The translations under genes and the position numbers were made by a program. The notes below the pieces were generated by a model. It was not told the origin of the DNA. It was given only the letters and a program-made list of their open reading frames with translations, and searched no databases. Positions 1-61,007 of a stretch of DNA of 61,007 nucleotides are shown piece after piece. The DNA is from an uncultured Methanobrevibacter sp. (GTDB lineage Archaea; Methanobacteriota; Methanobacteria; Methanobacteriales; Methanobacteriaceae). The stretch's first letter is position 1; every line of letters starts with the position of its first letter. The DNA lies in contig CACWUH010000005.1 in the NCBI GenBank assembly GCA_902764015.1, positions 1 to 61,007 of the forward strand. The letters are read 5' to 3'.

Positions 1-2319
1 TTAGAACAGCGGATCTTTCACCATTCCAATCCTAAATGAATTCAAAATAACAAACAGCGTCAGACCCAAGTCCCCAAAACCGACAGACATCATCAATGTA
101 ATAATTCCTAAAACAGCAAGCACTACACACAACAGCTTGACTGCAATGGCCAGTGTAATGTTCTGCTTGATGATTCCCATTGTCTTGTGGCTTAATGCCA
201 AAAGGTACGGGAGCTTTGAAATGTCGTCCTGCATCAATGCAACATCGGCGGTTTCTATAGCTACATCGGAACCTGCAGCCCCCATAGCAATACCAATGTT
301 TGCACGTGCAAGTGCCGGAGCGTCATTTATGCCGTCACCGACCATGGCCACATCACCGAACTTGTTTCTGATGGCATCAAGGATGTTAAGCTTGTCTTCA
401 GGAAGCAGGTTTGAGAAAACGTGCTGAATGCCTATTTCCTCAGCAACCGTCACCGGTAAGCATTACTGTTTCCACACCTTTGGCCTTCAAGTCGGCGATT
501 ACTTCAGAAGCGTTTGGCTTGATTTGATCAGATACCGTAATCAATCCTATTACACATTTGGCATTGCCTATGAAAATAATTGTTTTGCCTTCAGAATATC
601 TGTTGATTTCCTCTCTTGAAAGGTCAAATGAGCTTCCCTCAATCAGGGATTCATTGGCAGCATAGAACTGCACGCCATTGATACTGGCAATGATTCCCTT
701 TCCAGGAACATTCCTGAATTCCTCGATTCTATCAAAGATTATGTTATTCTCATCAGCGTAATTCACGACAGCCTGTGCAATCGGGTGGGAGGATTCCGAT
801 TCCAGTGCGGCTGCAATCCTGACAATATCCTCTTCGGAATAATCCTCATCCAGCACCTTTACACCGCTCAATGCCAATTTTCCTTCTGTCAATGTGCCAG
901 TCTTGTCAAAGATTACCGCCTTGATGTTGCGCATCTCCTCAACATAGGTACTTCCCTTGATGATAACGCCGTTTCTTGTGGCTGAAGTGATTGCTGACAC
1001 CATTCCGACAGGAGTTGAAATCAGGAATGCACAAGGACATGAAATTACAAGCAGTGAAAGAGCCTTGTAAACCCAATCCTCCAATGCTTGGCCGAACAAC
1101 AACGGAGGGATGAATGCAACGCAGATTGCCCCAACCATCATGATTGGAGTATAATACTTGGCCACCTTTTCAACCAGGGTCTCGGTTTCTGACCTGTTGA
1201 GCTGTGACCTTTTAACCAGAGTCACGATTTTTGAGATGACTGAGTCCTTGGCGGCTTTGGTAACTTCTATTTCGAGGTATCCGTCCTCATTGACAGTGCC
1301 TGAGAACACCTCATCGCCGACTTCCTTTAGAACAGGGACACTTTCACCTGTGATTGAAGCCTGGTTTATTGAAGATGAGCCTGAAATAACATTTCCGTCC
1401 AGAGGAACTTTGTCTCCAGGTTTTACGATAACAATATCACCGATTTCGACCTCATCGACGTTTCTGATTTCTTCCTTATCACCGACCTTGACCCTTGCAG
1501 TATCCGGAGCAATCTCGACAAGTGACTTGATTGAGCGTTTTGCCCTGTGTTCAGCATAGTCCTCCAGGAATTCTGCAATGTAGTAAAGGAATGTTACGGC
1601 CGCACCCTCTTCGGGATGGCCAATAATGAATGATGCAACACATGCAATGCACATCAGCATTGCAGGGCCGATGGTGTGCCTGTTGACCAGTGACTTGTAG
1701 GCCATGATGGCTATTTCATAGCCTGCAATGACTGCACCAATCATATAAGTGACTGTAACAACCGTAGGGTCAAAGGACATCCATTCAAAGATATGTCCCA
1801 AAACAAATAATATTCCGCTTGCAACGATGATTTGTATTGGCCTGTTTGCAATCAGAGGCTTTCCTTCAGCCAGCAATTCCCCATCGCCATGGTCATGGTC
1901 ATGTCCGTGGTCATCGTCATCTGCACAGTCAGGACATCCGCAAAGGCTGAATCCAACATCATCATCGTGGTCGTGACAACCGCAATCGTCATCAGTACAG
2001 ACATCTTCCTTTTCATGACTGTGGCCGTGTTCATGGTCATGATGATGCTCATGCTCGTGATCATGGTCATGATCGCACAGTCAGGACAACCGCAGAGGCT
2101 TATGTCAACATCCTCATCATAATCAATCTCTTCGCGATGATCATATACGCTTAAATCAGTTTTTTCTTGATAATCTCTTAGCAATTTTTTATCATAATGA
2201 TCGGGATTTTCACAGTGAATTTCATCACAGTTCGGATCCAAACAGATGTAGCTGAAATGTTCCGGATTGTGACAGTTTTCATCCTCACAATCGGAGTCAT
2301 AACATCTATTTTCCACCAT
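1..2319 (-). pseudogene. Zn/Cd-type P1B-ATPase (CadA/ZntA-like), broken by two frame disruptions
   Basis: The pieces together encode a heavy-metal-exporting P1B-ATPase. An N-terminal Cys/His/Asp-rich metal-binding region (about 2319-1880) is followed by the ATPase core with TGES, the CPC metal-site motif in ISCPCAF, the phosphorylation motif DKTGTLT, the HP motif in SSHPIA and GDGINDAP. The frame breaks twice. Near 2073 one base is missing just after a CGCPDC motif; an intact duplicate of the same segment near 1926 shows the expected base, and the other frame then reads a DHDHDHEHEHHH-like run. Near 450 the frame ends just after TGD and resumes in another frame at VAEEIG. Relatives have about seven residues between these, so roughly 20 bp seem deleted. 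Everything downstream to the stop at 1-3 is well conserved. The neighbouring CadC-like repressor supports a Zn/Cd role. The family call is secure. A true pseudogene is more likely than sequencing error, because the second break is not a homopolymer slip. Confidence 0.85.
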
Positions 2320-2337
2320 ATTATCACCAATTAAAAA

Positions 2338-2721
2338 TTATTCTAATATATGTTCCAAGCCCACTTTGTAAATCATTTCAATATGAAGGTCTGTCAGAGA
2401 ATATCTGGCCATCTTACCTTCCTTTTGAAACTTGACAATATTATTTGCACGCAATATTCTCAATTGATTTGAAACAGTAGTCTGGTTTAAATCAAGAGCT
2501 TCGCAAATATCACAAACACATAAATCATCCACGCTTAGCAGAGAAATAATTTTTAATCTTGTCGGATTGCTGAAAATTTTAAAGAATTCTGATAAGTCAA
2601 GATATTCATCTTCTGAAGGCATGCGTTGCTTTGCACGCTTTACAACATCTTCATGAGCGTTGAATACCTCGCACATATCCTCATTTTTTCCATCAAGATT
2701 ATTATCTTTCATTTCCATCAC
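2338..2721 (-). CDS. ArsR-family metalloregulator, CadC-like
   Basis: A 127-residue winged-helix repressor expected to leave its operator when metal binds, derepressing the adjacent ATPase. It has both CadC-type metal sites: Cys17 in an N-terminal CEVF motif and Cys68/Cys70 in DLCVCD (the Cd/Pb thiolate site), and Asp111, His113, His124 and Glu127 with the spacing of the CadC/CzrA alpha-5 zinc site. The second N-terminal Cys of CadC (CEIFC) is Asn here, so thiolate coordination may be three-coordinate. The helix-turn-helix lies near residues 65-92 (DLNQTTVSNQLRILR). Translation may begin at the GTG at 2721 or the ATG at 2718; neither has a clear Shine-Dalgarno site, so a very short leader is likely. 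It reads toward the ATPase pseudogene, 18 bp away, so both probably share one transcript. The site residues are seen; the metal preference is inferred. Confidence 0.9.
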   Translation of the reverse strand: MMEMKDNNLDGKNEDMCEVFNAHEDVVKRAKQRMPSEDEYLDLSEFFKIFSNPTRLKIISLLSVDDLCVCDICEALDLNQTTVSNQLRILRANNIVKFQKEGKMARYSLTDLHIEMIYKVGLEHILE

Positions 2722-2743
2722 ATATATTATATAAATTAATTAT

Positions 2744-2759
2744 AATACATTTATGTATT
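2744..2759. promoter_or_regulatory. Candidate CadC-like operator overlapping the promoter
   Basis: A perfect inverted repeat with 7-bp arms (AATACAT and ATGTATT) and a 2-bp spacer. On the minus strand it overlaps the TATA-like TTTAAATAC about 30-40 bp upstream of the ArsR-family start. Binding here would block TBP. The palindrome is seen; assignment to this repressor is inferred from position. Confidence 0.45.
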
Positions 2760-2769
2760 TAAATGTTTT

Positions 2770-2791
2770 CATATCATGATATTGTGATATG
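2770..2791. promoter_or_regulatory. Second inverted repeat upstream of the ArsR gene
   Basis: Arms CATATCA and TGATATG (7 bp, perfect) are separated by 8 bp. It lies upstream of the first palindrome and could be an auxiliary operator or an activator site for the metal locus. Its sequence differs from the 2744-2759 site, so the two need not bind the same protein. Confidence 0.35.
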
Positions 2792-2795
2792 TTAT

Positions 2796-2812
2796 TGTAA
2801 AAAAAATAAAGG
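2796..2812 (-). terminator. Oligo-T terminator after the DUF2124-type gene
   Basis: Read on the minus strand, a run of eight T lies within about 20 bp after the stop codon of the gene ending at 2815. Archaeal transcription commonly ends at such runs, and this one would separate that gene from the metal locus. Confidence 0.4.
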
Positions 2813-2814
2813 TG

Positions 2815-3279
2815 TTATTTCAGGACAACACCCGTCAATGTTCCATCGATAACACAGTCAAAATCAATCTTTTCCAGCCATCCGGCCTTGGCAAACATGT
2901 CCATGAAGCAAACACCAATCAGACGGCCGTTTTCTTTTAGGATGCCGTCAACCAAAGCCTTGACTTCCTCAGTGTCAACATCATATTTAGGCATTGACAG
3001 CCCACCCAGGAGTACGACCGCATCCGAGTCCTTCGGATTTGAAACCTCATCACTCAAGACCATGGCATATGGCTTGGCCTCGAACTGATGGCAGTCATCA
3101 ACATCCAGCAGAGGGATGAAATGTGTTTCTCTCTCCCTTACGGCATATGCCAAAAGTTCGGCAAAGGGAGTGCAGACTCCGGGAGACCCTACAAACGTTA
3201 TCTTTTGGGCATCCCCAACCTCATTTTTAAATGACACTAACTGTCCAGTAATTCCTTTCCAATCGTTTACTTTTTCCAT
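2815..3279 (-). CDS. DUF2124-type conserved methanogen protein
   Basis: A 154-residue soluble protein resembling the DUF2124 family, which is largely confined to methanogenic archaea and has no established biochemical role. Visible features are a glycine-rich early segment (FVGSPGVCTPFAELLAYAV, near residues 29-47) and a later VVLLGGLSMPKYD strand-loop, giving an alternating alpha/beta pattern like small nucleotide- or cofactor-binding folds. Four cysteines are scattered rather than paired as a metal site. There is no signal peptide or membrane segment. It starts 9 bp after the stop of the gene ending at 3289 and probably shares its transcript. The family name comes from recalled similarity only. 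Confidence 0.6.
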   Translation of the reverse strand: MEKVNDWKGITGQLVSFKNEVGDAQKITFVGSPGVCTPFAELLAYAVRERETHFIPLLDVDDCHQFEAKPYAMVLSDEVSNPKDSDAVVLLGGLSMPKYDVDTEEVKALVDGILKENGRLIGVCFMDMFAKAGWLEKIDFDCVIDGTLTGVVLK

Positions 3280-3288
3280 ATTATCACC

Positions 3289-3744
3289 TTAAACCTCATA
3301 ATAATGCGAATCTTCGCCTATATATTCAACATTTTTGACAAGAAGAACATCCTTTTGGTACTTGACGTTTCCAAGGGAATGGCTTTCCAGAACGTCACAG
3401 GAGAATATCTCATAGAAATCCACATCGCATGCATAGATTGACGGAATCTTATCGGAATCCCATTTGCTATCCATGATCACATATCCATCGCTGGAGCTCC
3501 ATACATACTTTTCCCCCAGGGATTCCATCCATTTTACGGTTTCATTGTCATATCCTTCGTATATCTCATTGGTCTTTATGTCCTTGACCAATTCGGAGAG
3601 CTTTAAAGGCCCTGCAGATGAGACGTTCAACGTTTTCCTCTCAGCACTATCAGAAGGACTGTCTCCGACATGCAACAAAGCGATTCCCAAAACGGCCACG
3701 AGAACCAAAACAACTGCAATCAATGATTTATCCATGCCTGACAC
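3289..3744 (-). CDS. Hypothetical membrane-anchored protein
   Basis: A 151-residue protein not recognised by family. Residues 7-25 (IAVVLVLVAVLGIALLHVG) form a single N-terminal membrane anchor or uncleaved signal, followed by an acidic extracytoplasmic domain with two cysteines near residues 106 and 116 that could form a disulphide. Its start overlaps the 3' end of the upstream methyltransferase-like gene by 17 bp, implying translational coupling and co-transcription with the genes on either side. No catalytic motif is visible. Confidence 0.65.
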   Translation of the reverse strand: MSGMDKSLIAVVLVLVAVLGIALLHVGDSPSDSAERKTLNVSSAGPLKLSELVKDIKTNEIYEGYDNETVKWMESLGEKYVWSSSDGYVIMDSKWDSDKIPSIYACDVDFYEIFSCDVLESHSLGNVKYQKDVLLVKNVEYIGEDSHYYEV

Positions 3745-4222
3745 CTCCCAGCTTCGGCAGAAACCTGTTTACCCTTTTTGCATATTCAGCATATTCATTG
3801 CCAAAATCGATTCTTAATCGCTGCTCTTCCCTTCTGACCTGAAGACTCATTATTAGGACTTCAGCTGCAAAAATCAATAATGCTCCAATGGATAAAAGTG
3901 CAATCAGGATACCTATGTGGTAGATAAAGACTCCTAAAAGCATCGGATTTCTGCAGATGCCATAAGGCCCGTCCGTCATCAGCAAGCTGGTTCTTGGGGC
4001 AACCTCATGATTGAACGCATCAAAGGGATTGCCCTTACCCACATTTTTCATGTAGACAATTGACCAGATGCTCAATCCTATTCCGACAACGGCAAGTAAA
4101 ACAAGTATAATCCATTGCATCAAAGACAAATCAGGACTTCCTGATGCCCAATACATTGCAAATGGAATTGCAATTATGAAAATAGCCAATCCTAACACAT
4201 ATCCGATGATATCCCTAAGCAT
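3728..4222 (-). CDS. Isoprenylcysteine carboxyl methyltransferase-family membrane protein
   Basis: A 164-residue integral membrane protein of the ICMT/PEMT superfamily. About four hydrophobic helices are present. The signature C-terminal half is visible: GPYGICRNPMLLG (near residues 87-99, the R-x-P SAM-binding motif) and the conserved RREEQRLRIDFGNEYAEYA segment (near 130-148). Prokaryotic members are thought to methylate membrane-associated substrates with SAM, but few have a known substrate. It is the first gene of a short minus-strand run with the hypothetical protein it overlaps. Confidence 0.8.
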   Translation of the reverse strand: MLRDIIGYVLGLAIFIIAIPFAMYWASGSPDLSLMQWIILVLLAVVGIGLSIWSIVYMKNVGKGNPFDAFNHEVAPRTSLLMTDGPYGICRNPMLLGVFIYHIGILIALLSIGALLIFAAEVLIMSLQVRREEQRLRIDFGNEYAEYAKRVNRFLPKLGGVRHG

Positions 4223-4292
4223 GCCATCACCTTCTATGAAGTAAATTTAAAAGAAGTAATATAAAAATTAGTAGGATGAAATAATTAAGAAT

Positions 4293-5015
4293 CTAGATAG
4301 TGAAGCTTCCCTCAAAGACCTTGTTTTTCAGATCTTCGTGAGGTCTTTTGAGACTAAATTCGAATGTGTCTGGGTTTGCAACATACATGTGGGCCAGCGC
4401 AATTCCGATGTCGATTTGGTTCCACGTATCCATCTTCTTATTCAAACGGATTCTGCGCTTGTTCCTGTATACGTTATAGCTTCCGTCATCATTGTGGGTG
4501 AAATACCATGACTGTGTGTTTGCAGCCGAAGGGGCATATCGTGCAGGCATCAGCCTGTCATCACGCTCGTCTGAAATCTCGCATATGATTTTCCTTTGGA
4601 ACTGACTGAGTTCACGATAGATTTCGCCTTGAGGGTTTCCGAATATCATCATGATGACAAAATCATGTTCTGGATTTGGATTTTCATAATTCTTGGGGCT
4701 CCCCGCACCTATCCAGCAGGACCCGATTCCTTTGCTTTGCATGTACAAGTCGACCTGCTGAAATATGAAACCGATATTTTGAAGGTAATTCTCTTTGCTT
4801 TCAGAAAACATCAACAGGTAATGTGGAGACTTGAATCTCTGAAGCATCCTGACGTTTTCAGGCCCGACAATATCATAACTCCAGTTGATGTTGGGATTCA
4901 GCACATCTGCATTGTCGATGAAGTGTTTTAGTTCATCCAATGTCTCTGCACCCAATGGGGTTTTATCATACTTTCTGATTGATTGCCTTTTATATATCGT
5001 TTCCTTAAGATCCAT
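4293..5015 (-). CDS. Nitroreductase-family protein, divergent
   Basis: A 240-residue member of the FMN-dependent nitroreductase fold. The opening (KRQSIRKYDKTPLGAETLDELKHFI without the usual second SR) is the family's N-terminal FMN-binding arginine region, and later segments (GIGSCWIGAGSPKNYE; APSAANTQSWYFTH) match flavin-contact and dimer-interface regions. It belongs to the longer branch in which the two halves are rearranged relative to classical NfsB-like enzymes. The substrate cannot be predicted. It stands alone, with about 70 bp of AT-rich DNA after its stop and a TATA-like region upstream of 5015. Confidence 0.75.
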   Translation of the reverse strand: MDLKETIYKRQSIRKYDKTPLGAETLDELKHFIDNADVLNPNINWSYDIVGPENVRMLQRFKSPHYLLMFSESKENYLQNIGFIFQQVDLYMQSKGIGSCWIGAGSPKNYENPNPEHDFVIMMIFGNPQGEIYRELSQFQRKIICEISDERDDRLMPARYAPSAANTQSWYFTHNDDGSYNVYRNKRRIRLNKKMDTWNQIDIGIALAHMYVANPDTFEFSLKRPHEDLKNKVFEGSFTI

Positions 5016-5125
5016 ATTATCATCACTAGTTAATATTTAAAAAATCAACTGAATTAAATATATCCATTTCACGAAATATGTGAAAACAAAAAAAATAAGG
5101 GAAATAGAGATTAGTGTTTGAATCT

Positions 5126-8100
5126 CTATTTTTTAACTACCAGTTTTGAGCTGACGGTTTCATTTCTGTAACGGATTATCATTTTGTATTTTTTGCCGAC
5201 TTTGAGCTGGACAGCATTATTGTTAAAGGTGAGTTTTATTTTTCCTTTGTTGATAAGCTTTACAGCCAAAGTAATTTTAGCTATTCCTTCCTTGTTGGTT
5301 TTTACAGTGAATGTTTTGCCGTTGAATTTGAATGAAACTCTTTTGTTTGCAATCGCCTTTCCAGTGCTCCACTTGAGGGTTGCCTTCAAGACCAGCTTCT
5401 TGGCGGACTTCTTGACCGAAAATGCCTTTTTGGCCTTTAAAGTGTTTTTGACCTTGAGGGTGTTTTTGAGAACAAAGCCTTTGTATTTTGAAGTTACCAC
5501 ATAGGTTTTCGGTTTCAGCTGGATAGGAAGTGTTGCATAACCTTTCTTATCTGATTTCACAGTATATGTTTTGCCGTTTACGGTCATTTTTACTGTTTCA
5601 CCTGCAACCGGATCACCATTGGTGTCGAAGACCTGGATTTTGTAGTTGTTTCCAAGATAATCCATTACCAAATTATTTCCGGCCAGTCTAGGCAGGCAGC
5701 TGATTACAACTGTGTCCTGTGCGGTTCCTATTGCTGCTGTCACAGTGCCTTTCTTGCCGTTTGAGGAGAATTTGATGACATCTCCGAAAGTGACAATCTT
5801 CTTGTCGACCTTGCCGTTTGTTGAAGCGATTGTTAAATTAACAGGCTCCAGAAGGGTATGATCGAATTTGCCTTTGACAGATTTGGTACTGTTGTCGTAG
5901 ACAAACAGATTGAATACAATGTTGGATGAGCCGAGGTATGAAACTGAAGCAGGGTTAGCTGAACCATCCAAGAACAGCCAGTTGTTGCATACGATACCCT
6001 TGACTTTTGGGGAATCCTTATAATTGACTGAATTATGTCCGAACCAATTGTTGTCAGCGCATAATTTGGCATCGCCATTAACCGCAATATCATAAACCCT
6101 AGCGGAATTCAGGAAAATGTTATTGGTTATGTTTGTACCTGATGAGAAACCAATAGAAAGGACTGAACCAGCTGCGGTGTTGTTCATGAACAGGCAGTTG
6201 GATATTGAATCATCAATGCTTTCGCCATATACATAAACTATTCCGCCAAGCATGGCAACGTTGCTTATGAAGTTGGAGTTAAACTTGTTTTGGAGTGATG
6301 TGCCGTTGATGAGAATTGCTGCACCCAATCCTGCACCATTGCCTACGAAGTTGGAATTGAATGTATTGTTTCTAACAGGGTGTGAAGGATCATGATCAGG
6401 AACGAATCCTACTGTATAAATAAATACTGCGCCCCCTGCCTTGGCAGAGTTAAGTATGAAATCTCCTGTGAGCTTAGAATCTTCCAAAGATCCAACGATG
6501 CATATTGCACCTCCCAAACCTACCGGCAAGTTAGTATTGTTATATCTTATTTCTTCAACGCCGCCAACATCATAATTCAATACCGTGTTATTTATGAAAT
6601 GGGCATTGATTTGAGCATTCTTAATAAAGACTGCCATGATTGCACCACCTATCGCAGCGGTGTTGTTGACAAAGTAACCGTCGATGGTGGAATCTTTTAA
6701 ATATGGAAGGTCTATTGCACCACCAATCTTAGCGCCGTTCTCAATGAAATAGCCGGTAATGTTGGAATTTACTGCAAAGTCAACACCACCTATTGCACCG
6801 CCCAGCTCGGTAGCCCTGTTTTTGTAAAAAGTACCGTTGATATTGGAATTTTCCAGAACTCCATCGATGCAGATTGCACCTCCCCATGCAAGAAGGTCGG
6901 CACCTATTAAATCTATATTGTTCAGTGCATCGTTCTCAGCAAAATTGCCGCATATGTCAGTGTGGTTTGCGAAAACAGCAAAGATTGCGCCACCCTGAAC
7001 TGCATAGTTGGATTGGAAACCGCCACCAATGTATGAATTCTTTACAACAGGAAGGAACAATGAACCACCCAATCCGGCATGGTTGAGCATAAAACTGCCT
7101 GAAATGAGAGATCCATCTACAACTCCAAGAACGGATATGGCACCTCCTGCATCAGCGCCCCCGTTTCTTGTGAACTCGCCGGTAATATTGGAATTCAGCA
7201 CAATTCCATCCACAGCTATTCCTCCACCAAAACCAAGATTTATACCATGTGCCACAGTATAGTTCACAATATATTCAAGAATCTTTGAATCAACATACTT
7301 CTCAAGATAATATTCAATTTCCTCTTTGGTAGCATCATCAACAAGATCCATGAGATTTAAATCTGCAGTGTTGTTTATGAAATATGAATCTATTTCAGTA
7401 CTGTTAATGATGTTTACATTGATTGCTCCGCCTATCAAAGCCGTGTTGTTTTCAAAACTGGCCTTTATTTTGGAATTTCTTATGGTAAAAATATTCGCTG
7501 CACCTCCAACCAGGGCAGAGTTATGCATGAAACCACCAGTGATATTGGACCGGTCCATGCTTTCAAGAACAAATATCGCTCCGCCCAAATTGCCTGCCCG
7601 GTTAAATCTAAAGTCACCCTCTATTAATGAATCCTCAATAAATACAGTGGCTATGGCTCCCCCAACACCTATAGGAAAATCACTGCCTGGACTTTCCATA
7701 AGTATTGCAGCATTGTTGAAGAAATCACCATTTATTTCAGTGTGGGTGATATTTTCTGCATAAATTGCACCACCCGTTAAAGCGGTGTTATTTTCGAAAT
7801 AAGCGGAAATCAGTGAGTTTTCGATAGTTCCCAAGATACATATCGCACCACCAGTGCCAGCATGGTTGTTTATGAAACTACCGCCAATATGGCTGTTTAC
7901 CAGACCATTTTCGAAAATAATTGCTCCACCCATTTCATTCATTGCATTTTTGAACGTTATCCCCGTGATGTTAATTTCACGAGCAAGAACATTGAAAATT
8001 CTACCTTCACCATTTGCATCGAATACTACTTCGCCCAATTCCCAATTAGTAAATGATAAATTATTTTTGATTTCCAAATTAGTATTATTTACACCGACAT

Positions 8101-8479
8101 AAACTCCAGCAGCAATATGAATTATATCCCCGTCTTTCCTGCCTTCAGCATTTAAAGCAGTGTATAAATCTTTATATGGTTCCTCTATAGTCCCATGTCC
8201 AGTACCAGTATAACTGGAATTTACATAACAGTTTGACTCATCGGCTGAAATTTCTTCATCATTAGACGCCGCCAACACGTCATCGCTTTCATCATCCGCA
8301 GATACCTTCAAGGCATCACTCTGTATTTCGTCTGTCGCTGTATCCGTTGTTATTATATCTGTTTGTGTATCAGTTTCAATGGCGGCAACATCTCCGGCAT
8401 CTTCAGCTGCACTAACGCCAGATATTGCAACCAAAGATATGAAAAATATCGCAAGCACCATCCATTTCTTATCTAACAT
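5126..8479 (-). CDS. Large secreted adhesin-like protein with right-handed beta-helix repeats
   Basis: 1117 residues. Residues 1-24 form a Sec signal peptide ending near VSAAE. After a Thr/Asp-rich linker comes a long run (about residues 110-860) of roughly 26-residue repeats with the pattern GGAI...N(S/T).I.G.F..N.A, typical of a pectate-lyase-like parallel beta-helix. Some turns carry inserts, including a charged helical segment near residues 375-410. The C-terminus (about 930-1117) consists of two lysine-rich Ig/Big-like domains with the G...V.G..V.F..NGK.FTVKT.K.G.A pattern. There is no C-terminal membrane helix, so attachment is probably through the basic domains or pseudomurein binding. 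Such proteins are expanded in gut Methanobrevibacter and are thought to mediate contact with the host or with partner microbes. The architecture is clear; the ligand is unknown. Confidence 0.9.
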   Translation of the reverse strand: MLDKKWMVLAIFFISLVAISGVSAAEDAGDVAAIETDTQTDIITTDTATDEIQSDALKVSADDESDDVLAASNDEEISADESNCYVNSSYTGTGHGTIEEPYKDLYTALNAEGRKDGDIIHIAAGVYVGVNNTNLEIKNNLSFTNWELGEVVFDANGEGRIFNVLAREINITGITFKNAMNEMGGAIIFENGLVNSHIGGSFINNHAGTGGAICILGTIENSLISAYFENNTALTGGAIYAENITHTEINGDFFNNAAILMESPGSDFPIGVGGAIATVFIEDSLIEGDFRFNRAGNLGGAIFVLESMDRSNITGGFMHNSALVGGAANIFTIRNSKIKASFENNTALIGGAINVNIINSTEIDSYFINNTADLNLMDLVDDATKEEIEYYLEKYVDSKILEYIVNYTVAHGINLGFGGGIAVDGIVLNSNITGEFTRNGGADAGGAISVLGVVDGSLISGSFMLNHAGLGGSLFLPVVKNSYIGGGFQSNYAVQGGAIFAVFANHTDICGNFAENDALNNIDLIGADLLAWGGAICIDGVLENSNINGTFYKNRATELGGAIGGVDFAVNSNITGYFIENGAKIGGAIDLPYLKDSTIDGYFVNNTAAIGGAIMAVFIKNAQINAHFINNTVLNYDVGGVEEIRYNNTNLPVGLGGAICIVGSLEDSKLTGDFILNSAKAGGAVFIYTVGFVPDHDPSHPVRNNTFNSNFVGNGAGLGAAILINGTSLQNKFNSNFISNVAMLGGIVYVYGESIDDSISNCLFMNNTAAGSVLSIGFSSGTNITNNIFLNSARVYDIAVNGDAKLCADNNWFGHNSVNYKDSPKVKGIVCNNWLFLDGSANPASVSYLGSSNIVFNLFVYDNSTKSVKGKFDHTLLEPVNLTIASTNGKVDKKIVTFGDVIKFSSNGKKGTVTAAIGTAQDTVVISCLPRLAGNNLVMDYLGNNYKIQVFDTNGDPVAGETVKMTVNGKTYTVKSDKKGYATLPIQLKPKTYVVTSKYKGFVLKNTLKVKNTLKAKKAFSVKKSAKKLVLKATLKWSTGKAIANKRVSFKFNGKTFTVKTNKEGIAKITLAVKLINKGKIKLTFNNNAVQLKVGKKYKMIIRYRNETVSSKLVVKK

Positions 8480-8760
8480 AAAAGTATCATCTCGCTAACT
8501 TTTAGTCAGTATATATTTTGTTAAACATTTACATATATTGTTTTCTATAAAAAAATCAAATTATGAATATTGTTTAATTAAATACAAAATGTTTGAATAT
8601 TAACAAACAAAAAATAATTCGGGAACAACCATATTCCCCGAAATAACCGAACTACCTTCAATAGTATGGGGAAGTTACGATTTCATTGAAAGTGAAAACA
8701 TTAAATCATGCCAATTACCTGATAAGTGCACTCCTCTGTTCATAACGATTAAAAAAAGAA
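8480..8760. other. Intergenic region with adhesin promoter and an orphan open stretch
   Basis: The part next to 8480 is AT-rich and should hold the adhesin promoter (minus strand). From about 8620 to 8765 the plus strand is open without a start codon and reads PEITELPSIVWGSYDF and onward, more protein-like than the surrounding sequence. It could be a leftover gene fragment. I cannot assign a family. Confidence 0.3.
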
Positions 8761-11019
8761 CTAGTCAACATCCTTAAGTGCTTCAACCATGTCCAAATCC
8801 TTGATCTTGTCTGAAAACATAAGATTTACAACGATGGATATTGCAAATGTAATCAAAGCGGACAGCAGTATATTTCCCCAGGTCAACTTTGGAATATAAT
8901 AAAGAGAATCTCCCGCAGCATCCATCATCAGTGTCATGAAGTAAAAGCCAAGCGGAATTCCCAAAACAAATCCGATAGCCGTGAAGATAATGTTTTGCGT
9001 CAAAAGAAGCTTTCTCAACACATTCGTCTTGAAACCCAAAACCTTCAATGTTGCGATTTCCCGCTCCATTTCTATAAATGACAGGATTTCCAGATTATAC
9101 AATACCAGAATGGCCAGTGCAACTGCAACAACCGTCACGACATAAACCATCATCATCACCGATGTCGTTATCTGATCCCAGCTCTTTTCAAGCTTGTCGA
9201 TGCTTGAAACGGATTTGATGGAATCGTATTTCTCACCGAATTTTTCGGGAGTTATGATATGTGTCGGCGTGAAGTTCAAGCCCTGATCCTCTAGAGTGTC
9301 CGGAGACATTATCAGACCCTGCGAAACGGGTTCCGTATGGATTTGGCCTATTTTGGAGGTTACCCACTCATCGCTTCCGACAATGTGCCACCTGACCTTA
9401 TCGCCAACCGTCAGATTGAACCTTTCGGCAAGTTTAGTCGATATTGAAACGTCCCCCTCCTTAATTTCAAGGGGATTCCTGTTGCTGTCAGTGTAGGATA
9501 TCAAATCCGTATTGTTTGAAACCAGAAGCGTTACCGTGTCCTCCATGTCATGCGCCTTGATTTCAATGGACTGCTGCATGATGAAACTGCCGTCGGTATA
9601 GTTCAGGATATAATAGATTTCCATAGGATTCGCATTGCTTGAAAGCAGGAGTTTAGACTCAAAGTGTGATATGTCATCATATTCCCATGTCTTCAGCTCG
9701 CCCATGCAGTCATTCATTCCGAATGCCGCAATCAAAAGCGCCACACAGCCCATCACCCCCACTATTGCCATCAATGCCCTGAACTTGTTTCTTCTTGCAT
9801 CACGCCAGTTCCATCGAAGATTGAAACTCAAGCGACTCCAAAACCTTGACTTTTCAAGGAAGCTGTTCGAAGATGCATTAGGGGCCTTTGGCCTTAATGT
9901 GTTTGCAGGATTTTCCTTAGAAATCATCCTGCATGAGAGGTATGTGACAAAAACTGAAGATGCAACCATCAATACCGCAATGTAGATGAAACTCATGTCA
10001 AAACCGGGATACCATCTTGGCATGCTATATGTTGCCGCCATTGTGGGATAAAACATCCTTGGAATCACCACAGGCCCCGTAACCAATCCCAGAATCGCAC
10101 CGGCCAAAACCGGCCAGAAACCATATGAAATATAGTGCAGAATTATGGTCCTGTCCCTATATCCGACAGCCTTCAGAACACCGATTTGGGTTCGCTGATG
10201 CGTCACTATCCTTGTCATTGCCGTCAAAAGGGTCAAAAAAGTAATCAGAATAAACACTATTGGAAAGACATCACCCATCATCTTGTGCTGCGCCATCTCA
10301 TCGGAAAATTTGGAAACACTGATTTGGTCCTGCATTTTGGTGAATGACAAATAATCGGCAGAATCATCCAATTTCTTTTCGAAATCGCTATCCGAGCAAT
10401 TGTACTTGACAAGCAAAGTGTCGTAATCCAAATCTTCGGGATATGCCTTATGCGAAAGGTAAGCAAACCCAATCTGTGAAAAATCGGGAGTCAGTGAATT
10501 GGGGGAGGATTCGTAGATGTATTCGGGAGAATAACCCAGACCCTTGATTTCCTTTTTGATGGTTTTGTTGTCAAACTCAAAGGAAATCATGTCTCCAACC
10601 TTCAAATTACGCTCCTTTGCAAAACGGCAATCGAGCCATACCCCTGACTCATCAGATGCATTGAAGTCTTCACCTTCCGTCGAATAGAATTTCGATATCT
10701 CACCCTTTTCGACGAAATGCAGCTTAATGTCAGGCTTGTTTTCAAAATCCGCCTGGGATTGCACCACCCTTTGCCTGTCTGTTGCAAGGGAAAATCCGCT
10801 GATTTTATCGACAGATGCATCATCAAAAGTAGTGTTGTAAATCCAACCGTCGGCCATATTGGTTTGGCCATAATATGCATCCGAAGTCTGCACAAGCCCG
10901 TAATACTCGCCATATATCCCACAGTAAGCGAAAATACCTAAAAATGCCATGAGAAATATTGCAATAAACTGTGTCTTATTGATCTTTATATCCCTCAGCA
11001 TCTTTTTAGATAATGACAT
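8761..11019 (-). CDS. ABC transporter permease, FtsX/MacB-like (second permease)
   Basis: 752 residues with two copies of the FtsX-type architecture: an N-terminal membrane helix (near residues 16-36), a large extracytoplasmic domain, a three-helix bundle (near 250-370), a linker, then a repeat with helix, ectodomain (about 440-600) and three terminal helices. It is clearly paralogous to the permease at 13431-15701: both begin with a KKMLRDI...KTQF motif and an IFLMAFLG helix, and both share QLGVLKA/GFK-type motifs around the bundle. No ATPase gene adjoins it; it presumably uses the one at 15705-16409. Substrates of this family range from lipids and lipoproteins to peptides and cannot be decided here. 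It is separated from its paralogue by the tRNA array. Confidence 0.85.
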   Translation of the reverse strand: MSLSKKMLRDIKINKTQFIAIFLMAFLGIFAYCGIYGEYYGLVQTSDAYYGQTNMADGWIYNTTFDDASVDKISGFSLATDRQRVVQSQADFENKPDIKLHFVEKGEISKFYSTEGEDFNASDESGVWLDCRFAKERNLKVGDMISFEFDNKTIKKEIKGLGYSPEYIYESSPNSLTPDFSQIGFAYLSHKAYPEDLDYDTLLVKYNCSDSDFEKKLDDSADYLSFTKMQDQISVSKFSDEMAQHKMMGDVFPIVFILITFLTLLTAMTRIVTHQRTQIGVLKAVGYRDRTIILHYISYGFWPVLAGAILGLVTGPVVIPRMFYPTMAATYSMPRWYPGFDMSFIYIAVLMVASSVFVTYLSCRMISKENPANTLRPKAPNASSNSFLEKSRFWSRLSFNLRWNWRDARRNKFRALMAIVGVMGCVALLIAAFGMNDCMGELKTWEYDDISHFESKLLLSSNANPMEIYYILNYTDGSFIMQQSIEIKAHDMEDTVTLLVSNNTDLISYTDSNRNPLEIKEGDVSISTKLAERFNLTVGDKVRWHIVGSDEWVTSKIGQIHTEPVSQGLIMSPDTLEDQGLNFTPTHIITPEKFGEKYDSIKSVSSIDKLEKSWDQITTSVMMMVYVVTVVAVALAILVLYNLEILSFIEMEREIATLKVLGFKTNVLRKLLLTQNIIFTAIGFVLGIPLGFYFMTLMMDAAGDSLYYIPKLTWGNILLSALITFAISIVVNLMFSDKIKDLDMVEALKDVD

Positions 11020-11055
11020 GATATAATATATGAAAAAAATAAGATTTATAGTACA

Positions 11056-11135
11056 CGGTGACGGAATGACTGGACCCTTGACATCTCATGATGCGACCAG
11101 TTCTTGGGTGAGGCGCTGCCGATGTATACGGCGCC
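11056..11135 (-). pseudogene. Degenerate tRNA-Ser remnant
   Basis: The 3' half (GCATCATGAGATGTC, acceptor strand CGTCACC, G at position 73) matches the tRNA-Ser(GGA) at 11736-11820. The anticodon arm is shortened and not foldable, the T arm has lost its complementarity (AAGGG against CATTC) and the acceptor has two mismatches. It occupies the last slot of the second tRNA module, where a Ser gene is expected. Confidence 0.6.
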
Positions 11136-11143
11136 GCTGAAAA

Positions 11144-11227
11144 CGCCATGTGGAGGATTCGAACCTCCGACATCAAAGATGCTCTCGCTTTCGAGGCGAG
11201 CGCCTTATACCTCTCAGCCAACATGGC
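11144..11227 (-). tRNA. tRNA-Ser (anticodon CGA)
   Basis: An 84-nt class II tRNA. Acceptor GCCATGT pairs fully with ACATGGC, discriminator is G, the anticodon stem CTCGC/GCGAG encloses the loop CTCGAAA, there is a long variable arm, and the T arm GGAGG-TTCGAAT-CCTCC is intact. It is the C34 partner of the Ser(TGA) gene at 11829-11912, with which it shares nearly all other positions. Confidence 0.93.
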
Positions 11228-11233
11228 AATTAG

Positions 11234-11315
11234 TAGATGTGATGGGATTCGAACCCACGCAGCACTGAGCGGAAGGTCCTGAGCCTCCCTCCTTTGACCA
11301 CTCGGACACACATCT
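11234..11315 (-). tRNA. tRNA-Leu (anticodon CAG)
   Basis: An 82-nt class II tRNA. Acceptor AGATGTG/CACATCT is perfect, A is the discriminator, and the stem GGAGG/CCTTC holds the loop CTCAGGA. It decodes CUG. Its counterpart in the first module (11919-11997) has the same acceptor but a damaged anticodon arm. Confidence 0.92.
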
Positions 11316-11324
11316 AAATGAAAA

Positions 11325-11399
11325 TAGGTGCGATAGTATTTGAACAACGAAGACAAGCCACAGACAATGAGTCTGTGTTCGACCATCGAAGCACTCACT
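11325..11399 (-). pseudogene. Degenerate tRNA-Leu-like gene with a CAT anticodon loop
   Basis: The 3' strand CGCACCTA matches neighbouring Leu genes and the stem ACAGA/TCTGT encloses the loop CTCATTG, read as CAT. The 5' acceptor no longer pairs beyond two positions and the T arm is broken (GTTGT against CTAT). It sits in the slot equivalent to Leu(TAG) at 12006-12088. A functional tRNA is unlikely. Confidence 0.6.
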
Positions 11400-11411
11400 A
11401 TTCGAACCAAA

Positions 11412-11483
11412 AGCCATAAGACAGAATCGAACCATCATTTCCTGCTTACGAGGCAGGCGTACTAACCGTTGTACTATTATGGC
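11412..11483 (-). tRNA. tRNA-Thr (anticodon CGT)
   Basis: A 72-nt class I tRNA. Acceptor GCCATAA/TTATGGC, U discriminator (usual for archaeal Thr), stem CCTGC/GCAGG and loop CTCGTAA. It is the C34 partner of Thr(TGT) at 12097-12168. The T stem uses two G-U pairs. Confidence 0.92.
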
Positions 11484-11486
11484 AAG

Positions 11487-11572
11487 TAGGGGTGGTGGGA
11501 TTTGAACCCACGAAGCACTAAGCAACCGGTCTTGAGCCGGCATCCTTCGACCAGGCTCGGAATCACACCCCT
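11487..11572 (-). tRNA. tRNA-Leu (anticodon CAA)
   Basis: An 86-nt class II tRNA. Acceptor AGGGGTG/CACCCCT is perfect, discriminator A, stem GCCGG/CCGGT with loop CTCAAGA. This is the most canonical Leu(CAA) gene of the array and the C34 partner of Leu(TAA) at 12172-12257. Confidence 0.94.
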
Positions 11573-11596
11573 ATGACAAACATTAACGTGCCAACA

Positions 11597-11660
11597 GGTA
11601 CAGCGGGACTTGAACCCGCATATGAACAATCCGTAAACCCTCTGCTACGGATTTTTTACC
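11597..11660 (-). pseudogene. D-armless tRNA-like remnant
   Basis: The T arm GCGGG-TTCAAGT-CCCGC and a 3' acceptor strand ending TGTACC are intact. Upstream, a 7-bp stem (ATCCGTA/TACGGAT) with a 10-nt loop replaces the D and anticodon arms, and only GGTA is left of the 5' acceptor. It lies between the two tRNA modules and is probably a deletion product. A structured non-tRNA RNA is possible. Confidence 0.45.
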
Positions 11661-11686
11661 ATATTTGCACATTTCATTTTACTAAT
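11659..11686. repeat. Leader repeat of the second tRNA module
   Basis: About 23 of 28 positions match 12880-12907, both containing ACATTTCATTTT. Each copy lies just upstream (minus-strand sense) of a tRNA group, so it looks like a duplicated promoter or leader segment. Confidence 0.55.
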
Positions 11687-11735
11687 TCATATTTATAACT
11701 ACTCAAATATATAGTTATCCATTATTTAAATTAAG

Positions 11736-11820
11736 CGGTGACGGAGGGATTTGAACCCTCGACATCGGATGATGCAACCCGCTCTCCAGGCGGGCCCCTT
11801 ACCTGCTTGGATACGACACC
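11736..11820 (-). tRNA. tRNA-Ser (anticodon GGA)
   Basis: An 85-nt class II tRNA. Discriminator G, stem CCCGC/GCGGG with loop CTGGAGA, T arm GAGGG-TTCAAAT-CCCTC. The acceptor GGTGTCG/CGTCACC contains one T-T mismatch at 5:68. Confidence 0.9.
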
Positions 11821-11828
11821 GTTAAAAG

Positions 11829-11912
11829 CGCCGTGTGGAGGATTCGAACCTCCGGCATCAACGATGCTCTCGCTCTCAAGGCGAGCGCCTTAGACCTCTC
11901 AGCCAACACGGC
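11829..11912 (-). tRNA. tRNA-Ser (anticodon TGA)
   Basis: An 84-nt class II tRNA. Acceptor GCCGTGT/ACACGGC is perfect, discriminator G, stem CTCGC/GCGAG with loop CTTGAGA, T arm GGAGG/CCTCC. It has the same scaffold as Ser(CGA) at 11144-11227. Confidence 0.94.
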
Positions 11913-11918
11913 ACAAAG

Positions 11919-11997
11919 TAGATGTGATGGGATTCGAACCCATGAAGCACTAAGCAAGGGCCTACACCCCCTCCTTTGGCCACTCGGACACACATCT
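11919..11997 (-). tRNA. tRNA-Leu-like gene with a damaged or aberrant anticodon arm
   Basis: 79 nt. The acceptor AGATGTG/CACATCT, A73, the D region and the T arm match Leu(CAG) at 11234-11315, but the anticodon region is 3 nt shorter. The best fold (AGGGG/CCCTT) gives the loop GTGTAGG, which reads as GTA, a tyrosine anticodon on a leucine body. Alternative pairing gives UAG without U33. It is either a pseudogene or a misfolding tRNA. Confidence 0.5.
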
Positions 11998-12005
11998 AAA
12001 TGAAA

Positions 12006-12088
12006 TAGGTACGGTGGGATTCGAACCCACGAAGGACTAAACCAACAGATTCTAAGTCTGCCCTCTTTGCCAACTGGAGTACGCACCT
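12006..12088 (-). tRNA. tRNA-Leu (anticodon TAG)
   Basis: An 83-nt class II tRNA. Acceptor AGGTGCG/CGTACCT contains one G-U pair, discriminator A, stem GCAGA/TCTGT with loop CTTAGAA, T arm GTGGG-TTCGAAT-CCCAC. It decodes CUA and other CUN codons. Confidence 0.92.
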
Positions 12089-12096
12089 ATGCAAAA

Positions 12097-12168
12097 AGCC
12101 ATAGAACGGAATCGAACCATCATCTTCTGCTTACAAGGCAGATATACTAGCCATTGTACTACTATGGC
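12097..12168 (-). tRNA. tRNA-Thr (anticodon TGT)
   Basis: A 72-nt class I tRNA. Acceptor GCCATAG/CTATGGC, U discriminator, stem TCTGC/GCAGA with loop CTTGTAA. It occupies the second slot of the first module. Confidence 0.93.
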
Positions 12169-12171
12169 AAA

Positions 12172-12257
12172 TAGGGGAGGCGGGATTTGAACCCACGAGG
12201 CACTGAGCCCCCGGTCTTAAGCCGGGATCCTTCGACCAGACTCGGAATCACACCCCT
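12172..12257 (-). tRNA. tRNA-Leu (anticodon TAA)
   Basis: An 86-nt class II tRNA. Discriminator A, stem CCCGG/CCGGG with loop CTTAAGA. The acceptor AGGGGTG/CTCCCCT has one T-T mismatch at 6:67. It shares its scaffold with Leu(CAA) at 11487-11572 and opens the first module. Confidence 0.9.
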
Positions 12258-12275
12258 ATAATGATATTTACTCAA

Positions 12276-12358
12276 TAGGTGCGGTGGGATTCGAACCCAC
12301 GAAGGACTGACCTACGGATTCTTAGTCCGCTCCCGTGACCAGGCTTGGGTACGCACCT
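12276..12358 (-). tRNA. tRNA-Leu (anticodon AAG)
   Basis: An 83-nt class II tRNA. Acceptor AGGTGCG/CGCACCT is perfect, discriminator A, stem GCGGA/TCCGT, loop CTAAGAA, T arm GTGGG/CCCAC. All helices are intact, yet the anticodon reads AAG. A34 is very rare in archaea, which normally use GAG for CUU/CUC. The body closely resembles Leu(TAG) at 12006-12088, differing at position 34 and in the stems. Confidence 0.85.
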
Positions 12359-12370
12359 ATACACAATTTA

Positions 12371-12417
12371 AAGCCATAATGATTGATTCAATCAAACAAC
12401 ACCATACCACTACGGCG
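12371..12417 (-). pseudogene. tRNA-Thr remnant with internal deletion
   Basis: Its outer ends resemble the Thr genes (GCCGTAGTGGTA at the 5' side, TATGGCT at the 3' side), but the anticodon arm and T arm are gone, leaving about 47 nt. It lies between two Leu genes exactly where a Thr gene sits in the complete modules. Confidence 0.55.
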
Positions 12418-12419
12418 AA

Positions 12420-12502
12420 TGGGTGCGGCAGGATTCGAACCTACGAAGCACTAAGCGCCGGTTTTGAACCGACTCCCTTTGACCGCTCGGGAACACGCAC
12501 CC
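12420..12502 (-). tRNA. tRNA-Leu (anticodon CAA), second copy
   Basis: An 83-nt class II tRNA. Acceptor GGGTGCG/CGCACCC is perfect, discriminator A, stem GTCGG/CCGGC with loop TTCAAAA, T arm GTAGG-TTCGAAT-CCTGC. It duplicates the decoding capacity of the gene at 11487-11572 on a different body. Confidence 0.88.
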
Positions 12503-12516
12503 CTAATATCCTAAAA

Positions 12517-12628
12517 TAGGTGCGGCAGGATTCGAACCTGCGTAGGAACTTATCCGCCAGGCCCCAATCGGTTTTTGTTTAACCCCAACCTTTGGCCCGG
12601 CCCTCTTTAGCCACTCGAGAACGCACCT
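12517..12628 (-). tRNA. Intron-containing tRNA-Leu-like gene (CAA by position)
   Basis: 112 nt. Acceptor AGGTGCG/CGCACCT, A73, D stem CTC/GAG, anticodon stem GCCGG/CTGGC, variable arm GGA-TAAGT-TCC and T arm GCAGG-TTCGAAT-CCTGC are intact. About 29 extra nt (roughly 12562-12590) follow position 37. They fold as an archaeal bulge-helix-bulge: central helix CCAA:TTGG, 3-nt bulges AGG and GGC, inner helix TTGG/CCGA. After splicing the loop would be GCCAAAC, giving anticodon CAA but C instead of the near-universal U at 33. The family is Leu by A73 and the long variable arm. Function is uncertain. Confidence 0.65.
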
Positions 12629-12879
12629 ATGAGAAATAATCATCGATAACTAACGCAAATGGAAAAATATTAACTCAAACTAAAGATTGAATCTGCATGA
12701 ACTGAAAACAATTTGTTGAGCCAAAGATCAAATCAATGCACTTTGGAAATTGCAACCAGCAGATTTTCCATTATCGTACGGAGTCTAAAAACAGCATTCA
12801 TGACAACAAACTGGTCAGCAAGCTGCCATGTGCTAAAGACAAACAAAGAGAAGTCAGACCTAATGTAGAAGATCCTTTA

Positions 12880-12907
12880 ACCATTTTTACACATTTCATT
12901 TTCCTAA
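12880..12907. repeat. Leader repeat upstream of the tRNA array
   Basis: It matches 11659-11686 at about 23 of 28 positions, including a shared ACATTTCATTTT. This supports segmental duplication of promoter plus tRNA genes. Confidence 0.55.
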
Positions 12908-12978
12908 CCATTTTTATCACTACTTTTTAATTTAATATATTGTAAAAAATTGCTTTACGCAAACTTTCATGTTATCTA

Positions 12979-13083
12979 AATACTAATCTATTTCAGATAA
13001 TATATAAATCACGTAAAGCTTTTGCTTTACATAACCTTTCTTTTTACTTAAACATTAATCTCTTTCAGATACTATTTAAATCA
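12979..13083. repeat. Tandem promoter-like repeats (12979-13011, 13051-13083)
   Basis: Two 33-nt units, 28 of 33 identical, share TAATC-T-TTTCAGATA and end AAATCA. On the minus strand each offers an A/T core (TTTATATA or TTTAAATA) resembling an archaeal TATA box. They may give two start points for the tRNA array, or control the small gene at 13151-13372 from its downstream side. Confidence 0.45.
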
Positions 13084-13150
13084 ATGAAAGGAAAAGCTTT
13101 AATCAAGACTGAATATTTCTAAAAAAAAAGAATATGAGTTTTAGATGAAA

Positions 13151-13372
13151 TCAATAGGAGCCGATCAGCTCGCTGAAGAGTTGAACCGTTTCATCAACAC
13201 TCATCTCGGCACGTTCGCTTACCTCTTCAAGGTCAGCCTCCCACAGGGAAATCTTTCCCATCTGCGTCACCAGAAACTCGAATTTGGGGTTTGCACGGGC
13301 AAGGTCCGTCTTGAGCAGCGGATACTCGTTGAGCAAATCCATGTATTTTGACTTTGAAGTTACCTCGACCAT
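13151..13372 (-). CDS. Small DUF1858-type protein
   Basis: 73 residues, all helical in character. The pattern SKSKYMDLLNEYPLLKTDL then NPKFEFL matches the DUF1858 domain found alone or at the N-terminus of DUF438 and related redox or sensor proteins, where a YPxL...L...NPKF core is conserved. There is no cysteine, so it is not the CGxC-containing branch. It lies 58 bp after the permease stop at 13431 on the same strand and may be the last gene of that transcript. The function of stand-alone copies is unknown. Confidence 0.7.
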   Translation of the reverse strand: MVEVTSKSKYMDLLNEYPLLKTDLARANPKFEFLVTQMGKISLWEADLEEVSERAEMSVDETVQLFSELIGSY

Positions 13373-13430
13373 GATACTAATTTGGATTGGATGGCCTTAA
13401 AGGTTTTGCTCGGGAAGTGTGAATGATGAC

Positions 13431-15701
13431 CTATTCAACACCTTTGAGAGACTCGACCATGTCCAACTTCTTAATCTTACGTGAAAACATGAGATTTACA
13501 AGTATCGACAGCGAGAATGTTATCACAGCCGTTATTGCAAGATTTGTGAGGGATATCGAAGGCAGAACATAAAACGAATCGCCTGAAGATTCCCACATTA
13601 TCTTCAATATGTAATATCCGACAGGAATTCCCAATATGAAACCGATTGTCGTAAACCACAGGTTTTGTGTCAGAAGTAGCTTTCTCAATGCCCCAGTCTT
13701 GAATCCCAGAACCTTAAGAGTGGCTATCTCCCTTTCGATTTCCGTAAATGACAGAAGCCCCAGATTATATAACACCACAACCGCCAGAAGTGAAGCAAAG
13801 AATATCAGGATGTATATCAAAAGCCACATGGCCTCCGTCAGCTCGTCCCAGCTTGAAGTCATGTCCTTCATGGAGTTGGCGGTTTTAATGGCAGTGTAGT
13901 TCTTGTCCACATGCTCTGTTGTCACAATGCTTGTCGGAGTGTAGTTCAAGTCCAAATACTCTAGCCTATCGGCAGACATTATGAAACCCTGTGAGGTCGG
14001 ATCTGCATGGATTTTATCAATCTTTGTCTTTATCCATTTGTCCGAACCCATGATGTGCCACTTTACGGTATCTCCAACATCAACCCCCAGCATGTCAGCC
14101 ATCTTTCGTGAAACCGAAACCTCATCATCCTTGATATCAATCCGGTTCCAGTCATAGTCTGTCGGAGTTACCAAATCGGTGTGGTTTAAAACCAGAAGCG
14201 AACCCGATTTTTTGGCCGTGCCCGATTCTATTTCGATTGCGGATTCCATTATCTTGTCGCCGTTGACTTCATCGGCCACGTCATCAATCTCTGATGTTGA
14301 GGCCTCATCATCTATGACCAGCTTGGAGTCGTAGTGGTTAATCTGGTTGAATTCCCATTCCTTCAAATCGTTCATTCCGTCATACATTCCAAATGCGGAT
14401 ACCAGAAGCGCAGTGCATCCAATCACCCCAATGATTGTCATCAGCGCCCGGAACTTGTTTCTTTTGGCATCCCTATAGTTCCACCGGGCATTGAATGACA
14501 GGTGCCTGAAAAATCCCAGCTTTTCAACAAAACCCGATGATGACACCTTAGGAACCTTCGGCCTTATGGTGTCTGCAGGATTCTCATTGAAGATGCTTTT
14601 GACCGCATAGTATGACACCAGAACAGACATCAGAACCATTGCAATCGCCACATAGACAAAGTCCAAACTCCATGCAGGCTCCCATGACGGCAGGATATAT
14701 GTGGAGCTCATTGTCGGATAGAACAGCTTAGGCAATGTCATCGGCCCTATTATCAAGCCCAAAATTGACCCTATCAGAACAAGCCAGAACCCATATGAAA
14801 TATAATGAAGCATTATTGACCTGTCAGTGAATCCGCATGCCTTCAGGATGCCTATTTGGGTTCGCTGATGGGCAATGATTCTTGTCATTGTCGTCAAAAG
14901 GATGAGCATTGCAATCAGTATGAATACAACAGGAAAAATTCCGGCCATCATCTGGTGCTGATCCATCTCCTCTGAAAACTGGCTTACGCTTGTGTGCTCA
15001 GACCTCTCAACAAATGAGTTATAATAGCCGTCCATGTGATAGGACAAAAGGTCATTGTAGTTTTCAGGCGTTCCATCAAACTTGACGTTAAGCACATTGT
15101 ATGGAACCGTATCTTCAGGAAATGCCTTGTAGGACATGTATGCAAAGCCCAATTTGGAGAAATCCGGTACCACCGATGACTTTGAAGCATGATAGACATA
15201 TTCCGGCGAATAGCCTATGCCACGGATTTGCTTTTCGAGAGTGTAGTTTTCAAACTTGAACGTTATCCGGTCTCCGACCTTAAGACCCTTGGCATCGGCA
15301 AAGCTCTTGTCCAGCCATACCCCCTCCTTATCATTGATGTCAAGGGGCTCGCCTTCCACCAGATAGAATTTGGATATAGTATTGTTTTCAACAAAGTGCA
15401 GCGTGATTTCGGGATCGTTTGAAAAGTCCGCCACCGAATCCACAACCAGCTGCCTTTCCATCTGGGTGGTTGCACCCAAAATGTCAACCTGATACAAAAA
15501 CAGGTCATTTATGTAATTAGAATAGATCCATCCGTCAGCCAGGTTTGTGTCTTCGTAATATCTGTCGCTGTTGACTTCAAGGCCGACCGATTCACCGCCG
15601 ACGCCCGCAAAAACAAAGACTCCAAGAAATGCCATAAGAAAAATAGATAGGAACTGGGTCTTATGCTTTCGGATGTCCCTTAACATCTTCTTTTTAAGCA
15701 T
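13431..15701 (-). CDS. ABC transporter permease, FtsX/MacB-like (first permease)
   Basis: 756 residues with duplicated FtsX modules: N-terminal helix (about 16-36), ectodomain, three-helix bundle (about 255-375), second helix near 425-445, second ectodomain (about 450-620) and a terminal three-helix bundle. The motif RTQIGILKACGF and its repeat EIATLKVLGFKTGALRK are the cytoplasmic coupling segments expected to contact the ATPase. It starts 3 bp after the ATPase stop codon, so the two are translated from one mRNA. It is paralogous along its whole length to the permease at 8761-11019. The family moves lipids, lipoproteins or peptides, or transmits mechanical force; the substrate here is unknown. 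Confidence 0.88.
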   Translation of the reverse strand: MLKKKMLRDIRKHKTQFLSIFLMAFLGVFVFAGVGGESVGLEVNSDRYYEDTNLADGWIYSNYINDLFLYQVDILGATTQMERQLVVDSVADFSNDPEITLHFVENNTISKFYLVEGEPLDINDKEGVWLDKSFADAKGLKVGDRITFKFENYTLEKQIRGIGYSPEYVYHASKSSVVPDFSKLGFAYMSYKAFPEDTVPYNVLNVKFDGTPENYNDLLSYHMDGYYNSFVERSEHTSVSQFSEEMDQHQMMAGIFPVVFILIAMLILLTTMTRIIAHQRTQIGILKACGFTDRSIMLHYISYGFWLVLIGSILGLIIGPMTLPKLFYPTMSSTYILPSWEPAWSLDFVYVAIAMVLMSVLVSYYAVKSIFNENPADTIRPKVPKVSSSGFVEKLGFFRHLSFNARWNYRDAKRNKFRALMTIIGVIGCTALLVSAFGMYDGMNDLKEWEFNQINHYDSKLVIDDEASTSEIDDVADEVNGDKIMESAIEIESGTAKKSGSLLVLNHTDLVTPTDYDWNRIDIKDDEVSVSRKMADMLGVDVGDTVKWHIMGSDKWIKTKIDKIHADPTSQGFIMSADRLEYLDLNYTPTSIVTTEHVDKNYTAIKTANSMKDMTSSWDELTEAMWLLIYILIFFASLLAVVVLYNLGLLSFTEIEREIATLKVLGFKTGALRKLLLTQNLWFTTIGFILGIPVGYYILKIMWESSGDSFYVLPSISLTNLAITAVITFSLSILVNLMFSRKIKKLDMVESLKGVE

Positions 15702-15704
15702 GTT

Positions 15705-16409
15705 TCACCATTCCAAATCGGCGACCTTTTTCGGATTTTCATTAAGGACAATACTTTCAATCTGGCCGTTTTTAATCCTGATTACCTTGTCTGCAGCTTC
15801 GGCAAGTATCGCATTGTGCGTGACGATGACAACTGTGGTGTTCATGTTGTTGCTCATGTCCTGAAGCAGATTGAGGATTAGAACGCCTGTTTTTGAATCC
15901 AATGCGCCTGTCGGCTCATCGCATAAAAGCATTGTAGGACGTTTGGCTACTGCCCTTGCAATAGATACCCTTTGCTGTTCCCCACCGGACAATTGGGCAG
16001 GAAACTGGCTTGCATGGTCACTAAGCCCGACTGAATCTAGAACGGCCAGGCCATCTATGTCCACATCAACAATGTCTTTCATTAGCTCAACGTTTTCAAG
16101 AGCCGTCAGGTTTGGAATCAGGTTATAGAACTGGAAAATGAAACCCACATTCTTGGCACGGTAGCTTGTAAGCTGGTTGTCGGAGAATTCCTCCACATGA
16201 TTGCCGTTTACAATTATCTCACCGGAAGTGACTGTGTCAAGGCCACCCAGGAGGTTTAGAAGTGTTGATTTGCCCGCTCCTGACGGTCCCAGAATCACGA
16301 CGAATTCCCCTTCATCTATCGTGAAGTTGACGCTATCCATAGCCTTTAAAATGTGGTCTCCAGATTTATAGACCTTATCCACATTCTTAAATTCAATAAT
16401 TGTACTCAT
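15705..16409 (-). CDS. ABC transporter ATP-binding protein, MacB/LolD-type
   Basis: 234 residues, a full nucleotide-binding domain. Walker [10 protein letters not shown] is near residues 41-49, the Q-loop in [14 protein letters not shown] near 91, the signature [14 protein letters not shown] near 138-151, Walker [14 protein letters not shown] near 159-171, and the H-loop histidine in VVIVTHN. The [10 protein letters not shown] form is typical of the MacB/LolD/FtsE group that pairs with FtsX-type permeases, matching the permease immediately downstream. A Shine-Dalgarno-like AAGAAGG lies about 10 bp upstream. The promoter carries a DtxR-like palindrome, so the operon is probably metal-responsive. 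Confidence 0.94.
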
Positions 16410-16456
16410 TAATATTGCCTTCTTATAATTACTTATCTATAACTTATATTTAATAA

Positions 16457-16466
16457 AGTATATAAA
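16457..16466 (-). promoter_or_regulatory. TATA box of the ABC operon
   Basis: On the minus strand TTTATATAC lies about 50 bp upstream of the ATPase start, which leaves room for transcription to begin near 16435 and for a short leader with a ribosome-binding site. The operator at 16468-16483 abuts it on the BRE side. Confidence 0.5.
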
Positions 16467-16467
16467 A

Positions 16468-16483
16468 TTTAGGTAAACCTAAA
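16468..16483. promoter_or_regulatory. DtxR/IdeR-like metal-responsive operator
   Basis: The sequence TTTAGGTAAACCTAAA is a perfect palindrome with 7-bp arms around AA. Its TTAGGT/ACCTAA arms match the core of known DtxR/IdeR-type iron boxes. It covers the BRE position of the minus-strand promoter of the ABC operon, so repressor binding would block TFB and TBP. It is also 170 bp from the divergent small gene at 16657. The palindrome is seen; the regulator is inferred. Confidence 0.65.
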
Positions 16484-16656
16484 ATTAAATGAATTAGTAA
16501 AATTGCTGCGACTATAAAAAATTGTTGTAAGTTCGTAAAATTGCTTTAATCTTCTTAAAAAAAGTTATTTATACAGATCATATGCTCTAAAGTTAACAAA
16601 CTATATTAATAATCTAAATCAAAACATACAATTAACAGAAATGGAGTACAAATAAC

Positions 16657-16845
16657 ATGAAAGAACATCATAAAGGTTGGACTATTTCCCAAAGAGATGG
16701 AGGAGACCGATTCATTGATTCAGATGCTAAACCTTTAACCGATGAAGAAAAGGAGACTATGAAACAGGAAATCATAAAAAATCATGAAATGATGGGCCTT
16801 GATGATAATTTGAAATACGAAATTTATCCAGAATTATTCAAATAA
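16657..16845 (+). CDS. Small hypothetical protein
   Basis: 62 residues, hydrophilic and charged, without signal peptide, membrane segment or cysteine. It opens MKEHHKGWTISQRDGG and ends YEIYPELFK. The composition is clearly protein-like and codon use matches its neighbours. I do not recognise a family. It is transcribed away from the ABC operon and might share the metal-responsive intergenic region, though the operator lies far from its start. Confidence 0.6.
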   Translation: MKEHHKGWTISQRDGGDRFIDSDAKPLTDEEKETMKQEIIKNHEMMGLDDNLKYEIYPELFK

Positions 16846-17118
16846 TCCACTTAGATTGAATTAGTTAAAAAAAAAACTCCTTCAATTATCTTCATCAAGT
16901 TACTAGTTATCCAGAGATTACATTCACCAATTCATTAACAAATAATGCAAATTTAAGCAAAATCCAAATTTTAAAAATATCCTAATTTTAAGCATTCCAC
17001 ATGTTTTTTAATCAAACACATTATCCCATACCATCATACCTATGGCAATAAACAATACATATAAAACACTTCAAAACAAAAATTATATTATAATAAAAGT
17101 TTACAGGAAAAAATCCAA

Positions 17119-17856
17119 ATGTCATTCGATAAAGATGAAATGTTAATAATGCCGGCAGTGGACATCAAAAACGGAAAATGCGTCCAGCTTGTCCAAGGCG
17201 AACCAGGAAGCGAAATGGTTGAGATAGACAATCCCGAACTTGTTGCAAAGCATTGGGAGGATTTGGGAGCCAAGAACATCCATGTCATCGACTTGGACGG
17301 AACGATAAATGGCGTTGCAAGCTTTGACATCATAAAAAAGATTTTAACGGAAGTAAGCATCCCAATCCAGCTTGGAGGCGGAATAAGGAGCACAGAATAT
17401 GCCCGCCAGCTCCTGGACCTTGACATCGAAAGGATAATCATCGGAACCATGGGTATACAAAAGCCCGAGACAATAACCGAACTGTCCGATGAGTACGGTT
17501 CAGAGAGAATCATGATTTCACTTGACAGCAAGGACAACAGAGTAGTCATCAAGGGATGGCAGGAAAAAATCGACAAGAGCCCGAGCGAAATCTCACAGGA
17601 GTTCAAGGAGCATGGTGCCGGAAGCATCCTGTTCACGAACGTTGACGTTGAAGGACTTTTGGGCGGATTCTACACGGAGCCTGTAGAAGAGCTTAAAAAA
17701 TCCGTTGATTTGCCAATAGTCTATTCGGGCGGAATCACAACAATAGATGACATTAGAAAGCTTAATGAAAGCGGTGTGGAAGGAGTTGTAATCGGTTCTG
17801 CACTTTATACTGACAAGATTGATTTAACTGAAGCTTTAAAATATCAAAAGAGGTAA
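17119..17856 (+). CDS. hisA: Phosphoribosylformimino-5-aminoimidazole carboxamide ribotide isomerase (HisA)
   Basis: 245 residues, a (beta/alpha)8 barrel catalysing the Amadori-type isomerisation of ProFAR to PRFAR in histidine biosynthesis. Asp15 in MPAVDIKNGKCVQL is the conserved base-side aspartate. The phosphate-binding loops are visible as LGGGIRS (first half) and VYSGGITTIDD with GVVIGSALYT (second half), and IDLDGTINGVAS sits in the expected position. An AGGAAAA ribosome-binding site precedes the ATG. It heads a forward run with ribL 4 bp downstream, then argC, a flavodoxin and pyrI. Confidence 0.95.
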   Translation: MSFDKDEMLIMPAVDIKNGKCVQLVQGEPGSEMVEIDNPELVAKHWEDLGAKNIHVIDLDGTINGVASFDIIKKILTEVSIPIQLGGGIRSTEYARQLLDLDIERIIIGTMGIQKPETITELSDEYGSERIMISLDSKDNRVVIKGWQEKIDKSPSEISQEFKEHGAGSILFTNVDVEGLLGGFYTEPVEELKKSVDLPIVYSGGITTIDDIRKLNESGVEGVVIGSALYTDKIDLTEALKYQKR

Positions 17857-17860
17857 TTGA

Positions 17861-18322
17861 ATGAAAGTAATGGCGACCGGAACATTCGACATACTCCATC
17901 CTGGACACGGAGTCTATCTGGAAGAGTCCAGGAAGTTAGGTGGAGAAGATGCCGAACTTTATGTTGTTGTAGCAAGGGATGCAACAGTTGAGAGAAGAAA
18001 AAGGGTACCCATCGTTGGAGAGGACCAGCGACTGGAACTGATTAAAATGCTTAAACCCGTAACTGACGCTTATTTGGGCGATGCAAACGGTGATGTCTTC
18101 AAGATTGTTAGGGAAATCGACCCTGACATCATAACCATCGGAGCCGACCAAAGCCACGATGTCGGAAAGCTGCAGGAAGCCCTTGACAAAAGGGGATTCA
18201 AGGCAAAGGCCGTGCGCATCGAAAAGTATCGCGACTGCGAGCTTGACAGCAGCTGCAAGATCATCAGAAAGATTGAAAATACAGATTTCGAAGGAAAGAT
18301 ATTGGACCATTGTGAAGATTAA
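17861..18322 (+). CDS. ribL: Archaeal FAD synthetase (FMN adenylyltransferase) RibL
   Basis: 153 residues of the nucleotidyltransferase superfamily. It transfers AMP from ATP to FMN to make FAD, as shown for the Methanocaldococcus homologue. The signature GTFDILHPGH (residues 7-16) contains the HxGH nucleotide-binding motif, and the C-terminal region retains the paired cysteines seen in the archaeal enzyme (RDCELDSSCKII). In archaea this small cytidylyltransferase-like protein replaces bifunctional bacterial RibF. It sits between hisA and argC, tightly spaced, probably for co-transcription rather than a shared pathway. Confidence 0.9.
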   Translation: MKVMATGTFDILHPGHGVYLEESRKLGGEDAELYVVVARDATVERRKRVPIVGEDQRLELIKMLKPVTDAYLGDANGDVFKIVREIDPDIITIGADQSHDVGKLQEALDKRGFKAKAVRIEKYRDCELDSSCKIIRKIENTDFEGKILDHCED

Positions 18323-18334
18323 GGAGATAATAAA

Positions 18335-19357
18335 ATGTTTAAGGTAGCAATAATAGGAGCAAGCGGATATACTGGTGGAGAGCTTTTAAGGATGCTTTCA
18401 AACCATCCTGAAGTGGAAATCACAGACATCACTTCAAGACAGTATGACGGCACACCAGCGCACAAAATCCACCCACACATCAGAGATTCAGGACTCACAT
18501 TCAAAAACAAGAGTCCGAGCGAATTGGATGCGGATGTCGTATTTACCGCAACACCTCACGGAGCGTCGATGAAAATAGTTCCGGAAATCCTGGATACTGG
18601 CGCAAAGGTGGTTGATTTGAGCGGAGACTATAGATACAGAGACACAGCAGTCTATGAGAAATGGTACGGCATGGAACACACCGACAAGGAAAACAAGGGA
18701 GCATTTGGGCTTCCTGAACTGTACCGAGACGAAATCAAAAAGGCCAAATTGGTGGCAAATCCGGGGTGTTTCCCTACAGGCGCAATCCTGTCATCCTACC
18801 CTCTTGTCAAAAACGACATCGTGGAGAGAATCATCATAGACTCCAAAACCGGAGTCAGCGGAGCCGGGGTGAACCCGTCAGCGACCACGCATTATCCAAA
18901 CATTGCAGATAACGTGAACCCGTACAAGATTTCCTCACACAGACACATGTCCGAAATCCAGCAGGAACTTAAAGGCTTTGAAGGCGTCAAGGTATCATTC
19001 ACACCTCATCTGGTGCCTGTCAACCGTGGAATCCAAACTACAAGCCACAGCTTCCTGACTGATGAAAACTCAGACATCACCCCTGATGAAATCAGAAAAC
19101 TTTACGAAAAGGAATACGGCGAAGAATTCTTCATCAAGCTTATGGATGAAGGGGAAATTCCTCACTTGAGCTCAGTGCGCGGATCCAACTTTGTGCACAT
19201 AGGAGGATTTGAAATCGATGAGACCGGAAGACTCGTGATGCTGTCCGCCATCGACAACCTCGTCAAGGGCGCATCCGGCCAGGCGATACAGAACATGAAC
19301 ATCATCCTGGGAATAGATGAAACCCTGGGCCTGACACACTTTGGTCTTCATCCTTGA
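18335..19357 (+). CDS. argC: N-acetyl-gamma-glutamyl-phosphate reductase (ArgC)
   Basis: 340 residues. It reduces N-acetylglutamyl phosphate to the semialdehyde with NADPH in arginine biosynthesis. The N-terminal Rossmann motif [17 protein letters not shown] (residues 4-20), the nucleophile Cys145 in [10 protein letters not shown] and the downstream [13 protein letters not shown] region are all present, and the length is standard for the type-1 enzyme. A GGAGATAA ribosome-binding site lies just before the ATG. Its product feeds arginine, which the decarboxylase at 37845 uses. Confidence 0.96.
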
Positions 19358-19380
19358 AAACAATACCGGAGGAGCAGAAC

Positions 19381-19869
19381 ATGAAAAGGATAATAATATA
19401 TTATTCAAACGGAGGAACAACAGACCTTGTTGCAAAGACACTTGCAAAAAAGGTGAATGCAGATCTGGTCAGAATCCATGACCTGAAAAATCGTGACGGA
19501 TTGAAAAACAGATTGATGGCCTCAATAAATGCATTCAGGGAAACAAAAACCGACATCATTCCCGCCAAGGTGGACCTGAGAGGCTATGACACCATATACT
19601 TTGGAACACCTACCTGGAATGGAAACCCCACCCCTGCAATACTGACCATCATCGACAGATGCGACCTTAGGGCAAAGGACGTTGTCTTATTTGCCACAAT
19701 GGATGCGAATCGTGGAGAATCAAGCGTCAACAGACTTGAGGAGAAGGTCAAACTGCGAGGGGCAAGAGTCATTGAAAGCTTTACCATTGCAACCAAAAAC
19801 AAGAGCCCGGAAAAATTGGTCCAGGATGCAGAAACGATAATCGATATGAAGGATTTGAAAATGTATTAG
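19381..19869 (+). CDS. Flavodoxin-family protein
   Basis: 162 residues from the chosen ATG. The FMN phosphate-binding loop is the start ([20 protein letters not shown]), followed by the 50s-loop-like [14 protein letters not shown] (W next to the isoalloxazine) and a third flavin loop ([12 protein letters not shown]). The start at 19381 is preferred over an upstream one at 19354 because GGAGGAG lies 7 bp before it and the flavin loop should be near the N-terminus. It probably serves as an electron carrier or NAD(P)H:quinone-type reductase; the partner is unknown. It lies between argC and pyrI. Confidence 0.85.
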
Positions 19870-19877
19870 GTGTTCAA

Positions 19878-20348
19878 ATGACAAAATCAGAATTGAAGAT
19901 AAGGGCCATTGAAAACGGCACTGTAATCGACCACATTACCGCCAACAAGGCATTGCATATTCTAAAGATTTTGAATCTGCCGGATGATGAAACCGCCAAT
20001 GTTACCGTGGCCATGAACGTTTCATCAGGCGAAATCGGAAGAAAAGACATTGTAAAAATCGAAAACAGAGAGCTTGACCCTAGTGAACTAAACCAGATTG
20101 CTTTGATTGCTCCCAAAGCTACAATCAATATCATAAGGGATTTCGAGCCTGTTAAAAAGGACAAGATTGTTCTTCCAAAAAAGATAACATCAATAATCAA
20201 ATGCACAAATCCTAAATGCATTACAAACTTTGAAAGCGAACCTATAACACCAGTTTTCAATGTAGTTGAGGAATACCCTCCGGTCGTAAGATGCCATTAC
20301 TGCGAAAAATTAATAAAAACAGAAGATATCGATAAGCAATTCGAATAA
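19878..20348 (+). CDS. pyrI: Aspartate carbamoyltransferase regulatory chain (PyrI)
   Basis: 156 residues, full length. The N-terminal allosteric domain (nucleotide binding, with [17 protein letters not shown] near residues 18-34) is followed by a C-terminal zinc domain with four cysteines in CTNPKCIT and CHYCEKLI spacing (C-x4-C ... C-x2-C), which holds the contact with PyrB. It gives ATP/CTP control of the first committed pyrimidine step. The catalytic pyrB is not in this window. It ends 6 bp from the stop of the convergent oxidoreductase gene. Confidence 0.95.
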
Positions 20349-20354
20349 TCTTCT

Positions 20355-21560
20355 TTACTTATTTTTTATATAATCAGCCAGCCTTTTGGACAGTGCAAGT
20401 ATCGTCAGTATCGGAGGCTTTCCGGGAGATACAGGCAATACGCTTGCATCACAGACAAAGAGATTTGTTATTTCAGTTTCCAGATTGCTGTCGACTATTT
20501 TTCCGATTGCTGCGGTTCCGCCAGGATGAGCTCCCCGGTATACTGTCGAACCGATAGTATTCGGATCAACACCTGCCTTTTCTAGAATGAATCCTGCAGT
20601 GGCGACACCTTCAGCCAGATATCTTATATCCTGTATGGTGTTAGTCTTGTAGACCTCACCGTCATCGTCAATATATCCCTTGCATTCGTCAGGTGTCTTG
20701 ACCATGATGCTCAAGATGTCCTTGTCCGTGACAGAATCGTCCGGAATGTTTGCACGAATGAACGATGAAAAGTGAGGGGAGAGAACGAAGTTCTCGCCGA
20801 TGACAAGGCCTGCCATCTGCACTTCCGTGTTGAAGTTGATGTCCTTGAGGTATCCCCCCACGCTTACAAACGGATCAAAGAATATCTCACGGCCCGCATC
20901 GATTCCGGCACGCCTTAAAATCAGCGCGGATGAAATTGCACCTGCAGACAATACCACCTTATCGGCAAACAGTTCCTCTTCGCTGCCGTCCTTGATGTAT
21001 CTTACACCTTTGATGGTGCCATCATCAACTATCAAATCAGTCACTTCAGCTTCACATATCAAGGTTGCACCGGCTTCAACCGCATCGTCAACAAAGTCCT
21101 TTCCGGACCATTTTGCATCTGCAGGACAGCCAAATGCACATTTGCCGCATTGGATGCAGTCATCTTCACGGATTGCCTTGGGCATTTTCATGGAATTGAG
21201 ACCAAGTTCACGTCCGGCATCCAGAAAAGCCTGTGTTCCAGCTCCAATATGTGAGTCGTCAAGCTCATGAACTCCAACCAGCTCGTCAACATATTCATAT
21301 GCCTCACTCAAGTCTATACCGAACTCATGCAGCTCCTCATCAAGTGCCCTTACCATATTGGACATCGACACTATTGTCGCTCCGCCAATGCATGTGGTGG
21401 TCAAAAGGTCCACAGAACCGTTGTACTTATCATAATAGTTAAAGGCATCCTTTGATTTTATATAAGGGCCTTTTTCAAGAATCGTCACTTCCATACCGTT
21501 TAGGGCAAGCTCCCTTGCAAGGATTGCTCCTCCGGCACCAGTACCTACAATTATAAACAT
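20355..21560 (-). CDS. GMC-type FAD-dependent oxidoreductase with a ferredoxin-like cysteine cluster
   Basis: 401 residues. The N-terminal dinucleotide-binding motif VGTGAGGAILARELALNG binds FAD. Around residues 131-145 a CIQCGKCAFGCPAD motif (C-x2-C-x2-C-x3-CP) suggests an iron-sulphur cluster inserted into the fold, unusual for glucose-methanol-choline oxidoreductases. The C-terminal GMC signature is visible as HPGGTAAIG and the NLFVCDASVLP...PPILTI segment. It may oxidise an alcohol or thiol and pass electrons through the cluster; the substrate is unknown. It is convergent with pyrI and divergent from tldD. Confidence 0.85.
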   Translation of the reverse strand: MFIIVGTGAGGAILARELALNGMEVTILEKGPYIKSKDAFNYYDKYNGSVDLLTTTCIGGATIVSMSNMVRALDEELHEFGIDLSEAYEYVDELVGVHELDDSHIGAGTQAFLDAGRELGLNSMKMPKAIREDDCIQCGKCAFGCPADAKWSGKDFVDDAVEAGATLICEAEVTDLIVDDGTIKGVRYIKDGSEEELFADKVVLSAGAISSALILRRAGIDAGREIFFDPFVSVGGYLKDINFNTEVQMAGLVIGENFVLSPHFSSFIRANIPDDSVTDKDILSIMVKTPDECKGYIDDDGEVYKTNTIQDIRYLAEGVATAGFILEKAGVDPNTIGSTVYRGAHPGGTAAIGKIVDSNLETEITNLFVCDASVLPVSPGKPPILTILALSKRLADYIKNK

Positions 21561-21668
21561 TCAATCACCAAAATTATTAACAATTGTTATATTGCATCTT
21601 CCGATTAATAAACTTTTATTTAATATGTAGTATAAAAGTAATATTGTATAAATCTTTAGCGTGATAAA

Positions 21669-23039
21669 ATGGAAGAATACATAAATCTATTCGAGAATGT
21701 TATTGCAAAAACCGGCCCGAAAGTGGATTATCTGGATATCAGATTTGGAATGGGCAACAATACTTCCATATTAATGAAAGATGGGAATGTAGATGAAATC
21801 AACACCGGAATGAGCTTAGGAGCAAGAATAAGGGTGTTGAATAATGGAGCATGGGGTTTTGCATATACGACGGACTTATCAAAAATCAATGAAATAACCG
21901 AAACCGCCTTGAAGCTGTCCGACTCACTTAAGGGAGACGTCGAGCTAAGCGAAAGCAGCGTCGTCAAGGACAAGGTGGAAGTGGATGTCAAGATACCTTT
22001 CAAGGACATATCAATCGAAGAGAAAAACGACATAATGAGACAGGCAAATGATGCCGCCACAGTCGATAAGGTAAACAGCACCACAGTAAGCTATGCGGAC
22101 AACGAAGTTGAAGAACTCTTCATGAACAGCGAAGGCAGCGAAATCCAAATGAAAACCAGCAGAGTCAGAATGGCCCTGAACGCATCTGCAACCGACGGTG
22201 AAATAATCCAGTTCGGGCACGGAAGCCTCGGAGGAGTCAAAGGATTTGAACTAATCGCTGATGCAGACATCGAAGAGTTTGGAAGAAACATCGGAGAAAA
22301 GGCAGTGCGACTGCTTGACGCCAAGCCTGCACCTTCAGGCCAATTCCCTGTGATTGCAGACCCTGAACTGACTGGAGTACTGATTCATGAAGCATTGGGC
22401 CATGCCGTTGAAGGAGACCTGATTCTGCAGAACGATTCAATCCTAAAGGACAGAATCGGCACCCAGATTGCATCCGACATCGTGAACATCTTTGATGATG
22501 CAAGCCTCAGGGACGGATTCGGATACTACCCTTATGATGTTGAGGGAGTCAAGACAAGGCCAAATCAGCTAGTGAAGGACGGAAAGCTGATTTCCCTTTT
22601 GAATTCAAGGTCAACCTCATCAAAGCTTGGAATGAAATCATCCGGAAATGCAAGGTCAATCATTGCAGACCAGCCAATCGTCAGAATGAGCAACACTTTC
22701 CTGCAGCCTGGAGACATGGAAGTGGATGAGCTGTTTAAAGACATTGATAATGGAATTTATCTTAAAGGCTCAAGAGGAGGCCAGGTCGACACAGGCAAGG
22801 GAATCTTCCAATTCAATGCAGCTGAAGGTTATATGATAGAAAACGGCGAAATCACAACACCATTGAGGGACGTGTCTCTATCCGGAAACATTCTGGAAAC
22901 CCTGAAAAACATTGACGCAATCGGCAATGACTTCAAATTGAGCGTTGGATTTTGCGGAAAGGACGGCCAGACCGCACCTGTCGGTGACGGAGGGCCACAT
23001 ACAAGAATTTTAAATGCACTCGTAGGAGGAATGGGATAA
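21669..23039 (+). CDS. tldD: TldD/PmbA-family metalloprotease subunit (TldD-like)
   Basis: 456 residues. Members form a TldD-TldE heterodimeric zinc peptidase that processes modified peptides. The active-site HExxxH is present as HEALGH near residue 239, with an upstream aspartate/glycine-rich domain and a C-terminal FCGKDGQTAPVGDGGPHT segment bearing the third-ligand cysteine region typical of TldD. The partner TldE-like subunit is not in this window. The stop overlaps the AMMECR1 start by one base (TAATG), so the two are translationally coupled. Confidence 0.93.
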   Translation: MEEYINLFENVIAKTGPKVDYLDIRFGMGNNTSILMKDGNVDEINTGMSLGARIRVLNNGAWGFAYTTDLSKINEITETALKLSDSLKGDVELSESSVVKDKVEVDVKIPFKDISIEEKNDIMRQANDAATVDKVNSTTVSYADNEVEELFMNSEGSEIQMKTSRVRMALNASATDGEIIQFGHGSLGGVKGFELIADADIEEFGRNIGEKAVRLLDAKPAPSGQFPVIADPELTGVLIHEALGHAVEGDLILQNDSILKDRIGTQIASDIVNIFDDASLRDGFGYYPYDVEGVKTRPNQLVKDGKLISLLNSRSTSSKLGMKSSGNARSIIADQPIVRMSNTFLQPGDMEVDELFKDIDNGIYLKGSRGGQVDTGKGIFQFNAAEGYMIENGEITTPLRDVSLSGNILETLKNIDAIGNDFKLSVGFCGKDGQTAPVGDGGPHTRILNALVGGMG

Positions 23040-23596
23040 TGATAACTGATAGAGCAGGAGACTATTTGGTCGATATCGCCATGGCATCAGTCAAATACTT
23101 TCTGGACAATGGCAAGACAATAGTGAAGCCTGAGGATTACCCGATTGAACTGGACGACAAATTAGGAGTATTTGTAACCATAAACAAAAACAATAACTTA
23201 AGAGGATGCATCGGATATGCCGAACCTGTTAAACCTTTGATTGATGCAACAATAGAAGTTGCAATAGCAGCTGCATTCAACGACCCAAGATTCAATCAGA
23301 TTACAGAAAAGGAATTTGAGAAACTGGAATTTGAAGTGACTGTTTTGACAGAGCCTGAAATGATTGAGGTGGCTCATTACAAGCAATATTTTGATGAAAT
23401 TGAAATCGGCCGTGATGGACTGATAATCCAAAAGGGATATGCAAGAGGACTGCTGCTCCCTCAGGTTGCAGTGGAAAACGCATTCACCGTAGAGGACTTT
23501 CTGGAGCACACCTGTATGAAAGCTGGAATCAGTGCCGACAGCTGGATGGATGAAAGCTGCGACGTGTACAAGTTCCAGGGACAGATCTTTAAATGA
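23039..23596 (+). CDS. AMMECR1 domain protein
   Basis: 185 residues, the whole single-domain AMMECR1 family. The family hallmark NLRGCIGYAEP is near residues 52-62 and the FEVTVLTEPE strand follows. The biochemical role is unsettled. In archaea it is often next to MEMO-like or peptidase genes, and here it is fused by overlap to tldD and followed directly by a GTPase gene. Confidence 0.93.
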   Translation: MITDRAGDYLVDIAMASVKYFLDNGKTIVKPEDYPIELDDKLGVFVTINKNNNLRGCIGYAEPVKPLIDATIEVAIAAAFNDPRFNQITEKEFEKLEFEVTVLTEPEMIEVAHYKQYFDEIEIGRDGLIIQKGYARGLLLPQVAVENAFTVEDFLEHTCMKAGISADSWMDESCDVYKFQGQIFK

Positions 23597-23605
23597 GTGA
23601 TTGAA

Positions 23606-24634
23606 ATGATGATTCCGACAATACCTACTCCAGATGAGATACTGGACAAGGGATTTAGCAGAGGAAAAAAGCAGGCTGACCTGATGAGGTCCCAAAAGAT
23701 ACCGAAACATCTGAAAGGCAAAAGGATTGAGGAAAGACGTGTCGTCACATCCTGTCAGGTCATTAAGGACAAGTTGAAATCAATATTGGATGCCGTTCCT
23801 GAAATCGAAAGCCTCCACCCGTTTTATCAGGATTATATCGACATTACCGTCGGCGTGGACGACATGAAGCAGGCACTTGGAGGACTCAATTGGGCTTATG
23901 GAATCATAACCCAGCTTGAAAAGGAATACGGAGCCAAAATCAGGAAAAATCCATCTGAAAAGGCAACAGCAATACAAAAGCAGGCTTATGGAAGGATTGC
24001 ATCCGTCATAAACAAGATTAAAAAGGACCTAGACTTTTTGGACTTTGCAAAACAGAACCTAAGAAACATGCCTACAATCGATTTCGATGCGACAACAATC
24101 GTGATTGCGGGCTTTCCGAATGTGGGAAAATCCACACTCCTAAGGCAGATTACCGAAGCGGAACCGCAAGTCGCCAATTATCCTTTCACGACAAAAGGTA
24201 TCCAGATAGGACATACAGAGATGCACTGGAAGCATATTCAAATCATTGATACCCCTGGGCTTCTGGACAGACCAGTTCTTGAAATGAACGACATTGAAAT
24301 GAATGCTATCGTTGCGCTTGAGCATCTGGCCGATGCGATACTGTTCATATTCGACGCTTCCGAAACCTGCGGATTCCACATGGAAAACCAGTACAATCTC
24401 CTAAAGCAAATCGAGAAGATTTTTTCGGAAATACCTGTCTATTACCTCTTCAACAAGATGGACCTGGTTGAAGATAGGGAGCATCTCAGCGAATACATCG
24501 ATGATGAAGACAAGTCAATATTCATCTCCGCCATCGAGGGCGAAGGCATAGATGAGATAAACAAGGTGCTGCGCAGAATCAAGAAAATCGAGCGAGATAT
24601 CGAAGAAGAGGACGATGATGACGAATATTATTGA
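23606..24634 (+). CDS. NOG1-family GTPase
   Basis: 342 residues. An N-terminal helical NOG1 domain precedes a G domain with G1 [10 protein letters not shown]3 DTPGLLD, G4 FNKMDL and G5-like ISAIEGEG, ending in an acidic tail. Eukaryotic NOG1 acts in 60S ribosome assembly; archaeal copies are assumed to act on the large subunit. An in-frame GTG at 23597 is possible, but the ATG at 23606 fits relatives that begin (M)[11 protein letters not shown] hairpin follows the stop. Confidence 0.93.
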
Positions 24635-24661
24635 TGCCTAATTTCATATTAAGCATCAATA
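24629..24661 (+). terminator. Hairpin and T-rich terminator after the NOG1 gene
   Basis: Perfect 9-bp arms TATTGATGC and GCATCAATA surround a 15-nt loop and overlap the stop codon. A TTATTTTTTAG stretch follows about 10 bp later. It may work as a terminator or an mRNA 3'-end stabiliser. Confidence 0.5.
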
Positions 24662-24986
24662 TACTCATTATTTTTTAGTAATTAGAAACAAATTAACATT
24701 AACACCAGCTATCATCCATTGAAAAACTGATTTTTAGAACTGGTTGATATATATCCCGAGTTGAAAAGCCAATTGATTTTCAAAATCATTGCAGTTAATG
24801 TCAGCAATGACTCATTAAACTACAATGAAAAATATTACTTTTGATTTAATCAACAATGAAATCAATTAAATTATATGCCTACATGCTGTGAAAAATTAGT
24901 TTGAAAAAATATTCTAAAAAAAATTAAAATTGGAGATTAAGGTTCAAACTGAACTTAATCCCAATTATTCAACCATCAGATGGAAA
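24662..24986. other. Convergent intergenic region, no gene seen
   Basis: About 325 bp of AT-rich DNA between the NOG1 gene and the UbiB-like gene. Both strands carry many stops and no motif beyond the terminator hairpin was recognised. Confidence 0.5.
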
Positions 24987-26570
24987 TTAATTCCTAATGT
25001 ATTTAATAATCAGATATGCACCAAGAACTGCACTGAATACAAATCCTGCAAATCCGATTGCAGAAATGTCCCATACTTTCGGACCTTTATCCGCCAGGAT
25101 TGCGATGGATGAACCCACAAGCAACGCTGCCACAATTATTGATATTGACAGCTGGTTTTTCAAGTCGTCCAAACCGGTATGGTTCATGTTGAGTTCCAGT
25201 TCGCCCTTTTCGACCTTGTCGAGAGTGCTGTTGAGCCTGTCAGGCAGGTCTTTCAATAAGTGTTCGATTTCAACAATATAGTTGAATCCTCCGCCGACAA
25301 GGTTTCCCGGTTCGAATTTGGATTTAATCATGTCCTTTGCGAACTTTTCAAGTTCGCCGGTAAGGTTGAAGTGAGGGTCCAATTTGTCCCCTGCCTCTTC
25401 GATGAGGATTATTCCCCTTCCAATCATCACGAATTCCCTTGGAAGGATGATGTTGTGGGAAATCATGACATTCATCAAGTCGTCGAATATGCCGTCCATC
25501 TGGTCCATGTCGACGCCGATGTATGAGTTCAGCAGGTCATCGACATCTTCCCTGAACTCATCGGTGTTCTGTTCGGGAGTGATGATGTCCATGTAGAGCA
25601 GTTGGTTGATGAGATGGTGTGAGTTTCCGTCCAGAAGGAGCAATACCAGCTGTGCGAAGTTTGACCTGAAAGTGTCGTTTACAACACCCATCATTCCGAA
25701 GTCGATGTAGCAGAGCCTGTTGTCACGAGTCACGAACAGGTTTCCAGAGTGAGGGTCTGCGTGGAAAAATCCGTCAATCAAAACCTGCTTGAGATAGGAT
25801 TGGCATCCGTACTGGGCAATTTCTGCGTTGTTGATGCCTTCGATTTCCTTGCCGTACAAGTCGGTGACTTCATATCCGTCGATGAGTTCCATGTTTATAA
25901 GTTTAGTGGTGCAGTATTCAGGATAGACATCCGGTATCTTGATGTAATCAACTTCCTTAAAGTTGTTGGTGATCTTATTGATATTTTTGACTTCTTCCAT
26001 ATAGTTTAATTCTTTAAATATTGACCTTTCGAATTCCTTGGCCATTGCAGGCAAGTTATATGTTCTTGATTTGGTTACATGCTTGTCCACAGTTCCGGCC
26101 AGTCTGTTCAGTATCTTTACGTCAGGTTCAATGACCTCACGGATTCCAGGCTTTTGGACCTTGACTGCGACTTCCATGCCTGAGTCTTTCAATGTGGCCT
26201 TGTATACCTGGCCGATTGAAGCTGAACCGAGAGGCTCTTCATTGAACTCGGAGTATACCTCTTCCAATGGCTGTCCGAGCTCCCCTTCAATGACCTTTCT
26301 GATTTCGTCGAAAGGAGTTACCGGAGTATTGTCCCTGAGCAGCTTCAGGTCATCGGCTATCTCATTGCCGACCATATCCGGCCTTGTAGCCAAAAGCTGA
26401 CCTAGCTTGATGAATGCAGGACCAAGCTCTTCCATTGCATACCTCAAGTCTGAAACCTCAAAATTTTCATCGGGTTCGTTTTTAAGCAGGTTTGCAAGGT
26501 GATGTTTTTTTGCAACACCCATGATTTCATCGAAACGTTTTCTTGCAACTTTCTTCTCTTCTTTTCCCAT
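24987..26570 (-). CDS. UbiB/ABC1/AarF-family atypical kinase
   Basis: 527 residues. The family marker KxGQ is present in GPAFIKLGQLLATRPD (near 51-66). The ABC1-type nucleotide loop LGSASIGQVYKA (A-rich instead of a glycine-rich loop), the VAVKVQKPGI lysine, the HADPHSGN catalytic loop and YIDFGMMG (DFG) follow. Two hydrophobic helices close the protein (about 475-523), so it is membrane-anchored. In bacteria such proteins support ubiquinone synthesis. Methanobacteriales lack quinones, so the role here must be different, perhaps isoprenoid or lipid related. A small frame overlaps its start. Confidence 0.92.
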   Translation of the reverse strand: MGKEEKKVARKRFDEIMGVAKKHHLANLLKNEPDENFEVSDLRYAMEELGPAFIKLGQLLATRPDMVGNEIADDLKLLRDNTPVTPFDEIRKVIEGELGQPLEEVYSEFNEEPLGSASIGQVYKATLKDSGMEVAVKVQKPGIREVIEPDVKILNRLAGTVDKHVTKSRTYNLPAMAKEFERSIFKELNYMEEVKNINKITNNFKEVDYIKIPDVYPEYCTTKLINMELIDGYEVTDLYGKEIEGINNAEIAQYGCQSYLKQVLIDGFFHADPHSGNLFVTRDNRLCYIDFGMMGVVNDTFRSNFAQLVLLLLDGNSHHLINQLLYMDIITPEQNTDEFREDVDDLLNSYIGVDMDQMDGIFDDLMNVMISHNIILPREFVMIGRGIILIEEAGDKLDPHFNLTGELEKFAKDMIKSKFEPGNLVGGGFNYIVEIEHLLKDLPDRLNSTLDKVEKGELELNMNHTGLDDLKNQLSISIIVAALLVGSSIAILADKGPKVWDISAIGFAGFVFSAVLGAYLIIKYIRN

Positions 26571-26797
26571 ATAATCGCCTTTAAAATTTGTTTATTATCC
26601 TCTTTGATTGATAAATAAAATTTCAGCCATACAGATTCTATTTCGTATTTGGCCAATTCTTTTTTCCAATTCGATTTTCCTTCAGAAGCGACCACCACAG
26701 AATCCATTTTTTCTTTGATTTCAAAGATGCCATCATCAATGGTGACCAATTCAATGGCATTTTCTATGTTCTGTTCATCCAGAAGCATATTTGACAT
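26444..26797 (-). CDS. Possible small gene overlapping the start of the UbiB-like kinase
   Basis: 118 residues from the ATG at 26797. The first 75 residues (beginning MSNMLLDEQNIENAIEL) look like real protein: charged, helical and lying outside the kinase gene. The last 42 residues overlap the kinase start by 127 bp in another frame. A TATA-like TTTATATATAGG lies about 35 bp upstream, which fits a short leader to this start. Either it is a small regulator translated before the kinase, or its 3' end has been lost by a frameshift. No family recognised. Confidence 0.45.
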   Translation of the reverse strand: MSNMLLDEQNIENAIELVTIDDGIFEIKEKMDSVVVASEGKSNWKKELAKYEIESVWLKFYLSIKEDNKQILKAIIWEKKRRKLQENVSMKSWVLQKNITLQTCLKTNPMKILRFQT

Positions 26798-27138
26798 CAG
26801 ATATTTTAATTTTCGTAAAATAACTAATATTCCTATATATAAATTGAATAATATATATATAGATATCTTTTTGTGGATAATATTCATCTAATATGTGAGT
26901 GAATTAAACAGAATAACTTAAGAAAACTTATATCAATATAATATTCATTTTATTAAACAAATTATGCAAATTAAACGTTTTTCCAAGAGAAATTAAAGTA
27001 GATTCCAACAACATAAGAACAAATTGATAATTGAAAAATGAAATATTGAATTACTTGACCCTTTCCAATGAGGAATATTGAATCGAACGGCACTAAATTT
27101 ATTTAAACCCACTTCCAAATAATACTATAGGTGATAAA

Positions 27139-27390
27139 ATGAAAATCAAAGAATTGTTAGGAAAAACAGTTTTAGACAAAAATGCATTTGAAGTCGGCAA
27201 AGTGGAAGATGTTGATTTTGACCCTGAAAGCGGTACAATTACCGGTATTACATTAGCTTTGCACAAAAACATCTTTTCTAAAGACTTAAGCGGCATTCTC
27301 TTTGAGGATGTGGCAACAATAGGTGAATATATTATCCTGAACAAGGAAATACCAAAAAAGGATGAAGAATCCTCCGATGAAGACAAATAA
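27139..27390 (+). CDS. PRC-barrel domain protein
   Basis: 83 residues forming one PRC-barrel: KELLGKTVLDKNAFEVGKVED is the family's first strand pair and the EDVATIGEYIILNKE segment its end, followed by an acidic tail. Small archaeal PRC-barrel proteins are common; some associate with FtsZ-related division proteins (CdpB type), others have no known role. A TATA-like ATTTATTTAAACC and a GGTGATAAA ribosome-binding site lie upstream. The gene is monocistronic. Confidence 0.88.
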   Translation: MKIKELLGKTVLDKNAFEVGKVEDVDFDPESGTITGITLALHKNIFSKDLSGILFEDVATIGEYIILNKEIPKKDEESSDEDK

Positions 27391-27507
27391 TATCTAAAGA
27401 ATAACTTTTTTAATAGTCTTGACACGACATGGAGATGCCAAATTCTCCAAAAATTGATGTGAGGGAAGATTAAAAACCTTCACATTATCTCATTTTAAGG
27501 CATTTGA

Positions 27508-28503
27508 CTATTTTTTGAACTCTTCGAGAAACTCCCTGAACATGCCTATGAATGTCGAATAGTCATCGTTGAAAACGAATTCCTGAGCATCGAAAGTGTG
27601 TATTTCCACATTTCCTATTTTGTCCTTAAGCAGATATGCATCGAATTCGGGAGAATAGTAGTTGTCCTCCGAATTAACGGCAATCAGCGTTTTCGCTTTG
27701 ATGTTTGACAGCTTGTCTTCCACATCATATTCCAATAGGGCATCGTTTCTGTATTTGAAATCATAGATGTCCACGGAAAGACCTTCATCAACGAAAGTGT
27801 CCATGAACAGGTCAATCTCCTCTAGAGAAAAATTCTGAAATACCCTTTTAGAAAAGTATTGGGAATACATCAGCGAATAGATTGAAAACATGATCTTGGA
27901 CAGGTGTTCGCTGTAAACCGTGTCCAGATAGGCATCGGATGAAACGATTATGCTGTCGATGGCTTTGGAAATGATATAGCGATAGCCGTTTGTCTTAAAT
28001 GAACTACTGCCTATAATTATGAATTCCATCTCATCGGGATATTCGCATGCCCAGGTATAGGCCTCATAGCCTCCAACTCCAACGCCCAAAATGCCGAGCA
28101 CTTTTGTCATACCGAACACATCGGCCAAAAGCTTTCTTTTGAAGTTCACGCGATCCTTAATGGAATATTTTGGAAAATCGAATTTCAAACCTGTTGTGGA
28201 TGGCGAACATGATTGCGGAAATCCCAAGGAAGTGATTGACACATAAAAGAAATTAAAATCCGCCAGCCCGCTTTTTGGACCGACCAGCTGATGCAAGTCT
28301 TCAATTGACAGACAGTTGCCGTTGAACCTGTGGCAGTAGATAACCGCATTGGTGACGTTTCCATCTCCGTCATATATTGGAGTGCCTCGAGTGGTATATT
28401 CAACCTCCACATCGAGAAGGACCTGGCCGTTTTCAAATTCGAATTCATCCAGAACATGTTTGCGGTATCCCAACTTTGAATCTTCAATCATCGTTTTCCC
28501 CAT
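27508..28503 (-). CDS. Alpha/beta-hydrolase, MetX-like, lacking the nucleophile serine
   Basis: 331 residues from the ATG at 28503. The sequence follows homoserine O-acyltransferase-type hydrolases: an oxyanion segment (SLGFPQSCSPSTTG), the nucleophile-elbow region and a C-terminal ...SEDNYYSPEF...DAQEFVFNDDY region in the place of the Asp and His. The elbow, normally GGSMGG, reads GVGVGG, so the catalytic serine is replaced by glycine. The acid-region histidine is also unclear. This predicts a non-hydrolytic homologue. A farther start at 28560 is disfavoured, because the TATA-like AAAATATATTATAC at about 28569-28582 would place transcription start after it. Confidence 0.75.
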   Translation of the reverse strand: MGKTMIEDSKLGYRKHVLDEFEFENGQVLLDVEVEYTTRGTPIYDGDGNVTNAVIYCHRFNGNCLSIEDLHQLVGPKSGLADFNFFYVSITSLGFPQSCSPSTTGLKFDFPKYSIKDRVNFKRKLLADVFGMTKVLGILGVGVGGYEAYTWACEYPDEMEFIIIGSSSFKTNGYRYIISKAIDSIIVSSDAYLDTVYSEHLSKIMFSIYSLMYSQYFSKRVFQNFSLEEIDLFMDTFVDEGLSVDIYDFKYRNDALLEYDVEDKLSNIKAKTLIAVNSEDNYYSPEFDAYLLKDKIGNVEIHTFDAQEFVFNDDYSTFIGMFREFLEEFKK

Positions 28504-28739
28504 TAATTGTATATTTAACAGAATATTTAAATTGTCCGAATATGCATTAAAACCACACATTATTTTGTATAATATATTTTACAATGAACTGATTTGAAGC
28601 CATCACTATGAACGAAACATGGATAGGCATCATCAATACAGAATATGCAGAAAAACAGTTCTAATTCAAAAATTTACTTTGAGTTGGATGAAAATACCCT
28701 TATATATTATCATTAATAAACTAATAAACAGTTGAGTTT

Positions 28740-30009
28740 ATGTTTTATCGATTGAAAAAAAATTAGTTTAGGTAATTGGATTCTAATAGGAATGATTTTG
28801 GGAGTAATCGTCGGTTTATTTCTAAATTTATATGTTAATAACCATTTTATTAAAGATGTTATTCTTATGGATAATGTTTTTTATTTAGGAGGCAATATTT
28901 TTATCAGATTGATGAAAATGATTACTGTTCCACTTGTTTTTTGTTCTTTGGTTGTTGGTATAACTTCAATTTCTGATATTCGTAAAATTTTTATGACTGG
29001 TGGAAGAAGTATTCTTCTCTATCTTGCCACATCCCTTATTGGAATATTCATCGCACTCATAATAAGTTCAGTTTTTAAACCCAGTGCCGGCATAAACCTC
29101 ACAACAATAAGTCAAACATCAAATGGGACTCTTAATCAAACAATGACTGATTTGGTTTTAAATATTATTCCAGAAAATCCTCTAAATGCTTTGGCCAATA
29201 GTGAGATGTTATCTGTCATCATATTAGGTGCGATAATGGGTTTTATTTTAATTAAATTAAGTCAAAAAACCCCCAACGCTCAATAATATTTTTAAAGAAT
29301 TAAAGAACGTTATGATAGCGATGACAGGTGTTATCCTTAAAATTGCTCCTTTTGGAGTATTCTGTTTGATGGCCAGAACTTTTGGAACTTTAGGATTTGA
29401 AAGCGTATTTCCTTTAGCCAAATTCATTGGCTGTGTAATATTAGGGCTGGCAATTCTGTTATTTGTAGTTTATCCTTTTATACTTGTTATTTTTACAAAA
29501 GTGAATCCTTTGAGGTTTTATAGGAAGTTCATGTCTGTGATATTTTTTGCATTTTCAACATTATCATCAAATGCGACGATTCCATTAAATATGAATAAAT
29601 TGGAAGATATTGGTGTTTCCCGTGATATTTCATCATTTACAGTTCCTTTAGGAGCTACAATTAACAAAAATGGAACCGTCATCATGCAAAGTGTGGCGGC
29701 GATGTTTGCAGCCCAATATTGCGGAATTGATTTAGTACTTCAGCCATTATAACATTAATTTTAACAGTAATAATAGCTTCAACCAGTACACCGTCAGTTC
29801 CGTTTTCAGGTCTTGCCACTTTAACTTTAGTATTCACTACAGTTGGTCTGCCGGTTGAAATAATTGGAGTAATGGTAGGTATAGATCCTGTTCTCGACTC
29901 ATGTAGAACTGCAGTCAATATTACAGGTGATGCCATTTGCACAATAATCGTTGCGCTTAAAAATAAATCATTTGATGTGGATGTTTTTAACAATAAAAAA
30001 AGAACCTGA
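28740..30009 (+). pseudogene. Dicarboxylate/amino acid:cation symporter, broken by three frameshifts
   Basis: The combined frames give most of a DAACS-family (GltP/SstT/DctA-like) carrier, beginning MFYRLKK then ISLGNWILIGMILG. Frames change in the A8 run at 28755-28762 (one extra A), in the A6C5 run at about 29263-29275, and again near 29740-29752. Retained motifs include STLSSNATIP (the serine-rich re-entrant loop), the NKNGT motif, TPSVPFSGL and the NxxGD motif in VNITGDAI. The import role is lost unless the indels are sequencing errors. It is followed 50 bp later by the truncated start of a second, closely related gene. Confidence 0.88.
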
Positions 30010-30058
30010 TAAATCACTTTCGGATATGAAATAAAAAAAGTTATTATATTTGATTGAA

Positions 30059-30175
30059 ATGTTTAATTATTTAAGAAAAATAAGTTTGGGAAATTGGATT
30101 TTAATAGCAATGATTTTAGGAACGTTAACCGGATTATTCCTAAACTTTTATGTTGAAGATCCTTTCATTAAATAA
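30059..30175 (+). pseudogene. Truncated N-terminus of a second DAACS symporter
   Basis: 38 codons, MFNYLRKISLGNWILIAMIL and onward to DPFIK, closely match the start of the pseudogene at 28740 and then stop at TAA. Nothing recognisable follows. The unit is a remnant of a tandem paralogue or of a recombination event. Confidence 0.8.
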
Positions 30176-30460
30176 GATATTCAAAGCAAGGAAATTAGTA
30201 AAAACATAGTTCCTAAAGTTTATATTCAAAAAATTATACGCATGCCTTGAGAAAATTTTATAGTTACCCTACTTTAAAGCAATTCTAAACTGAAAAAATA
30301 GAAAAACTTAATTTATCACCAAACATCAATCAACAAATAAAATAAATATAATCCAATTTTAACTATTCAATACCCCTTATTTACAACAACAATAAAATAA
30401 TTTAGGAATTCAAAAAAATAAAGCATCATAAATATGAAAAATAAAAGATTAATAGAACTT
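30176..30460. other. AT-rich intergenic stretch, probable gene-decay zone
   Basis: About 285 bp after the truncated symporter and before the heat-shock promoter. No open frame or motif of note; it may be what is left of the second symporter. Confidence 0.4.
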
Positions 30461-30516
30461 ACTTTTTAGTTACTTTCAGTAAATTTAATAGAAAACTATA
30501 TATACTAACAAAAAGT
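30461..30516 (+). promoter_or_regulatory. Promoter of the small heat-shock gene with flanking inverted repeat
   Basis: A strong TATA box (TATATATA, 30497-30504) is followed about 60 bp later by the gene, with an AAAGGAG ribosome-binding site at 30548-30554. ACTTTTT (30461-30467) and AAAAAGT (30510-30516) flank the TATA box as inverted arms, a layout suited to a heat-shock repressor. The regulator is not identified. Confidence 0.45.
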
Positions 30517-30564
30517 AATTAAAACATAATTACATAAAATTCATCTCAAAGGAGTGTGAAAAAT

Positions 30565-31125
30565 ATGGTAGATTCAGAAACCATTGATAGCAAAATTTCA
30601 GACAAAAAAGAAGAATTCGATGAAAAAAAAGAAGAGACCAAAGAAAAATATGAAGAAACCAAAGAAAAAGGCAAAAACATTGCCGACAATGTAATCAACG
30701 ATTTATACTCAAGCATCGATGAATTCAAAGAATACATCAAAAACATGCAAAAGAATGCAGACAAGAAATACTCCGAATACAAACAGGCCACCGTCCAAAC
30801 CATTGACATCGATCTGATTGAAAGCAAAGACACCTACTACATCAGAGCTGCCGTTCCAGGCATCGACAAAGAGGAAATCTCAATTGAAGCAGGCGACAAC
30901 GACCTGACCATTGAAGCCACCTTCAAACCATATGTCGAAGAGTTCGAAGAAGATGCAGAAATCGAAGTAATTTCTTCCTCAATCAAATCAGGAAGATGCG
31001 TAAAAACAGTAAGATTCGAAAACAGCATTGATCTGGACAACATCACAGCAAAATTCATCAACGGAATCGTTGCAATAACCATTCCAAAACTAATCATACC
31101 AAAACATAAAATTAATGTAGAATAA
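30565..31125 (+). CDS. Small heat-shock protein (Hsp20/alpha-crystallin family)
   Basis: 186 residues from the ATG at 30565. A long, highly charged N-terminal coiled-coil region (about 1-70, rich in KEE and DKK) precedes an alpha-crystallin domain (about 80-180): YYIRAAVPGIDKEEISIEAGDN is the family's opening and FENSIDLDNITAKFINGIVAITIPK the usual closing segment. The C-terminal IIP/INV pattern could serve as the I-x-I oligomerisation motif. It is an ATP-independent holdase. The ATG is chosen over GTG at 30556 because the AAAGGAG site is correctly spaced only for the ATG. Confidence 0.9.
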   Translation: MVDSETIDSKISDKKEEFDEKKEETKEKYEETKEKGKNIADNVINDLYSSIDEFKEYIKNMQKNADKKYSEYKQATVQTIDIDLIESKDTYYIRAAVPGIDKEEISIEAGDNDLTIEATFKPYVEEFEEDAEIEVISSSIKSGRCVKTVRFENSIDLDNITAKFINGIVAITIPKLIIPKHKINVE

Positions 31126-31158
31126 TTATTCTACATTTTTCACTTATTTTTTAAAAAA

Positions 31159-32169
31159 TCAGTATCTGACTTTTCCTATGTGCCTTGTAGCACCAGGATC
31201 CTCACCGTTGTAATGCGCAAGGTAATATATGAACCATTCCAAAGGAATCACAAAGATGAATGGGGACAATAGCTTATCGACATCAGCATAATCCTTCAGT
31301 TCATAGATTATTGATTTCAGTTTCAGGTTTTCGGAAAAGTCTATGGCTTTCTGAGTGATTTCATCAGACTCGAAGTCAGACTTCAGAAATATAATCGGCA
31401 CACCCTTTTCTGCCCTTTCAATCAAACCATGTCTGAACTCGGCAGAATATTCAGGGCAGGCATGCTTGATTGCGCCTTCCATAAGCATTGTCATTGCCAG
31501 CTTGTATGCAAGCCCGAAGTTAGGTCCGCTTCCCAGACAGTAGAAGATGTCATCCTTCTTGAAATCCTGAGCCAAAAGCCTGTTGGCATATTCTGTGGTT
31601 TTTAAAAGCTCTTCGATGGTGTCAGGCATTTGAGCCAATTGAGACAATAACTCATCCTTGGCTTCATAATCGCTTGCAGTAAACAGAATCTGGTATAAGC
31701 AGGCAAGCTGCGTGATGTATGTTTTTGTGCCCAATATTGCGGTTTCGGTTTCGCATCTGGTCACGATAGGAGTTTTTGCTTCTTTAATCATTGAGCTTTC
31801 AGGCTCATTGGAAATTGAGACTGTATGAATGTTGAATTCGTTTGCCCTTCTAAGTGAAGCTAGAGTGTCGGCGGTTTCGCCGGACTGTGATGTGAAAATG
31901 GCTATTGTATTTTCGTCTTCAACCAGTTTCTTATTATAGTAGAATTCATAGCCGGTGTACACTTCAATGTCGATATTTGTACTGGACATCCTTATGGCAT
32001 CCCTTACACTATAACAAGTTGAAATGGAGCTTCCACAACCGATTAGATAGACCTTGTCCTTATCTAAAATTAATTCTGAAACTTCATCCATTGTAGACTT
32101 TTCACTTTCAAAAGTTTTTCTAAGTGAGTCAGGTTGTTCCATCATCTCATCGTACATCTTATATTTCAT
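31159..32169 (-). CDS. SIS-domain phosphosugar isomerase/deglycase
   Basis: 336 residues with two SIS domains and no glutaminase domain, so it resembles the isomerase half of GlmS or FrlB/AgaS-type enzymes. Visible are the phosphate-binding [18 protein letters not shown] (near 43-60) and [18 protein letters not shown] (near 113-130), the second-domain [18 protein letters not shown] and the EFRHG catalytic segment. The C-terminal RHIGKVRY resembles the FrlB tail. The likely substrate is an amino- or fructosamine-type sugar phosphate. It is convergent with the heat-shock gene and divergent from the DUF447 gene. Confidence 0.85.
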
Positions 32170-32241
32170 AGCTCAAACTCCTTAAAATTAAATATTATAA
32201 TTTATATATTGTCAATCAAGATATAAAAAGGTTTTTTTAAA

Positions 32242-32877
32242 ATGGTTAATATGGAAATAAATTTAGCATCAATTGGAATGGAAAAAGGTAGGCAATACGA
32301 AACCATCATCACCACAAACAATGGCAACGGCAGTAAAAATGCAGCGCCAATCGGTGTGCTGTGTGCGGGCGATAACAAAATCATCTGCAGGATTTTCAAA
32401 GGAAGTCGCACTTTGGACAATATTGTCCGTGAAAAGGAGTTTGTCGTAAACATCACCCATGATCCGGAGCTTTTTACCCTTTCACTGCTCAAAAATCTGC
32501 CCCAAGACCATTTCAATGAAAATCTGTCCATTAAATGTGCAGATGCATACTTCAAATGCGATGCCATAAGCTTCACCGAAGCGGTCAAGCAGAGCGATCC
32601 GATAAGAAATAAGGGCGAAGCAATTGTTTTCAAATCAAAAGCCGTTGATTTGGTGATAAAAAACCCCGTCAAGGCAATGAATCGGGGATTCGGATACGTC
32701 ATCGAATCGCTGGGCAATTTCAAACGCTTCGATTTGGTTGATGATGCAAAAAAAGAAGAGTATATAATTCAGTTCAAGGAAGCCTACCGCGTCGTCTTGA
32801 AAGTCGGAAGAAAAGAGGACATAAAGGCCATGAAAGAAATAAAAAAAGAGCTTTTGAAAAAAGGCTGCGACCTTTAA
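32242..32877 (+). CDS. DUF447 family protein (flavin-reductase-like fold)
   Basis: 211 residues matching the archaeal DUF447 family, related to split-barrel flavin-binding proteins. The pattern [21 protein letters not shown] near residues 18-38 (quoted with a break at the lysine) is the typical opening, with [22 protein letters not shown] next. It probably binds FMN or a related flavin; no reaction is established. The last four bases overlap the end of the convergent adenine deaminase gene. Confidence 0.82.
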
Positions 32878-34589
32878 TCAATTATAACATCCATAAATTC
32901 GAAACTGTCTCCGTCAAACAGCCCCTTATCAGATATCTTTATTGACGGAATGACAAGCAGCGCCATGAACGCCATTGTCATGAACGGCGCTTCAAGCTGA
33001 CATCCCAAAGCCTTTGTCATGTTATGCAGAATGCCCAGTTTATGGGCAACATCATATACGTCCCCATCAGACATCAGTCCAGCAATAGGAAGAGGCAGGG
33101 AGTCTTCAAAGTCTTCGCTGACTACAGAAATTCCGCCCTTGTCATCAATTACCTTATTGACAGCACGCGCCATCATTTCAGAGTCATACCCTACAACGAT
33201 TATATTATGCGAGTCATGAGCAACTGATGAGGCAATGGCACCTTTCTTAAGTCCAAAACCCTTGATGAATGCATTGGCAACGGTATTTCCACCATAACGC
33301 TCAACAACAGATATCTTTAAGACATCCCGGAAAATATCCGGCTGGACAATGCCATCTTTGACATATAACCTTGCAGTAGTCTTTTTGGTCAACAAATCCC
33401 CGTCGAAGCACTCAATTACATTGACTTCACATTCGTCGCCGTCATAGTGTATGTCAAAATCGCCGGCGGTCTTTTTGGAAGCATTGATTGTGTTTTTAGC
33501 TTCGATTTCAGGAACATCAAAGAGGACATTCTCCCCGTCAAATACGCACTGCCCTGCGATATATGTCTCCAGGATATTACAGTCATATATGCTATCGACA
33601 ATCACATAATCCGCCCTTGCGCCAGGCACAATGGCTCCGCAATTCAGGTTATAGTGATATGCAGGGTTGATTGTCACCATGTTTATGGCCTTCAGGATAT
33701 CAATTCCCAAATCAACTGCCTTTTTGATTGACAAATCAAGATGACCTTTAATCAAATCATTGGGATGCTTATCGTCGCTGACAATAAAATCAAATAGCGG
33801 AGAATATACCCCCCTCTCGAATATGTCTCTGAAAAGAAGGTTCATCGGCCCCGCATTTTCCACAGCGGAACTGCCTTCCTCTATATTGAATAGGCCTTCC
33901 ATGTCCATGGCGGATGAACCGTCACGGACCATAATCTTCATGCCCTTTATCTTTTTTTCTAGAGCCTCAAGGATATTGCTGCATTCATGGTCTGTGCTTA
34001 TGCCATATGAAAGGTACTTGTCCAATTCTTCCCGGGAAAGCAATGGCGCATGGCCGTCAATCGGCTTTCCATATTTTTTGGCCATCTCCAATTTACGTAT
34101 TACCTCTTCATCGCCATTGATGACACCAGGGAAATTCATCATTTCACCCAATGCCACAATTTCATCCTTTTTAAGCAGATATTCAATATCGGACGAATCT
34201 ATAACGGCACCGGAAGTCTCAAATGGAGTGGCGGGCACGCAGGAAGGTGCAGTGAAAAAGAAATTGAATGGAACCTGGCTTGCATTCTCAATCATCGCTT
34301 CGACACCCTCAATTCCCAAGACATTGGCAATCTCGTGAGGGTCGCAGACAACTGAAGTGGTGCCGTGGCGCACTGCAATCTTTGCAAACTGTGCAGGAGT
34401 GACCATGCTGCTTTCAATGTGAATATGGGAATCAATGAAACCTGGCATCATCAATCCGCGATAATCAAGCAGGGCGCCTTCATCAATCGTGACTGGAGTG
34501 ACCTCCTTAAACAGGCCGTTTTCTATTGTGATTCTTGCAGGATAGATGGTATCGGAAAGCACATCGAAAATGAAGGCCGTGAATGACAT
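32874..34589 (-). CDS. ade: Adenine deaminase
   Basis: 571 residues of the amidohydrolase superfamily. It converts adenine to hypoxanthine and ammonia in purine salvage. The first metal site HxH is in [18 protein letters not shown] (near 47-64), [18 protein letters not shown] follows, and the C-terminal domain specific to Ade includes [14 protein letters not shown] and the [22 protein letters not shown] ending (given in part). The start is one base after the stop of the TIGR00300-type gene, so the two are co-transcribed. Upstream on the same strand lies the remnant of an adenine permease, making this a purine-salvage locus that has lost its importer. Confidence 0.95.
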
Positions 34590-34590
34590 G

Positions 34591-35748
34591 CTATTCCTCC
34601 ATCAGGGTCTGGTAGAGAAGCGGCAGGAATGAACCTATATCGGTTACGATGCCCACAACCTGTGCGCTGCCCCTGTCGGACAGTTTTGTAACGGTTGAAG
34701 GATTTATGTCAACGCATATTGTCTTTACCCTTGAAGGAAGCATATTGCCCGTAGCGATTGAATGAAGCATTGTGGCAATCATGATTACCATGTCCAACTT
34801 CTGGGCATATTTCCTCATTTCCTTTTGGGAAACAACAGTGTCGGTAATCACGTCAGGAAGAGGCCCGTCGTCACGGATGGAACCTGCCAGGACATAGGGA
34901 ACATCATTTTTTATGCACTCATACATTATTCCGCCGGTCAGAGTGCCGTCTTCAACGGCCTGGCGTATGGATCCGGAGCGGTTAATCTTGTTTATGGTCC
35001 TCATGTGATGGGTATGTCCGTGGGCAACTATCTTTCCGGTTTCGACCTCGATACCCAGTGAAGTGCCGTAGATGTTTGACTCCATGTCATGGGTGGCCAG
35101 CGCATTTCCGGCCATTATGACATCGATGTATCCTTCCCTGACTAAAGCGGCCAGGTACTTTCCCGAACCTGTGTGGACAATTGCAGGACCCCCCACAATA
35201 CCAATCTTACCGCCTTTTGCCTTGATTTCCTTCATTTCATCAGCAATTCCCCTGATGATATTCATCAACGGCTTTTCGGAAGACACGTCACTGCTCATGA
35301 ACTCAAATATCTGCTGCTCATCCCTTGACCTGTTAGGTGGCGTGACCTTGACGCCGTCAAGTCCGACGACAATCTTGTCGCCCGCCTTGATGTCAGCAAT
35401 AGGCTTGACGCTGGCCCTCTTGTTTTCCTCGTCAACAACGACCAGACAGTCCATTTCAATGTCCTCGACAGGTATCCAGTCACCGTCATAATAGATGTGA
35501 GTCACATGATTGGATGATGAATAAAAACCTTCCGGAGCGACTTTGTCCTTTTCCGATGCAACTAGATTGACTTCCTTGATTTCATCGATTGATGCACCGA
35601 GTACAGACAGTTCATCCAGGATGGAATCCAACAATTCGGGAGAATCAGCTGAGACTTCGATTTTAGCCCAACTAGGATCGGATTTTTTTCGTCCAATATC
35701 AATATCCAATATGTTAAATTCTCCTCCCTTATCCATGATAATGCCCAT
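34591..35748 (-). CDS. TIGR00300-type archaeal ornithine cyclodeaminase (LOR/SDH-like)
   Basis: 385 residues from the ATG at 35748. The N-terminal part ([19 protein letters not shown] onward) is the LOR/SDH-type conserved region. The C-terminal part has a Rossmann-like nucleotide-binding segment ([23 protein letters not shown]) and the [19 protein letters not shown] block. A methanococcal homologue has been reported to convert ornithine to proline with NAD. The N-terminus seems about a dozen residues shorter than in relatives; a TTG start at 35766 would add six, with a stop codon just upstream. It could supply proline from the arginine pathway. Confidence 0.82.
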
Positions 35749-35858
35749 TGTCCTTGTCAGAATCAATGAATCTTATTTATTAATATAATAATTATATTTT
35801 TGGTGATATTTAATGATATTGTTATGGTTGAAAAAAGAAAAAAATAGGATTAAAAAAA

Positions 35859-36255
35859 TTATTCCATATTGCTTTGGATAACTTTACCAATAAATCCTCC
35901 AAACAAGCCCAATATAATAAAAATAGGTATTGTAAAAACAGTTAACATTGTAAAACTACATATCAATCCTACAATTGCACCATAAATCAATGCATATTTT
36001 GTTGAGTTATTGGTTGAAAATCCAGAAATGGCTGAACCGGCTATTATGCCAAACAGACCCATGATAAAACAAGCAACAGCAGAAGAGACTGCAGTGGCAA
36101 AAAACACGCCGGTGGCGGGCATTCCCCCGTCAGACAAAACGACAGGATTTACTCCCAAAATGTAAGCCATGGCAAGGAATGTGGGTAATGCCTGCGGCGA
36201 TTTCTGTCTTAAAATCAGTCCCATTTTCACTTAATTTGAAAAAACTGTCCAACAT
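35859..36255 (-). pseudogene. AzgA-type adenine permease N-terminus, frameshifted and fused to a DUF5518-like membrane segment
   Basis: From an ATG at 36255, preceded by GAGGGGG, the frame reads MLDSFFKLSENGTDFKTEIA, the standard start of NCS2/AzgA purine permeases. One extra C near 36184 shifts the frame; the other frame then continues TFLAMAYILGVNPVVLSDGG up to about residue 70 of the permease. There the permease ends abruptly, and the rest (STNNSTKYALIYGAIVGLIC onward, ending SNME) is a different two-helix membrane protein resembling DUF5518 proteins. So a deletion joined the start of one gene to the end of another, and the joint then acquired a frameshift. A 123-residue protein could still be made from 36230. 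It lies upstream of the adenine deaminase operon. Confidence 0.75.
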
Positions 36256-36340
36256 ATACCCCCTCAGAAAAACTTAAATTCCCATGGAATTATCTTTAAA
36301 AAGAAGAGGCATTAAAACTATCTAAAATTTTTTACATCAA

Positions 36341-37207
36341 TCATTCAATCAATGTAAGGAAATCATATATGATTTTCGCCGCAACGACTGCAGTATTGTC
36401 CCCTAGCCTGTCAGCCGCAGTCTCGACAACATCAAGCCCCACAACATTCTTATGGGCCAATGTCTGAATGATTGTTTCGATTTCAGAAATGAACAGTCCG
36501 CCGGGAGTAGGATTGCCTACGCTCGGGGCGATGGACGGGTCAACGACATCCATGTCTATTGAGATGTAGATGGGTCCGTCGATATTTATAAGATAATACT
36601 CGAGGGCATCCATATGCTTGTGGACATCCTTGTTCTTGAATGTCTGGATATTATAGGTTGACTTTACGAATTCCTCCTCATCGGCTGAAGAGGATCTGAT
36701 TCCAATCTGGACCAAATCGGCACCCATTTCATGGGCCCTTCTCATTACGGTTGCATGGGAGTGCCTTTCCCCCATAAAATCAAAGGCCAAATCCCTGTGG
36801 GCATCCAAATGGATTACAGTCAATCTTCCATACTTATCGGTCAATGCCTTGACGGATCCGATGGAAGCGGAATGCTCGCCGCCGATAATTATCGGCTTGA
36901 TATTCATATCCAAAAGTTCATTGACAGTGTTTTCAATTATTCCACAGGTTGTTGAACAGTTTCCGGGAACGACATTGATATCCCCGAAATCATAAAAAGT
37001 AGTTGTCAGATCTTTATTAAAAACAGTATTGTATTTTTCAAAGCCGAATGAAGCCTCTCGAACAACAATCGGCCCTAAACGTGAACCGGAGTGATAAGAA
37101 GTAGTGCTGTCAAATGGAACTCCGATTATCCCAAATGAATCCTCAATTATTTCATCATTTTCTCTTGAAAATGCAAATTTCCATGGTTCATAAGTATTTA
37201 ACAGCAT
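36341..37207 (-). CDS. speB: Agmatinase
   Basis: 288 residues of the ureohydrolase family. It hydrolyses agmatine to putrescine and urea using a two-manganese site. All metal-ligand motifs are visible: GGEHSASIGS, HLDAHRDLAFDF, and SIDMDVVDPSIAPSVGNPTPGG, in the usual order. It lies 36 bp downstream of the aIF5A gene on the same strand. Together with the arginine decarboxylase encoded divergently nearby, it completes the route from arginine to putrescine, the precursor of the polyamines needed for hypusine on aIF5A. Confidence 0.95.
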   Translation of the reverse strand: MLLNTYEPWKFAFSRENDEIIEDSFGIIGVPFDSTTSYHSGSRLGPIVVREASFGFEKYNTVFNKDLTTTFYDFGDINVVPGNCSTTCGIIENTVNELLDMNIKPIIIGGEHSASIGSVKALTDKYGRLTVIHLDAHRDLAFDFMGERHSHATVMRRAHEMGADLVQIGIRSSSADEEEFVKSTYNIQTFKNKDVHKHMDALEYYLINIDGPIYISIDMDVVDPSIAPSVGNPTPGGLFISEIETIIQTLAHKNVVGLDVVETAADRLGDNTAVVAAKIIYDFLTLIE

Positions 37208-37243
37208 AATTAACCTTTTAAAAAGGAAAATAAGTAAGAGAAC

Positions 37244-37639
37244 CTATGATCCTCTGGTCCTCATAATTTTCATATTTCCCATAGCGACAATGTATTCTAC
37301 TTCAATACCTTCGACGATTGCGTCTTTCAAGTCTTCAGGCATTGGCAAGTCGATAGTATCGTAGTTTTCCATATCCATAATCTGTACGTTGTCGCCTTGG
37401 ATGGAAATTACTTGTCCTAATCTTTTGTCGATGATAGGAATATCCACTTTGTTATCTACAGGTTTTACTAAGCTTCTCTTTTGATTGTCGAAAATTCCGA
37501 CTGCTTCGATTCTTGCTTTTGCAGCTCCGTGCTTACCAGGGGATGAAGTGGTGTAACTGATGATTTTACAGGCTTCTCCTCCTAAAACGATATATTTTCC
37601 AACTTTTAATGTTTTAATTTCTACAACTTTTGTTGACAT
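37244..37639 (-). CDS. eif5a: Translation initiation factor 5A (aIF5A)
   Basis: 131 residues, full length, two beta-rich domains. Lys36 in the exposed loop [11 protein letters not shown] is the deoxyhypusine/hypusine site, modified from a polyamine donor. The factor helps ribosomes through difficult peptide sequences, as does bacterial EF-P. The C-terminal OB fold includes [19 protein letters not shown]. Co-transcription with agmatinase links the protein to its modification precursor. Confidence 0.97.
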
Positions 37640-37844
37640 TAATTTTCCTCCATTTTTTTAAAAAACCGGTTTTTAATCTTATAATAAGGAATATTATTAG
37701 ATTAATAATAACTATCTTTTCCATTTTATATAAAGTATTCGTTCAAACCTACCTAAAAAAATATATTCCCAAAAATTTGGAATTAAATATAAAACTTTAG
37801 TTTATTTAAATATGTTAAATGACATAATAAGAAGTAGTGATAAC

Positions 37845-38306
37845 ATGAGAATAGCAATCGTATCCGGAAGTGATGAAGGACCTACAAAACTGAACGCCTT
37901 TGACAATGCGCTGACCAAAGCCGGAATTGGAGATGTGAACCTGATAAAGGTATCAAGCATGCTTGCAGGCAATGCCGAAATCAAGGAGTTGCCGAAGCTG
38001 AAATCCGGAGCAATGGTGAACTGCGTTCTGTCAGAAGTCACCTCAGACAATCCTGGAGACGAAATTACGGCTGTCGTTGCAGTGGCCATCGGAGACAAAC
38101 TGGGCTGTGTTGTTGAAACGAGCGGAATCAACAGGCCAAGCGATGAGATAACAGAGAAAGCCAAGAAAATGGTGAGATACATGATGGACAAACGCGGAGT
38201 TGACATAAAGGAACTGATAGTGGAATGTTCAACCGCAAAAGTCAAAAGCATCACATCAGCCGTTTCATCAGTCGTTTATCTGAATGACGATATCGTGGAG
38301 GAATAA
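37845..38306 (+). CDS. pdaD: Pyruvoyl-dependent arginine decarboxylase
   Basis: 153 residues from the ATG at 37845. It decarboxylates arginine to agmatine using a covalently bound pyruvoyl group. Self-cleavage occurs at the Ser37-Ser38 pair in NLIKVSSML, giving a short beta chain and an alpha chain with pyruvoyl in place of Ser38. The ATG at 37845 is preferred over one 33 bp upstream, because relatives start (M)RIAI-SG and GTGAT lies just upstream. It is divergent from aIF5A/agmatinase and 3 bp from the NADP phosphatase/NAD kinase gene. Confidence 0.95.
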   Translation: MRIAIVSGSDEGPTKLNAFDNALTKAGIGDVNLIKVSSMLAGNAEIKELPKLKSGAMVNCVLSEVTSDNPGDEITAVVAVAIGDKLGCVVETSGINRPSDEITEKAKKMVRYMMDKRGVDIKELIVECSTAKVKSITSAVSSVVYLNDDIVEE

Positions 38307-38309
38307 GAT

Positions 38310-40154
38310 ATGGATGACAAGACACGAAAGATTGCCAGAAGATTGGCGAACAAGATAATCAAGGAAGTCGGACCTGCAGTCAGAGAATATGCCGGAACAG
38401 ATCTGGCCGGCGCAGAGGTGAAGACCGGCGCCGACGGGACTCCAACATCCTTCATAGACCAGATAGCAGAAGAAAAAATCGTCACTATCTTAAAAAATGC
38501 AAACGTTTATTCTTATTTAGTTAGTGAAGAGATTGGAGAAGTGAAACTGGGAAAGGGAAAGAAAAGAATGGTCAACCTGACCCAGGAGTTGAAGCGAACC
38601 GACATAGCGGAGGATGAAATCCCAAAATTCATATTCCTGATTGATCCTGTTGACGGAACCACCAATGCCATAAAGGAGATTCCGGCTTATGCAATCTCAA
38701 TTGCAGTCGCCGATGTGAATCAGGGACGCATTGCAACAATTAATGATGTTGAGCTTGGTTTTCTGTTAAATCTGGCAAACGGTAACTTCTTTGAAGCCGA
38801 AAAGGGAAAAGGATGCCTTCTAAACAATGAAAAGGTCCATCCGAGCAATGTCATTAAAGTCAATCAGATGACCCTTGGAGGATTTACCAAATCCGGAACC
38901 TCAGAGGCATCAAAGCTGGTCGACAATGCACGCCGAATGAGGTCACTTGGAAGCGTAGTTCTGGAGCTTTCCTATGTTGCAAGCGGAAAATATGACGCAT
39001 TCATTGATTTGAGGGGAAGCAGAATAATCGACATTGCAGCCGGAAAGCTGATACTTGAAGAAGCCGGAGGAATCATAACCGACAAGTACGGCCAGAAGCT
39101 CAACAACGTATTGAGCATCTATGAAAAGTCGGTCGTCGTTGCCGCCAACAATGAGATAATGCACAAACAGATGATTGACATACTCAACGACAACGAGGCA
39201 GACATTATCGGAAAGATTGGAGTAATATCAAGAATCGACCAGACACAGCCAATAGTATTTGCCGCAAGGATAATCGATTACCTGTTTACAAACGGCCGTG
39301 AAGTGATTATAGACAAGCAGCTGGTGCATGAACTGGTCAAGCTGAAGGAAAATCCTAATCTGGATGAGATAATTCAGCAAACCAAAGATGATTATCCGGA
39401 AATTGCTCCGATGCTTGATGACATCAACTTCAACATAGACTACGAAAAGATATCCCAAAGCCTCTTTGACTTCGACTGCGACATGGCAATAATTTTAGGA
39501 GGAGACGGAACCCTTTTAAGAGCCCACAACAAGATGCACAATAACATTCCACTTTTTGGAATCAACATGGGCACCGTAGGATTTTTAACGGAAATCGAGG
39601 TCAAGCATACCTTCGAGGCATTGGACGAAATCATGAAAGGGGAATACTACAAGGAAAAAAGGACAAGGCTTTTGGTATCCCACGAAAACCACAATTTCAA
39701 GGCCATGAACGAGGTCGTGGTGATGACCGACAAGCCGGCGAAGATGCTCCATTTCCAGATACTTGTTGATGGGGAAATCATCGAGGAGGTCAGGGCCGAC
39801 GGACTGATCATCTCAACGCCGAGCGGATCCACTGCATATTCCATGTCCGCCGGAGGACCTATTGTAGACCCTAAGGTTGCCGGATTTATCATTAACCCTA
39901 TTTGCCCATACAAGCTTGGGGCAAGGCCGTTTGTCGTATCCGACAACAGTGAAATCACCGTTAAACTGCTCAAGAAAGGCAAGAATGCGGTATTCGTTAT
40001 GGACGGTCAGATCAATGAGGAAGCAAAATACGAAGAGGAAATCAAGTTCAAGAAATCGCCTAAAGATGCGCTTTTCATCAGGACCTCTACAAAATACTTC
40101 TATGAAAAGGTTAAGGACAAACTGAATGAAGGCGGAATAGACAAGCCATCATAG
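38310..40154 (+). CDS. Bifunctional NADP phosphatase/NAD kinase
   Basis: 614 residues, two fused enzymes. The N-terminal inositol-monophosphatase-like domain (about 1-275) has the metal motif LIDPVDGTTNA near 111-121 and a preceding SEEIG. It dephosphorylates NADP. The C-terminal NAD kinase domain (about 285-610) has the GGDGTLLRAH motif near 396-405, NMGTVGFLTE and the PSGSTAYSMSAGGP segment. The same fusion is known from Methanocaldococcus and lets one protein set the NAD/NADP balance. The methanogen fusion is conserved, so this is not a frameshift artefact. Confidence 0.95.
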   Translation: MDDKTRKIARRLANKIIKEVGPAVREYAGTDLAGAEVKTGADGTPTSFIDQIAEEKIVTILKNANVYSYLVSEEIGEVKLGKGKKRMVNLTQELKRTDIAEDEIPKFIFLIDPVDGTTNAIKEIPAYAISIAVADVNQGRIATINDVELGFLLNLANGNFFEAEKGKGCLLNNEKVHPSNVIKVNQMTLGGFTKSGTSEASKLVDNARRMRSLGSVVLELSYVASGKYDAFIDLRGSRIIDIAAGKLILEEAGGIITDKYGQKLNNVLSIYEKSVVVAANNEIMHKQMIDILNDNEADIIGKIGVISRIDQTQPIVFAARIIDYLFTNGREVIIDKQLVHELVKLKENPNLDEIIQQTKDDYPEIAPMLDDINFNIDYEKISQSLFDFDCDMAIILGGDGTLLRAHNKMHNNIPLFGINMGTVGFLTEIEVKHTFEALDEIMKGEYYKEKRTRLLVSHENHNFKAMNEVVVMTDKPAKMLHFQILVDGEIIEEVRADGLIISTPSGSTAYSMSAGGPIVDPKVAGFIINPICPYKLGARPFVVSDNSEITVKLLKKGKNAVFVMDGQINEEAKYEEEIKFKKSPKDALFIRTSTKYFYEKVKDKLNEGGIDKPS

Positions 40155-40162
40155 GTGCGACA

Positions 40163-41581
40163 ATGAACAATCTTGTAATCGATTTGACCCATGGAGGAGT
40201 GAAAATAGCCATCAGCCTGGCCAAAAAGGGCAGAAATGTCCTTGCCTATGACATATACTCCACATTGAAGGGCATCGACGCAAAGATGCTCGAGGTATAT
40301 TGCGTTGAATTGATTCAACTCGAGCAATTGGCTGATTTTAGGGGAGACATGAACGTAATCTATCCAATCCATATGCCTTTGTCCTTTGATGAAATAGAAT
40401 CATTCAATCCCAATCTGAACTACACATTCCAGAGCCATCATGAAATCATCGCAGAACTTCTTGAGGATTGGGCAGAGGACATCCCAAAGGTCGAAGTGAC
40501 AGGAGTGAAGGGAAAGACAACCTCAGTTTTTATGCTTAAAGAGATACTCATTGATGATAATCCTTTGATATTGTCCAGCCTTGGAGCCTTGCTGTATGAG
40601 GATGGAAAGGAGATTGTCCTGAAAAAGGACATTTCAATCGCTCCGGCAAACATCAAGGAAACAGTCGATTTGGCCTATAAGATAGCAAATCCGATTTGCA
40701 AGATAGCAGATGGGGTTGTCGTGAGCGAAAACCTGAGAAAATATGGCTCCGCAATCTTTGAATCATCATTGGGCGTGAGTGGAATTGGAGATGTAGGGCT
40801 TTTATTGAACATTGCTGAAGACTACCCGATTGCAAAAGGCCGAAGCAGTGCAAGCAAGGCCAAAAGGCAGGTATTCAGATGCAAATGCGTGTGCATCCAA
40901 AAGGAAGCCCTTGACGATTACTACAGCGATGTCAAACATGACAGAATCAATACCTTTTCACTGACCGATTCGGCATCAAGCCTCTTTGTTGAAAATGTCG
41001 AATACAACCTAGACCAAACCAGTTTGGAAATTGCATACAATAATGTTAAAACAGTCAATGACAACTCTGTTTCAGGAAAACTCAATCTAAAGACATTTGC
41101 ACCAGGACCTCACCATGTAAGCAATGTTCTGGGAGTGGTGTTGACCTGCCTCAGCCTAGAGATTGACACGGACAGGATAATAAATGGCCTCAACAACTAC
41201 AAGGGCATACCCGGCAGGACCACCAAAAGGACAGTTGAAAACTCCATCATAATTGAAGAAATCAATCCAGGATTGAATACGCAGGCCATAAAGGAATCAA
41301 TTAACATGATTCAAAATTTAGAAGACTATTACCTCTCAATTGGTGGGGACTATGGAATCACCTGTGAAGAAATAGATGAAGAAAAGCTGGCAAATTTCCT
41401 AAACACATTGAACACTGAAATCATTTTAACCGGCGATTTGGGACTGTCAATTGAGAAGAAACTAACTAAAAAAACTACTTATTTTAAAGATTATCGAGAG
41501 GTCTATGAGCTGGCTTTAAAAAACCACAAGAACCTTCTTTTCATTTACCGGTCGGATTACCGCAAAGTTTCACAAAGATGA
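40163..41581 (+). CDS. cfbE: Mur-ligase-like coenzyme F430 synthetase (CfbE)
   Basis: 472 residues. A Mur-ligase ATP-binding core is recognisable from EVTGVKGKTTSVFMLKEIL (P-loop GVKGKTT near residue 112), the central FAPGPHHVSNVLGVVLTCL segment and the C-terminal GLNNYKGIPGRTTKR and GDLGLSI region. CfbE catalyses the final ATP-dependent ring closure giving the carbocyclic F ring of F430, the nickel cofactor of methyl-coenzyme M reductase. It is 8 bp downstream of the NADK gene and directly upstream of hemC, so a tetrapyrrole role is likely. Assigned by length, methanogen context and the unusual short first domain. Confidence 0.8.
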   Translation: MNNLVIDLTHGGVKIAISLAKKGRNVLAYDIYSTLKGIDAKMLEVYCVELIQLEQLADFRGDMNVIYPIHMPLSFDEIESFNPNLNYTFQSHHEIIAELLEDWAEDIPKVEVTGVKGKTTSVFMLKEILIDDNPLILSSLGALLYEDGKEIVLKKDISIAPANIKETVDLAYKIANPICKIADGVVVSENLRKYGSAIFESSLGVSGIGDVGLLLNIAEDYPIAKGRSSASKAKRQVFRCKCVCIQKEALDDYYSDVKHDRINTFSLTDSASSLFVENVEYNLDQTSLEIAYNNVKTVNDNSVSGKLNLKTFAPGPHHVSNVLGVVLTCLSLEIDTDRIINGLNNYKGIPGRTTKRTVENSIIIEEINPGLNTQAIKESINMIQNLEDYYLSIGGDYGITCEEIDEEKLANFLNTLNTEIILTGDLGLSIEKKLTKKTTYFKDYREVYELALKNHKNLLFIYRSDYRKVSQR

Positions 41582-41693
41582 TTTTTTTCAAAAAATTGAA
41601 ACATTTAATATATATTAATTCTAAAAGTTAATAATGTAACAAAATCTTATAAGCAATGCTTATAAAATCAAATTTTTAAAATGGAGATAATTA

Positions 41694-42563
41694 ATGATTG
41701 TAGGAACACGCGGTAGTAAATTGGCTTTGGCACAAACAAACCAGGTATGTGCCGATTTATCTAAAATAACCGGAGAATCTATTGACGTTGAAATTATTAA
41801 AACAAAAGGAGATAAGATTACCACATCCCAATTATACAATATGGATTCAAAGGGTCTCTTTACCAAGGAACTGGACATAGCTCTTTTGGAAGAGGAAGTT
41901 GACTTTACCGTGCACAGCTTTAAGGATTTGCCTACCGAGCTGGATGAGGATCTGGAAGTTGTTGCCGTTCCCAAACGTGAATCTCCTAATGAAGTGCTGA
42001 TTTCCAAAAAGGACTGGGACGATTTGGGTCCGGGCTCAAAGCTTGGAACAAGCAGCCTTAGAAGAGAAGCCTTCTGTAATCATTACAATAAGGAATTCGA
42101 ACTCAAGCCTATCCGGGGAAACATTGAAACCAGGATTCAAAAGGCACTGGAAAGCGATTTGGACGCCACCATAATGGCTCAGGCAGGCCTGAAAAGGTTG
42201 AATCTGACACAATACATAAAAAATGTATTTCCACTGGATTACATTACCCCTCCCGCCGGACAGGGGGCACTTGCAATCATTACCCGAAAGGATAGTGAAA
42301 TAAAGGACAAGATTTCCAAACTGAATGATTACATTTCAATGCAGGAAGTTCTTGCTGAAAAGAAAGTGCTGGAGGAACTCGGCGTCGGCTGCCAATGGCC
42401 AATCGGTTCAATAGCACAGATGAAAAATGACAAATTTAACATTTACTCAATATTATTGACAAAAGAAGGAGAAATCCTTAAAGAGCAAAGTGAAAAGGGA
42501 TCCGTCAAAGATGCGGTTGAACTTGGCAGACGCATCGGAAAGATTTTCACAGATTATGTTTAA
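41694..42563 (+). CDS. hemC: Hydroxymethylbilane synthase (porphobilinogen deaminase)
   Basis: 289 residues, full length. It polymerises four porphobilinogens for all tetrapyrroles, in this organism siroheme, F430 and corrinoids. The dipyrromethane cofactor is held by Cys233 in GVGCQWPIG. Substrate arginine and lysine segments are visible as GTRGSKLALAQT, IIKTKGDK, HSFKDLPTE and LGTSSLRREA. A GGAGATAATT ribosome-binding site precedes the ATG. It is followed 14 bp later by the dehydrogenase gene. Confidence 0.96.
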   Translation: MIVGTRGSKLALAQTNQVCADLSKITGESIDVEIIKTKGDKITTSQLYNMDSKGLFTKELDIALLEEEVDFTVHSFKDLPTELDEDLEVVAVPKRESPNEVLISKKDWDDLGPGSKLGTSSLRREAFCNHYNKEFELKPIRGNIETRIQKALESDLDATIMAQAGLKRLNLTQYIKNVFPLDYITPPAGQGALAIITRKDSEIKDKISKLNDYISMQEVLAEKKVLEELGVGCQWPIGSIAQMKNDKFNIYSILLTKEGEILKEQSEKGSVKDAVELGRRIGKIFTDYV

Positions 42564-42577
42564 ACGGAGGAATTAAA

Positions 42578-43534
42578 TTGAAAACTATTAACGTAGGAGT
42601 TGTCGGAGTAGGTGCGATGGGTGAAAACCACGTTCGTGTCTACCACAAAATGGAAGAAGCGAATTTGGTCGCTGTAAGTGACGTGAGCGAAAGAGCACTT
42701 AAGAAAATCGAAAAGAAATATGGCGCCAAAGGATTTACGGAGTACAGTGATTTATTAGAAAATCCCGAAATAGAAGCGGTAAGCGTATGTGTGCCAACCA
42801 CATTCCACCATGCAGTGGTAATGGAAGCCATCAAAAACGGCAAGCATGTTCTTGTTGAAAAGCCAATCGCATTCACTGTAGAGGAAGCTGAAGAAATGAT
42901 TGCAGCCGCAAAAGAGGCAGGAGTCATGCTCGCAACAGGACATGTTGAAAGATTCAATCCCGCTGTCCAAAAGGCTAAAGAGCTTATTGATGACGGAGTG
43001 ATTGGCGATGTCGTATCCGCATTTGCAAAAAGGGTAGGGCCACTCCCACCAAGAATCAAGGACGTTGGTGTTTCAATAGACTTGGCCATTCACGATTTAG
43101 ACATTATGAATTATTTATTCGAAGAGGACATCACTCAGGTCTACGGTTCAATGAACTGCAGCTTCGATGACAGCGAATTTGAGGACCATGCCGAAATCAT
43201 GGTAAACTTCGACAACGAATCAACTGGAATCATTGAGGTAAACTGGCTGACCCCATACAAGCGTAGGGAACTGGAGCTTACAGGAACTGCAGGAATCATA
43301 TCCGTAGATTACATCAAGCAAAGCATTGAAGTATATGGTAAATTTGCACAGGACATTCAAATCAAACATGAAGAACCGCTCAAAAGCGAATTGAACTCAT
43401 TCGTACATTCAGTGATGAACGATGAAGAGCCCGAAATTACTGGTGAAGACGGACTTAAGGCTCTCAAAATGGTTATTGCTGCAAACAGATCCTCCAAAGA
43501 ACATAAACCAATTAGTTTTGAAGAACTCAAATAG
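42578..43534 (+). CDS. Gfo/Idh/MocA-family oxidoreductase
   Basis: 318 residues. The N-terminal Rossmann fold [19 protein letters not shown] binds NAD(P), the conserved EKPIAFT motif (EKP lysine) is near residues 93-99, and the GHVERFNPA segment and [13 protein letters not shown] (with the catalytic His) follow. Such enzymes oxidise sugars; the size and GHVERFNPA motif resemble UDP-N-acetylglucosamine 3-dehydrogenases used for 2,3-diamino sugars, but specificity is not shown. The start is the TTG at 42578, supported by GGAGG 7 bp upstream. Downstream of hemC on the same strand. Confidence 0.88.
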
Positions 43535-43542
43535 GTGATAGC

Positions 43543-44154
43543 GTGAAACAAAAATTAATTCAAAAGGCTCAAGAACTAAGACAACACGGTTTTACAACCG
43601 GTGAAATAGCTGATGAACTGAACGTTAGTATGGATACCGCCAGATGGCTGACTCTCCAAAAGACAACAGAGGCAAAGGCTGAAGCACCAGTTGACTTTGC
43701 CATCAATTGGAAAAGCATCGGTGGAAATTCAACCCGTTTAAATTATGTTTCAGGCGCTTTGAGTGATATGGCACTATCACATGGTGATGCCGATACCGTA
43801 GTCGGCATTGCAGTCAGCGGCATTCCATTTGCAACAGTGATGGCTGATTTAATGGAAGACATGAGCGGAGAGGATACCTCCCTGGCAATTTTCCACCCTC
43901 ACAAGCACAGGAAGGATGCTGATGAAAGCAATGACGAAGGTACAATCAGTACCAACTTCGGAACCGTCGAAGGAAAGAAAGTCGTCATTGTGGATGACGT
44001 AATCACAAGCGGAAAAACGGCAAAAGAGGTAATCCACACCGTCAAGGACCTTGGCGGAGAACCTACTTGCGTTACCGTACTGATTGATAAGGCAGGCCTT
44101 TCCGAAATCGAAGGCGTACCTGTCGAATCATTGATTAAAGTTAGTAGATTATAA
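43543..44154 (+). CDS. HTH-PRTase regulator, orotate phosphoribosyltransferase-like (GfcR/PyrE-like)
   Basis: 203 residues. An N-terminal helix-turn-helix ([19 protein letters not shown], near 19-37) is joined to a phosphoribosyltransferase domain with the PRPP loop [19 protein letters not shown] (near 146-164). Haloarchaeal relatives (GfcR) are DNA-binding regulators that may sense PRPP or a nucleotide, and this methanogen form is usually annotated as orotate PRTase-like. The GTG at 43543 is the start, with AGGTGAT just before it. It follows the dehydrogenase gene by 8 bp. Confidence 0.88.
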
Positions 44155-44249
44155 TCTACTAGCACCTTATTATTTTTTTAACACCAAAAACCATCGGCGA
44201 AAAGATTTAATACAGACATTAACACAAGTTAAATACAAGAGGTGATAAT

Positions 44250-44639
44250 GTGTTTATAACAATTATTGCATTCAACAAGTTTCACGGCTCAAAACCCCTG
44301 AAATTGAACGGAATAGTCAAACTGGTCAAAGAGCCAGACAACAAATACGATGCAGAAGCCATAGCCTGTGAGATGAGATACTTTGGAAAAATAGGATATG
44401 TGGCAAACAGCGTGAGTTCAGTTGTCAAGGGATGCATGAGCTCCGGAAGGATATACGACAAGATTGATGACGAATACTTCGCCCGAATCAAATTCATAAC
44501 AGACAATTTGGCAATAGCAAAGATATTGTCATCCGATGAATTCGTCGCTGAAATCGAAAACCCTGAAAGTGACGTGCATTATCTGAGTGAAAACCCTGCC
44601 GAATTGGATATTGAATACATCAAGAAACATTACTCATAG
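44250..44639 (+). CDS. HIRAN domain protein
   Basis: 129 residues, essentially a single HIRAN domain: KLVKEPDNKYDAEAIACEM and GKIGYVANSVSSVVKGC are the characteristic strand segments. HIRAN domains bind single-stranded 3' DNA ends in eukaryotic HLTF and occur alone in prokaryotes near repair or modification genes. The GTG at 44250 is used with GGTGAT 9 bp upstream; the apparent ATG at 44248 runs into a stop. The next gene starts 2 bp after its stop. Confidence 0.87.
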   Translation: MFITIIAFNKFHGSKPLKLNGIVKLVKEPDNKYDAEAIACEMRYFGKIGYVANSVSSVVKGCMSSGRIYDKIDDEYFARIKFITDNLAIAKILSSDEFVAEIENPESDVHYLSENPAELDIEYIKKHYS

Positions 44640-44641
44640 GG

Positions 44642-45580
44642 ATGATGGAAATGATGAGTCTTGGAAAGGATATTGAACTTTTAAAGCCACAGGTTCACGA
44701 AAACCTGGCAATAATTCCATTGAAAACTGAAAAATCATACATTGACATACTGACCCTTAAAAAAGGCCTTGAACTGGAACTGGTCGAAGTCAAGGAATGT
44801 GAAACCTCTACAGTCAACACCCTAATCGTCAAGAACAATGCCGTGACCCCACTGATTTTGATAGATGGCGAGGAGGTTGTTGGAGGAGATCAGAACCGAA
44901 TTGTAAATTCGACAATCCTTGTTGAAGCCAAAAGCGAGATGAAGATACCGGTAAGCTGCACCGAAAAGGGAAGGTGGGCATACAAAAGCGAATTCAAGCA
45001 ATCGGACTATATTGCCAACTTCAACACCAGAAGGGCAAAGGAACATGCCTCAAGAACCCATAAGCATTATCAGGACGTCATCTGGTCATCGATCAGCAGC
45101 CTGGAAGTTGAAAACCACTATGCATCTCCAACATGCGCCATGGAAGAGAGCTACGAAAACCTTAAAATCGACCACGGCAAAATAATCAAGGAGTTCAACA
45201 TCGAAAGCGGTCAAAACGGTGTGCTGATTATTGTAAACGGTGAAGTCAAAGGATTCGAACTGTTCCTGAACCCTGAAATCTACAGGGAATTTCACGAAAA
45301 AATATTGAAAAGCTATCTTATCGATTCAAAAATCGACGATAAGACATTTGCAGTCAACATTGACACCGCAAGAGATGTCATTCAAAAGGCGTTCGCCACC
45401 ACATTCGAAAAAAGGGACAACATTGGCCTTGAAGAGGCATTCGAATTTGAAAACGATGACGGAATCGGAACACTATATTCCTTTAAGGAGAATATAATAC
45501 ATTTGTCCTACTTTACAAAGATGGAAAACACATTTGATGATGAATTCAATGAGGATATAAGCCTAAAAACGGATATTTAA
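44642..45580 (+). CDS. ARPP-1 family domain protein (DUF6569-like)
   Basis: 312 residues. The signature region TLKKGLELELVEVKECETS, then PLILIDGEEVVGGDQNRIVN and SCTEKGRWAYKS, matches the ARPP-1 domain reported beside ADP-ribosylglycohydrolase and rhodanese-phosphatase genes. No enzymatic activity is established. The hydrophilic C-terminal half has no membrane segment. Several closely spaced ATGs exist (44642, 44645, 44651, 44654). It is coupled to the HIRAN gene upstream and overlaps the end of the convergent HsdM-like gene by 18 bp. Confidence 0.8.
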   Translation: MMEMMSLGKDIELLKPQVHENLAIIPLKTEKSYIDILTLKKGLELELVEVKECETSTVNTLIVKNNAVTPLILIDGEEVVGGDQNRIVNSTILVEAKSEMKIPVSCTEKGRWAYKSEFKQSDYIANFNTRRAKEHASRTHKHYQDVIWSSISSLEVENHYASPTCAMEESYENLKIDHGKIIKEFNIESGQNGVLIIVNGEVKGFELFLNPEIYREFHEKILKSYLIDSKIDDKTFAVNIDTARDVIQKAFATTFEKRDNIGLEEAFEFENDDGIGTLYSFKENIIHLSYFTKMENTFDDEFNEDISLKTDI

Positions 45581-47236
45581 CTCATCCATCATTCTTTTGA
45601 TCTTAAAGTCAAGGTCATTGATGTTGGAATCTATTTTCTGCTTTTCGACGAACACATCATTCAGGGTAATGAACTCCCCTTCAAAGGTATCCACATAACG
45701 GGAAACGGACATGTTGAATTCATTGTTCATTATCTCATCGATCGAAACCCGATTGGAGAATTTTGGCAGTGTCAGCCTATTGAGAAATACGTTTTCCATT
45801 TTGGCCATTGTCCGGCTATCCAGAATGAGATTTTTCCTTAATAGTCCAGGATATGGCCGGCCGCTTTTTTGGGTTTCATAATCTGCAGACATGTCAATGA
45901 ACAGGATGTCCTCATCAATTCTGTTTTTCTTGAACACGATGACCACTTCAGGCCTTGAACGGACAATCTCATTGGGGATGCGGATGATTGCGTCTATGTA
46001 GTTTTTCTCAAAGGCAAGGTATCTTCTAAGGATTTCCAGCGAATTCTTGAAGAGGAAGTTTTCGGAAATGCTGATTGCCATTATTCCGTCATCCTTCAGG
46101 GAATCCACAAGGTTGATTAAAAACAGAAACTCACTGTCCTTGAGTGATTCATACTGCCCCACAAAATCATCATTGAAGTCGTTCTTGATGTCAATCTTTT
46201 CAACAAGGTTTTCCAAAGCCCTATTCAGTTCGCTGTCCTGCTTGAAGGAATCCCCATCCATGTTGAAGTTGTTCAAAAGCAGACTTTCAAGCTCGTTGCG
46301 CTTGCTTCTTTTTGCAATTTCCCTGCTTTGGGTTACATTGGAGGAATAATAGTTCTTTATGGCAATAGGAATCCTTGACAGGATCACATCGAATGAAGCG
46401 CCGTTGATATCGATTGATTCCAGGGCATCCTCAGGCTTTAGGAATACGTCATTGAATGGAAAGTTGTTTATGAAGAGCCTGACCATAGTGTAGAAATAAT
46501 TCAGTTTTTTCGAATCCTTGCCGTAGCAGTACTTCAGATTATAGCCGACGGCCTCATACAATTTCATTAGGGATGCACCATCCTTCATGAACGGATCATA
46601 GGCACTGTTGATGGTCTTTTTCTCGGACAAAACTATTCTTGTAAGAATTTGAGTAATGAATTGAGGATTTGAATCTATATGCATCAAATTTGATGCCGAA
46701 ATTACATCAAACACTTCACTGAACGAAAAATCCGAATCCAAAACGTCCAATTGTGAAATCAGCTTGATTGTCTCGCAGATTACATGGGTCTCTTCGCTTG
46801 AGAATGCAAAGGTGTCTATTTCATTGTCGATTGTTGAAAAAAGATAATCAAAATAATCCGGATTATGGTATTCGGAACTGAATATGATATTTTCAGGAAA
46901 TACCTTCAGAAAATCCGGCAGAAACCTCGGTTTGGAGTAGTTGTTGCTGACGACCTCCTCAATGAAGGCTTCGGAACTTTTGATATAAAAGCCGTTGAGC
47001 TTGAGCGAATCGAATACCAGCTGGTCCTGACAGAGGCGGTTTTTATAGGCCTCATCGATTGTAAGCTCCTTGTCCTTCAATTCAATCAGCAGAAAATCCC
47101 TTACGGTATCCGAGCAGTATTTGTATAGGCAGGTGTACATGATGATGTAGTCCGTTTGCGGAGGCATTTCTGATTTTCTTGATATGGACATTATCCTTCT
47201 TAGAATTGAGGAGTTTATGGATTTCTTCCTTTTCAT
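45563..47236 (-). CDS. HsdM-like protein with degenerate methyltransferase motifs
   Basis: 557 residues. The body follows type I N6-adenine methyltransferase subunits: a helical N-terminal part, a SAM motif I region (SAYDPFMKDGASLMKLYEAVG near 212-232; D-P and G kept, the CGSGG turn lost), and a C-terminal IDAIIRIPNEIVRSRPEVV segment as in real HsdM. The catalytic NPPF/Y motif should follow FDVIL, but the sequence reads SRIPI. This points to loss of methylation with retention of fold and perhaps of DNA or HsdS binding. The start overlaps the stop of the HsdS-like gene by 4 bp (ATGA). Confidence 0.8.
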   Translation of the reverse strand: MKRKKSINSSILRRIMSISRKSEMPPQTDYIIMYTCLYKYCSDTVRDFLLIELKDKELTIDEAYKNRLCQDQLVFDSLKLNGFYIKSSEAFIEEVVSNNYSKPRFLPDFLKVFPENIIFSSEYHNPDYFDYLFSTIDNEIDTFAFSSEETHVICETIKLISQLDVLDSDFSFSEVFDVISASNLMHIDSNPQFITQILTRIVLSEKKTINSAYDPFMKDGASLMKLYEAVGYNLKYCYGKDSKKLNYFYTMVRLFINNFPFNDVFLKPEDALESIDINGASFDVILSRIPIAIKNYYSSNVTQSREIAKRSKRNELESLLLNNFNMDGDSFKQDSELNRALENLVEKIDIKNDFNDDFVGQYESLKDSEFLFLINLVDSLKDDGIMAISISENFLFKNSLEILRRYLAFEKNYIDAIIRIPNEIVRSRPEVVIVFKKNRIDEDILFIDMSADYETQKSGRPYPGLLRKNLILDSRTMAKMENVFLNRLTLPKFSNRVSIDEIMNNEFNMSVSRYVDTFEGEFITLNDVFVEKQKIDSNINDLDFKIKRMMDELNIRF

Positions 47237-47796
47237 TTGACATCACCCCACAGGTCATTAAGTATCGCTTCCTTTAGATGCCTATCATATTCCACCTGGC
47301 GGAGATCCTCGAAAATCTTGTCGTTTATGGTGTTGAGAAGTTCACCGTACTTCTTTTGTGTTTCAAAATCCGGAACTATAAGTTTAAGCTGCTTTATTTC
47401 CTTCAGGGATGTGTGAGGCATTTTACCGCTGCCGCCAAGTTCATGAAGCTGCTTTTTGACATGGGCATTAGTGAGAAGATGTGCGATGAATTCAGGATCA
47501 AAGCATTTCTTAAGCCTTATTATTGCTATCCTATCGCTTATCACAAGTTTTTCCTCATGCACACAAACAACGTCATAAGGGTGTGTCATCTTCATCAAAA
47601 CATCGTTTTCATGCGTGAAATATCTTTCCTTAATGTCACTTTTTAGAGATACCTCTTCAAAATCAGATAGTTCTCCATCCCCTTTTATGGATCTTTGAAC
47701 AATGATTTTGAAGTCATCTCCGTTTTCATCCAGGTAACGTCTATATGACAAGCCGGATAATATTTCGGCCATGTCATCAAGTATCATCTTTTTCAT
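47233..47796 (-). CDS. HsdS-like half-size specificity subunit
   Basis: 187 residues from the ATG at 47796 (AAAGGGA lies about 6 bp upstream; a more distal start at 47847 has none). One target-recognition domain is followed by a conserved helix: GSGKMPHTSLKEIKQLKLIVP and then DFETQKKYGELLNTINDKI, matching the type I specificity-subunit central helix motif (LPPLEEQKKIAEIL-like). Usual HsdS proteins carry two such units in about 400 residues, so this one should dimerise to recognise a palindromic site. No HsdR gene is near. Confidence 0.8.
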   Translation of the reverse strand: MKKMILDDMAEILSGLSYRRYLDENGDDFKIIVQRSIKGDGELSDFEEVSLKSDIKERYFTHENDVLMKMTHPYDVVCVHEEKLVISDRIAIIRLKKCFDPEFIAHLLTNAHVKKQLHELGGSGKMPHTSLKEIKQLKLIVPDFETQKKYGELLNTINDKIFEDLRQVEYDRHLKEAILNDLWGDVK

Positions 47797-47874
47797 GATT
47801 ATCCCTTTCAGAGAAAGTTGTTTTTTAAATGGTGGTTGAATGAGCATTAGTTTCGGTGGTGAGCCAAAACTAAG

Positions 47875-48219
47875 CTATTGGTAAAGGCCTGCCACATCAT
47901 CTAGCAGCGGTGTTTCATCAGGGATTTCTGATGGATCGATTTTTTCGGCAGAAACTCCACCGATAACACCTACACTTTGAATGTTATCCTTTAAAACTGC
48001 GGTTGAAGTGATTCCAGGACCCTGTGGAGATAGAACAAACAAATCAAGAAATGTTTCGTCTTCCCCAACGATGAATGCAGGTTCAATCGCTTCGGCAGAT
48101 TTTGTCTGAACTTTGATTAAGATGTGCTTAGCTTCGTTTTCTTCTTCAATACCAATCTCTTTTCTAATGGTTTCGTCTAAATCTTTAACCTTTTCGCTCC
48201 AATTAATTTTTGAGTTCAT
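47875..48219 (-). CDS. Hypothetical acidic protein
   Basis: 114 residues, soluble and acidic, with no cysteine, signal or membrane segment. Motif-like stretches are SEKVKDLDETIRKEIGIEEE and VLSPQGPGITSTAVLKDN. I do not recognise the family. It is upstream of the HsdS-like gene on the same strand with about 80 bp between, and downstream of a region rich in TGCA-type repeats. It might be part of the HsdS/HsdM transcript or an independent gene. Confidence 0.6.
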   Translation of the reverse strand: MNSKINWSEKVKDLDETIRKEIGIEEENEAKHILIKVQTKSAEAIEPAFIVGEDETFLDLFVLSPQGPGITSTAVLKDNIQSVGVIGGVSAEKIDPSEIPDETPLLDDVAGLYQ

Positions 48220-48640
48220 ATTATTACCTCTTTATTCTTTTATAATGCACCTTAAAATACAATGGTGTGATTTTTTAGTAACAGTCAATGCATTTTTCAG
48301 AAAGTTATGCACTTTCTAATAATACATTGGTTTTCATAGTATATAAACTTAACTGTATAATCCATATTTTTCAAAAAATTACAGTTGTTAAGTTGTAAAT
48401 TAATATCTATTTTAGGACATATATAAAGTTTCTTGTATTTTTTGAGAAAATGCATAAAAGTGCAAAATCACATTTGTGAAGATGCAAAAAAATTCAAAAT
48501 GAAATGCTGCGAAATGCCAATAGAATTGAAAAACAGCCGACATTTCCCAACTATTCGTGAGATAAACTGATTAAAAATAATATTGCAATTGAATATAATA
48601 TTAAGTATAATTTTTAAAAAAAATAGAGATGCTGAGACAG
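48220..48640. other. Intergenic region with TGCA-type repeats and an inverted repeat
   Basis: About 420 bp, AT-rich, with promoter elements for the gene ending at 47875. ATGCA or TGCAC-type words recur (near 48288, 48307, 48449, 48463 and 48482) and one perfect inverted repeat is listed separately. No gene is visible. Confidence 0.45.
48299..48317. promoter_or_regulatory. Inverted repeat, candidate operator
   Basis: Arms AGAAAGT and ACTTTCT (7 bp, perfect) with the spacer TATGC, about 80 bp upstream of the start at 48219. Position suggests a regulator site for the hypothetical gene and possibly the HsdS/HsdM genes after it. Confidence 0.35.
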
Positions 48641-49204
48641 TTATGCCTCAGATTTTTTCTTTTTGTCCTTTTTGTCGACGATGACCAACTTTTCTTCCTC
48701 TTCGTCAACCTCCATGACAATAGGGTCCTCTTCAAGAGCTCCAGGATCCTTTTCGACACATTCCTTGATTTTAGCATTGATTGCTCCAGTATCTTCGGTA
48801 TCGATTAAATCAATAATCTCCAATTGCTGCTGGAATCTTTCAATACCCTCGAGAGGAACGTTTTCAACAAATGGAATCGCTCCGGTGGCTCCGATAATTT
48901 TCTTCTTATCTGGATCGGCACCGTTATCGTACAATGCCTGAATGCTTTGACCGGTAATGTGGCCCTGCACCTCTGCACCAGCCAAAATCAGGAATCTGAT
49001 ATTCGGATTTGATATTATGTTTGCTACCACCTTTTCAATGCCCAAGTTTTCTGTTTTGCACGGTCCTGCAATAGCCGCTCCGGACAATTCGGCTTCAATG
49101 TGGGAAGCAAGAGTGGTTACTGCAACCGGACTTTCTGGATCTCCTACAATATAGTCGCCGCTGATTACAGGCCAACCGTCTGCAGGAGCTTTTTTATCAA
49201 CCAT
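48641..49204 (-). CDS. MtrA-like corrinoid protein without membrane anchor
   Basis: 187 residues. The whole cobalamin-binding domain of tetrahydromethanopterin S-methyltransferase subunit A is present: the N-terminal [23 protein letters not shown], the [15 protein letters not shown] helix, and His82 in [11 protein letters not shown], the lower axial cobalt ligand. Standard MtrA is about 240 residues and ends in a transmembrane helix; here the C-terminus is a lysine/glutamate tail. So it is a soluble paralogue, not the energy-conserving Mtr subunit, and no other mtr genes are nearby. It may act in a cytoplasmic methyl transfer or corrinoid carrier role. Confidence 0.9.
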
Positions 49205-49264
49205 GATTGATTCCTCCTATAATATACTTGTGATTATATCTGAAAAGATATTTAAATATTTTTG

Positions 49265-49555
49265 TCAGTAATACAATTCGGAAGGCTTTCCTATATATTC
49301 GAAATCGTCCTTGTTTTTCAGGTACTTGACACCGATGACCTTGCCGTCGGGAAACTTGGTGACGACGCTCATGCCATCGTTGACATCAATTACTATCAGT
49401 TTGGTGTTTTTTTCGCCCGCTGCCTCAATTTTAATGATTTCATCATTTTCCAACAGATTGGCATCCTCAAAATCGTTGCTGATGTCGGTAGAATACCAGT
49501 GCTGAGGCAGTTTTACCCTAATGTCTAAATCATCCAACAAATCTTTAACATGCAT
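49265..49555 (-). CDS. Hypothetical small protein
   Basis: 96 residues, acidic and without cysteine or signal. It opens MHVKDLLDDLDIRVKLPQHW and has a repeated beta-strand pattern (KLIVIDVNDGMSVVTKF). Not recognised. It lies about 60 bp downstream of the MtrA-like gene start region on the same strand, with its own AT-rich leader. Gene status is supported by codon composition and the compact start. Confidence 0.6.
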   Translation of the reverse strand: MHVKDLLDDLDIRVKLPQHWYSTDISNDFEDANLLENDEIIKIEAAGEKNTKLIVIDVNDGMSVVTKFPDGKVIGVKYLKNKDDFEYIGKPSELYY

Positions 49556-49628
49556 TTTGATAACCTCAATTAAAAGTTAACCCGAAACATTAATAAAGAT
49601 TTTGTAACTTCTCAAGGGTGTTAAGTGG

Positions 49629-50147
49629 CTAAACCAGGAAATGGATTTTTGTTTTGTCAATATCTGCCAGGTCATGTGCCGGAGGAATGTCGTCTGAATG
49701 ACCCAGAGCCATGATGCCCACAATCCTGTAGTGGTCATCAATCTTCAGGATATCCCTGACGAGCTCTTCGGAATCCCTTCCATCCTTAAATCTCAAGTGA
49801 ATCTGAACCCAGCAGCTTCCAAGACCCAGCTCGGTGGCCATCAGGTGCATATAAGTCAGGGCAATTGATGAATCCTCAATCCATGTATCAGCAACCAGGG
49901 CATCCGCAACCACAACAATCGCCTTGTCTGCACCTTCAATCAAGGCAGCACCATGATCCTTAGAATTCGCCAATTCCACCAAGGTTTCCTTTCTCTCGAC
50001 AACCATGAAATTGCATGGCTTGCGGTTCATGCTGGTCGGCGCAAGAAGTGCTGCATGCAATATGCTGTCCAGTTCATCCTTTGTTACCGGTTCGTCATTG
50101 AATTTCCTTGTGCTTCTTCTTTCAAGCATAATATCCATAAGTTTCAT
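49629..50147 (-). CDS. Nitroreductase-family FMN protein
   Basis: 172 residues, typical size for a small nitroreductase. FMN-binding segments are visible: ERRSTRKFNDEPVTKDELD (near 9-27), APTSMNRKPCNFMVVE and the C-terminal LGLGSCWVQIHLR and IVGIMALGHS. Its reaction may be reduction of nitro, quinone or flavin substrates by NAD(P)H, acting as a dimer. It is monocistronic. It is a different branch from the protein at 4293-5015. Confidence 0.9.
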   Translation of the reverse strand: MKLMDIMLERRSTRKFNDEPVTKDELDSILHAALLAPTSMNRKPCNFMVVERKETLVELANSKDHGAALIEGADKAIVVVADALVADTWIEDSSIALTYMHLMATELGLGSCWVQIHLRFKDGRDSEELVRDILKIDDHYRIVGIMALGHSDDIPPAHDLADIDKTKIHFLV

Positions 50148-50625
50148 GATAATCTTTTTAGAAAACTAGATAATTATATGTTGTGATGTAGATACATGAA
50201 ATAATATTTTTCACAAAATAAAGAAGTTGTTAGAAAATTGAAAGAAGATTGAATCAAACAATAAAGTATTGACAACACACCTATTTTAATCAATGGCCAC
50301 ATTAATTAAATGGCTAGAAAAAACTTGGGAAAAATCAGAAAAAATGTTGTGGCAAAAAACATCATATATAAAAAAATTTCGAAGATGCGGCAGCGCAACT
50401 CCGAAACTGTTCTTTTTCACGACTTGTTAATCAGTCACTTATTAATTATAAAATTCATCACTTATAAAATAATGCATTTCAAAATCAAATTTTACATCAC
50501 AAAATCAATATTGACATCACCTTAAAACCATTATAAGTTGACTGCAATATTGCAATCAGTCCATACATACATTTAAAAGCGATTAAATCAATAACAAGTA
50601 ATTACAAAAAGGATTGGTGAAAAAT

Positions 50626-50925
50626 ATGCAAGATAAAAGCAATATTGACTTTGAAAATATAAGGCGAATGAATGAGATTGCAGAAGTCTATGAGATTACC
50701 GGACAGGATAAAAAAGCCGAAAGATACCACAAAAACATCATAAAGCTCTGCGACAGACATCCTAAAAACGAAAGACTGCTTCAATGCAAAATACACTCCC
50801 TGAATCATCTAAAAAAACCCTATAAATCCCTTGAAACGACAAATGAGCTGCTGAACATGAATCCCCATAACATGATGGCGCTGTTCAACATCATAAAGTA
50901 TCTCAAGGAGGAATCACATGTTTAG
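50626..50925 (+). CDS. Small TPR-like protein
   Basis: 99 residues, all alpha, with two to three TPR-like units: NEIAEVYEITGQDKKAERYHKNI and KPYKSLETTNELLNMNPHNM (given in parts). It should be a protein-binding adaptor. The ATG at 50626 fits the AAAAGGA ribosome-binding site. Its end overlaps the next TPR gene by 8 bp, so the two are coupled. Confidence 0.78.
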   Translation: MQDKSNIDFENIRRMNEIAEVYEITGQDKKAERYHKNIIKLCDRHPKNERLLQCKIHSLNHLKKPYKSLETTNELLNMNPHNMMALFNIIKYLKEESHV

Positions 50926-51817
50926 GAGAAATTCTCTAGAAAGGACCGTCGAAAAGGCGGAGAAGTACTTCAACAAGGGGCAGATGTACAAGGCAAGGAA
51001 CATGTATCTGAAGGCGCTTGCACAGGATCCGAACAACATCAGAATCCTGAACAACCTTGCCTTCATATACCATGTACTTGGAGACAATGAAAAATCAAGA
51101 GGATACAATGAGATACTTCTTAAGGAATGCGACGAGATCCTCAAGCATGAAAAGGACAAGGAGGCCCTCATTTTAAAGATACCTGCATTGGTCTGCCTCG
51201 AAAGAACCGAAGAGGTGATAGGCGTTATCGATGAAATATTGGAAATCGATTCCGAAGACATGAATGCAATATTTCAGAAATCCCACTATCTCGAACAGGG
51301 CGGAGAGCACGAAAAGGCGCTGGACTGCCTTGAAAAGATATTGAAAAAGCACCCATATCACATCACAACCCTGCTTTCCAAAGGAAGGAATCTCGTGGAA
51401 CTTGGGAGATTCAAGGAGGCCGAGGAATGCTACAATCTCGTATTTGAAATCGAACCCAAAAACAAGACGGCAATCATCCTGAAATCAGAACTTCTAAAAA
51501 AGAGACATGGCATTTCATTAACATCCCATGACATGATGCTGAAGGCCGTCGAAAGCTTCGAGATGGAAAACTTCAAGGCATCAAGGGACTACTTCAAAAA
51601 GGCTCTTGACATGAATTCAGAATATGATGAGATATGGTTTGCCCAAGGCGAACTCTTCATCAGGACAGGATATATCAGCGATGCAATCGAATCATTCAAA
51701 AGGGCATTCGAGATAAATCCCACAAGTGGAGGAATCGTGAAACACAAGGAGTTCTTCAAACTCCTTGATAGAATGAAAAAAATCAACACATTTCTTGGAT
51801 TTGAAGAAAAAGGGTGA
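50918..51817 (+). CDS. TPR repeat protein
   Basis: 299 residues, built of about seven tetratricopeptide repeats: AEKYFNKGQMYKARNMYLKA, ALDCLEKILKKHPYHITTLL, EAEECYNLVFEIEPKNKTAI and further units each give the small-large residue pattern at positions 8, 20 and 27. No catalytic domain, signal peptide or membrane segment. It probably scaffolds a complex together with the overlapping small TPR protein. A common methanogen protein family with no assigned partner. Confidence 0.85.
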   Translation: MFRRNSLERTVEKAEKYFNKGQMYKARNMYLKALAQDPNNIRILNNLAFIYHVLGDNEKSRGYNEILLKECDEILKHEKDKEALILKIPALVCLERTEEVIGVIDEILEIDSEDMNAIFQKSHYLEQGGEHEKALDCLEKILKKHPYHITTLLSKGRNLVELGRFKEAEECYNLVFEIEPKNKTAIILKSELLKKRHGISLTSHDMMLKAVESFEMENFKASRDYFKKALDMNSEYDEIWFAQGELFIRTGYISDAIESFKRAFEINPTSGGIVKHKEFFKLLDRMKKINTFLGFEEKG

Positions 51818-51839
51818 TTTGAGTTTTTTTGAAACTCAA

Positions 51840-52247
51840 TTATTCCATATATAGCTTGAAGCCGGTTCCAACGAACTGGGCAACGTCACGGCCGGCATCA
51901 TCAGACACATTGACAATCACGATTGATGATGTGCGTCCGCTTTTGCGGCATGTGGCCTCGGCAATGAGCTTTTCTCCTTTTGGAGCGGAGAGATAATTGA
52001 TGCTTACCTGTTGGGCAACGGTCAGCTGATGTATCTGATTTGACAGGACGGCAAAAGCAAAATCAGCCAATGTGAATATCACACCGCCCATGACCCCTCC
52101 ATAAGCGTTCCTATGGTCATCGGTTATTTTAAGACTGCAGACCGCCTTGTCCTCTGTCAACTCATCCAATGTTATTCCTGCATTTACTGCAAACTTATCC
52201 TTATAAAAGAATTCCCTTGCACTTTCTACTGTATCATAATTAACCAT
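51840..52247 (-). CDS. Hotdog-fold thioesterase (PaaI family)
   Basis: 135 residues. The GGVMGGVIFTLADFAFA helix (near 51-67) is the family's central hotdog helix with the catalytic Asp position, and AEATCRKSGRTSSIVIVNVSD is the last strand pair. Its substrate should be an acyl-CoA; methanogens may use it in CoA recycling or aromatic acid handling. Convergent with the TPR gene, 23 bp apart. Confidence 0.9.
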   Translation of the reverse strand: MVNYDTVESAREFFYKDKFAVNAGITLDELTEDKAVCSLKITDDHRNAYGGVMGGVIFTLADFAFAVLSNQIHQLTVAQQVSINYLSAPKGEKLIAEATCRKSGRTSSIVIVNVSDDAGRDVAQFVGTGFKLYME

Positions 52248-52300
52248 AATTACACCAAATTACTATTTATCAATCATCATTATTAATTCTTCTTACAAAA

Positions 52301-52921
52301 CTAAATCAACACCTTAAATGACTCCCAAAAGAGATAGATTGCCCCGATTATTATCAGAACAGCGAATATTTTGGGAATGTATTTTGTCCTTGATATCAGC
52401 CTCTCCAAATCTATCCTTGAAATCAGAAGGCTCAAGACAAAAAGAGTCACTCCGAAGCCCAGGCAATACAGGAATATATTGAAAACCGCATACCATCCGC
52501 TGTTGGAACTTACCAATAATGTTATGAGAGAAATAAGATATGCGCTGTAGCATGGGGCCCAGGAAACTGACGTTATGAATCCCAAGACAAATGATCCGAT
52601 GATTCCATCCGTCCTTTTGGGCAGCTTCATGCTGAAGTTGAACGAATAGTCAACAAGCATCGAGATTCCGATTGCAAGAAGAACGACTGCCGAGAGAATC
52701 CGGATATAGAACATGTACTGATAAACTAAAGACGTGAAAAATCCTGTGAGAAATATTATGACCACAAAGATGCTAAGAAGACCCAAAGTGAACGACACTA
52801 TTTCACTTTTCGATTTCGTCTTCAGGCTGAAAGCCACAAATATCGGTATCACAGGCAGGATGCAGGGAGACAATATCGAAATTACTCCCGTAAAGAAGGA
52901 AATCAATGGAAATATTTCCAT
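52301..52921 (-). CDS. CcdA-like membrane thiol-disulphide transporter
   Basis: 206 residues, six transmembrane helices. The redox cysteines are present in the usual places: Cys in LSPCILPVIPIF (first helix) and in SWAPCYSAYL (fourth helix). CcdA moves reducing equivalents from cytoplasmic thioredoxin to the outside of the membrane. Its start is directly adjacent to the end of the thioredoxin-fold gene, which should be its extracytoplasmic partner. Confidence 0.88.
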   Translation of the reverse strand: MEIFPLISFFTGVISILSPCILPVIPIFVAFSLKTKSKSEIVSFTLGLLSIFVVIIFLTGFFTSLVYQYMFYIRILSAVVLLAIGISMLVDYSFNFSMKLPKRTDGIIGSFVLGFITSVSWAPCYSAYLISLITLLVSSNSGWYAVFNIFLYCLGFGVTLFVLSLLISRIDLERLISRTKYIPKIFAVLIIIGAIYLFWESFKVLI

Positions 52922-53344
52922 CTAAATCTCCTTAAGTTCCTTTATGAATTCATCGCTTCCCACAAACCCGTCGATTCCGTCGATTAGCTTGCCGTTGGAA
53001 TCGACAAACTTGATTATTGGAGTTCCGACAACATCGTATTTGGCGGCAAAGTCGGGATTCTTATTGACGTCCACCATCAATACGATGTAATTTCCGTTAA
53101 GCTCCTTTTGGACATCGGCATTGCTTAAGACTTGTTCCTTCAACATGTCACAATAGACGCAGCTTTCCTGATCAAAGATTATGACCACAGGCTTGCTTTC
53201 GCTTTGTGATGCATTGAATGCAGCATCAATATCCGTCGTCATGTTAAGACCCGGAACAGTGCTGTCTTCAAAATCAGCACTGTACACCGCAGACACTGCT
53301 GCAAGAAGCATGACTGCCATCAAGATTAAAACATATTTTTTCAT
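52922..53344 (-). CDS. Secreted thioredoxin-fold protein
   Basis: 140 residues from the ATG at 53344. Residues 1-22 form a signal peptide (KKYVLILMAVMLLAAVSA), followed by a thioredoxin domain with the active-site CVYCD and the conserved cis-Pro region in VVGTPIIKFVD. It would reduce disulphides outside the cytoplasm with electrons supplied through the downstream CcdA. The alternative upstream start at 53365 is disfavoured because the signal peptide begins cleanly at 53344. Confidence 0.88.
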   Translation of the reverse strand: MKKYVLILMAVMLLAAVSAVYSADFEDSTVPGLNMTTDIDAAFNASQSESKPVVIIFDQESCVYCDMLKEQVLSNADVQKELNGNYIVLMVDVNKNPDFAAKYDVVGTPIIKFVDSNGKLIDGIDGFVGSDEFIKELKEI

Positions 53345-53365
53345 GTGAAATAATCTAAAAATCAT

Positions 53366-53690
53366 TAGTTATAAAGTTGTTTATTCAATTTTTTCAAAAC
53401 ATTCTTTCGGATTTGGAGAAATATCAAATATATGTCTGCAGACAACACATCCATATAGAACCCACTTTGAAATCAAATCAAACAAGTTCAATTCTTCAAA
53501 TTTAAATTCATTGAGAGTATTATCATATATAACTAATTATTTTTTTGTTTTTTTACAAAATAATAATGCAAGTAAGCATTTACATTCGAAAAGCTTTAAA
53601 TATAGCCATTTTCATACAATTAATTGTACTTTGAAGAGACTCATCAAATCAACCCATCTCTCACAGTCCAAAAGAAATAATGGTGATAAC
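53366..53690. other. Divergent intergenic region
   Basis: 325 bp between the thioredoxin gene and the small secreted-protein gene. AT-rich with TATA-like elements on both sides (for example TCATATATAAC near 53522). No gene supported; open frames here lack coding character. Confidence 0.45.
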
Positions 53691-54176
53691 ATGGATATTA
53701 AAAAAATACTTTTCGCATTGACCGTCGCAACACTTTTAGTGGGAAGCGCCTGTGCAGCAAGCGTGAACGACTTTAAAGTAGACGACACCTACAAAAGTGT
53801 ATACAGCGGCGAATATTACTCAGTATACGCAAACGACAACCAAGACTCTGGAATCTTAATCTTCAAAAACGTTAATGACGATGCATAAGATGACATGGAA
53901 AACGATGACATATTGGACAATGTAATCCATCATGACAGTAGGGAATACATTACCGCAGACGATGACCTGAAACTTGACATAAACTCAGACAATACCGCAA
54001 ACTTCACAGACTATGATTACGCAACCCACGGAATTTCAGAAGTAATCGAATCCGGTGGAGAACAATACATTGTGAGTGTCTGGGCAAAAGATTCAAGCAA
54101 CGTAGACAATGCCAAACTACTTTCAACATTGAATGATTTCAACAAAAACAACGACGTCAAAGCAGTGGCATTCTAA
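53691..54176 (+). pseudogene. Small secreted protein, interrupted by one in-frame TAA
   Basis: From the ATG at 53691 (GGTGATAAC upstream), a signal peptide (KKILFALTVATLLVGSACA) and the start of a small exported protein are read to GCA TAA at 53883-53888. The same frame then continues from 53889 (DDMENDDILDNV and on) to a proper stop at 54174-54176. Joined, the product is about 161 residues, acidic and Asp/Asn-rich, ending NDVKAVAF. The interruption is a single nonsense codon and no frameshift, probably a recent mutation. Exported small proteins of this type form families in Methanobrevibacter; function unknown. Confidence 0.75.
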
Positions 54177-54249
54177 ATTTAAACACTTCATTATTGAATG
54201 GGAGTGAACGCTCCCATCAACATTCCCCCATATCTTTTTTTTAATCTGA

Positions 54250-55635
54250 TTATTCTATATTGAACTCATCCTTTGATTTTATTCCAACCAGAGAGGCAAA
54301 TATCGCAATTATGCAGATGACCGTGCAGATTATGCAGACAATCTGAGAGCTTTGGACAATCATCCCGGCATACTCGGAAGACAGCTTCAGGCTACCCATA
54401 ATCCAGGCAAACACAAGGGTGAGCAGACCCAGGCTCATTGTCTGGCCGATTGTCCTCATGGCAGACTGGGCCGCCGATGCGTTCGGAGTCTCCTTTGGAG
54501 GAACGGAACTCATTATGGCATTAGTGTTAGGTGTTGTGAACAGCCCCATGCCTATGCCCTGCAGAACCATTGCCAGAACTATAAGGTAAATCGGAGTGTT
54601 TGCATCCAAGAATATCAAAATCAGAAGCGCCACGGTTGCAATGGACATTCCGATGGCCGCCAGTTTTTGAGGATGTATCCTGTCTGAGAGCTTTCCCGAA
54701 TTTGGTGCCATAAACGCCATGATGATTGGAGTGACTATTAGGATTAGCCCAGACATCTGGGCGTTCCATCCCCTGACATACTGGAAATGGTAGTTGAGGA
54801 TTGTTGTGAGTGCCGCCACCGCAAGATAGCTGCACAGTGCAGCAACATTTGATGACGTGAACTTCATGTTCCGGAACAGGTTCATGTTGAATGCAGGGGT
54901 TTGAGCCTTGGTTTCATAATATCCAAAGACAAGGAGAAGGATAAATCCTACAAGCACGCAAACTTGACCGATTGTGTTCATCAGGCTTGTGAATCCGTAT
55001 ATGAACAATAATATTCCTATCCCATATATGAGATAACCCAAGGCGTCAATCCTGTCATTTTCATAGGTCTTCCAATCACCAGGGATTTTCCAGACCATGA
55101 GCGCAAGGCAAATTGCAAAAAACGGAATCGTGAAGTAGAACATTGACCTCCAGCCAAAGTTATAGACCAGAAACCCGCAGATTACAGGAGACAAGGATCC
55201 TGCCAGGTAAACGCCTGTAACGGTAAATCCCAAAGCCTTACCCCTGTTTTGGGGTTTGATGGCCTGCACGACCATGGCCATGGCAGCAACATTGGAAAAT
55301 GCTCCGCCTATGCCCTGAATGACCCTGAAAAACAGAAACGATTCTGTGGAAAACGAGAGGCATGCCCCAATGGATGCGAATACGAAAACCAGAACTCCCG
55401 CTATGAGAGCCTTTTTGACGCCGAACTTTCCTGAAATCTGTCCTGCGGGAAGCGTGAATACCGCCACAACCAGCAGAGCTATTGTTATTATCCAGTTCTG
55501 GACAATGTTGTTCATTGCAAACTCGCCTGCAATGGATGGCACGCCGATGACTATGCCCGCAGACAAAAAGACCGCAAAGAAGGATGTGAGAAACGATACG
55601 ATCACTACCGAAGTTTCTGTGTCAAATTTCATCAT
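54250..55635 (-). CDS. MFS exporter, DHA2 (14-helix) type
   Basis: 461 residues with about 14 hydrophobic helices. The motif AGQISGKFGVKKALIAG (motif A) follows helix 2, RVIQGIGGAFSNVAA lies in helix 4 and LAGSLSPVICGFLVYNFGWRSMF (quoted in part) is the motif-C region of proton-driven drug exporters. Probably a multidrug or small-molecule exporter. It follows the 192-residue hypothetical gene by 21 bp on the same strand. Confidence 0.9.
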   Translation of the reverse strand: MMKFDTETSVVIVSFLTSFFAVFLSAGIVIGVPSIAGEFAMNNIVQNWIITIALLVVAVFTLPAGQISGKFGVKKALIAGVLVFVFASIGACLSFSTESFLFFRVIQGIGGAFSNVAAMAMVVQAIKPQNRGKALGFTVTGVYLAGSLSPVICGFLVYNFGWRSMFYFTIPFFAICLALMVWKIPGDWKTYENDRIDALGYLIYGIGILLFIYGFTSLMNTIGQVCVLVGFILLLVFGYYETKAQTPAFNMNLFRNMKFTSSNVAALCSYLAVAALTTILNYHFQYVRGWNAQMSGLILIVTPIIMAFMAPNSGKLSDRIHPQKLAAIGMSIATVALLILIFLDANTPIYLIVLAMVLQGIGMGLFTTPNTNAIMSSVPPKETPNASAAQSAMRTIGQTMSLGLLTLVFAWIMGSLKLSSEYAGMIVQSSQIVCIICTVICIIAIFASLVGIKSKDEFNIE

Positions 55636-55656
55636 GTCCTCTCCAAATAATCTTCA

Positions 55657-56235
55657 TTAATTAGCTGATTCTCCATAACCGTTTTCATCGAAATGCGTTT
55701 TGACCTTACAATAGAATTCATCAGCAGTAAAATCAAAATTGGTATTGAATGACTTGTAGGCCAAATTGCAATCCGTCTTGAGATTGAACCTATAATCAGG
55801 GCGCGTTTTAAAGAATTTCTCAAAGCAGATTTTAGGATTTTCCGGAAATGGAACCTCCTCAAAGGAAATCTTTTCAATTGACATTTTCATGGCGCATGAA
55901 AGAACAGTCAGCTGGATGGCAGATGCATAGGCATCATAATACTGGCCATAATCCAGATTGACGTTGAAGTATATCATGAAATTGACCATAACATGGGAAA
56001 CCCAAATAAGAGAATTGGGCTCAAATTTCTCCAGCTGCAAATCGGTGAACGTGAAAATAATATCATCCAAATCCTTGCCGTCGTTCTCCTGGCAAAAAGC
56101 TACGAATCCCTTAAAAGAGTAGTTTGTGAGATATTTGAGGTAGGCCTCCTTGATTTCGTCATCACAGGAGTATTTTGAAATCCTTTTTAAATCTTTTTTC
56201 CTTAAAGCTTTGGGATAAGGGAACATCATAATCAA
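55657..56235 (-). CDS. Hypothetical protein, upstream of the MFS exporter
   Basis: 192 residues, soluble, rich in aromatic residues and Asp/Lys, without signal or membrane segment. It opens MIMMFPYPKALRKKDLKRIS and includes LIWVSHVMVNFMIYFNVNLD. I cannot assign a family; the regular helical pattern and position just before an exporter suggest a co-transcribed accessory protein, but not its function. Codon composition matches neighbouring genes. Confidence 0.65.
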   Translation of the reverse strand: MIMMFPYPKALRKKDLKRISKYSCDDEIKEAYLKYLTNYSFKGFVAFCQENDGKDLDDIIFTFTDLQLEKFEPNSLIWVSHVMVNFMIYFNVNLDYGQYYDAYASAIQLTVLSCAMKMSIEKISFEEVPFPENPKICFEKFFKTRPDYRFNLKTDCNLAYKSFNTNFDFTADEFYCKVKTHFDENGYGESAN

Positions 56236-56556
56236 TTAATATATTGAATTTTATTTGATTAATAATTTCCTACATAACCGGTTCATTATCAATTCAAACG
56301 AAATATATATTATATTTGCATCAATCTAAAACCGAATTAAATCTTTCATAAAGGACAAATCTATTCATGTATTCCTCTTTCTCATCTTTGAAGAATTCCT
56401 GATGCATTTACCGCAGAATACAAAGTATTTTCCACTAAAACTTAAAAAAATGTATAAACTTCTTTTAAATGTTAAACTCACAAAAATATTTAATTAAAAA
56501 ATAAATAAAAAAAGAAGAGTTAAATACTCTTGAAAAAGAAAATAATCCAAGGAAAT
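56236..56556. other. Intergenic region with a possible decayed gene
   Basis: About 320 bp. On the minus strand near 56403-56440 a CGKC knuckle is read, and in another frame from about 56402 to a stop at 56321 the text continues QEFFKDEKEEYMNRFVLYER, as if one small gene had been split by a frameshift. No start codon is convincing. Confidence 0.3.
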
Positions 56557-58333
<1,777 letters not shown>

Positions 58334-58570
58334 ATGATTACGAAAAGCCAATATGAAAGCCTCAAGGAAAACTACCTGACAAAAAACAGGAGCATGCACT
58401 CGCTATATGTTGAGCTTAACAAGGAATGCAATGTTCCAAAACAGGTATTTTTCAAACTTATCAACCAGATCCGCCAGGAAGAAGGACTAAGCGAATACTA
58501 TACAAAAAGAAAAAAAAGAAAAAGTGATGTCATAACACATTGGGACAAATCCCCAAAATGCTATAACTAG
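58334..58570 (+). CDS. Small hypothetical basic protein
   Basis: 78 residues, strongly basic near the end (KRKKRKSDV), all helical in pattern, possibly nucleic-acid-binding. It opens [21 protein letters not shown] homeodomain-like helix-turn-helix ([20 protein letters not shown]) may be present. Not recognised by name. It overlaps the end of the convergent release-factor gene by 4 bp. Confidence 0.6.
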
Positions 58571-59811
58571 CGTTCGACGTAATATCTGAGTATGGCCCCG
58601 ATTCCGCCGAATGCACGGAACAGCTGCATACCCTCTTCGGTTTCGGTGGAAATGAACTCCACATCAGTGTTCATCTCTTCAGCCTTTTCCACAAATTCCT
58701 CAGCCAAATCCATTGATGACTCTTCTTTTAGAATTTCATTGCAGTTAGGGCACCTTTCCTGCAGGCTGTCGGCTTCGGACTGTGTCTTGACAGTTATGTC
58801 CTTTTGAGTTCCGCAGCTTGGACAGGCAAAAGTCTTGCGCATGCTTGCCAGATCTTCAGACAAGAGCAGCACGTCAACGGCACCTATCGTCAGGTTGGTT
58901 CTGACCTCATCCTCACCGTATGAGTAAAGCCCCTTGTCCTTTCTCAGCTCCTGGATGAATCTCTGGACGAGCTTCTTTTCCTGCATCACATCAAGGTTTG
59001 CCAAATCATCGGCTGATTTTGCGATTACTTCACGGATGCCCTCTTCGCCAGTGTAGGAAGTGTCGACTATGGTCATGACCTTGTCCTTGAGCTCATACTG
59101 GAGGTAATCCCCTTCATAGAAATCCTTTTTGGTAAATCCTGGCCCTCCAATGATGATTCCCTTCAGGTCATCCTTCAAAGGCAAAAACGCCTCGTTCATA
59201 TGGTCGCCTATACGCTTTAAAAACTGGTGGGCGAGATCCTCGATTACACGGTCAAACCTTCTCTGTGACTGACCACCGGCCTTGTGCTTGCCTGGAACTC
59301 CGCTTGTCAGATGTCCTAAGACAGTTTCCTTTTTACCTTTTAAAGTAGCGTATGTTGCCTCGTTTCTGTCGATTACCGCAACGCCATAGACATCATGCTC
59401 CTCGATCATGTACTCCAAAGGCTCGAGGAAAAACTCGTTGTTGCACTTGTACCAGTAGGTCTGAACCGGTTCCGGAGGCTCAATAATATATTTTTCCATC
59501 TTTTCTGTGCCCGGACCGCCTTTTGGAATCATTCCCACAAAGAGAACCAGTCCGCTTTCCGGCGGCTGCTTGTATAATTTAATGCTCTCTAAAATAACCG
59601 CAATTGCAGACTGCACATTTTTCCTTGTCTGCTTGCTCTTGATGTTGGCACTCTGGCCCATCTCATCCCTCATGTGCTTTCCCACATCACTCAACTGTTT
59701 GGTTGGTGGGATATAAACGGAAACAAGCTCTGTACCTCTGCCTCTCTTGTTTGCCAATTCCTTTAATGTCTTTTTAAACTCATATAATTCTTTTGATGAT
59801 ACGCTTGACAT
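58567..59811 (-). CDS. prf1: Peptide chain release factor aRF-1
   Basis: 414 residues, full length for the archaeal/eukaryotic class-1 factor that recognises all three stop codons. Stop-codon recognition motifs NIKS (in [10 protein letters not shown]) and YxCxxxF (YKCNNEFF) lie in domain 1; the GGQ motif is in [15 protein letters not shown] (domain 2, peptide hydrolysis). A C-terminal zinc ribbon with CPSC and CPNC pairs completes domain 3. Transcribed alone from a TATA-like region near 59840. Confidence 0.97.
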
Positions 59812-59919
59812 GTTATCCCTATAATAATTAAATTAATATAATAGTAATAATTATATTGTTAGAACTATAAATAATTAATGAAAAAACCATGAAAAAATCG
59901 ATAATTTGATGTGACTTCA

Positions 59920-60897
59920 ATGAAATGGAAAATTGGAAATGTGGAAATCGACAATCAGGTGGTCCTGGCGCCGATGGCAGGAATATGCGATTCGGCATTC
60001 AGAAGAATCATAAAGTCCATGGGCTGCGGGCTGATTGAAACCGAAATGGTGTCCGACAAGGCCATAATGTATGAAAACAGAAGGACACAGGAGATGCTCT
60101 ACATGACCGATGCGGAAAGGCCCATTTCCCAGCAGATATTCGGTGCGGAGGTCGAATCCTTCAGGATAGCCGCCAAATACATCTGCGAAAACATGAAGCC
60201 GGACATCATTGACATCAATGTGGGATGCCCTGTTCCCAAGGTTGCTGTCAGGTCACAGGCGGGAAGCGCACTTCTTAAAAATCCCCCAAAGATTGGCGAA
60301 ATCATTGAGGCAGTTGTCGAAAGCGTCAATGTTCCAGTGACCGCTAAAATCAGAAGCGGGTGGGACAACACCTGCATAAATGCCCTGGAGGTTGCAGGAA
60401 TTATTGAGGATGCGGGGGCATCGGCAATTACCGTCCATCCCCGCACACGGGCACAGAGATACGGCGAAAGCGCTGACTGGTCAATAATCAGAGACGTTAA
60501 AGATACCCTTAAAATACCTGTCATTGGAAACGGAGACATCCGCTCATGCTATGACGCGCGTGAAATGATTGATGAAACGAATTGTGACGCCGTGATGATT
60601 GGCAGAGGCGTCCTTGGAAATCCGTGGCTCATAAGGCAGTGCGTCGACTATCTCGATGAGGGAATCGAACCCGAAAAGGTGACATTGGATGAAAAAATCG
60701 AGATGATTAAAACCCATGCGGAACTGCTCAGCCAAATCAAACCCGAAACGGTTGCGATGCACAAGATGAGGACACACACCGCATATTATCTCAAGGGAGG
60801 ATGGAAAAGTTCCGAAATCAAGCCAAAGATATTCAAGATGAACACGAAAGAGGAACTGTTCAATTTGCTTGAGGAATATGTTGAATTAATCAGTTAA
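59920..60897 (+). CDS. tRNA-dihydrouridine synthase (Dus family)
   Basis: 325 residues from the ATG at 59920, an FMN TIM barrel that reduces uridines in tRNA D loops. Opening VVLAPMAGICDSAFRRI, the NVGCPVPKV catalytic cysteine region, the TVHPRTRAQRYGESADW block and the phosphate-binding IGNGDIRS and MIGRGVLGNPWL motifs are all in order. The DusB branch is likely. A GTG at 59911 would add three residues; the ATG is preferred by similarity to relatives. It converges with the gene at the window's end, overlapping it by 12 bp. Confidence 0.94.
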   Translation: MKWKIGNVEIDNQVVLAPMAGICDSAFRRIIKSMGCGLIETEMVSDKAIMYENRRTQEMLYMTDAERPISQQIFGAEVESFRIAAKYICENMKPDIIDINVGCPVPKVAVRSQAGSALLKNPPKIGEIIEAVVESVNVPVTAKIRSGWDNTCINALEVAGIIEDAGASAITVHPRTRAQRYGESADWSIIRDVKDTLKIPVIGNGDIRSCYDAREMIDETNCDAVMIGRGVLGNPWLIRQCVDYLDEGIEPEKVTLDEKIEMIKTHAELLSQIKPETVAMHKMRTHTAYYLKGGWKSSEIKPKIFKMNTKEELFNLLEEYVELIS

Positions 60898-61007
60898 TTT
60901 CATCTTTCCAAACTTTTCAAACAATTCCAAGTCATTACTGGAAATCGTATTCATTTCCAGTAAATCCATTCCAGTAATTTCAGCCACCTCACGCGCCAAC
61001 GCAACAT
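60886..61007 (-). CDS. 3' end of an unidentified gene (partial)
   Basis: The minus strand is open from the window edge to a TAA at 60886, giving a 39-residue C-terminus that begins VALAREVAEITGMDLLEMNT and ends KFGKMKLTD. Composition is protein-like. The 5' part lies outside the window and no family can be named from this fragment. It overlaps the dihydrouridine synthase gene by 12 bp. Confidence 0.6.
   Translation of the reverse strand, partial: VALAREVAEITGMDLLEMNTISSNDLELFEKFGKMKLTD

Follow-up and report, generated by a model that had tools for sequence, protein, structure and literature searches.

Large arrays of tRNA genes are known from bacteria, viruses and archaea, and their purpose is debated. 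Previous work on Anabaena sp. PCC 7120 has described a silent trn array that translation stress induces and that TrcR represses together with rtcB (PMC10272220); this operon is the nearest known case to the Methanobrevibacter locus analysed here. In Salmonella, the rsr-yrlBA-rtcBA operon is controlled by RtcR (PMC7790460). Dense tRNA clusters with pseudogenes are already known in Methanobrevibacter and haloarchaea, and a TROVE (Ro-like) gene accompanies many clusters, mostly haloarchaeal, according to the accessible part of the survey of Morgado and Vicente (2019, PMC6333295). The array in our window, i.e. the whole stretch of 61,007 nucleotides that was analysed, is orthologous to a cluster that the survey gives for Methanobrevibacter sp. 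RUG344, the second one under that name (ONJC01000014.1:27774-28888); for the methanogen clusters, that part of the survey mentions neither a duplication history nor a common promoter nor a link to RNA repair.

Like the trn operon, the locus combines a large spare tRNA array with a regulatory site common to rtcB and other translation genes, here as a sequence pattern only. Unlike Anabaena, Methanobrevibacter is an archaeon with several arrays, and its set adds a second EF-2 and EF-1A, an L40e-like gene, RlaP, an RNA ligase and a kinase-like gene. Anabaena employs a ribbon-helix-helix repressor, whereas Methanobrevibacter possesses a palindrome-TATA operator and a candidate wHTH-FHA regulator. 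As in Salmonella, the RNA-repair genes would be under a single control with a putative link to damage, whereas the Salmonella operon lacks a tRNA array and depends on a CARF-domain activator of the sigma-54 enhancer-binding type. We propose that the array is probably the reserve tRNA operon of an archaeal translation-repair regulon, switched on together with RNA repair upon damage.

Duplicated modules and their decay

The host is a rumen-type Methanobrevibacter. The strand and positions of all tRNA genes named in the earlier note proved correct, and the locus is laid out as follows.

13073..13101, minus: outer, weaker copy of the palindrome and TATA operator, 2 mismatches
13001..13029, minus: operator TAAAGCAAAAGCTTTACGTGATTTATATA, palindrome joined directly to the TATA box, exact match to the regulon pattern
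12784..12934, minus: conserved array leader with 37-codon open frame, likely RNA hairpins and a T tract at its end
12516..12629, minus: Leu-type tRNA body with an insertion of ~27 bases (ARAGORN: Pro(TGG) with intron), probably non-functional
12420..12502, minus: weak Leu(CAA)-like tRNA gene, 32 bits
12375..12419, minus: Thr tRNA remnant, from reading of the sequence
12276..12358, minus: Leu(AAG) tRNA gene, 54 bits
12172..12257, minus: module 1 position 1, Leu(TAA)
12097..12168, minus: module 1 position 2, Thr(TGT)
12006..12089, minus: module 1 position 3, Leu(TAG)
11918..11997, minus: module 1 position 4, decayed Leu(TAG) (ARAGORN: Tyr GTA), under the Rfam cut-off
11829..11912, minus: module 1 position 5, Ser(TGA)
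11736..11820, minus: module 1 position 6, Ser(GGA)
11654..11703, minus: duplicated 5' leader part, preceding module 2
11595..11655, minus: Leu tRNA remnant
11487..11572, minus: module 2 position 1, Leu(CAA)
11412..11483, minus: module 2 position 2, Thr(CGT)
11325..11407, minus: module 2 position 3, dead Leu, CAT at the anticodon position
11233..11315, minus: module 2 position 4, Leu(CAG)
11144..11227, minus: module 2 position 5, Ser(CGA)
11056..11138, minus: module 2 position 6, dead Ser
8761..11019, minus: flanking permease gene, conserved site landmark outside the regulon
13431..15701, minus: upstream paralogous permease gene, conserved site landmark

Ten ARAGORN genes lie within 11143-12502, and the array is a tRNA gene cluster as defined by Morgado and Vicente (2019; at least 10 tRNA genes at no fewer than 2 per kb). 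Leu-type bodies in the array number nine or ten, of which about six are tRNA-like, and several array genes are dead or low-scoring. The earlier note had read it as two modules, and the segments 12264-11720 and 11580-11040 are indeed collinear from end to end, at six matching positions and in the spacers, with 434 identities in 532 ungapped columns (81.6%, spacers included), a collinearity that excludes chance. Genes at the same position are 83-92% alike where both are intact and 65-67% alike where one copy is badly decayed, compared with 45-75% for most other gene pairs. The 5' part of the array leader is also duplicated (11703-11654 versus 12924-12876, 84% of 50 bases) and therefore the duplicated segment extended into the leader. 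The segmental duplication proposed earlier is thus supported, as is the claimed pairing of T34 with C34: U34 in module 1 is matched by C34 in module 2, dead genes included, and C34 stands at every module-2 position, living or dead, including the dead Leu with anticodon CAT.

The fourth gene of module 1, previously called Leu-like, is of Leu origin and more exactly a decayed Leu(TAG), 90% identical to the Leu(TAG) of RUG13973, relative to which T33 has changed to G and one loop base has been lost; its ARAGORN reading as a Tyr(GTA) tRNA with a class II arm was rejected. The suggested decay of redundant members is supported and is reciprocal between the modules. The second of two Leu(UAG) genes is dead in module 1, the partner of the other one is dead in module 2, and no anticodon is repeated among the surviving genes of both. 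Four two-sided compensatory stem changes separate living module partners, and scored stem pairs are formed at 56/56 in module 2 and 55/56 in module 1; the compensatory changes indicate that both copies remain under selection.

Leu and Ser tRNAs are charged without reading of the anticodon, and Thr tRNA without reading of base 34. Some mobile element or virus could have left the array behind as a relic now in decay, its anticodon differences reflecting neutral drift while charging ignores the anticodon. The many dead copies, array losses that left scars at this site in relatives (L098) and the fast reshuffling of gene order and anticodon between species would fit such a relic. We consider it improbable, as the compensatory stem changes, the intact living copies and the promoter retained ahead of every array argue against it; no integrase was seen in the region between the permeases. 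A viral origin was likewise rejected, the two array-leader patterns having no match among IMG/VR viral contigs.

The wobble specialisation claimed in the earlier note is supported for Thr, from UGU to CGU, and for Ser, from UGA to CGA, relatives having the U34 form of both. For Leu it is ambiguous, both at position 4 and at position 1, whose only orthologue in RUG13973 already reads CAA. Module partners had been expected to be closer to each other than to orthologues elsewhere, which half failed against the sister species: partners versus sister-species orthologues are 90% and 90-91% alike at position 1, 83% and 88% for Thr, and 92% and 95% for Ser, which places the duplication near that species split or earlier. 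Dispersal of the genes in relatives, which would also have spoken against the duplication, was not observed, since three relatives carry the array at this very site; most other relatives have both flanking permease genes but no array. To call the locus a rare view of isoacceptor birth was too strong, as duplications recur in the genus, e.g. as a separate module pair in G003, with UAA/CAA-type and UAG/CAG Leu, and as a Leu-Ser duplication (UAG/UAA) in RUG13973.

Wu et al. (2018, PMC6000648) reported the loss of tRNA-CNN in Methanobacteriales, which makes C34 genes conspicuous in the array; here, such genes arise or persist within an array. An array of extra C34 isoacceptors could supply a lineage short of tRNA-CNN and quicken NNG decoding in ordinary growth, in agreement with the many tRNA-CNN genes missing from the order, the lack of Leu(CAA) and Ser(CGA) in a complete relative (G004) and the non-repeating living anticodons of the two modules. 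Such a supply role is nevertheless unlikely: the arrays of relatives consist mostly of U34 forms that duplicate canonical anticodons, most of the genus dispenses with them, and the promoter common to RNA-repair genes would be left unexplained. Dispersed tRNAs, separate from arrays, are present in this genome (G000) and in G004; the assembly of G000, which is 84% complete, yielded no canonical Leu UAG or GAG.

A common operator and the genes behind it

The operator pattern, TAAAG-N6-CTTTA-N4-A-N-TTATATA, is a palindrome fused to a TATA box. It lies outside the coordinates of the earlier note, where promoter and regulon were missed. With 0-1 mismatch, it precedes 17/17 array blocks in seven Methanobrevibacter genomes at a distance of 300-620 bp (0/200 shuffled sequences each), at least 10 of the 17 blocks having been identified independently of the promoter. 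It precedes none of 13 dispersed tRNA loci (best match 4 mismatches), nor was it found within 650 bp of the dispersed tRNAs of G000, so that, as in Anabaena, the array stands beside separate housekeeping tRNAs without the operator. This genome has 32 sites with up to 2 mismatches versus 2 for the reversed pattern, and the genus has 54 exact sites in 18 genomes versus 0. Membrane or adhesin-like genes, unconnected with RNA repair, follow several of the sites, and some 2-mismatch sites are probably due to chance. Against Rfam, operator and leader gave no match at or above the gathering score, only weak chance-level matches.

Behind the operator in this genome are RtcB (PF01139, 223 bits), two RlaP nucleotidyltransferases, one of which is followed by an RNA ligase gene, second-copy EF-2 and EF-1A, an L40e-like gene, a gene pair with a polynucleotide-kinase-like member (AAA_33 kinase, best NCBIfam match PNK-3'Pase) and the other tRNA arrays. 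In relatives, the same sites lie ahead of rtcB, EF-2 and arrays, and in G003 the kinase-HSP70 gene, wHTH-FHA gene, rtcB, a tRNA array and rlaP fall within one 16 kb stretch. In G000 and G003, the EF-2 concerned is a second copy, and the array-less G004, G007 and G008 have one EF-2; the site ahead of EF-2 in this genome shows 2 mismatches, and EF-2 of G046 and G051 is behind exact sites. The rtcB operon runs rtcB, SIS, wHTH-FHA, kinase-HSP70; the RtcR sigma-54 activator and RtcA cyclase are absent from it, and no such activator was present among the proteins examined. The predicted co-regulation of the array with the RNA-repair genes is well supported by the shared operator, and our literature search found no earlier description of such a regulon in Methanobrevibacter.

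Kinase, ligase and RtcB are the classical tools for the repair of cut tRNAs, and their presence in the regulon would suit a response to an anticodon nuclease of a virus or rival, whereby divergent array bodies resist cleavage and the enzymes mend host tRNAs. The likeness of array Thr bodies to canonical Thr genes does not exceed 66%, and the kinase domain of the kinase-HSP70 protein resembles those of known defence systems, although generic kinase similarity is no evidence of defence, no candidate nuclease partner was found, and the spare EF-2, EF-1A and L40e suggest a wider injury to translation. We regard a nuclease as a possible but doubtful cause. It amounts to a narrower version of the reserve-operon proposal. 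Membership of RtcB, kinase and ligase in a known defence system was rejected, PADLOC returning no match other than generic kinase domains and one weak WD40-type match.

Candidate regulator, leader and proposed mechanism

The gene of the candidate regulator belongs to the rtcB operon and adjoins that of a protein kinase-HSP70 fusion; the regulator protein has a predicted N-terminal winged helix and a C-terminal FHA domain. FHA is matched in 18/18 members and HTH_20 in 16/18, the winged-helix assignment being based on weak scores (best 1.8e-4). It is the sole DNA-binding candidate found in the regulon, and its gene has its own operator in G029, G038 and G054. Exact operators occur in 18/25 genomes with the gene versus 0/42 without it (Fisher p = 5e-11, overstated since the genomes are related); as the protein was chosen after its regulon membership was seen, such co-occurrence is equally expected of any regulon member. 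Eighteen genomes with the regulator have no large array, and the tRNA-rich G015 and G016 have neither operator nor regulator, so arrays can exist without this control.

The leader (12784..12934) is 76-87% identical to those of five relatives. Leaders of this array type carry 37-codon frames rich in Leu/Ser/Thr in six species, with Thr codons only where the array has a Thr tRNA, as though ribosomes stalled in the frame when these tRNAs are scarce and thereby turned the array on. The three codon positions change about equally, however (102/77/96 and 112/106/101), and the lack of a third-position excess gives no sign of selection on a protein. The attenuator peptide was dropped and seems a poor prospect; the conserved complementary segments fit an RNA element better. 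A 9 bp hairpin at alignment columns 103-134 is always paired, with one-sided changes only among few sequences, so that leader hairpins are suggestive. A match to the Rfam family Termite-leu (19 bits, cut-off 51) was rejected and did not recur in ten other loci.

For the reserve tRNA operon, we infer induction and function as follows. The wHTH-FHA protein would bind the operator, and upon RNA or translation damage, repair enzymes, elongation factors and spare tRNAs would be released for joint production. Duplication into U34/C34 partners would have widened the reserve tRNA set, which is tolerated because Leu and Ser charging ignores the anticodon and Thr charging ignores base 34, and array copies with a repeated anticodon would have decayed afterwards. 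By a slight preference, we further suggest that Methanobrevibacter has an inducible second translation kit, in which tRNA arrays for many amino acids, EF-1A, EF-2 and the L40e-like protein join RtcB, RlaP and RNA ligase, all under the control of a wHTH-FHA regulator that senses phosphorylation and of its kinase, the U34/C34 duplication having enlarged the decoding range of the kit.

The promoter motif connects tRNA arrays with RNA repair and spare elongation factors in an archaeon. A damage response would be a direct, testable answer to the purpose of arrays and suggests convergence with cyanobacteria, and within the genus there are recurrent instances of tRNA genes that were duplicated, changed their anticodon and were lost reciprocally. 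Members of Methanobrevibacter in the rumen are major producers of livestock methane, and how they survive injury to translation is therefore of practical interest. Rather than a mere curiosity of tRNA birth, the array looks like one component of an emergency kit with which an archaeon meets damage to protein synthesis.

Duplication of the tRNA module and its anticodons

The bin (1.98 Mb, 156 contigs, 84% complete), archaeal and placed in Methanobrevibacter by its relatives, carries, on the minus strand of the window (contig C5), a dense tRNA array that is flanked on both sides by paralogous permease genes. ARAGORN calls ten genes in the array and Rfam gives ten tRNA matches, beside which there are several dead copies; a whole-genome tRNA scan added Leu(CAA) at 11570-11487. 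Because the bin is incomplete, it carries no meaning that canonical Leu(UAG), Leu(GAG) and others are absent from this genome. Together with two further arrays, the window array covers most amino acids.

Modules and further arrays of this genome (dead genes in brackets)
12264-11720, minus strand: module 1, Leu-Thr-Leu-Leu-Ser-Ser, anticodons UAA, UGU, UAG, (UAG, dead), UGA, GGA
11580-11040, minus strand: module 2, same order, anticodons CAA, CGU, (CAU, dead), CAG, CGA, (dead)
L031 1934-3499 (C18:2935-4499): second array, Phe Tyr Pro Lys Asn Glu Ile Ala Val Asp His Cys Trp Ser Gly, same operator
L031 18656-19001: third array, Gln, Met, same operator

The segmental duplication proposed in the earlier note is borne out by an alignment running end to end through the spacers and all six positions, in which 434 of the 532 ungapped columns match, and the leader, a segment ahead of the array, is partly duplicated as well (11703-11654 versus 12924-12876). 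Same-position genes that are both living are 83-92% identical between modules; identity falls to 65-67% with dead partners at two positions, and the pair at position 4, where decay is mild, still shares 87%. Living partners show four two-sided compensatory stem changes, and the scored stem pairs are formed in 56 of 56 cases in module 2 and 55 of 56 in module 1. Comparison of the modules therefore establishes, along with the duplication, that selection has acted on both copies as tRNAs ever since.

The assignment of U34 to one copy and C34 to the other held beyond what had been claimed, as C34 stands at every module 2 position, dead genes included. The decay of redundant members is likewise evident: redundancy at the two Leu(UAG)-type positions was settled through reciprocal loss, and no anticodon is repeated in the living set of both modules (Leu UAA, CAA, UAG, CAG; Thr UGU, CGU; Ser UGA, CGA, GGA). 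Charging by LeuRS and SerRS ignores the anticodon, and that by ThrRS is independent of base 34, which fits Leu, Ser and Thr as the classes with anticodon change.

This genome's canonical Leu(TAA) (L034 523-600, contig C104), whose T arm and 3' end are broken, is either a pseudogene or an assembly fault. In several species the leader is followed first by an aberrant tRNA body that has a Leu-type acceptor and an inserted or altered anticodon arm (window 12629-12516; L135 2975-3091; L138 near 6100).

Age and recurrence of the arrays

Arrays stand at the same site in the relatives RUG344 (G035, L082), RUG13973 (G051, L092) and G060 (L078); the array is shown to be orthologous in relatives, and co-located rather than dispersed. 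Most relatives have both permeases and no array at the site; in L098, a tRNA T-arm scar at 600-760, immediately upstream of the permease gene, marks the loss of an array there. Module partners are not closer to each other than to their RUG13973 orthologues, which places the duplication near that split or earlier. Judged from the nearest relatives, which carry UGU and UGA, Thr and Ser had U34 before C34, so that the proposed specialisation from U34 to C34 stands for these; Leu position 1 is ambiguous, RUG13973 having CAA. Genome G003 holds another module pair, with Leu genes of UAG/CAG and UAA/CAA type. Duplication with anticodon change therefore recurs, and to call this array a "rare view" of isoacceptor birth overstates the case.

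A solitary, dispersed Leu(CAG) (L133 60-142, with similar matches in about 25 other genomes) is 80-87% identical in its body to the array Leu(CAG), and may be an old escapee from the array type, or its source.

The shared operator and the genes behind it

The arrays are preceded by a palindrome joined to a TATA box, TAAAG-N6-CTTTA-N4-A-N-TTATATA. Allowing two mismatches, this genome has 32 such operator sites versus 2 for the reversed pattern, and across the genus 54 exact sites occur in 18 of 67 genomes (reversed pattern, 0). In 17 of 17 array blocks from seven genomes, some of them located via the leader and at least ten by tRNA or array sequence alone, the operator occurs with 0-1 mismatch at 300-620 bp upstream of the first tRNA called. 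Shuffled sequences never equalled this match, and the dispersed tRNA loci of this genome (n=13) have four mismatches at best; these counts establish the operator as a pattern shared by arrays. Single degenerate tRNA-like genes on contigs C33 and C123 (n=2) also lie downstream of it. Two relatives rich in tRNAs, G015 and G016 (60 and 54 matches), lack both the operator and the wHTH-FHA gene described below; their arrays are, on this reading, under other control, and therefore not every Methanobrevibacter array is explained by the regulon.

Downstream of the operator, Leu/Thr/Ser arrays share a conserved leader of ~150 bases, and other arrays have another. Complementary leader segments upstream of a T tract suggest RNA hairpins. 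The short open frames of the leaders look as if matched to array content, and no coding signature was found in them.

Taking the next genes after the other operator sites of this genome (0 to 2 mismatches), RtcB follows a site without mismatch and is succeeded by SIS, wHTH-FHA and kinase-HSP70 genes, then by a metallophosphatase with its own two-mismatch site. Also behind operators are two RlaP genes, one followed by an RNA ligase of DRB0094 type and the other accompanied by phosphatase-like genes; a peptidase-like gene, followed by an AAA_33 kinase closest to PNK; EF-2 (two mismatches), EF-1A (one mismatch), L40e-like and VWA proteins; and a number of unknown or membrane-type proteins. In relatives the operator precedes rtcB (G003), EF-2 (G046, G051), arrays and LMW phosphatase genes (G052, G059). 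EF-2 occurs twice in this genome and in the 99%-complete G003, and once in the array-less G004, G007 and G008; a second EF-1A is present in G003 and G051. Within 16 kb of G003 the order is kinase-HSP70, wHTH-FHA, SIS, rtcB, LMW phosphatase, tRNA array, LMW phosphatases and rlaP. An operator-linked protein of ~690 residues with the motif LFRVDC..DLWNLYL recurs (L269 7814-9892; L279 2515-4584; L251; L254; L259), and its L269 copy has no match in Pfam, NCBIfam or PADLOC.

Candidate regulator and proposed role

The wHTH-FHA protein (264 residues), encoded in the rtcB operon, combines an FHA domain (18 of 18 homologues) with a winged-helix segment (HTH_20 in 16 of 18; best E 1.8e-4). Within the genus its gene occurs in 25 of 67 genomes, and eleven genomes from other genera of the family have it too; in three genomes the gene is itself preceded by the operator. 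Exact operators are found in 18 of the 25 genomes with the gene versus 0 of 42 without (p = 5e-11), an association, not binding, for a candidate picked after the fact. Since FHA domains bind phosphothreonine and a kinase is encoded beside the regulator, phospho-control of the candidate is a reasonable inference. The adjoining kinase, fused to an HSP70 domain (L271 886-4383), is a possible damage sensor.

The closest parallel is the Anabaena trn operon, which is silent until translation is inhibited and is repressed by TrcR together with rtcB (PMC10272220). The literature searched, whose coverage stopped short of subscription papers and preprints, yielded no description of a regulon of this kind in methanogens. 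In Methanobrevibacter, RNA or translation damage would induce the array, the wHTH-FHA protein would control it, and the array tRNAs would serve as a reserve.
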